Part shown: positions 1 to 32,901 of the stretch, one piece after another | Numbering within the stretch: the first letter of the stretch is position 1 | Layout: every line of letters starts with the position of its first letter | Origin: Flavobacteriales bacterium | GTDB lineage: Bacteria > Bacteroidota > Bacteroidia > Flavobacteriales > Flavobacteriaceae | Assembly (NCBI GenBank): GCA_027065715.1 | Contig: JAMONO010000096.1 | Span: forward strand, 1 to 32,901 | Direction of reading: 5' to 3' | Length of the DNA: 32,901 nt | Notes under the pieces: model-generated | Database searches by the model: none | What the model was told of the DNA's origin: nothing | What the model saw: only the letters and a program-made list of their open reading frames with translations | Made by a program: the position numbers and the translations under genes

Positions 1-761
1 AAAGTGATGTCGTCATAAGCATTACGCGGGCGACTATGAAAACCGAAAGCAATATTGTTTTTTTGTATATAATTCAAAATTTCGGAATGAGATACCGAAT
101 CAAATTTAATATAATCATTTTGTTGGTAAGTTTTTATTTGCGGATCTTTGGACAATACAAAAAAATTAAACCGGTCTTGGTATTGACGGGCAAAACGGAT
201 AAAATTTTCAAACCCCGAATTTTTATATGACACACTGCCCAAGTATAAAAAACCCAAAGTCTTTGAAAAATCGGGCAAAACGGTTACAAATTCGTCGCTT
301 GAAGTACCCGGTGGTAAAGCCTTATAGGGTTTTTGAACAAAAGACTTGTTTTTTAGATAAAAAAAATCGCCCATTTGCACAGTCGGAAAAACCAATTCAC
401 TACCGACCCAACTCAAAAAACGGTAACTTAACCGGTTGGCAAAATAGGTAATCTTTTTTCGAAAACCGGTATATTCTTCGGGAAACATTTCAATGTAAAC
501 ATCTCTTATAAAAACCACCAGTTTTTTTGACTTTTTCTTTAAAAGTAACAGATTAACAACATCAATCAAACCGATACGATTGGGAGCTGTTTCGACATAG
601 ACCATCTCGGCACGGGGTGCTTTTAGGGTTTTTAACAATTTGTTTTTTCCTTCAATCACATAATCGCCTTGCCGTTGAAACACCTTGATAAACATACTGA
701 TACGCGTTTTGGGTCCCAATGAAATTTTGTCTAAATGTAAAACCGAATAAATGATATTCAT
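1..761 (-). CDS. glycosyltransferase-like protein, partial (C-terminus beyond the left edge)
   Basis: Open minus-strand frame from ATG at 761 running off the window: MNIIYSVLHLDKISLGPKTRISMFIKVFQRQGDYVIEGKNKLLKTLKAPRAEMVYVETAPNRIGLIDVVNLLLLKKKSKKLVVFIRDVYIEMFPEEYTG... Not in the ORF track because it has no stop inside the window. Starts 1 nt after the upstream gene's stop. Confidence 0.75.
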   Translation of the reverse strand, partial: MNIIYSVLHLDKISLGPKTRISMFIKVFQRQGDYVIEGKNKLLKTLKAPRAEMVYVETAPNRIGLIDVVNLLLLKKKSKKLVVFIRDVYIEMFPEEYTGFRKKITYFANRLSYRFLSWVGSELVFPTVQMGDFFYLKNKSFVQKPYKALPPGTSSDEFVTVLPDFSKTLGFLYLGSVSYKNSGFENFIRFARQYQDRFNFFVLSKDPQIKTYQQNDYIKFDSVSHSEILNYIQKNNIAFGFHSRPRNAYDDIT

Positions 762-762
762 A

Positions 763-1962
763 TCAAGAAGCTTCGTTTTGAAAATTTAATTTTTTTCGGT
801 ATTTAAAAACCATCTTTTTTGAATAAGGCGAATTTAAAATATAAAAATACAGAAAAACATAAAAATAATAATTAAAATAATGTATGGATAACAAATTGGT
901 TACCGTTACAATCAAGAAAAAAGCCAAACGCGATTTGAGATTGGGCATTACCAATAAAAACAACGTGTTAAGCACTATAAAACCAAGCAATAATATCAGT
1001 CCGCCACGATGAAAAACATAATAAAAACCATTGTCTATTTCTTGAAAATGAAACCAACGACTAAAAGCCTGAACCTTCTTGTTTTCGCGGTAAATGGTGG
1101 TGCCGGCACCAAAACCTTTTCCGGTAATAAATTCGCGGGGTGTATACTTTTCGGTCTTAATCGCTTTTTTCAAATCCTCTATCCTGATTTTAAAACTCGG
1201 ATACTCCCAAGGCTTGCTGACGTATTGCAATTTTTTTTGAACCAAAATCGGTACATAAGACGAATTGACAAAGGCAACAAAAAGCAAGAACAAAACTCCG
1301 GTCAAACCTATTATTTTGGGTGAAAAAACCTTTTTTAAATCAACCAAAATCAAAAACATCAACCCCAAAATAATAAGCAAGTTCATAAAATTGGCAGCCA
1401 ATAACACATAAATAAGCGAAAAAGAAAAGGCTGCAATCAAAGTTTTATCAACCGGTTTATTTTGATACAAATAATCAAAGGCAATAAAAATAAAACCAAT
1501 CAAAGCAGGTCCCATTAGTTTGCCCCTGTATCCTACAATATTGTCGCTCCAAAAAGACGGAATAACATGAAAATACAAAAGCAAATAAATCAATAATGTC
1601 AAAAAATTGACCCAAACAAAAAAACGAATATAATTAAACTGCGGACGGTTGATAAATATTAAAAACAAAAAAAAGATAAAAAACTGAAACTTAATATCAA
1701 TAGTCGGTTTGACATGATGATACAACAATCCTTCGACCACAAATACCGTATAAACCAAAAAAGCGGCGGCAAAATAAGCCGGTAACCTAAATCGTATGGG
1801 TTGTTTAAAAATAATACTCATCAACAACAGCAAAACCGACAGTGCCACTATCAGGGCATTATATTTTTCGGTTTCTTGCAAAAAAAACAACATGGCCAAA
1901 CCTATTGCAAAGATAATCTTATTGAGGTATTTTTTTTTGATATGTATTTGATTTTCTGTCAT
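763..1962 (-). CDS. multi-pass membrane protein, O-antigen polymerase/ligase-like (Wzy-type)
   Basis: 399 aa, about 10 hydrophobic segments with a long hydrophilic loop; lies between flippase and glycosyltransferase genes. Confidence 0.7.
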   Translation of the reverse strand: MTENQIHIKKKYLNKIIFAIGLAMLFFLQETEKYNALIVALSVLLLLMSIIFKQPIRFRLPAYFAAAFLVYTVFVVEGLLYHHVKPTIDIKFQFFIFFLFLIFINRPQFNYIRFFVWVNFLTLLIYLLLYFHVIPSFWSDNIVGYRGKLMGPALIGFIFIAFDYLYQNKPVDKTLIAAFSFSLIYVLLAANFMNLLIILGLMFLILVDLKKVFSPKIIGLTGVLFLLFVAFVNSSYVPILVQKKLQYVSKPWEYPSFKIRIEDLKKAIKTEKYTPREFITGKGFGAGTTIYRENKKVQAFSRWFHFQEIDNGFYYVFHRGGLILLLGFIVLNTLFLLVMPNLKSRLAFFLIVTVTNLLSIHYFNYYFYVFLYFYILNSPYSKKMVFKYRKKLNFQNEAS

Positions 1963-1993
1963 TAAGCAAAAACAATAAGCGGGTATTCGATTG

Positions 1994-3307
1994 TCAGGGG
2001 GTTGTTTTTCGTTTTAAAATATAATCTTTAATATGTCGTATTTCATTACCAAAGATAGTCTTTTTTACAAAATCAATAAAAGAAACACCTATAAGCGGAC
2101 GAACCAAAAAATACCAATTGGGCACATACAACAACAACATGCTGAGTGTTATGGCAACGGCAACCGTTTCGAGTGAATAGTGCGAAGCCCAAAAAATAAC
2201 AACGGGCATAATCAATAACGTAAAAATATTCCAATAAAACTCACGATATGTCTGTCCGGTAGCCGTTATCAAACTACCGATTGGATTGCCAATGGCACGC
2301 ACCAACATATATACCGACAATATTTGCACCAAAACAACAATATGATTGTATTGCGAGCCGTAAAAAACCTTGACTATCAAGGGCGCAAAAAGAATAATTA
2401 ATCCGTAAACCATTAAATTGATTGAAAAAATCAAATTGACCAGTTTCAAATAATTATTACGCAATTGGTCCATATTGTTTTGAAATTTGGATAAGACCGG
2501 CGCAGCCACATTGGTTAAAACGGGATTGATAATTTGGGCGGGACGAAAAACCAATTGTTTTGCCAAGCTGTAACCACCCAAGAGTTCGGTACCAAAAAAT
2601 TTACCTATCAACATCACGTCCAAATCACGATTAAAATAATTGACTATTTGACTACCTACCTGATAAACACCTATTTTTAAAAAAGGCTTGGTTTCGTTCC
2701 AACTAAAATGAAACCGAATGCCGTAATGTCGCAAGCCTATAATCAAAAAAGCGATACTTTGCAGACCGTATTGCATCAAAGCCGCAAAAATCAGTGCATA
2801 CACTCCAAAATCGTTTACAGCCAATAATACGGCAAAAACCAACGATACCAAACCCGAAAAAATATCGATTAAAGCAATGGTTTTAAAATCCAACTCTTTT
2901 TGTTTTATGGTTCTAAACTGTTTGCCTGTCGAAACTATTATAACGCTCAATCCCATGATAGGAATGAGTTTTTTTAAAATATCGTGATGATAAAAATGTG
3001 CTATCAAAGGAGCCGAAACCAACAATAAACCGAATAACAGCAAGCCAAAAAAAATATTGAGCCAATACAAACTGGCATATTCTCGTTTGGTAATATTTTG
3101 TTTGTGAATAATGGCGGTGCTCAATCCCATATCCATAAACAAATTGGTAAATCCCAATACAAACAATACGATAGCCATTAGTCCGAAGTCCGATTTATCG
3201 AGAAAACGAGCCAGTACGGCTATTTTTAATACGGCAATAACAGCCATGGAGGCTGAGGCTAAACTCGTCCATTTTACACCTGATATGGTCGATTTTGTTA
3301 AACTCAT
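1994..3307 (-). CDS. polysaccharide/lipopolysaccharide flippase (Wzx/MATE-like)
   Basis: MSLTKSTISGVKWTSLASASMAVIAVLKIAVLARFLDKSDFGLMAIVLFVLGFTNLFMDMGLSTAIIHKQ is typical of WzxC/RfbX-like oligosaccharide flippases. Confidence 0.9.
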   Translation of the reverse strand: MSLTKSTISGVKWTSLASASMAVIAVLKIAVLARFLDKSDFGLMAIVLFVLGFTNLFMDMGLSTAIIHKQNITKREYASLYWLNIFFGLLLFGLLLVSAPLIAHFYHHDILKKLIPIMGLSVIIVSTGKQFRTIKQKELDFKTIALIDIFSGLVSLVFAVLLAVNDFGVYALIFAALMQYGLQSIAFLIIGLRHYGIRFHFSWNETKPFLKIGVYQVGSQIVNYFNRDLDVMLIGKFFGTELLGGYSLAKQLVFRPAQIINPVLTNVAAPVLSKFQNNMDQLRNNYLKLVNLIFSINLMVYGLIILFAPLIVKVFYGSQYNHIVVLVQILSVYMLVRAIGNPIGSLITATGQTYREFYWNIFTLLIMPVVIFWASHYSLETVAVAITLSMLLLYVPNWYFLVRPLIGVSFIDFVKKTIFGNEIRHIKDYILKRKTTP

Positions 3308-4494
3308 TCGGGGCGATCGTTAAATAAATGGTTCAATTCCGATAAATATAGCGATTTTATATCGAGTTTATTGTGTCGGGCATTTTTTTTCAGATTTTGC
3401 AAATGTTCCGGATTTTGCAACAAATCGGATAAAATTTGATAAATACTGTTCGCATCTTTATCAACCACATAACCGTTTTGTCCGGTTCTGACAAATTCCC
3501 AAGCCGCCGGAAAATCGGTTGTAACCACCGGTGTTCCTATAATGAACGATTCGGTTAAAGCCAAAGGCTGAGCTTCGTAATCGGAAGTCAGCACAAACAA
3601 ATCGGCATGTTTGACATACGGATACGGATTGGGTTGAAAACCCGTAAAAATCAAAACGCCTGTCAAACCGGCTTCTTCGGCTTGTTTTTTCAAAGAAGAT
3701 AAGTCTTTGCCGTCGCCGACCACATACCATTTAAAAGCAACTTTATTTTCTTGTAATTTTTGAGCCGCTTGCAATATCCTGTCAATTCGTTTTTGTTGGT
3801 TATCAATACGAGCAACCGTTACCAATACCGGCGTATTTTTATTTTGATAAGGATTAAAAGCATCGGCTTTTCGGTTAATGGTTTGCGCATCGATATAATT
3901 ATGCACATAATAAGATTTGGATTTGAACTCCGGTGCCATTTCATCTAATTGTTGTTTACAGCCTTCCGATACATTGACAATTTTGTCAAAATCTGCATAA
4001 CGCCGTAAAACATAAGAACGGTCAAATCCCAATTTATCCAAATCGTTGTGTATCCAAGCTATTTTTTGTGAGGCACTGACCGCATGCAAAACAAAATCGT
4101 TGGTACCGGTCAAAACATCGTGAACGGGAATATCGTTTGAATACGAAACGGCAATATCGTAATGTTCGGGCAATCGCAATCGTTTTATTAAAAACAATCT
4201 GCTGCGATTAATACCTATGATTTTAGCCAGTAACTTCACCGATAAAAAAATCGGTATTTGAAACCACGGTAATTTTTTTAAGGCTTCTTTTTTTCGTATA
4301 TACAAAAATTTGAGCCAAAAAGGCACATAAAACTTAATATGCTCGAGGTTTTTAAATTTTTCGTCAAAATAAGGGTCAAAAACTACCCAATCTACCTGCC
4401 AATCGGTTTCTTTTTTTAACAAGTGCAAAGCATTGTAAAGCGATCCTGCAATACCGCCCATTTTCATGTGTTGATTGACAAATAATATTTTCAT
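3304..4494 (-). CDS. glycosyltransferase family 4
   Basis: GT4 layout: MKILFVNQHMKMGGIAGSLYNAL..., VTVARIDNQQKRIDRILQAA, VGDGKDL, VLTSDYEAQPLALTESFIIGTPVVTTDF. 4-nt ATGA overlap with the flippase gene. Confidence 0.93.
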   Translation of the reverse strand: MKILFVNQHMKMGGIAGSLYNALHLLKKETDWQVDWVVFDPYFDEKFKNLEHIKFYVPFWLKFLYIRKKEALKKLPWFQIPIFLSVKLLAKIIGINRSRLFLIKRLRLPEHYDIAVSYSNDIPVHDVLTGTNDFVLHAVSASQKIAWIHNDLDKLGFDRSYVLRRYADFDKIVNVSEGCKQQLDEMAPEFKSKSYYVHNYIDAQTINRKADAFNPYQNKNTPVLVTVARIDNQQKRIDRILQAAQKLQENKVAFKWYVVGDGKDLSSLKKQAEEAGLTGVLIFTGFQPNPYPYVKHADLFVLTSDYEAQPLALTESFIIGTPVVTTDFPAAWEFVRTGQNGYVVDKDANSIYQILSDLLQNPEHLQNLKKNARHNKLDIKSLYLSELNHLFNDRPE

Positions 4495-5697
4495 TTATAC
4501 GATATTTACAAAATCAAAAACCGGCTTTTCGGAGGGTATTTGAAGACCTTTAAATTCTTTATGTCCAACCAAAAACGCAATTATATCGGCTTGTTGCAAG
4601 GCTTCATCGGGTTGAAACAATTCAAATTCGTTTGATGTATCGATATTGGGTTCAACAGCTACCACATCAAAGCCTTGTATTTTTAAACTGCGAGCCACAT
4701 ATAAGGAAGGCGATTCGCGTAAATCGTCGATATCGGGTTTAAAAGCCAACCCCATGGCAGCTATCAAAGGTTTTTTGTCGTTTTTTAATTCAAATTGCAA
4801 AGCGGCGTTTTTAATTTTTTCAATAACCCATTCGGTTTTGTAGTTATTGATTTCGCGTGCCGTTCTTATAAGGCGTGCTTCTTTGCCAAATTCCGACACG
4901 ATAAACCAAGGATCAACCGCAATACAATGTCCGCCTACACCGGTACCGGGTCGTAATATATTGACCCGCGGGTGTTTATTGGCAAGTTCGATAAGTTCCC
5001 AAACATCGATACCGGCTTTGTCGCTGATGATTGACAATTCATTGGCAAAAGCGATTTGCACGTCGCGAGACGAATTTTCGACCAATTTAACCATTTCGGC
5101 GGTGCGTGCATTGGTCGGATATAAGTCGCCTTGCACAAATTGACGGTAAAAATCAATGGCTTTTTGTGTAGATCTCTTATCAATACCTCCAATGGCACGA
5201 TCGTTATGTGCCAATTCGTAAATAATATTGCCGGGTAACACGCGTTCGGGACAGTATGCCATAAAAATTTCGTTTTGAAGTTCGGGACGTTCGGCATATA
5301 TCAAATCTCTCATTTTTTCGGTTGTACCCACCGGACTGGTCGATTCGATGATAAACAAATTGCCTTTTTGTAAGTGCGGAATAATGGCTTTGGTTGCCGA
5401 TTCTACATAAGAAATATCGGGTTTATTGCCTTCTCTGACCGGTGTAGGAACGGTAATAATAAAAACCTCAGCCGGTTGCACCTCGGTCGCCGCTTTCAAA
5501 TTGCCTTCTGAAACCACCTTGGTAACCAAACCTTCCAAATCGGGTTCAACAATATGTATTTTGCCTTTATTTATGGTATCAACCACTTCGGATTTGACAT
5601 CTATACCTAACACTTTTATGCCTTTGGAAGCTATCAAGGCAGCTGTGGGCAAACCTATATAGCCCAAACCCATCATAACAACTTGATTGTTTTTCAT
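4495..5697 (-). CDS. wecC: UDP-N-acetyl-D-mannosamine dehydrogenase
   Basis: MKNNQVVMMGLGYIGLPTAALIASKG, STSPVGTT, RPGTGVGGHCIAVDPWFI, AMGLAFKPDIDDLRESPS. Start reassigned from 5727 to 5697 because the earlier ATG overlaps a -7 promoter element. Confidence 0.92.
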   Translation of the reverse strand: MKNNQVVMMGLGYIGLPTAALIASKGIKVLGIDVKSEVVDTINKGKIHIVEPDLEGLVTKVVSEGNLKAATEVQPAEVFIITVPTPVREGNKPDISYVESATKAIIPHLQKGNLFIIESTSPVGTTEKMRDLIYAERPELQNEIFMAYCPERVLPGNIIYELAHNDRAIGGIDKRSTQKAIDFYRQFVQGDLYPTNARTAEMVKLVENSSRDVQIAFANELSIISDKAGIDVWELIELANKHPRVNILRPGTGVGGHCIAVDPWFIVSEFGKEARLIRTAREINNYKTEWVIEKIKNAALQFELKNDKKPLIAAMGLAFKPDIDDLRESPSLYVARSLKIQGFDVVAVEPNIDTSNEFELFQPDEALQQADIIAFLVGHKEFKGLQIPSEKPVFDFVNIV

Positions 5698-5724
5698 CGG
5701 ATATATTTGTTTTTTTTGAATGAA

Positions 5725-5732
5725 CAAATATA
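5725..5732 (-). promoter_or_regulatory. Bacteroidota -7 promoter element (TATATTTG) upstream of wecC
   Basis: Minus-strand TATATTTG about 28 nt upstream of the reassigned wecC start. Confidence 0.5.
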
Positions 5733-5791
5733 GAACAATTTCGTCAAAGGTTTACCGTTTCAATTTTAGTTTTACCAATGGCAAAAAAGAT

Positions 5792-5799
5792 TATATTTG
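5792..5799 (+). promoter_or_regulatory. Bacteroidota -7 promoter element (TATATTTG) upstream of wecB
   Basis: TATATTTGC 23 nt before the wecB ATG. Confidence 0.6.
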
Positions 5800-5822
5800 C
5801 AACAAATTGAACACCGCTTGGT

Positions 5823-6944
5823 ATGAAAAAAGCACTTTTTATATTCGGCACACGTCCCGAAGCTATCAAAATGGCTCCGGTAGTGCAATATTTTAAACAA
5901 TTTCCGCAACAAATTGAAACCAAAGTTTGTGTTACGGCACAACACCGTGAAATGTTGGATCAAGTATTGGATTTTTTTGATATTCAACCCGATTACGATT
6001 TGAATTTGATGAAAAAAGGGCAAAATTTATTTGAATTGTCTGCTCGAATATTGACACATTTACATCCGGTTTTGGATCGATACCGCCCCGATTTGGTATT
6101 GGTTCACGGCGACACGACCACCACTATGATGGGAAGTATTGCCGCTTTTTACGGCGGTGCCAAAATAGGACATATAGAAGCCGGCTTACGCACTCACAAC
6201 AAATATGCTCCCTTTCCCGAAGAAATCAACCGGCAGATAACCGGTCGCGTAACCGACTTTCATTTTGCACCCACTCGCAAAGCCAAAGAAAATTTATTAC
6301 TCGAAAACACTGCTGAAAAAAACATCGTTATTACCGGCAATACCGTTATCGACGCCCTATACAGCGGCATGAAAAAATTGGAAACATACGAAGATCAAGA
6401 AATCAAACAACTCAAAAACATAGTCGATACCGACAAAAAATTGGTTTTGGTTACCGGACACAGGCGTGAAAATTTCGGAGAAGGTTTTATCAACATTTGT
6501 CTTGCCATAAAAGAGATTGCCGAACAAAACCCAAATGTACAAGTTATTTATCCCGTGCATCTCAACCCGAATGTGCAAAAACCCGTTTTTGATATTTTGG
6601 GCAATATATCAAACGTTCATTTGATAGACCCGCTCAGTTATCCTGCATTTTTGTGGTTAATGAACCAATCATTTATGATTATTACCGATAGTGGCGGCAT
6701 ACAAGAAGAAGCACCGAGTTTGGGCAAACCCGTTTTGGTTATGCGCGAAACAACCGAACGTCCCGAAGCGGTTGAAGCCGGAACCGTCTTATTGGTTGGA
6801 ACCGATAAACAAAAAATTGTAAATACAACAAACGAATTGCTGCAAGAAGGCTATTTGTATCAACAAATGAAAAAAAGTCATAACCCGTATGGCGACGGCA
6901 AAGCCTCGCAACGGATATTTGATTTTGTAATGAATAATTTATAA
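5823..6944 (+). CDS. wecB: UDP-N-acetylglucosamine 2-epimerase (non-hydrolyzing)
   Basis: MKKALFIFGTRPEAIKMAPVV, VHGDTTTTMMGSIAAFYGGAKIGHIEAGLRT, VTGHRRENFGEG, TDSGGIQEEAPSLGKPVLVMRETTERPEA. Confidence 0.96.
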   Translation: MKKALFIFGTRPEAIKMAPVVQYFKQFPQQIETKVCVTAQHREMLDQVLDFFDIQPDYDLNLMKKGQNLFELSARILTHLHPVLDRYRPDLVLVHGDTTTTMMGSIAAFYGGAKIGHIEAGLRTHNKYAPFPEEINRQITGRVTDFHFAPTRKAKENLLLENTAEKNIVITGNTVIDALYSGMKKLETYEDQEIKQLKNIVDTDKKLVLVTGHRRENFGEGFINICLAIKEIAEQNPNVQVIYPVHLNPNVQKPVFDILGNISNVHLIDPLSYPAFLWLMNQSFMIITDSGGIQEEAPSLGKPVLVMRETTERPEAVEAGTVLLVGTDKQKIVNTTNELLQEGYLYQQMKKSHNPYGDGKASQRIFDFVMNNL

Positions 6945-7283
6945 TCGGATTTTATTTAGATGTAAACAAGGATTCCAAAAATATTTTTCCATATTGACAA
7001 TTCGGTCGTTTGTTACTTCAATACCTTCGTTTTCGAGTAATTGTTGCATCAAATTAACACCTTCAAAATGGATTTTGCCGGTGAGCAAACCTTGTTTATT
7101 GACAACACGATGAGCCGGTATGTCGCTGTTGCCTTTTTGACTATTAAGCACCCAGCCTACCATACGGGCACTGCGTTTATTGCCCAAACATTCGGCAATG
7201 GCACCATAAGTGGTAATTTTGCCCGGTGGAATTTGTCTTACTATTTGCAAAACCTTATGATAAAAAGATTTTGTTGTTTGCAT
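6939..7283 (-). CDS. alkyltransferase-like (ATL) / MGMT-family DNA-binding protein lacking the acceptor Cys
   Basis: MQTTKSFYHKVLQIVRQIPPGKITTYGAIAECLG...ARMVGWVLN...IPAHRVVNKQG: MGMT fold with PAHR in place of PCHR. Start moved from 7319 to 7283 (true MQTTKS start just after the uvrC stop). Confidence 0.88.
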   Translation of the reverse strand: MQTTKSFYHKVLQIVRQIPPGKITTYGAIAECLGNKRSARMVGWVLNSQKGNSDIPAHRVVNKQGLLTGKIHFEGVNLMQQLLENEGIEVTNDRIVNMEKYFWNPCLHLNKIRL

Positions 7284-7287
7284 GTTT

Positions 7288-9093
7288 CTAAATTTTGGTT
7301 TTATTATCTTCACCGTCATGAAACCAATTCCGTATAATACCGGCTTTGTGTTTACCTACCACTTTTTTTAACTCCTCGTATGAAGCATTTTTGATACGTT
7401 TTACCGATTTAAAATGTCGCAACAACAAAGCAATGGTTTTATTGCCGATACCTTTTATCAATTCCAGTTCGGTTTGCAAACCCGATTTAATCCGTTTTTT
7501 GCGATGAAATGTTATACCAAAACGGTGGGCTTCGTCGCGTGCTTTTTGTATCACACGCAAAGTTTCCGATTTTTTGTCGAGATATAAGGGGACGGAATCG
7601 CCCGGAAAATATATTTCTTCCAATCGTTTGGCTATTCCTATAATGGAAATTTGTCCGTATAAACCCAATTTTTTTAAACTTTTGACTGCCGAAGACAATT
7701 GTCCTTTACCCCCATCGACTATGATCAATTGCGGCAAAGCCTTTCCTTCTTCGAGCAATCGTTTGTAACGACGTTCAACAATTTCTTCCATCGAAGCAAA
7801 ATCATTGGGTCCCGTTACGGTTTTGATATTAAAATGACGATATTCTTTTTTGACGGGTTTGCCGTTTTTAAATACCACACAAGCCGCTACCGGATTTGTT
7901 CCTTGTATATTGGAGTTGTCAAAACATTCGATATGACGCGGTTCTGTCGGCAAACGTAAATCTTGTTGCATTTGTTTCATCAAACGATTTACATGTTTTT
8001 CGGGGTCGGTCAATTGCAATTGTTTGAGTTTTTCCAACCTGAAATATACGGCATTGCGATGCGAAAGTTCCAACAAACGTTTTTTATCGCCTTTTTGCGG
8101 AATACTCTTTTTGACCGAGGGCAAAATATCTATGACAAAAGGCACATACATTTCTTTGGTTTGCAAATCAAAACGCGTGCGAATTTCAACAATGGCAAGT
8201 TCTAACAAATCTTTGTCGGTTTCGTCGAGTTTTTTCTTTATTTCGAGTGTATGCGAACGTATAATGGCACCGTGTCCCACTTGCAAAAAATTGACATAAG
8301 CAGTCGAGGCATCCGATACTATATTGTAAACTTCAACATTGTTGATAGTCGGATTAACTACCGTAGAACGAGCTTGATAGTTTTGTAACGAATCTATTTT
8401 TTCTTTGATGTCTTGTGCTTTTTCAAACTCAAGTAGTGCCGCATGTTTTTGCATTTCTTTTTTAAAATAAACCAAAGCGTCTTTAAAATTCCCTTTTATT
8501 ATTTTTCGTATCTGCTTGATATTTTGTTCGTAATCTTGTTCGGTTTGCAAGCCGACACAAGGCGCTTTGCATAAACCGATGTGGTAGTCCAAACAAACCT
8601 CAAATTTACCGGCTTTGATATTTTGAGCGGACAAATTGAATTTGCAACTACGCAACGGATACAATTGATGAATTAGTTCCAACAAAGTGCGAGCGGTTTT
8701 TACCGACGGATAAGGTCCGTAATATTCGGAGCCGTCTTTTACAATGTTTCGGGTTAAAAAAACACGCGGAAAAGCTTCTTTTTTGATACATATCCACGGA
8801 TAAGTTTTGTCATCTTTGAGCATGACATTATACTTGGGTTGATATTTTTTAATCAAAACATTTTCGAGCAACAAAGCATCGGTTTCGGTTTCTACTACAA
8901 TATGTCTGATGTCCGCTATTTTTTCCACCAACATTTTGGTCTTTCCCGATTGGGTTTTGGAAAAATAAGACGACACCCTTTTTTTCAAATTCTTTGCCTT
9001 TCCGACATATATAATAACCCCTTGTTTATCAACAAATTGATATACGCCCGGATTGTTTGGCAAGGTCTTTGTTATTTGTCGTAGTGCATTCAA
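7288..9093 (-). CDS. uvrC: excinuclease ABC subunit C
   Basis: N-terminal GIY-YIG (PGVYQFVDKQGVIIYVGKAKNLKKRVSSYF), UvrB-binding helices, RNase H-like core (IECFDNSNIQGTNPVAACVVF, IIVDGGKGQLSSA), C-terminal HhH. Confidence 0.98.
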   Translation of the reverse strand: MNALRQITKTLPNNPGVYQFVDKQGVIIYVGKAKNLKKRVSSYFSKTQSGKTKMLVEKIADIRHIVVETETDALLLENVLIKKYQPKYNVMLKDDKTYPWICIKKEAFPRVFLTRNIVKDGSEYYGPYPSVKTARTLLELIHQLYPLRSCKFNLSAQNIKAGKFEVCLDYHIGLCKAPCVGLQTEQDYEQNIKQIRKIIKGNFKDALVYFKKEMQKHAALLEFEKAQDIKEKIDSLQNYQARSTVVNPTINNVEVYNIVSDASTAYVNFLQVGHGAIIRSHTLEIKKKLDETDKDLLELAIVEIRTRFDLQTKEMYVPFVIDILPSVKKSIPQKGDKKRLLELSHRNAVYFRLEKLKQLQLTDPEKHVNRLMKQMQQDLRLPTEPRHIECFDNSNIQGTNPVAACVVFKNGKPVKKEYRHFNIKTVTGPNDFASMEEIVERRYKRLLEEGKALPQLIIVDGGKGQLSSAVKSLKKLGLYGQISIIGIAKRLEEIYFPGDSVPLYLDKKSETLRVIQKARDEAHRFGITFHRKKRIKSGLQTELELIKGIGNKTIALLLRHFKSVKRIKNASYEELKKVVGKHKAGIIRNWFHDGEDNKTKI

Positions 9094-9140
9094 TTGACAG
9101 ATATTTTTTTAAGCCTTTAAAGCTATAAAATAAATTTGAG

Positions 9141-9156
9141 TAACTTTGCAAAGTTA
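9141..9156 (+). promoter_or_regulatory. -7 element embedded in a 16-bp perfect palindrome
   Basis: TAACTTTGCAAAGTTA, containing TAnnTTTG, 16 nt before ATG 9173. Confidence 0.6.
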
Positions 9157-9172
9157 ACAACAATAAACAAAT

Positions 9173-9958
9173 ATGATGAACAAATATATTTTACTTTTGA
9201 CAAGCATATTAATACCCCTGCTCGGCAGTTCGCAATTTGACGATGAAATGTCATCAACCGAACTATACGACAAAGCCGTTGATATGGGCGTTTATGTGCA
9301 AATGTTAGCCAAAGACAAGCTATATTTAATCAATAACTTGAAAAAAGAACAAGCCGGTGTCGAACTCGACTACGCTTTGGCAAAAATGGCCGAAAACATC
9401 AATGATGTCGATTTGAGCGAAGCTAATCCGAAAATTACTCAGCAACTATCCAACGTCAAAAAAGTTTGGGCAAAATTCAATCCAAAAGTAACCCAAAATC
9501 TAACTCCCAAAGAATTTACCAATCTATACTTCGAAGTCAATACTTTTGACCGGTTGCTTTCGGATTTGGTCGAAAAAATGAAGATAAACTACCAGTTGCC
9601 TCAAAAGGAAATCGAAAAATACGATGCCATACAACAACTTCGTAAGTTAATACAAAAAATAAGTTTAAGTTATTACGCCAATTATTTGGGACTAAGCAAA
9701 AGTTTTTCGCACGAATATCAAAAAAATATCGAAAGTGTCGATAAATTTATCAAAGAAAAAAGCAACTTGTTCTTAAACGACCCCATAGCCGAAAAACAAT
9801 TTTCGGACGTTATATTGGATTGGAATTTTTTTAGAGCCAATTTGTTGCACGACGAAATTCAAAATCCCAAAACCATTTTCAGTCTGAGCACTTCTATCGA
9901 TTACAAATTGAAAACCATCAAGGATAATTATATCAAAAAATTAAATCAAGGATTTTAA
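9173..9958 (+). CDS. secreted alpha-helical protein, paralogue 1 (possibly divergent PilJ-N-like repeat)
   Basis: Signal peptide (MMNKYILLLTSILIPLLGSSQ|FDDE), then two similar helical halves, each with a conserved Trp. Same size and layout as the next two genes. Confidence 0.6.
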   Translation: MMNKYILLLTSILIPLLGSSQFDDEMSSTELYDKAVDMGVYVQMLAKDKLYLINNLKKEQAGVELDYALAKMAENINDVDLSEANPKITQQLSNVKKVWAKFNPKVTQNLTPKEFTNLYFEVNTFDRLLSDLVEKMKINYQLPQKEIEKYDAIQQLRKLIQKISLSYYANYLGLSKSFSHEYQKNIESVDKFIKEKSNLFLNDPIAEKQFSDVILDWNFFRANLLHDEIQNPKTIFSLSTSIDYKLKTIKDNYIKKLNQGF

Positions 9959-9972
9959 AAAAACAAAGATTT

Positions 9973-10752
9973 ATGAAAAAATATTTACTGCTTTTTATCA
10001 CGATACTGACATTGTCTTTTGACGGAAAGGCGCAAATTGATGATAATCCTATCTATATATTGAGCGAAAAATTATATCAAAACGAGATGCTTGCCAATCG
10101 TTTTTTTAAGAACTTTGTTTTTATCAAAACCAATACGTTTAAAAAGAAAGCCCTATTGGATATGGATAAAAGTTTGGCAAAATTTGACGATAATTTGTCT
10201 TACATAATTTTGCATCTGCCCGAAAACAAAGATGCACAAGAAAATTTTATCAAACTTCAAAATTTTTGGAACCTTTACCGCATAGCCATAACCAACTATG
10301 AGCAAAAAAACTATAAATCTTTAATTAACAAAACCCGTAAATTTAATAAGATGCTTGTCAAACTTACGAGTAGCGTATTGCACAAGCACCCGAAATATGC
10401 ACATCACAAAAAAATGATGGAAATGGCACAACATGTTGCCGACAATCAAAAAAATATTGATAATATTGCCATAGCTTATGTGCTTAAAGGCGGTTTGGAA
10501 ATGGAAGATGCTTACAACTATTTCGATATAAGTTTCGGCGATTTGAAAAAAGGCTTAAAAAAATTGGGCAAAAATAAAACAATTGCCGCCAAAGCCACCG
10601 GTATTGTAAACGATCTTCGCATCACTTTGGAAAGCATCAAAGATCTGTATGACAAGGACGGATATAAGCCTAAAATGATGTTTTCCAACATAAACAATTA
10701 TGCCAAAAAATCGTTTAAACTCCTCGATTTTATCATTAACAATTTAAAGTAA
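9973..10752 (+). CDS. secreted alpha-helical protein, paralogue 2
   Basis: Signal peptide ending AQ|IDDN, 259 aa, same two-half pattern; 14-nt gap from previous gene. Confidence 0.6.
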   Translation: MKKYLLLFITILTLSFDGKAQIDDNPIYILSEKLYQNEMLANRFFKNFVFIKTNTFKKKALLDMDKSLAKFDDNLSYIILHLPENKDAQENFIKLQNFWNLYRIAITNYEQKNYKSLINKTRKFNKMLVKLTSSVLHKHPKYAHHKKMMEMAQHVADNQKNIDNIAIAYVLKGGLEMEDAYNYFDISFGDLKKGLKKLGKNKTIAAKATGIVNDLRITLESIKDLYDKDGYKPKMMFSNINNYAKKSFKLLDFIINNLK

Positions 10753-10759
10753 ATTCAAT

Positions 10760-11551
10760 ATGAAAAAATTATATGTCTTAGGAATATTTTTATTACTTAC
10801 CCGAACGGGAATTGCCCAATACGAAGAGGTAATCGATGTAAGTGATGCTTTGCAGAGTACCCTTGACCTGCGTACTTCGGCAGTCAAAATTATCAAAGAT
10901 TATTTGTATCGGGGATTAAAAGTTAATTACGTATCCAAAGAAAACGACGAAAACCTTTCAAACGGCGAAATCAGTTTGCTGCGACTCGAAATTTATGCAC
11001 AAGATCACCCCGAACTGTCTGACAAAGTGAATAAATTAAAACAACAATGGAAAAAATTGCGTAACCTTGCCATACACAAGCCCAAACGCGAAAAAATGAA
11101 AGTGCTCTTGCCAAGTTTAAAAAGATTTCTAAATACAACAGACCAATTAATCGGAGCTATTAAAAAAACCGATAGCATCAATATCATAAACTACCAACAT
11201 GCATCTAACGAAATGGAGGTATTGGCACAACAATTGGCATTTTTATACGGTATGAAAGTAGCCGGAATTGTCGATCCTACTTTAAATCACGAAATTGAAC
11301 AATGTCAAAAAGATTTTCAAAAAAACTTGGACGAAACTTTTTTTTCGGGCGAAAACACCATTGACATAACCCGTTCGTTAAAAGCCATACAAGCCGATTG
11401 GCAAATGGCAAAACAAACAGCACGTCAAGGAACCAATGAACGATTTTTAAATACCATATATATATTAATGAACAAAATCAGTGATGAATCGCGCAAAGCC
11501 GCGCTACTCTATCAAGAAAAAGCCAAAGAAGAATTAAAAAAGAAAAAATAA
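10760..11551 (+). CDS. secreted alpha-helical protein, paralogue 3
   Basis: Signal peptide ending AQ|YEEV; segment ASNEMEVLAQQLAFLYGMKVAG resembles the PilJ-N core helix pattern (RMLSQRMA...); 7-nt gap from previous gene. Confidence 0.6.
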   Translation: MKKLYVLGIFLLLTRTGIAQYEEVIDVSDALQSTLDLRTSAVKIIKDYLYRGLKVNYVSKENDENLSNGEISLLRLEIYAQDHPELSDKVNKLKQQWKKLRNLAIHKPKREKMKVLLPSLKRFLNTTDQLIGAIKKTDSINIINYQHASNEMEVLAQQLAFLYGMKVAGIVDPTLNHEIEQCQKDFQKNLDETFFSGENTIDITRSLKAIQADWQMAKQTARQGTNERFLNTIYILMNKISDESRKAALLYQEKAKEELKKKK

Positions 11552-11574
11552 CATTGTTTTATTACAAATATTGT

Positions 11575-11601
11575 AAAAGCTGCCCTGCGGGCAGCTTTTT
11601 C
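11575..11601 (+). terminator. rho-independent terminator after the three-paralogue operon
   Basis: AAAAGCTGCCC-TGC-GGGCAGCTTTT: 11-bp perfect stem, 3-nt loop, then T run. Confidence 0.9.
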
Positions 11602-11636
11602 TCTCTCAAATTGTGGTATTGTTTAAAATAATAACT

Positions 11637-11644
11637 TATATTTG
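11637..11644 (+). promoter_or_regulatory. -7 promoter element (TATATTTG) upstream of the DUF3857 pair
   Basis: TATATTTG after the terminator at 11575-11601 and 19 nt before ATG 11664. Confidence 0.6.
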
Positions 11645-11663
11645 AAGAAAAAACATAAAAACA

Positions 11664-13559
11664 ATGTTTCGCAATCTTATTATCAGACTGTTTTTATTTG
11701 TATCTTTTCTTCTCAATGCACAAACAATTCCACAAATTCCTGATTCTTTAAAAACACATGCCGATGCAGTTGTAATTTATTCCGATGAAACGATTAACTA
11801 TACACCTCAAAAAATGATTATTCAAGTCAAAGAACAAATAATCATTTACAACAAACAAGCCGGCAATTTAGCCAATCTATCATTAGGCTATGACAACTAC
11901 ACCAAAATATTAAAAGCACAACTTACCTATTCGAGACCGGATGGAAAACTGCTCAAAAAAGTATCAAAAAAAGATTTTAAAGATTACAGCGCTTCCGGTA
12001 ACGGAACTTTATATACGGATTATCGTATAAAAAATTATCGATACATACCCGTTACTTTTCCTTTTGTTGTTACCAAAGAATACAAAATACAAACATCAAA
12101 TACAGCTTTTATACCTACATGGAACCCTTACCCTGGGTACGATGTGGGGATTATATCCAATCGGTATATATTTAAATACATGCCGGATATAAAAATATTT
12201 AAGCAAGAACAAAATTTACAAAAATTTAAAATTGAAAAAAACATAAAATTAGGAGAAATTACCTACACTGCCGTCAATTTATCTCCCATAACTTACGAAC
12301 CTTTATCACCTCCGTTTGATGCCTTATCACCTCATGTAAAACTCACAGCCAACCGTTTTAAACTTGCCGGTGTGCCGGCACAAATAAATAATTGGAACGA
12401 TTTCGGTCGGTGGATGTCAACCCAATTGCTGTCCGGAAGAAATAAACTCCCCGCCAAAACCGTGCAAGAAATACAAAACCTGGTAAGAGGTATTAACGAC
12501 CCCGTAAAAAGAGCCGAAAAAGTTTATGAATACGTGCAAAATAAAACCAGATATATTGATATAGCCATAGGAATAGGCGGCTGGCAACCCATGAGTGCCG
12601 AAAAAGTTGATCAATTGGGTTACGGTGACTGCAAAGCTTTAACCAACTATACCAAATCACTTATGGATATAGCACAAGTCCCTGCCATATATACAATTGC
12701 CTATGCCGGCTCACAACCCAAAGATATTGATACGGATTTGATAGGCATGCAAGGTAATCATGTTTTTTTGTGTTTGCCACAGCCCAAGGACACCATTTGG
12801 CTTGAATGCACCAGTCAAAAAATACCTTTCGGATTTATCAACGGTTTTACCGATAACCGCAAAGTATTGACCATTAAACCCAAAGGAGGAAAAATTGTCA
12901 AAACCAAAACATTTTTGGCAGAAGACAATTTAAGTGTAAACCAAGCTGAAATATTTTTTGACGAAAAAGGAAATTTTAAGGCCCAAATCAATATCAAAAG
13001 TTACGGCACCCAATACGATAACCACTTAGGATATTTGGACGGACTAACCAATCGGGAACTAAAAGAAAAATACCAATATCTGTATAACGACCTTAAAAAA
13101 CTCGAATTTCAAAATATACAAATCACCAATAATAAAAGAGAAAACGTTTTTGAAGAAAAACTCAAATTGTCAGCTCAAAATTATGCAGAAACAACAGCCA
13201 AAGGAGACCTTATTTTGATGCCTAATGTCTTTAACCGCAACACTTATGTGCCCCCCAAAGTTAAAAACCGAAAAACAGACTTTGTCATAAAAAACGGTTA
13301 TCAAGACAAAGATATTTATACCATTCACCTCCCTGCAAGCTTTAAGTTAAACCAACTCCCCGACAATAAGCTCATAAAAACAAGCTTCGGTCAATATGAA
13401 TTAAGCTATAAAAAAATTGACGAACACAATTTTATATATCAACGAAAATTTACCTTATACAATGGAACTTATTCCAAAGACCAATATGTAGCATACCGTA
13501 AGTTTAGAAAAAAAATAAAAAAACTGGAAAAACAAAAAATAATCATTAAAATATTATGA
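11664..13559 (+). CDS. DUF3857 / transglutaminase-like domain protein
   Basis: Signal peptide; DUF3857-like N-terminal half; transglutaminase core with Cys (GYGDCKALTNYTKSLM) and His (GNHVFLCLPQPKDTIWLECTSQ). Confidence 0.87.
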   Translation: MFRNLIIRLFLFVSFLLNAQTIPQIPDSLKTHADAVVIYSDETINYTPQKMIIQVKEQIIIYNKQAGNLANLSLGYDNYTKILKAQLTYSRPDGKLLKKVSKKDFKDYSASGNGTLYTDYRIKNYRYIPVTFPFVVTKEYKIQTSNTAFIPTWNPYPGYDVGIISNRYIFKYMPDIKIFKQEQNLQKFKIEKNIKLGEITYTAVNLSPITYEPLSPPFDALSPHVKLTANRFKLAGVPAQINNWNDFGRWMSTQLLSGRNKLPAKTVQEIQNLVRGINDPVKRAEKVYEYVQNKTRYIDIAIGIGGWQPMSAEKVDQLGYGDCKALTNYTKSLMDIAQVPAIYTIAYAGSQPKDIDTDLIGMQGNHVFLCLPQPKDTIWLECTSQKIPFGFINGFTDNRKVLTIKPKGGKIVKTKTFLAEDNLSVNQAEIFFDEKGNFKAQINIKSYGTQYDNHLGYLDGLTNRELKEKYQYLYNDLKKLEFQNIQITNNKRENVFEEKLKLSAQNYAETTAKGDLILMPNVFNRNTYVPPKVKNRKTDFVIKNGYQDKDIYTIHLPASFKLNQLPDNKLIKTSFGQYELSYKKIDEHNFIYQRKFTLYNGTYSKDQYVAYRKFRKKIKKLEKQKIIIKIL

Positions 13560-15571
13560 AAAATACACTTTTAACCATATTGCTGTTTTTTATCATCGGA
13601 ACCGAAATCAGTTGGGCACAAAAACCCAAATTCGGTCATGTAAACCGTAAAGAACTAAGCGAAAAAAAATTCGTTCAAGACACCAGTGTCAATGCCCGTA
13701 TCCTATACTACGAACGCATTGCCTATTTTGATTTCTCAACCAATGAAGGTTTGGTATTAAAGGAAGACCACTATATGCGTATCAAAATTTACAACAAAAG
13801 CGGATATGATTATGCAACACATTCAATACCATTGTATCATGACAGCCATACCAAAGAACGTATTATGCGATTAAAAGCCTTTACCTATAATTTGATAAAC
13901 GGAAAAATTGTTAAAAACAAATTGAGCAAAAAAAATATTTTTAATGAAAAGACCAACAATCATTACAATCAGGTTAAATTCACCATGCCCAATATAAAAC
14001 CCGGTTCGATTGTTGAGTGGAAATATACATTTGTTACCCCGTTTGCCGAGACCATGAACCCTTTTGTTATTCAACGAGACATACCTGTCAAACAAGTCTA
14101 TTTCAAGATCAAAGTGCCCGAGTTTTTGGGTTATCGTCCCATTATCAAAGGATATTTGCCAGTTCAAATTAAAAAAAGCACCAATAGCCGGAGCATGACA
14201 TTTTACAGTAATGTTCGAACAGGCGGAGTAGGATTTACTCCGGTTGAACATTCCACTAAAAGAACCGAAATCAGTTTTACCGAAACGGTTTATGAAATTA
14301 ACAAAACCAATATACCTGCTCTCAAAGACGAACCCTTGTCAGGCAATATCGACAATTATCGTTCGGCTATTTTAATGGAACTTTATTACCTGGATTATCC
14401 GGGTGAACCCCGCAAAATGTTGGCCGTAACATGGGAAGATGTTGCCAAAGAAACCTTTAAAGAAAGTAAATTCGGCGGACAATTAAAGAAAAAAAATTAT
14501 CTAAAAACAGACCTCAAACACCTGGCAAATTTAAAAGATGAAGAAAAAATTACAGCAGTTCTCGAATTTGCCAAGAAAAAGGTAAAATGGAATAAAGAAT
14601 ATGGCTACCGAACCCAAAAAGGCGTAGTAAAAGCTTATAAAACAGGCACCGGCAACGTAGCTGATGTAAACCTGAATTTGATCAATATGTTAAATGTTGT
14701 CGGACTGGAAGCTACTCCCGTATTGGTGAGCACCGTATCAAACGGTATCCCGATTTTTCCAACCCGTAGCGGATTTAACTATGTCATTGCAGCCGTTAAA
14801 ATGAATAACAAGTGGATACTACTCGATGCCACCGAAAAAAACTCCATACCCAATGTGTTGCCCGAAAGAACTTTAAATTTTCAAGGCAGATTAATTCACA
14901 ACGACGGCTCTTCCGAAGCAATTGAGTTATTCCCGAATTTTTTTAGTTCAAAATTAAGAAACGTTTCGGTTAAATTAAATGACGACAATGAAATAGAAGG
15001 CTTACTTTTTAATCGTTATGACAATTATTTTGCCATGAAAAACCGAATAAAACTACAAAACAAAAGAGCCGACGAAATTAAACAATGGTTTCAAAACCAT
15101 TATGACGATTTGGATATTGTCCAATCCCAAATAAAAAATTTAGATAACCCCTACCAAAACATCAAAGAAAAAGTGCAGTTTGAAACGGACAATTTTGTAG
15201 AAAACATTGAAGGTAAAATATACATAACCCCGTTATTGACTTGGCGCTTTGAAAACAACCCGTTTAAATCCAAAGAAAGAAAATTTCCCGTTTTCTTCAA
15301 ATTTCCTCATATATTATCGTCAACAATCAATTGGACTATCCCCGATAAATACGAGATAGAACAAATACCCGAAAATGCCAATTACACTTTTGGCGACAAA
15401 ATTGGTTCTTTTGATTACCAAATACTAAAAAATGGCAATAAACTGAATATAAAAAGTAATTTCATTATAAATTATTCCGTTATCCCCGAAGAGGATTACC
15501 AAGCACTCAAAGAGTTTATGGACAAAGTAATTTCAAAACAAAATGAAAAAATTGTTTTAAGAGAAAAATAA
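13556..15571 (+). CDS. DUF3857 / transglutaminase-like domain protein with degenerate active site
   Basis: DUF3857-like N-terminal half; core GTGNVADVNLNLINMLNVVGLEATPVLVST...FNYVIAAVKMNNKWILLDATE. 4-nt overlap with the preceding gene. Confidence 0.85.
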   Translation: MKNTLLTILLFFIIGTEISWAQKPKFGHVNRKELSEKKFVQDTSVNARILYYERIAYFDFSTNEGLVLKEDHYMRIKIYNKSGYDYATHSIPLYHDSHTKERIMRLKAFTYNLINGKIVKNKLSKKNIFNEKTNNHYNQVKFTMPNIKPGSIVEWKYTFVTPFAETMNPFVIQRDIPVKQVYFKIKVPEFLGYRPIIKGYLPVQIKKSTNSRSMTFYSNVRTGGVGFTPVEHSTKRTEISFTETVYEINKTNIPALKDEPLSGNIDNYRSAILMELYYLDYPGEPRKMLAVTWEDVAKETFKESKFGGQLKKKNYLKTDLKHLANLKDEEKITAVLEFAKKKVKWNKEYGYRTQKGVVKAYKTGTGNVADVNLNLINMLNVVGLEATPVLVSTVSNGIPIFPTRSGFNYVIAAVKMNNKWILLDATEKNSIPNVLPERTLNFQGRLIHNDGSSEAIELFPNFFSSKLRNVSVKLNDDNEIEGLLFNRYDNYFAMKNRIKLQNKRADEIKQWFQNHYDDLDIVQSQIKNLDNPYQNIKEKVQFETDNFVENIEGKIYITPLLTWRFENNPFKSKERKFPVFFKFPHILSSTINWTIPDKYEIEQIPENANYTFGDKIGSFDYQILKNGNKLNIKSNFIINYSVIPEEDYQALKEFMDKVISKQNEKIVLREK

Positions 15572-15654
15572 TATTTTTGTATAATAATTAGCAACACTCA
15601 AAAATTCAATAAGTAAACACAAAAAAATATTAGACATTTTATTAAATTAACAAA

Positions 15655-16905
15655 TTATATTTTTATCAATTTATACATTATTTTCGGGTGTCGGGTATCG
15701 GTATTTACCCAAGCAATCAAAAGTGTGTTGTCAAAAGCCGTTATCACCGCATGGTTATTGTTTGTTTCGGGTTTACTTATTTCTTTTATAGTGATTTTAC
15801 CATCTTTGGTTAAGGTATTTAATACAATTTTATAGTATCCTTTTCCGTTTTGTTCATAATACTCTTCATATACTCTATAAAAATTTCCTTTGGCAGCTGT
15901 CATTTGCGGATGCCTGCCTTCGACGGAAATTTTTTGACGAGACAAAAAACCGTTTTGACGACGAGTTGTAAAAAACAAACCGGGCTCATTGTGTGCCGCC
16001 GTAAACCAAATTGCCCCCAAACTTTCTCCATTATATGCCAAAGAAGGTCCCGTATGCGGACAACCGTAGATATGCCAATTGTCTTTACTGATAGGTTCGG
16101 GAACCGAAAAACTGCGAAGACTGTCTTTTGAAACCAAATAATACATATCTCTGATTTCGGTTTGCCCGTAACCGTCAAAACCCGTTTCATCTGGTTCAAT
16201 CAAATTGCGATAAGCAATATTAATATATCCGCGTTCATCGACATACAGTTCGGTTCGACAACACTCACAAGTTGAAAAAGCTACCGGTTTTTGTATTGAA
16301 AATCTGTTTAACGAATCACTTTTTGCCACATACAAAGTTTTTCCACGTTTTTTACTCCTACTGTCAAGCCAAATAAGCCCCATATTATTATCGGGCAAAA
16401 CGGTTATATCATAAAATGATTGACTGGTTGAAACAGTATCCTTCACCAATTTAAACTGTTTTGACCAAGTATTGCCTTTGTCTTTTGAAAAAACATAATA
16501 AATGTGCCCGCCAAATCGTGTTTTATCATCTTTTGATTTTTTTCGATACACGGCAAACAATGTTCCGTCCGGTTTTATTCCAACCTTTGCCATACTTTCG
16601 GCATGCATTTGCAAACCTTTTGAACCCGGTACGGTTTTTATGCTGTCAAATTTGCGTGTTTTAGTATCAAAAATCGCATATTTTAACAAATTGTTTCTTT
16701 TGTTATGTGCGTCCCATTCCGTCCAGTTCAATACAATATTGGTTCCGTTGTTAAACAAAAAGGGAGCTTCCGAATTATGTTCCAAATCGGTAAAAACAAA
16801 AATTGTATTTTCTGTCTGTCCATGTTTTTTAATGGTTTTTAAATTATTTTGACGACAGTTTAAAAACAATAATATTACCAATAAATACCATATTCTTTTT
16901 TTCAT
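15655..16905 (-). CDS. sialidase/BNR-like beta-propeller lipoprotein with CECC motif
   Basis: Lipobox LLFLNC; BNR-type motifs (SKDKGNTWSKQF); CECCRTELYVDERGYINIAYRN...EIRDMYYLVSKD and YGCPHTGPSLAYNGESLGAIWFTAAHNEPG. Confidence 0.78.
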   Translation of the reverse strand: MKKRIWYLLVILLFLNCRQNNLKTIKKHGQTENTIFVFTDLEHNSEAPFLFNNGTNIVLNWTEWDAHNKRNNLLKYAIFDTKTRKFDSIKTVPGSKGLQMHAESMAKVGIKPDGTLFAVYRKKSKDDKTRFGGHIYYVFSKDKGNTWSKQFKLVKDTVSTSQSFYDITVLPDNNMGLIWLDSRSKKRGKTLYVAKSDSLNRFSIQKPVAFSTCECCRTELYVDERGYINIAYRNLIEPDETGFDGYGQTEIRDMYYLVSKDSLRSFSVPEPISKDNWHIYGCPHTGPSLAYNGESLGAIWFTAAHNEPGLFFTTRRQNGFLSRQKISVEGRHPQMTAAKGNFYRVYEEYYEQNGKGYYKIVLNTLTKDGKITIKEISKPETNNNHAVITAFDNTLLIAWVNTDTRHPKIMYKLIKI

Positions 16906-16929
16906 TTTTCTGAATTTTTATTTTAAAAA

Positions 16930-17031
16930 AGGCTGTTTTAAAAGTGCCTTTTAATATCGACAAGCAAATTTCAAATCTTAGACGAAATCGGTATTAGAAA
17001 TAATTGAAAATCCGATCTTTTAAAACAGCCT
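16930..17031 (-). repeat. 15-bp perfect inverted repeat between TonB-receptor and propeller genes
   Basis: AGGCTGTTTTAAAAG (16930-16944) and CTTTTAAAACAGCCT (17017-17031); a U run follows on the minus strand. Confidence 0.85.
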
Positions 17032-17049
17032 CATACAAGCATTATTTAA

Positions 17050-19335
17050 TTATTTAAAAATATATGATACTCCGATATTAACCGAACGAATTTCGCCCGG
17101 TCGATAAGAAGTTCCCCAAGCCGATTTACTGGCAGAAGTAGCATACAACTCATTGGTCAGGTTTAGGATATTAAACCAAACATTAAAGCCGTTCATACGT
17201 TTTCCTATTCTCAAATTATAAGTATCATAACCTTCGTATTTTTTTGTATTGGCTTCGTCCATATAGTAAGGATCGACATGAAACCATTCCAATCCCATGT
17301 ATGCACCTTTGATATATGAAGGGTGATATTTTATTTCGGAACTCATGATTAATTTGGGTGCTCCCGGCATTTCGTTTCCCGAATAATCTTTACCCTTGGG
17401 TGTATAAACATCAAATAGATGTGAACTAATGGCTCCGTTAAATTTGAATGTCAATTCTTTGGCAGCAAAAATTTGCGTGCTAAATTCCAGTCCACGGTGG
17501 GTAGTTTCCGCAACATTTTGATTGACACGAGAACCGTCATTCTGTTTTACCGAAATAATTTCGTTTTCGGCTTTTAGAACATAATACGACAAGTCCAAAA
17601 CAAATCTGTTGTTAAACAAACTTACCCAAGTTCCTCCTTCATAATTATTGTAGTAAACTGGGTCTAAACTCGGTACTTTTACACCACGATAAAGTTCACC
17701 GACTTCGGGTGGACGAAAACCCTTACTGTAATTGGCATAAAAACTCAATTGATTATTAACCTTGTAAACCAATCCGAATTTGGGTGTAAAGGCTTTAAAA
17801 GAATCTTTTGAATCGGGTGCTCCCGAATAAGCTTCCGTTCCCAAATTGTTGCTGTAATCATAATTAATATTGTCATATCTGAAAGCTGCCAAAAATTTAA
17901 ATTGATCATTCAATTTGTATTGAGCATTGGCAAAAATTCCAACATTAAACAAATTGACATTATAATCGGTCAATAAAGAATCGGTTTCTTGGTAAGTATC
18001 ATAAATTGCATCGTCCGTTTTATGCACCTTAATATATTTGGCATAATATGAATTGGGACTATAATCAAACGAAATACCTCCGGTTAAGTTCAATTTTTCT
18101 GTTTTAACTTGATCTTGAATAACACTACCTATACTGTAAAATTTGTTTTCGTTGATTTGTCCGTGTGCCAAATTGGGGTCGCCCGTGTGTGCCCAAGGCT
18201 TGTAATCGTCTTTGATCCTATAATGTGGATTTTGTCCCACTTTGTTAAATCGGGCAAAAAGAGTGGCTCTTAAATAATTTTTTTTGCTTATTTGATGATT
18301 GATTTGCGAATAATAACGTAAGGCTTGCACCTTGCGGTATGTAAACCGATATTGCGAAGTTACATTTTGCGAATAAAAATACAAACTATCCAAACCTCCG
18401 GTCATGTCGGTCTTATAATCGATAAAATTAACAGCCGATTTGACGTATGTCTTGGAATTTAACTGACTGTTTATTTTAAAAAAAAACGAAATTTTGTCAT
18501 AGTCGGAATGTTCTCTATAACCGTTTTTTCTACCGCTATATGCCAGCGACCCTATAACACCGGTTTGGGCAAAACTATTTGATAACTCAACGCCTTCGGA
18601 AGAATATCCGTTGGTATTGGTTGTTGCAAAAAACTTATATGAAGGAGCCGCAGTAGGTTCTTTGGTTACAAAATTAATGGCACCGCCGATGGCATCACTG
18701 CCATACAAAGCCGAATAAGGACCTCTAATAATTTCGACTTTTTTTAACGAAATATGATTGATTTCAATCAAAGCATTGTGATTAAAAACACCGGTTGTTC
18801 TAATGGGAATACCATCTTCCAAATATAAAAATACACTTTTGTAACTTATGGGCTGTCTGATAGACATGGAATGTTGTTCATTGCCCAAATCCACCATCAT
18901 AACTCCCGGCGCTTTGTTTAATATTTCTTCCAGACTAACCGGTTTGGTTTCTTCAATTTCCTTTGCCGAAATTTGTGTTATGGATACAGGTACACCCTTA
19001 CGTTGTTGTCGTTCGGTACCGGTTGTAATAACCACTTTTTCCAATTGATCGGGTTTGGCGTTGAGCTTGATTATAGGGGGTATTTCCTCGGCTTTATATA
19101 TTTTGGTTTCATACCCGAGATAATTGATAGTTACTTGTGTATTAGCAGGCACATTTTTCATAATAAAATTACCTGTAATGTCGGTAACGGTTCCAAGATT
19201 ATCATCTACAAAAATATTGACTCCCATCAAGGCTTCATGTGTTTGATTATCAATAACTTTTCCTTTTATATCAATATTTTGTCCCCATAATATCAAAACA
19301 TAAAATAAATTAGATATCAATATTATTTTTTTCAT
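17050..19335 (-). CDS. TonB-dependent receptor with CarboxypepD_reg-like N-terminal domain
   Basis: GKVIDNQTHEALMGVNIFVDDNLGTVTDITGNFIMKNVP; plug VEIIRGPYSALYGSDAIGGAINFVTKEPT; C-terminal IGVSYIFK. Confidence 0.93.
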   Translation of the reverse strand: MKKIILISNLFYVLILWGQNIDIKGKVIDNQTHEALMGVNIFVDDNLGTVTDITGNFIMKNVPANTQVTINYLGYETKIYKAEEIPPIIKLNAKPDQLEKVVITTGTERQQRKGVPVSITQISAKEIEETKPVSLEEILNKAPGVMMVDLGNEQHSMSIRQPISYKSVFLYLEDGIPIRTTGVFNHNALIEINHISLKKVEIIRGPYSALYGSDAIGGAINFVTKEPTAAPSYKFFATTNTNGYSSEGVELSNSFAQTGVIGSLAYSGRKNGYREHSDYDKISFFFKINSQLNSKTYVKSAVNFIDYKTDMTGGLDSLYFYSQNVTSQYRFTYRKVQALRYYSQINHQISKKNYLRATLFARFNKVGQNPHYRIKDDYKPWAHTGDPNLAHGQINENKFYSIGSVIQDQVKTEKLNLTGGISFDYSPNSYYAKYIKVHKTDDAIYDTYQETDSLLTDYNVNLFNVGIFANAQYKLNDQFKFLAAFRYDNINYDYSNNLGTEAYSGAPDSKDSFKAFTPKFGLVYKVNNQLSFYANYSKGFRPPEVGELYRGVKVPSLDPVYYNNYEGGTWVSLFNNRFVLDLSYYVLKAENEIISVKQNDGSRVNQNVAETTHRGLEFSTQIFAAKELTFKFNGAISSHLFDVYTPKGKDYSGNEMPGAPKLIMSSEIKYHPSYIKGAYMGLEWFHVDPYYMDEANTKKYEGYDTYNLRIGKRMNGFNVWFNILNLTNELYATSASKSAWGTSYRPGEIRSVNIGVSYIFK

Positions 19336-19445
19336 TTTTATTTTTTTATTTATTAATATATTTGTTATATTTTTTTAGTAAAAACATAAGCCTCCCCGGT
19401 CAATTTTCCGGATAAGAAAATGACTGTTAAATCATAGAGGAGGTA

Positions 19446-19526
19446 AAGCAATACCGGAATTATATATTTTTTGAAAAATGAGAACGTTCGCCAAAAGTTC
19501 AACTCAAAAATATACCGGTATTGCTT
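19446..19526. repeat. long interrupted inverted repeat between lipoprotein and TonB-receptor genes
   Basis: AAGCAATACCGG (19446-19457) and CCGGTATTGCTT (19515-19526), plus an inner TATATTTTT/AAAAATATA arm after a 5-nt offset. Confidence 0.85.
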
Positions 19527-19555
19527 ATTTCAAATGAACCAAATCAATTTACTTT

Positions 19556-20320
19556 TTATTGGTGGTATGTAAAACGGGTTTTGCTGCAACCGTTTACTTC
19601 AAAGTTTTGACTGTTTCCGGTTACCGGTGTTCCGTTTTCAACTTTTTTTGCCGAAATAACCACAAAATAGTCGGTTCCGTCTTGCAATTCGGTTACCGGA
19701 CGCATCCAACCGTTGCTACCGTCAAGCGTAATGGTATGTGTTGAACGTGTTTTGTCGATCATGGGTACCTTATAAAAAGGTTTGGCATCGGCAGGCTTGC
19801 CGGTATTCGGATCAATTTCGATCAATTTGATACAATACAAATCGGCTTCGGGCGATGCCGTCCAATCGACTTTAATGGTTTGAGGACCGGCACTTTGATT
19901 GTACGTTAATGTGATTTGTGGCACGGTTGTATCTTCTCCTTCCAAAACATCGGTAAGGGTTTTGATATAACCGTCGCTAAACTTCAATTTAAAAGTATAA
20001 GTTCCGGCAGCAGGCATGTTGTTTGCCGGTTGTCCGGCTCCGGTCAATTTGCCGGCTCCTGCCCAAAACGAGTGCAAATCGTAAGTAGCACCGTCGGGAC
20101 CGGTTACACTGCTGCCATCGGCAACAATTTCTTCACCACCGGCAAAAAATATAGGTAAATATTTGGCATTACCCATCATCATCATTTTTTTGGTCAAAAC
20201 ATCGACATAAGCATCGTCGTGTGTATTTATAATTTCTTCTTCGTCATCATTGCTACAAGCGGTTATGGTGAATAACGAAGCAATCATTAACATGGAAATA
20301 AATATTTTTAAAGTTTTCAT
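19556..20320 (-). CDS. putative lipoprotein with Met-rich segment and fibronectin-like C-terminal region
   Basis: Lipobox FTITACSNDDEEE; KKMMMMGNAKYLPIFFAGG; between two TonB receptor genes on the same strand, 29 nt from the upstream receptor gene. Confidence 0.7.
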   Translation of the reverse strand: MKTLKIFISMLMIASLFTITACSNDDEEEIINTHDDAYVDVLTKKMMMMGNAKYLPIFFAGGEEIVADGSSVTGPDGATYDLHSFWAGAGKLTGAGQPANNMPAAGTYTFKLKFSDGYIKTLTDVLEGEDTTVPQITLTYNQSAGPQTIKVDWTASPEADLYCIKLIEIDPNTGKPADAKPFYKVPMIDKTRSTHTITLDGSNGWMRPVTELQDGTDYFVVISAKKVENGTPVTGNSQNFEVNGCSKTRFTYHQ

Positions 20321-20349
20321 ATTTTTTATTTTTTAATTAAGGTTAGAGG

Positions 20350-22635
20350 TTAAAATTTGTATTTCATAAAAACGCTGAAACTTCTGCCCGGTTCAAAAAT
20401 TCGACGTCCGTTGAGGTCATCGGCATTGACAAAGGCAAAATTTAAATGGTTGTAATAGGCTTCGTCGGTAATATTCAATACCGCTCCGCCTATTGACAAG
20501 CCTTTTACGGGTTTCCAACCCGCTCTAAAATCAAAAGTGGTATGTCCGGGAGTTTTTGTTTCTAAAAAACTCGGAGCATAATCGGTTTGATCTGCTACAA
20601 TTTCGGTGCGCAGGTCTAACCAATAATTGTTTTTTTCGTATTTAAAATCAAGATGTGCATTGGGCGGAGCAACTTGCGACAAAGGTTCGTCCAAAGTGGT
20701 ATTGTAAGCTTTGGTAAAAGCCATATCGGCACTTATCGTAAAATAATCGGTAAATTGATATGACACATAAGCATCAAAACCATATTGATAAGCATTGACA
20801 TTATTAAACACTTTGGGCGACTTGGGGGCGCCGCCACAACCACCTTCCGTTGATATGAGCGACGGGGTTAATACGGGTGTGATATAGTCTTGAAAATAAG
20901 AATAAAAAAGACTGGCACCGGTTTTAAAATCGCTCCATTTTTTTTGAACGGACCATTCTACCTGATTATTAATTTCGGGTTTTAAATTGGGGTTTCCGAT
21001 GTACTCACGCGAATCTCTTCCAACGATAAAACGGTATATATAACGTTCAATCATAGAAGGCGTTCGGGTGCCGCGTCCAAAAGCCAATTGGGTCTGAAAA
21101 TCGGTTTTTTTGTATTTAAGTGAGATATTTCCACCTACGGTTACATCGGTTTTTTGACCGATTTTGCCATAAATATCAATAAAACCTTTTGCCGGATCTT
21201 GACTTTCGGAGACTACATAATCGGTTCGTATGCCCAGGGTCAAATACAACTTGTCGGTCAGTTTTTTATTGGCTTCGGCAAAAACACCAAAATCATTGAT
21301 ATACGAGTCTTGCCATACCTTTAACTTTTTGACTATAACCGGGTCTAATGGCACTCCGGTTGCCGGATTATTATTGATAATTACGGTTTTGGTACCGTCT
21401 CGTCTAATTATATCGGCGTCTAATCCGGTATAAATCAACCAATTGTTTTTGGGGGTTAAAGCCAATTCAAATTTTCCGCCCATGGTATTGGACGTAACCG
21501 GTGTCCGTGCGTCAATACCGGGGTAGTTGGGACGGGGTTTATCCATTTCATATCCGTTAGTCATCAAATGATCGACATACGAATAGTATGACTTAAACTG
21601 CATATATTTGATTCTATCGGAAATTTTTTTGATTTTATAATCCAACCCCAACAAATAACTGTCGTCTTTGGGCGAATCCATCATCAATCCGGCATGTTTG
21701 ATATCACGTCCGAATTTTTGATGCCAATTGACCTGCAAACGTTGATTTTGATTAGGATTGTATCCCAACTTGATCGAATAGCTGTCGGTTTTAAATCCCG
21801 AAGAAGTCAATTGTCCGGCGCCGTCCGTATAGTCGCCAAAATCACGATGTTCGCCATCTATACTCAGGTCGTATTTTTTTTCGGCATACATGATGTCGGC
21901 ACGCATAACGGTATTGTTGCCGTTGGTTTCGTTACCAACCTGAAAATCGCCATGCCAACCGTAATCTTCGGGAGTAGGTTCGCGGGTTATCATATTGACA
22001 ATTCCTCCAAAAGTTTGCCCGAAACGAACGGTAAAGGGTCCTTTTACGACTTCTATTTTTCGCACCGATTCGGGTATCACATGAGCTGTAATAGGATCCA
22101 TGCGGTTGGGACATGCATTGACCATTTTGTTTCCTCCGTCATATTTAATGTTCATTTCTTCATATTTAAATGAACGTAACGAAGGTTCCATGGCTGATGC
22201 ACTTCTTTTTTGAATGTTAAAACCCGGTATATCTTTAAACAAATCGGCGACATTACGCGGCTGGCTGCCGTTTTTGACTTCGTCCATTACCACTATGGAG
22301 TGCGTTATGTCTTCTAAGGGATTGGCTTTTACAACCACTTCATCTAACGAGATGTTTTTGGGTTGTAAAAATATCTTGATACCGTTTTGAGCCGGTATCT
22401 CAACACTTATATATTCGGGGTGAGAAACCGACAAAACTTGTCCTTCGGTTGCCTTAATATGAAAAATACCGTCAAAATCGGAAGAACTTCGATTTTGAGT
22501 TTTTTTAACCAAAATTGTGGCTCCCGGAACAGGTTCGTGTGTTTCGGTATCAATTATTTTTCCTGTGACAGATGTATTTTGTGCATAAACAGTGCTTATG
22601 AACAAAACAAACATCCATTGCAATGTTGTTTTCAT
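20350..22635 (-). CDS. TonB-dependent receptor, OprC/NosA-like (putative copper receptor)
   Basis: CarboxypepD_reg-like N-terminus; plug NACPNRMDPITAHVIPESVRKIEVVKGPFTVRFGQTFGGIVNMITREP (CxxxM) and barrel YYSYVDHLMTNGYEMD (HxM), matching the CxxxM-HxM copper site described for OprC. Confidence 0.85.
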   Translation of the reverse strand: MKTTLQWMFVLFISTVYAQNTSVTGKIIDTETHEPVPGATILVKKTQNRSSSDFDGIFHIKATEGQVLSVSHPEYISVEIPAQNGIKIFLQPKNISLDEVVVKANPLEDITHSIVVMDEVKNGSQPRNVADLFKDIPGFNIQKRSASAMEPSLRSFKYEEMNIKYDGGNKMVNACPNRMDPITAHVIPESVRKIEVVKGPFTVRFGQTFGGIVNMITREPTPEDYGWHGDFQVGNETNGNNTVMRADIMYAEKKYDLSIDGEHRDFGDYTDGAGQLTSSGFKTDSYSIKLGYNPNQNQRLQVNWHQKFGRDIKHAGLMMDSPKDDSYLLGLDYKIKKISDRIKYMQFKSYYSYVDHLMTNGYEMDKPRPNYPGIDARTPVTSNTMGGKFELALTPKNNWLIYTGLDADIIRRDGTKTVIINNNPATGVPLDPVIVKKLKVWQDSYINDFGVFAEANKKLTDKLYLTLGIRTDYVVSESQDPAKGFIDIYGKIGQKTDVTVGGNISLKYKKTDFQTQLAFGRGTRTPSMIERYIYRFIVGRDSREYIGNPNLKPEINNQVEWSVQKKWSDFKTGASLFYSYFQDYITPVLTPSLISTEGGCGGAPKSPKVFNNVNAYQYGFDAYVSYQFTDYFTISADMAFTKAYNTTLDEPLSQVAPPNAHLDFKYEKNNYWLDLRTEIVADQTDYAPSFLETKTPGHTTFDFRAGWKPVKGLSIGGAVLNITDEAYYNHLNFAFVNADDLNGRRIFEPGRSFSVFMKYKF

Positions 22636-22914
22636 TATTTTATACGTATTTATTTGATAATCTGTTAGTTATAAAACTTTTCGGTTTTTTTCTCATATAT
22701 GTTTTCCTGACCGTCTGTTGCTACAAATCGTCCAATAAAATTGAACCGAACTATTGTTCTTTGTTGTTTGAATTAAACATACATCTCTTATCTTGTAATC
22801 GTATTGGTGTAATACCAAAAACCGTTATTCAATTTTTGAAAAATTTACAGGTCATTTTACGATACAAGTTTTTCAAACTACTGACGGTAATCAAAAAAAC
22901 ACAAATTCGATTTA

Positions 22915-23310
22915 TCAAATAAATACAGGTGGGGGTTTGAGAAGTTTTAACCTAAAACCGCTACTGGTTTTGGCACAGATAAAAATTTCGGCTTGTATTT
23001 CGTAGTTAAATTTGATATAGTAATACACCAAAATATTTTTGGAGAAATATATGGTATATTCTTTGAGTTTTAATTCGGGAAGTGTTGTTTTTTTGTTGGG
23101 TGATTTGGATTCATCATCGCCCAAAACTTTTTTAATTTCTTTTTTCAGATGACATTTTCCGTTACAGTGCATCTCGGGTTTGTCTTTATTTACACAAAGT
23201 TCTTCCGAAATGTATTTGTAATTGACAATATAATCCACCACGGGTATAGCAGGTGCCACTATAACCCCCGAATATATAATAATTAATATGTAAGAAACAA
23301 ATTGTTTCAA
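22915..23310 (-). CDS. small membrane-anchored Cys-motif protein
   Basis: N-terminal hydrophobic segment, LCVNKDKPEMHCNGKCHLKKEIKK motif, C-terminal KPPPVFI. Confidence 0.65.
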   Translation of the reverse strand: MKQFVSYILIIIYSGVIVAPAIPVVDYIVNYKYISEELCVNKDKPEMHCNGKCHLKKEIKKVLGDDESKSPNKKTTLPELKLKEYTIYFSKNILVYYYIKFNYEIQAEIFICAKTSSGFRLKLLKPPPVFI

Positions 23311-23542
23311 ATTTAACCTAAGTTTTTTTTTAGTAGAATTTACAAGATTAATTTGCTTGATTTGCTCCGGCTATACAAAGCACAAGAACACAACCTATAA
23401 TTAAAGGGACTTGTAATAACACCCAAAAAGTGTATTATGAGGATATTTGTATATCTCAAATAGATTGAACCAAAAGCTAAATAATAACATATTTGCAGTA
23501 TTACTACAAATCCCTAAGCTAAAAATAAAGTAGTTGTATAGC

Positions 23543-23968
23543 TTAGGCAAACTGTGGAGGTCTAAAAAGTTTTTGGTTATAAGAACTCAAAGGGGGTTGG
23601 ATAATGAAATCTGAAATTTTGGTAAAATTATTTTCGGGACAGGTATAAACCGGTGGTATGTTTTCAAAAAGTTTGACTACAAAAACCGATATATTTAAAA
23701 CCTGCAATTTGGGTGTTTGTTTTTTTTGGTCGTTACACACTCTTTTGATAAGAGCTTTGAGGTAAGCGTCACCGTTTGATGCCATTTTGGCTTCATCGCT
23801 TTGACAAGAACAATCGCAATCGTCCGGAACTATTTGAACCATTTTATTCGATTGTTGCACCAAATAATATTGAACAAAAGGAACCAACGGCTGCAAAATA
23901 ACAGCCGAAAAAACAAAAATTAACAATATGCCTAAAAGTTTGTTCCTCAAGTTACATAAATTTACCAA
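23543..23968 (-). CDS. small membrane-anchored Cys-rich protein (paralogue of 22915-23310)
   Basis: N-terminal hydrophobic segment, DDCDCSCQSDEAKMASNGDAYLKALIKRVC, C-terminal RPPQFA; layout parallels the downstream gene. Confidence 0.6.
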   Translation of the reverse strand: MVNLCNLRNKLLGILLIFVFSAVILQPLVPFVQYYLVQQSNKMVQIVPDDCDCSCQSDEAKMASNGDAYLKALIKRVCNDQKKQTPKLQVLNISVFVVKLFENIPPVYTCPENNFTKISDFIIQPPLSSYNQKLFRPPQFA

Positions 23969-24012
23969 AGCAAATATATAAAATATTTTTTAAGACACCA
24001 AAAGGTCTTTTA

Positions 24013-24804
24013 TTACAAATCGTTTCTTTGCAAAAAACGTTTGATTACCATAGGCATTTCGTCTTTGTTTTCGACATAGCTCATGTGTCCGTCTCCCAGT
24101 TCGATATAATCGGTTCCTTTGCAATGTTCGGCTAAGCTTCTTATTTTGTCCAAATCAATCAGGGGGTCTTTTTTGCCTACAATCCACAATTTGGGATATT
24201 GTTGTCGCGAACAAAACATTTCGGAACGGTCTTTACGCAACTTCATTCCTTTAAGAGCGGCAATAATGTTTTCGGGTGTCATTTTTAAAGCTTCCAAAAC
24301 AAGTTTTTGAATATCGTCTTTATATTTTTGACGATTATCGGGAGCAAAAAAACTGGGAATAGCGGCTTTAACATAAGCCTCATAATTTCGTTGAACGGTT
24401 TTAACCGCTCGTTCACGTGCTTCTTGCTTTTCAAAATTATCGGCAAAAGGATGTGAATTGAGCAAGCCCAGTGCCGCAACTTTTTCGGGGTACAATTCGG
24501 CAAATGCCAAGCTGATGTATCCGCCCATACTGTGACCGATAATGGTAGCCTGCAATATTTTTTCTCTATCGAGCAAATCTTTTATCAACATGGCTTGCTG
24601 TTCCATGGTATGCACATCGCATAATCCGTCACTGCTACCGTGTCCCAACAAATCGAGTGTATATATTTTGTGGTCTTCTTTGAGTGCATCGACAACTATA
24701 TCCCACATTTTGTGATTTTCCAAAAAACCGTGCACCAAAATAACCGGATTGCCCTCTCCTCGTGATTTATAATAGATTTCTGTTTTTTTGTAGGTATATT
24801 TCAT
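24013..24804 (-). CDS. alpha/beta hydrolase
   Basis: VILVHGFLENHKMWD, IIGHSMGGYISLAFAELYPEKVAALGLLNS, late His ELGDGHMSYVEN. Confidence 0.93.
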   Translation of the reverse strand: MKYTYKKTEIYYKSRGEGNPVILVHGFLENHKMWDIVVDALKEDHKIYTLDLLGHGSSDGLCDVHTMEQQAMLIKDLLDREKILQATIIGHSMGGYISLAFAELYPEKVAALGLLNSHPFADNFEKQEARERAVKTVQRNYEAYVKAAIPSFFAPDNRQKYKDDIQKLVLEALKMTPENIIAALKGMKLRKDRSEMFCSRQQYPKLWIVGKKDPLIDLDKIRSLAEHCKGTDYIELGDGHMSYVENKDEMPMVIKRFLQRNDL

Positions 24805-24887
24805 CGTTTGTTTATATTTAGTATTCTGTTTGTTTCGGATTTTTCAAATTTAATAAAAAAATGAAGATTTTGGTTTGATTTTATACA

Positions 24888-24930
24888 CAAAAAAAACCTT
24901 TTATTCATAACAAGACGAATAAAAGGTTTA
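24888..24930 (-). terminator. rho-independent terminator after the T9SS-protein gene
   Basis: 13-bp perfect stem AAACCTTTTATTC/GAATAAAAGGTTT (24894-24906 / 24917-24929); on the minus strand it is followed by a U run. Confidence 0.85.
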
Positions 24931-24973
24931 CTAAGGAAAAACAAACAACAACTATTATGAACAATAATTCGGA

Positions 24974-26428
24974 TTATTTTTTGATGATTTTACCTGCAAA
25001 ATTGTTTCTATCTGTCTTAACATGGTATATATAAACGCCGTTTGGCAACATACTCAAGTCAATTGTAGTATTATTGTAATGGGTAGCTTTATATACAATT
25101 CGATCTTGCAAATCGGTTATGAATACTTCAAGTCCTGTCGAATTGGTTTTAACATTGATATTGACAACTGTTTGAAAAGGGTTGGGAAAAAACGAAATCT
25201 TATCATTTGCTAAATCGTTCAAATCATTGACCGACGATGAATATTTATAAGACGATTTATAAGTTTCGGCCCAAGTATCGTTGATGGAATTTCTTGAATA
25301 ATTTGTAACAAACAATAACTTATTGGCAAAAACATTAAAATACGGCGTGTGAAAATCAAAAATTTGTTCAACCAATTCGCGATTATTTTGCATTTCGACA
25401 GGCAAATTCAAATCGTTTTTGACAAAATTCAAATCATATTCATAAACTTCTTTATTGATGCCGTCTGTCATCCATATTTGACTTGCTTGATCCCAACCTA
25501 TATTGGTTACGGTAACTTGATTGCCGTTTCGTTGATAAGTATTTTTGGAATTTCCTGACCAAGCCGACAAACTTGCATTCCAATACAAATAAGCCGCCTC
25601 TGACAACTCTCCCGAATTTAAGTCTTTTTTATATATGGTTTGTGAACTGTTTGTCCACACACCACTATTCCAACTTTGTATTGTTACTTCAATCTGCTCA
25701 ATTGAAGCGGTAGCTGTATAAACAAAGTTTATTTTTTGGGTATTATCCCATTGATTTGCACTCCACTGTTGCACTAATTGTTGCAATACACGATTGTTGT
25801 TATCATAGGTTCTGCTCCATTTCATTTGTGGTTGCCAAACATTACCGGTCATATCATAAACTTCGAGTAATATCTCGGTAAAATCCCAATTGGCATTAAA
25901 AGTTATGGTTGCTTTTTGGGTATATAACCAAGTATTACCAACATTGTCCCAACTCCAAATTTGAACCTCAGTAGGATAGGGGTCTCCCGCCATTGCATAA
26001 ACATAAATTTCTTTGTCTTGATTGACAAAAGAGGCAGTGTTAATATCAAAAACTTGTTCGACTTTTTCTAACAATCGACCGTTTGAATTGTAAGTGTAAA
26101 GCGTTTTTTCATAAGGTTGCAATTGCATTGTGTTGCTATTATAAGTATATTGGGTTAAACTTGTCAAACCGTGAGCTCCGTGTGTGTATTCGGTTTTATA
26201 ATTGGGAACCAAAACTGACGAATTGGTATTCCATTGTGCATATTGGCTCAATATGTTTTTTTGATTGGTATCATACGAAAACAGGTGCATATCGGACAAA
26301 TAATAAGTATTGTCATTCGAATTGTAACTTTTTACCACTACACTGTCAAGTCTTTGCAAATTGTTCTGTGCACTTAGCGACAAAATAACGATATTAAAAA
26401 ATAAAATAAGTTGTAATTTTGTTTTCAT
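24974..26428 (-). CDS. secreted Trp/Tyr-rich repeat protein with T9SS type A sorting domain
   Basis: C-terminal tail FFPNPFQTVVNINVKTNSTGLEVFITDLQDRIVYKATHYNNTTIDLSMLPNGVYIYHVKTDRNNFAGKIIKK; repeated W-N/D-x-W and YxY segments. Confidence 0.88.
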   Translation of the reverse strand: MKTKLQLILFFNIVILSLSAQNNLQRLDSVVVKSYNSNDNTYYLSDMHLFSYDTNQKNILSQYAQWNTNSSVLVPNYKTEYTHGAHGLTSLTQYTYNSNTMQLQPYEKTLYTYNSNGRLLEKVEQVFDINTASFVNQDKEIYVYAMAGDPYPTEVQIWSWDNVGNTWLYTQKATITFNANWDFTEILLEVYDMTGNVWQPQMKWSRTYDNNNRVLQQLVQQWSANQWDNTQKINFVYTATASIEQIEVTIQSWNSGVWTNSSQTIYKKDLNSGELSEAAYLYWNASLSAWSGNSKNTYQRNGNQVTVTNIGWDQASQIWMTDGINKEVYEYDLNFVKNDLNLPVEMQNNRELVEQIFDFHTPYFNVFANKLLFVTNYSRNSINDTWAETYKSSYKYSSSVNDLNDLANDKISFFPNPFQTVVNINVKTNSTGLEVFITDLQDRIVYKATHYNNTTIDLSMLPNGVYIYHVKTDRNNFAGKIIKK

Positions 26429-26562
26429 ATATTTTGGATTTTATAATTTTTATGAGAACAAAATTAACGGCAAACCGTGTTTCAATAAAGTTTGATTAAA
26501 GGAAAACAGGAAATTGTTTGACCAAAAAGGCATTTCGTCGGATTAAACAAATAACCCATAAT

Positions 26563-27528
26563 TTAATTATTGAGTTTTGAATTATAAACCGGCAAGAGTA
26601 TCATACAAATAAGACCGAAAACAATGACCAATAATGTTTGAGTTGTCCACATCAATAAACCGAAAGCTGTTCCGGTTTCCAATGAAACATTGTACAACGA
26701 CAAAGCTTCGGCAACAAATACCGGATACACTCCAAAACCGCCATTGGATATTACCATGGCAATACTACCGGCAATAAAAGAGACTAAAACGGCTTCGATA
26801 CCTAAATCTCCGGTTTCGGAAAAAGCAAACAAAACCACCCAAAACATAGCCACATACAATATCCAAATCAAAGTGGTTTGCACAATAAACCACCATTTGT
26901 GAGGCATCATCAAAATACTTTTCATGCCGTGCAAAAGTCCCGTAACAAATTGTCTGATTTTAACCACAAGCAAATTGTTCGACGAGCGCAACCACTTAAA
27001 AAAAAACCAAAACAACAGCAAACCGCCTACCAATTCCAAAAGCAATATTAAAGGATTTTCGGGCAACTTGGGTTGTAACAAGGTAAATATCAAATCAAAT
27101 TGCAAGAAAAAAGCTATTGCCATAAAAAGCAACAAAAAAACAATATCAGCCATGCGTTCGGCTACTATGGTACCAAAAGCTTTTTCAAACTTAATACCCT
27201 TTTCATATTTAGACAAACTTGCCGCTCTGCCAACTTCACCGGCTCGCGGTACTACTAAGTTTAACAAATATGACAATCCTACGGTTAGCACCAAATTGGT
27301 TTTGTGCGGGTGATAATCTAATGTTTCCAACAAATAATTCCAACGATAAGCACGAATAATATGACTTACCAAACCGAACAAAAGTGACAGTAACAACCAT
27401 TTAAAATCGGCTTGTTTGATGTTGTGCCATATTTCGTTGAGCTGTTGCGTGGTAAATCCCGACAAATAAATGTATAAAATCCCGGCACCAACAAGTAAGG
27501 GTAATATGATTTTGAGTACCTTTTTCAA
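26563..27528 (-). CDS. lysylphosphatidylglycerol synthase TM-like / YbhN-family membrane protein
   Basis: LLSLLFGLVSHIIRAYRWNYLLETLDY, VPRAGEVGRAASLSKYEKGIKFEKAFGTIVAERMADIVFL; 2-nt gap from panD. Confidence 0.87.
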   Translation of the reverse strand: MKKVLKIILPLLVGAGILYIYLSGFTTQQLNEIWHNIKQADFKWLLLSLLFGLVSHIIRAYRWNYLLETLDYHPHKTNLVLTVGLSYLLNLVVPRAGEVGRAASLSKYEKGIKFEKAFGTIVAERMADIVFLLLFMAIAFFLQFDLIFTLLQPKLPENPLILLLELVGGLLLFWFFFKWLRSSNNLLVVKIRQFVTGLLHGMKSILMMPHKWWFIVQTTLIWILYVAMFWVVLFAFSETGDLGIEAVLVSFIAGSIAMVISNGGFGVYPVFVAEALSLYNVSLETGTAFGLLMWTTQTLLVIVFGLICMILLPVYNSKLNN

Positions 27529-27530
27529 AA

Positions 27531-27881
27531 CTATTTTAATAAATTGGTTTCGGTATCGGGAAAAATTATGGTAGGTTTAAAACTACGAGCTTCATCGACA
27601 GACAACCAAGTATATGAAATTATGATGATGATATCGCCCTTTTGCACCTTGCGAGCCGCCGGTCCGTTAAGGGTTATTTCTCCGCTTCCTCTTTTTCCTT
27701 TTATGATATAAGTTTCTATGCGTTCGCCATTGTTCACATTGACTATCTGCACCTTTTCGCCTTCAATCATGCGAGCTGCATCAACCAAATCGGCATCAAT
27801 AGTGATGCTGCCGATATAGTTCAAATCGGCACCGGTTACTTTAACCCTGTGAATTTTAGATTTAAAAACTTCTACTAACAT
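27531..27881 (-). CDS. panD: aspartate 1-decarboxylase
   Basis: [36 protein letters not shown] (GS processing site), [29 protein letters not shown]. Confidence 0.97.
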
Positions 27882-27888
27882 AGTTTTG

Positions 27889-27896
27889 CAAAGATA
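27889..27896 (-). promoter_or_regulatory. -7 promoter element (TATCTTTG) for panD
   Basis: Minus-strand TATCTTTG ending 7 nt before the panD ATG. Confidence 0.55.
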
Positions 27897-27939
27897 TGAT
27901 TTTATATCAAATGCCTGTCAAGAAGTATGCCGAAAATCT

Positions 27940-27947
27940 TATATTTG
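27940..27947 (+). promoter_or_regulatory. -7 promoter element (TATATTTG) for the GNAT gene
   Basis: TATATTTG 12 nt before ATG 27960. Confidence 0.55.
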
Positions 27948-27959
27948 TAAAAAACACAC

Positions 27960-28403
27960 ATGACTTGCATCAACATACAACAAGTTGAATACCATTCCGA
28001 TTTATATTGGCAAGTGGTTGATTTGCGTGAGAAAATTTTACGTAAACCACTTGGTTTAAAATTTTCATCGAACGATTTAACCGGTGATAACAACGATATT
28101 ATTTTGGCAGCTTGCTTTCAAAACAAAGTAATTGGCTGCGTGCAATTGCAACCCGTTGATAAACAAACCTACAAATTGCGTCAAATGGCTGTCGATAAAA
28201 CTTTCCGGCGACAAGGTATCGGTAAAAAACTTATATTTGAAGCCGAACAAACAGCCCGAAACAAACACCGTAACAAGATAATTTTGCATGCACGTAAAAC
28301 CGCTTTGAATTTTTATAAAAAACTAAAATATAAGGTAACATCAGAAAAATTTTTTGAAATAGGAATTGCACATTATCAAATGGAAAAAAAATTAGACATA
28401 TAA
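27960..28403 (+). CDS. GNAT family N-acetyltransferase
   Basis: LRQMAVDKTFRRQGIGKKLIFEAEQTA (acetyl-CoA loop QxxGIG), ALNFYKKLKYKV. Confidence 0.92.
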   Translation: MTCINIQQVEYHSDLYWQVVDLREKILRKPLGLKFSSNDLTGDNNDIILAACFQNKVIGCVQLQPVDKQTYKLRQMAVDKTFRRQGIGKKLIFEAEQTARNKHRNKIILHARKTALNFYKKLKYKVTSEKFFEIGIAHYQMEKKLDI

Positions 28404-28512
28404 AACCTAACTTTTTATTAAATTTTTCTTAAAACAAGTTTATTTAACCATATTTTTTTGATATTTGTAATACAAATTACTTATGCTTTCATTTTTTCAA
28501 AAAAATCACGAA

Positions 28513-30933
28513 ATGAAATATATCTCACACTTGCTATCTTTACTTTTGATGTCCGGTATTGTATTCAATCTTTCCGCACAAAAAAAAGAAATCAAAACCC
28601 TTCAAGCCACAAGAGTGTCAAAGGCACCCAAAATTGATGGCGACCCCAACGATTTACAATGGAAAGATGCACATGCCGCAACCGGTTTTTATATGTTTTC
28701 GCCCGGAGACGGAACGCCTTTGCCGCAAGCCTATGATATGGAGGTAAAGGTCGTTTATGATGACTTTGGTATATATGTATTGTCCGTAATGAAAGATCCC
28801 GATCCCAAAAGTATCCGGCGTGAATTTAGTCTGAGAGATCAAGTTGCACAAGCCGACAATTTTGCCGTTATGATTAACCCGTTCTTATCGCCCAACAATA
28901 CCTACATGTTTGCCGTATCGGCATCAGGCTCACAAATGGACAGTAACCAACCGCAAAAAGGTGATGTATCGTGGAATGCCGTATGGAAATCGGAAGTAAA
29001 AATTACCGATTACGGTTGGGTAACCGAAATAGCTATTCCTTATTCTGCCTTGCGATTTCAAAATGACCAAGAACAAACTTGGGCAATTACTTTTTTCAGA
29101 CATATCGAAAGCAAACGCGAAGACTACTCATGGACATATATCGATAAAACCAAACGCGGTGATGTAGTGCAATTTTTGGGCAGACTAACCGGTCTTACCA
29201 ATATCAAACCACCGGTTCGATTAAGTTTATACCCATACACTTCAATAGTTCATCAAAGATATAAAGGCGACAACTCAACCGATTTTGGCTTTGGTATGGA
29301 TTTAAAATACGGCTTGAGCGAAAGCTATACGCTCGACGCTACATTAATTCCCGATTTTAGCGATACCCCTTACGACGAACTTGAGCTAAATTTGGGTCCC
29401 TTTGAACAATATTATGCCGAAAAAAGACAGTTTTTTACCGAAGGCTTTGATTTGTTTAACAAAGGACGACTATTCTATTCGCGACGAATAGGTTCACAAC
29501 CTTCTGATTATTACACTGTTTACAATAATTTAAACAGTGATGAAACCTTAATCGATAATCCCGAAAAAGTAAAACTGATCAATGCCATAAAAATTTCGGG
29601 TAGAAACAAAAACGGTTTAGGTATCGGATTTTTTAATGCCATTACCAACAAAACAGAAGCAACCGTTAAAAACAATATAACCGGAAAAGAACGTAAAATT
29701 CTTACCGAACCTTACGCCAACTACAATATTTTTGTAATGGACTACAATTTTAAAGGAAATTCATCGGTTAGTTTAATCAACACCAACGTTTTACGACAAG
29801 GTTCGGCACGTGATGCCAATGTTACCGGTATTGCTTGGGATATTTACGGCATGGATAACACGCTACTTGTAGGAGGAACAACCGCCATGAGTTTAATCAA
29901 CCAAAACGAAACTTATGACAAAGGTTTTAAATATATTTTACACGCCAAAAAAAGCTTTAAACAACATGGAGTAAGAGCACTTATTAGAGTTTATGACGAT
30001 AAATTTGACAGCAATGACTTAGGATTTACCCGCAAAAACAATTATGCCAATTTTGATATCGCATATAGTTACGGCATCATAAAACCAACCAAACATTTTA
30101 ACGTATTTAAAATAAATTTTAATGTGGGATTTGACCACCAATACAAACCATTTCATAAAATTCAACGAGACTTTGAACTTAATTTTTTTGCTACCAACAA
30201 AAAATATTTAAGCTACGGCATGGGTCTTGAATATGTTACCGATGCTTATGACTACTACGAACCCCGTGTGCCCGGAAGATATTTTATCGATAAAAAACAC
30301 GGTGGTTTTTGGGCATTTCTTTCAACCGATTACCGAAAAACTCTGGCAATTGACCTCAAACTTGTTAGGTTTACCAAATTTAACGATCCGCAAAACTATG
30401 TCAGTTTTAAAATAGCACCCCGTTTAAGAATCGGCAATCAGTTTAAAATCAATTATAGCCTTGACTACGGTCGTATGAAAAACGGTAAAGGTTTTGTCGA
30501 TTTTCAAGGAGATGATATTATTTTCGGAAACAGACAACAACAAAACATTACCAATAGCTTGGGAGCCAATTACTACTTTACCACCAAAGCCGGTATTAAC
30601 TTCAATTTCAGATACTATTGGGCTCCTGTTGAATATGACGATTTTTATAAGCTGGAAAATGACGGAAGTTTAACACCCATTGACAATTATACACAAAAAA
30701 AAGATATAAATTATAATATTTGGAATATCGACTTGGGTTATGTCTGGGAATTTGCACCCGGAAGCAAACTGTCATTGTTATACAGAAACAGTATTTTTGA
30801 CATCAATCAATTGGCTTACTTAAAATTTGACGAGAACTTTAAAAATTTACTCGAACAACCGCAACAACATACTTTTATACTAAAAATGATATATTATATC
30901 GACTACAATACCGTAAAAACCCGTTGGTTTTAA
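28513..30933 (+). CDS. DUF5916-like outer-membrane protein with CBM9-like N-terminal domain
   Basis: MKYISHLLSLLLMSGIVFNLSAQ signal peptide (start moved from 28483); PKIDGDPNDLQWKDAHAATGFYM...; SRRIGSQ; ends in aromatic beta-strand ...VKTRWF. Confidence 0.85.
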   Translation: MKYISHLLSLLLMSGIVFNLSAQKKEIKTLQATRVSKAPKIDGDPNDLQWKDAHAATGFYMFSPGDGTPLPQAYDMEVKVVYDDFGIYVLSVMKDPDPKSIRREFSLRDQVAQADNFAVMINPFLSPNNTYMFAVSASGSQMDSNQPQKGDVSWNAVWKSEVKITDYGWVTEIAIPYSALRFQNDQEQTWAITFFRHIESKREDYSWTYIDKTKRGDVVQFLGRLTGLTNIKPPVRLSLYPYTSIVHQRYKGDNSTDFGFGMDLKYGLSESYTLDATLIPDFSDTPYDELELNLGPFEQYYAEKRQFFTEGFDLFNKGRLFYSRRIGSQPSDYYTVYNNLNSDETLIDNPEKVKLINAIKISGRNKNGLGIGFFNAITNKTEATVKNNITGKERKILTEPYANYNIFVMDYNFKGNSSVSLINTNVLRQGSARDANVTGIAWDIYGMDNTLLVGGTTAMSLINQNETYDKGFKYILHAKKSFKQHGVRALIRVYDDKFDSNDLGFTRKNNYANFDIAYSYGIIKPTKHFNVFKINFNVGFDHQYKPFHKIQRDFELNFFATNKKYLSYGMGLEYVTDAYDYYEPRVPGRYFIDKKHGGFWAFLSTDYRKTLAIDLKLVRFTKFNDPQNYVSFKIAPRLRIGNQFKINYSLDYGRMKNGKGFVDFQGDDIIFGNRQQQNITNSLGANYYFTTKAGINFNFRYYWAPVEYDDFYKLENDGSLTPIDNYTQKKDINYNIWNIDLGYVWEFAPGSKLSLLYRNSIFDINQLAYLKFDENFKNLLEQPQQHTFILKMIYYIDYNTVKTRWF

Positions 30934-32513
30934 GTCTTTCCTTGTATTTTTCTAATGACTTGAATACGATTTTTCACATCTAATTTCAGGTAAATGTTTT
31001 TGATGTGACTTTTTACCGTATTTTTTGAAATAAACATTTTGTCGGCAATTTCATCATTAGAATAACCTTGTGCTATGAGTTTTAAAACATCTGTTTCGCG
31101 TTTGGTCAAATCCATTTCTTTCAATTTATCTTCCAAATCAAGCTCCGATTGACCTCCTTTTTTCATTTGTTGCTCCAATTCGTTTATTTTCAATATATAA
31201 CTTTGAATTTGCGAATTCTTTTGCTCCAATTCCAAATCTTTATTTTTACGTCTCAAACTAAAAAACATATACAAAAAAACAATGGCCACCAAACTAAAAA
31301 CACCAATACCAATCATAATAAAAAAGAAACGTTTGGAGGAGGCTTTTTCTTTTTCTTTTTCATACGCCAATTGCTTTATTCTTTCGTCTTTTTCTCTGGT
31401 TTCGTATATAATTTGATTACTAATAATACTGTTTTTTGCGGTAATATTTACAATACTGTCGTGAAATTTTTTGGACATAACATGCGCTTCCAAAGCTTTT
31501 TTATAATCTTTTTTGGCTTTATAATATTCAACCAAGGCATTGTATCCCAACGATATATTTTCTTTGGAATTTATTTCTTTGGCAATTTGTAAACCTTTGT
31601 TAATATCGGAATAAGCTTCGTTATACTTCTTAAAAGTCAGTTTTGCCAAACCTCTGTTAATATAAGTATTGGCACAATAACGCTTAATATTACGAGCTTC
31701 CAATAACGGCAGAGCACGGTCATAGTACCATATTGCCTTTAAATAATCACCCTTTTCTTTATATAACAAACCCAAAAGATTATATTCTACACCAACCTTT
31801 TGGTCTTTATAAATAAGTTTAGCCAAATCCAAAGATTTTTTTAAATAATACTCGGCCGAATCATAATTTTTTTTATAAATATAAACCTCTCCCAAATTTG
31901 CCAAATTGTATTCCTGACCTTTCAAATTTTTTTCTTTTAACTCATAATTCAAAGACTGTTGAAAATAATATAAAGCTTTGTCATATTCTTCCGTATTAAC
32001 AAACACATTGCCAATACCGTTTAAAACACGTGCTATTTGACGATTATTTTTACTGGCTTTTGCCAAACTCAAAGCCATCATATAATATTTATAAGCTTCT
32101 TTTTCATCATTGAGCTTACGAAGCGACACACCCAAATTATTTAAACATTTTACTTTGAGCAATGTATCTTTTGATTTTTCTAAAAAACCCAAAGCACGCT
32201 TATGATATTCAACCGATTTTAAAAAATGATTTTTTCGACGTTCCATATAACCTTTCATATCATAGGCATTGGCAATACCATCGATATAATAGATACGTGA
32301 AGCAATATCTAAAGCCTCTTCAACCAAATCGGGACGCACATAATGAGATTTAATATTCAATTTCAAAATAGAATCAACTTTGGCAGGAGAATCTGGTAAT
32401 TGTTTGTAATAATTAAACAAACTGTCAATCTGATTGGTCGAAATTTGCCCCGAGACTATATAAATGTTTATAAAAAGAACCGTAGAAAAAAAATATTTAA
32501 TATAAACAGACAT
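30930..32513 (-). CDS. TPR repeat transmembrane regulator with C-terminal LuxR-type HTH
   Basis: Signal peptide, multiple TPRs, one TM helix (FFFIMIGIGVFSLVAIVFLYMFF), coiled coil, LTKRETDVLKLIAQGYSNDEIADKMFISKNTVKSHIKNIYLKL. Confidence 0.93.
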   Translation of the reverse strand: MSVYIKYFFSTVLFINIYIVSGQISTNQIDSLFNYYKQLPDSPAKVDSILKLNIKSHYVRPDLVEEALDIASRIYYIDGIANAYDMKGYMERRKNHFLKSVEYHKRALGFLEKSKDTLLKVKCLNNLGVSLRKLNDEKEAYKYYMMALSLAKASKNNRQIARVLNGIGNVFVNTEEYDKALYYFQQSLNYELKEKNLKGQEYNLANLGEVYIYKKNYDSAEYYLKKSLDLAKLIYKDQKVGVEYNLLGLLYKEKGDYLKAIWYYDRALPLLEARNIKRYCANTYINRGLAKLTFKKYNEAYSDINKGLQIAKEINSKENISLGYNALVEYYKAKKDYKKALEAHVMSKKFHDSIVNITAKNSIISNQIIYETREKDERIKQLAYEKEKEKASSKRFFFIMIGIGVFSLVAIVFLYMFFSLRRKNKDLELEQKNSQIQSYILKINELEQQMKKGGQSELDLEDKLKEMDLTKRETDVLKLIAQGYSNDEIADKMFISKNTVKSHIKNIYLKLDVKNRIQVIRKIQGKT

Positions 32514-32701
32514 TGATTGTTTTATTTGTGTTGTTCAAAGTTAAATAAATATTATTAAACGCAAAAATTATTGACAGAAGAAAAACTTCTTTTTTCGTAA
32601 CCTTCCATGCAAGATTACTCATTATCAAAAGATTATCGTTCTTGCTAAAAAACAATAAAAAATTGTATAATTTTTTCTTGCTTTAAAGAAATATTTTTTT
32701 G

Positions 32702-32709
32702 TATATTTG
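32702..32709 (+). promoter_or_regulatory. -7 promoter element (TATATTTG) for tRNA-Phe
   Basis: TATATTTG, with TTG at 32678-32680 at the expected -33 spacing. Confidence 0.65.
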
Positions 32710-32726
32710 CAGTCTCAAACCAATAA

Positions 32727-32799
32727 GGTACCTTAGCTCAGTTGGTAGAGCAAAGGACTGAAAATCCTTGTGTCCGCAGTTCGATTCTGCGAGGTACCA
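32727..32799 (+). tRNA. tRNA-Phe (anticodon GAA)
   Basis: Acceptor GGTACCT/AGGTACC, D-arm GCTCAGTTGGTAGAGC, anticodon arm AAGGA-CTGAAAA-TCCTT, T-arm CGCAG-TTCGATT-CTGCG; CCA not encoded. Confidence 0.97.
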
Positions 32800-32804
32800 C
32801 AGAA

Positions 32805-32835
32805 AAAGGCTGTCGATATAAGGCAGCCTTTTTTG
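32805..32835 (+). terminator. rho-independent terminator after tRNA-Phe
   Basis: AAAGGCTG...CAGCCTTT stem followed by a T run. Confidence 0.85.
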
Positions 32836-32846
32836 TATATTTATCT

Positions 32847-32901
32847 ATGCACTACGTATATATCATTTACAGCAATAAATTAGGTCGATTTTATATCGGA
32901 G
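32847..32901 (+). CDS. GIY-YIG nuclease-superfamily protein, partial (N-terminus only)
   Basis: ATG at 32847: MHYVYIIYSNKLGRFYIG..., the GIY-YIG N-terminal signature, truncated by the window edge. Confidence 0.8.
   Translation, partial: MHYVYIIYSNKLGRFYIG

Follow-up and report, generated by a model that had tools for sequence, protein, structure and literature searches.

A putative copper-acquisition operon of Bacteroidota with CruR-like leader ORFs, two TonB-dependent receptors and a CxCC propeller lipoprotein

In the window, a stretch of 32,901 nucleotides from a Flavobacteriales genome (GCA_027065715.1, contig JAMONO010000096.1), we detected six ORFs on the minus strand at positions 15655-23968 (Table 1). 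They encode, in this order, two small proteins (smallA and smallB), an OprC-like TonB-dependent receptor, a lipoprotein, a second TonB-dependent receptor (TBDT2) and a beta-propeller lipoprotein with a CECC motif. The first-pass annotation had described six same-strand genes in this order and with these Cys and Met motifs, and all six ORFs were confirmed. An Rfam scan of positions 15400-25000 matched no family, and a promoter and terminator scan returned counts near those of shuffled sequence.

Table 1. Genes, gaps and motifs of the six-gene locus (positions in the window)
Feature	Position	Strand	Remarks
Small ORF A (smallA), 141 aa as listed	23543-23968	-	First gene of the set; hydrophobic N-terminus, CDCSC, C-terminal FRPP
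CDCSC motif, small ORF A	23804-23818	-	
C-terminal Pro-Pro codons (FRPP), small ORF A	23555-23560	-	Candidate arrest motif
Gap smallA to smallB, 232 bp	23311-23542	-	
Small ORF B (smallB), 131 aa	22915-23310	-	Candidate copper-sensing upstream ORF, CruR-like architecture
CNGKC motif, small ORF B	23152-23166	-	Third Cys is residue 39
C-terminal PPP, small ORF B	22927-22935	-	Candidate arrest motif
Gap smallB to receptor gene, 279 bp	22636-22914	-	Candidate regulated-termination site
OprC-like TonB-dependent receptor, 761 aa	20350-22635	-	
CPNRM (C175, M179)	22099-22113	-	First half of the OprC-type copper site, by alignment
HLM (H356, M358)	21562-21570	-	Second half of the OprC-type copper site, by alignment
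Lipoprotein, 254 aa	19556-20320	-	Acidic stretch CSNDDEEE after the lipid-anchor Cys; Met motif
MMMM, lipoprotein	20174-20185	-	M46, M48 and M49 invariant in locus-linked homologues
Second TonB-dependent receptor (TBDT2), 761 aa	17050-19335	-	Distinct family
Plug motif NEQHSMSIRQP (NEQHxMxIRQP), TBDT2	18850-18882	-	
Plug loop FNHN, TBDT2	18775-18786	-	
Beta-propeller lipoprotein, 416 aa	15655-16905	-	CxCC and CPH motifs
CECC (C213, C215, C216), propeller	16258-16269	-	Invariant in 45 relatives
GCPH (C282, H284), propeller	16054-16065	-	C282 and H284 invariant in 45 relatives

The receptor encoded after the small ORFs aligns over its full length with OprC of P. aeruginosa (6fok; phmmer against the Protein Data Bank, E-value 2e-39), and its CPNRM and DHLM segments fall on ACPNRM and DHIM of OprC, with all four copper ligands kept. 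The alignment bears out the earlier claim of an OprC-like receptor with a CxxxM-HxM site; both this site and copper import by OprC are established (PMC8610252; PMC11836926). Judged from its sequence, the receptor is an ordinary OprC-type protein of a known kind. It shares full-length homology and the four ligands with the OprC/NosA-type receptors (TIGR01778, match at 1e-74), whereas it differs from them by an N-terminal CarbopepD_reg_2 domain and by a score of 252.2 bits, below the equivalog cut-off of 472.45. Other OprC-like receptors of Bacteroidota likewise score below this cut-off (132-256 bits). Both ligand motifs are kept in 9/9 of the other Bacteroidota OprC-like receptors first aligned, and in all further ones checked except that of locus L193, which is heme-type and cut at the contig end.

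The lipoprotein encoded next is rare, with five homologues in 80 fetched loci, all located between the OprC-like gene and TBDT2. The Met-rich segment noted earlier proved to be conserved, since the run KKMMMMG is kept as M-x-M-M in 6/6 lipoproteins of this locus type; a distant relative in L193 is without the Met motif and adjoins the heme-type receptor. The predicted fold consists of two beta-sandwich (Ig/Fn3-like) domains, for which a 3D model gave generic Ig/Fn3 matches only. An acidic stretch after the anchor Cys is a known kind of surface-export signal in Bacteroidetes, and the lipoprotein carries such a stretch directly after its anchor Cys (CSNDDEEE). Signals for surface export of lipoproteins in Bacteroidetes are described in a published study (PMC5080379). 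This sequence feature suggests that the lipoprotein is probably located on the cell surface.

The second receptor belongs to a different family. The plug segments NEQHxMxIRQP and FNHN (as [FY]NHN) are invariant in nine TBDT2 proteins that are 34-44% identical to that of the window. The closest solved structure is PqqU/YncD (9c4o, E-value 1.5e-25), which, unlike TBDT2, is without QHxM and FNHN; against the PqqU model NF041535, TBDT2 scored 111 bits, below the cut-off of 1200. Some propeller-linked receptors, mainly in Pedobacter and relatives, are of another type that is without the QHxM and FNHN motifs. TonB receptors are common in the genome of the window, which has 17 Plug-domain matches.

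For the last gene of the set, the first-pass annotation had proposed a CECC beta-propeller lipoprotein, and both parts of this proposal were upheld: CxCC is present in 80/80 propeller relatives fetched, and the AlphaFold2 model of the protein is a propeller (pLDDT 92). In addition to the residues listed in Table 1, H332 is invariant in the 45 relatives. The best PDB matches of the model are sialidase and lyase propellers and lectins, a likeness at the level of fold only (9-13% identity), and the sialidase/BNR model PF13088 scored 26.1 bits, below its cut-off of 31.4. In Bacteroides, TonB receptor genes lie beside propeller lipoprotein genes in XusA-XusB and BtuB-BtuG, as they do here, and in XusA-XusB the propeller lipoprotein acts as a lid on the TonB receptor (PMC13142918). 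The propeller could thus be a BtuG/XusB-like surface lid that captures chelated metal for TBDT2, a reading that we consider possible but rather doubtful. The protein differs from XusB and BtuG in belonging to another propeller family with CxCC and CPH motifs, with no match to DUF4374 or any other XusB family and with only the distant identity to sialidases, lyases and lectins given above. It also has no acidic surface-export signal, and 64/65 relatives with a recognisable lipobox have none either, although signal rules differ among Bacteroidota; the membrane face of the propeller is therefore uncertain. Furthermore, in two genomes of the window's own family a CDCC propeller is encoded beside a TlpA-like thioredoxin, a pairing that points away from a lid and suggests a periplasmic, thiol-linked role.

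We scanned 85,462 species genomes and found 431 propeller relatives, 80 loci of which were fetched. Of the 66 loci long enough to be scored, 62 encode a receptor directly upstream of the propeller and 57 have a small ORF near it; at least two of the four receptor-negative loci do carry a receptor on reading (L217 and L260, split in two). All six genes are present in the same order in three other MAG loci (L217, L218 and L221), L213 and L214 retain OprC, lipoprotein, TBDT2 and propeller up to the contig end, and L210, L220, L222 and L228 are without the lipoprotein and have somewhat varying small ORFs. That a copper receptor lies by chance among generic receptor and lipoprotein genes, a reading for which the abundance of TonB receptors (the 17 Plug-domain matches) might speak, is refuted by these three genomes with the six genes in order and by the many that keep sub-modules, and we give it almost no credence. 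Elsewhere, MbnP and MbnH-like genes come after the propeller (L278), or a small ORF with a YtkA-like gene does so (L230), and one genome (G024, locus L010) has homologues of smallB and of TBDT2 (42% identity) together with a CQCC propeller (35%) and no OprC. In many genomes the small protein, receptor and CxCC propeller make up a module of their own with no OprC in the vicinity, so the propeller belongs with the second receptor.

The class-wide sample, 194 Bacteroidia genomes, gave propellers in 42, the small ORF in 103, OprC-like receptors in 24 and TBDT2 in 11. By coordinate comparison, TBDT2 has the small ORF next to it in 10 of these 11 genomes, the exception (G307) having two OprC-like genes and TBDT2 in tandem, and the OprC-like receptor has it as a neighbour in 16 of the 24, sometimes with a YtkA-like gene between. 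The co-occurrence that the first-pass annotation had put forward as a check of its reading was thus seen: the lipoprotein, the propeller and the small proteins each occur together with OprC-like receptors. Its view that the remaining genes are coupled to the OprC-like receptor holds in this respect and fails for the propeller, which goes with the second receptor. The genes flanking the module vary from species to species, and those examined in L227 and L230 have no relation to copper, so that the edges of the module are clear. A link of the module to nos genes, considered from upstream gene lengths in L227 and L230, was rejected; the genes in question belong to quinone and anaerobic metabolism. 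The receptor-propeller module is unnamed in the family libraries and the open-licence literature searched, and we found no description of the receptor-propeller family in the latter.

SmallA is a divergent relative of smallB and belongs to the same family (E-value 2.4e-7). Its long start is doubtful, an in-frame TTG at 23950 being equally likely. In its orthologues the CDCSC motif appears as CNCSC, CTC, CACEC or CCC and is lost in L218, and the C-terminus is FRPP, YRPP or FHPP in all of those from L210, L212, L217, L218 and L221. None of 34 members of the family matched Pfam or NCBIfam, and no description of this FHPP family was found in the open-licence literature; it is present in 101/247 genomes across the Bacteroidota phylum (E-value 1e-6). 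A C-terminal PP, at most nine residues from the end, was found in 147/148 homologues, compared with a PP near the C-terminus in 8/420 size-matched other ORFs. The motif is mostly [IVLF]F[HRK]PP, with IFHPP or VFHPP the commonest. CxGxC is present in 144/148 homologues, within the overall Cys pattern C-x9-C-x3-C, and its spacing to the PP is 63-70 residues in 136/143 (median 65), with almost no conserved residues between the two motifs. The N-terminus is hydrophobic in 93% of the family. Small ORF and receptor are separated by a median of 124 bp, whereas the median distance from receptor to propeller is 6.5 bp; in RNA structure, the gaps that follow the small ORF did not differ from control gaps (p 0.29). 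In 95/138 cases a same-strand gene precedes the small ORF, which therefore cannot always be shown to head its operon.

Three groups of partners accompany the small ORF: receptor with propeller; YtkA-like lipoprotein with a short OprC-like receptor; and MbnP, joined either by an MbnH-like peroxidase of the MauG type or by a small outer-membrane barrel. In 65 small-ORF loci, which were fetched regardless of partners, we found a copper-type gene (MbnP, MbnH-like, YtkA, OprC-like, TBDT2 or the small outer-membrane barrel accompanying MbnP) among the next three genes in 60, compared with 14/367 for other genes in those loci, a contrast that describes the set and is not an independent test, because the partner-family models were built from the same 65 loci. 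The Pfam identities of MbnP, CCP_MauG and YtkA are independent of these models.

Two readings of the small proteins have to be weighed. CruR (DUF2946, PF11162) of Bordetella pertussis is an upstream ORF in which a CXXC motif senses copper and a C-terminal RAPP stalls the ribosome (PMC9426467). The C-terminal PP, the fixed spacing, the constant position and the long gap are traits of a regulatory leader, and these features suggest that the small Cys proteins are probably CruR-like regulatory upstream ORFs and not membrane parts of the uptake machinery. Of the two small Cys-containing membrane proteins announced by the first-pass annotation, the proteins are indeed present, and it is the membrane role that probably gives way. 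We consider it unlikely that they are real periplasmic or membrane copper carriers in a copper-acquisition operon, as the earlier note had it. The Cys motif and the hydrophobic N-terminus would fit carriers, and CutF, a DUF2946 protein, was initially taken for a chaperone (PMC9426467, PMC9973294), but carriers would account poorly for a near-invariant C-terminal PP at fixed spacing, for the near absence of conservation between the motifs, and for a constant position, followed by a long gap, before several unrelated kinds of copper genes.

We consider it reasonably likely that the six genes form a copper-starvation or copper-acquisition operon in which CruR-like leaders stand together with two receptors, the lipoprotein bearing the Met motif and the propeller lipoprotein bearing CxCC. 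The neighbourhood data strongly support the earlier idea of a capture system for copper or another soft metal coupled to the receptor. The case for copper itself rests on ligands and neighbours, and a copper role for TBDT2 and the propeller is suggested by association. We regard it as improbable that the operon is for a different soft or transition metal (e.g. zinc, nickel or silver) or a metal-loaded xenometallophore, copper being incidental. Some DUF2946/CutF-like genes do have nickel or cobalt genes as neighbours (PMC9973294), the receptors closest to TBDT2 are siderophore-type ones and PqqU, and the lipoprotein relative in L193 stands beside a heme-type receptor; however, the OprC copper ligands are all kept, the small ORF is otherwise partnered by MbnP/MbnH-like and YtkA families, and MbnPH-like genes are reported with CruR too (PMC9426467).

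In a copper-acquisition operon of this kind, smallA and smallB would be copper-sensing leader peptides. When copper is scarce, the ribosome would pause at the C-terminal [F/L][H/R/K]PP of the leader and the downstream genes would be expressed; once copper is bound by the Cys motif of the nascent peptide, the pause would be released and transcription would end in the gap before the receptor gene. The OprC-type receptor would import copper by its conserved CxxxM-HxM site, fed through the Met motif of the lipoprotein, which probably lies on the cell surface. TBDT2 may import another form, probably chelated copper, by the plug residues QHxM and FNHN, and the CxCC/CPH propeller may work with it by stripping, holding or passing on copper.

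Copper acquisition is poorly known in Gram-negative bacteria and hardly studied in Bacteroidota. If our reading is true, the FHPP family fills the gap in copper leader ORFs of the Bacteroidota with a different motif and explains how copper uptake may be controlled in a phylum without the known CruR family. Since the small ORF marks copper loci, copper roles become likely for unnamed families (the QHxM receptor, the CxCC propeller and the Met-motif lipoprotein) and, because it precedes them, for the YtkA-OprC and MbnP/MbnH loci.

The closest parallel is CruR. The operons that begin with it contain TonB receptors, OprC types among them, and also MbnPH-like genes; it is followed by long gaps and has a fixed CXXC-RAPP spacing (PMC9426467), and its stalling has been demonstrated in vitro (PMC12992588). 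The small-ORF family shares with it a short, exported-looking ORF, a Cys motif and a C-terminal PP at fixed spacing, as well as the position before TonB copper receptors (OprC) or MbnPH and the long gap that follows. For plasmid-borne OprC homologues of Proteobacteria, the gene immediately upstream is a DUF2946 gene with RAPP, so that both families are placed alike ahead of one kind of receptor. The two families differ in the terminal motif ([IVLF]F[HRK]PP versus RAPP), the Cys motif (C-x9-C-x3-C with CxGxC versus CXXC), the spacing between Cys and PP (about 65 versus 45 residues) and the phylum (Bacteroidota versus Proteobacteria). PF11162 matched none of the 34 small-ORF members searched, profile comparison with DUF2946 by hhalign detected no homology (probability 0.75%), and PF11162 itself occurs in 2/194 Bacteroidia genomes. 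In a survey of RAPP/RGPP arrest peptides from 2025, leader ORFs linked to copper came up in many lineages, with Bacteroidota absent (PMC12992588), as is expected if the motif there is FHPP. The small ORF is, on this analysis, most likely new as a CruR-like copper leader of a different motif, previously undescribed in Bacteroidota. We lean, by a small degree, towards the wider view that Bacteroidota have their own separate and widespread family of copper-sensing arrest peptides (Cys and FHPP-type), which independently came to fill the role of CruR and controls OprC, receptor-propeller and MbnP/MbnH loci. At the level of the operon, cruR-crtA-bp2921 likewise consists of a copper upstream ORF followed by a receptor that imports chelated copper (CrtA, also BfrG; PMC12914433), while its third gene encodes a PepSY_TM protein, in place of which the locus described here has the lipoprotein, the second receptor and the propeller.

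The small ORF, a Cys-motif family with a C-terminal PP and a candidate CruR-like copper leader, is recurrently followed by a YtkA-like Met/His-rich lipoprotein and then a short OprC-like receptor (L092, L108, L109, L122, L126, L129, L130, L132, L134, and L137). This receptor carries the motifs GACT(D)KMDP and HxMDD, and the three-gene arrangement looks like a second type of Bacteroidota copper-uptake locus. The small ORF also occurs recurrently with MbnP and a MauG/MbnH-like peroxidase (L094, L102, L113, L114, L208, and others). A further gene in these loci codes either for a small barrel of the outer membrane, Phenol_MetA_deg-like, or for a GCHS cytochrome-like protein.

Two other genomes of the window's own family have a CDCC propeller gene next to one for a TlpA-like thioredoxin lipoprotein, with no TonB receptor in the pairing. 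This hints that the CxCC propeller family has a role linked to thiols and possibly located in the periplasm. In Pedobacter-type loci (L238, L246, L263, and others), the receptor adjoining the CxCC propeller is of another type, with MDQSTLSEARISIRGNGVRASYGIRN in its plug and not the QHxM/FNHN of TBDT2, the window's second TonB-dependent receptor.

Coordinates of features in the window and in related loci
Feature	Location	Strand	Genome	Remarks
Alpha/beta hydrolase gene	window 24013-24804	minus		ends 44 bp before smallA, same strand
TBDT2-propeller gap	window 16906-17049	minus		contains inverted repeat
CDCC propeller and TlpA-like pair	L011:8915-10592
CDCC propeller and TlpA-like pair	L012:8538-10285
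Two OprC-like receptors and TBDT2, tandem	L191:8248-16593		G307
His-rich ORF, 131 aa	L291:1399-1794		G182 (Bacteroidia)	CTYC and C-terminal RGPP

Since the genes upstream of smallA, the window's first small ORF, vary among related loci, the alpha/beta hydrolase gene is probably outside the six-gene set. Within the set, a 14 bp inverted repeat (arms GGCTGTTTTAAAAG ... CTTTTAAAACAGCC, about 65-70 bases apart) followed by six T lies in the gap between TBDT2 and the propeller; it has one copy in the whole genome and matched nothing in an Rfam scan of 15400-25000. Together with the T run, it could act as a partial terminator, reducing propeller expression.

The G307 tandem is a different composite built of the same receptors as the window, and a 134-136 aa lipoprotein lacking the Cys/PP motifs lies ahead of each later receptor. 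The His-rich ORF of G182 is a true DUF2946-like ORF, rare in a Bacteroidia genome; DUF2946 (PF11162) is the family of the proteobacterial leader CruR, whose C-terminal motif is RAPP.
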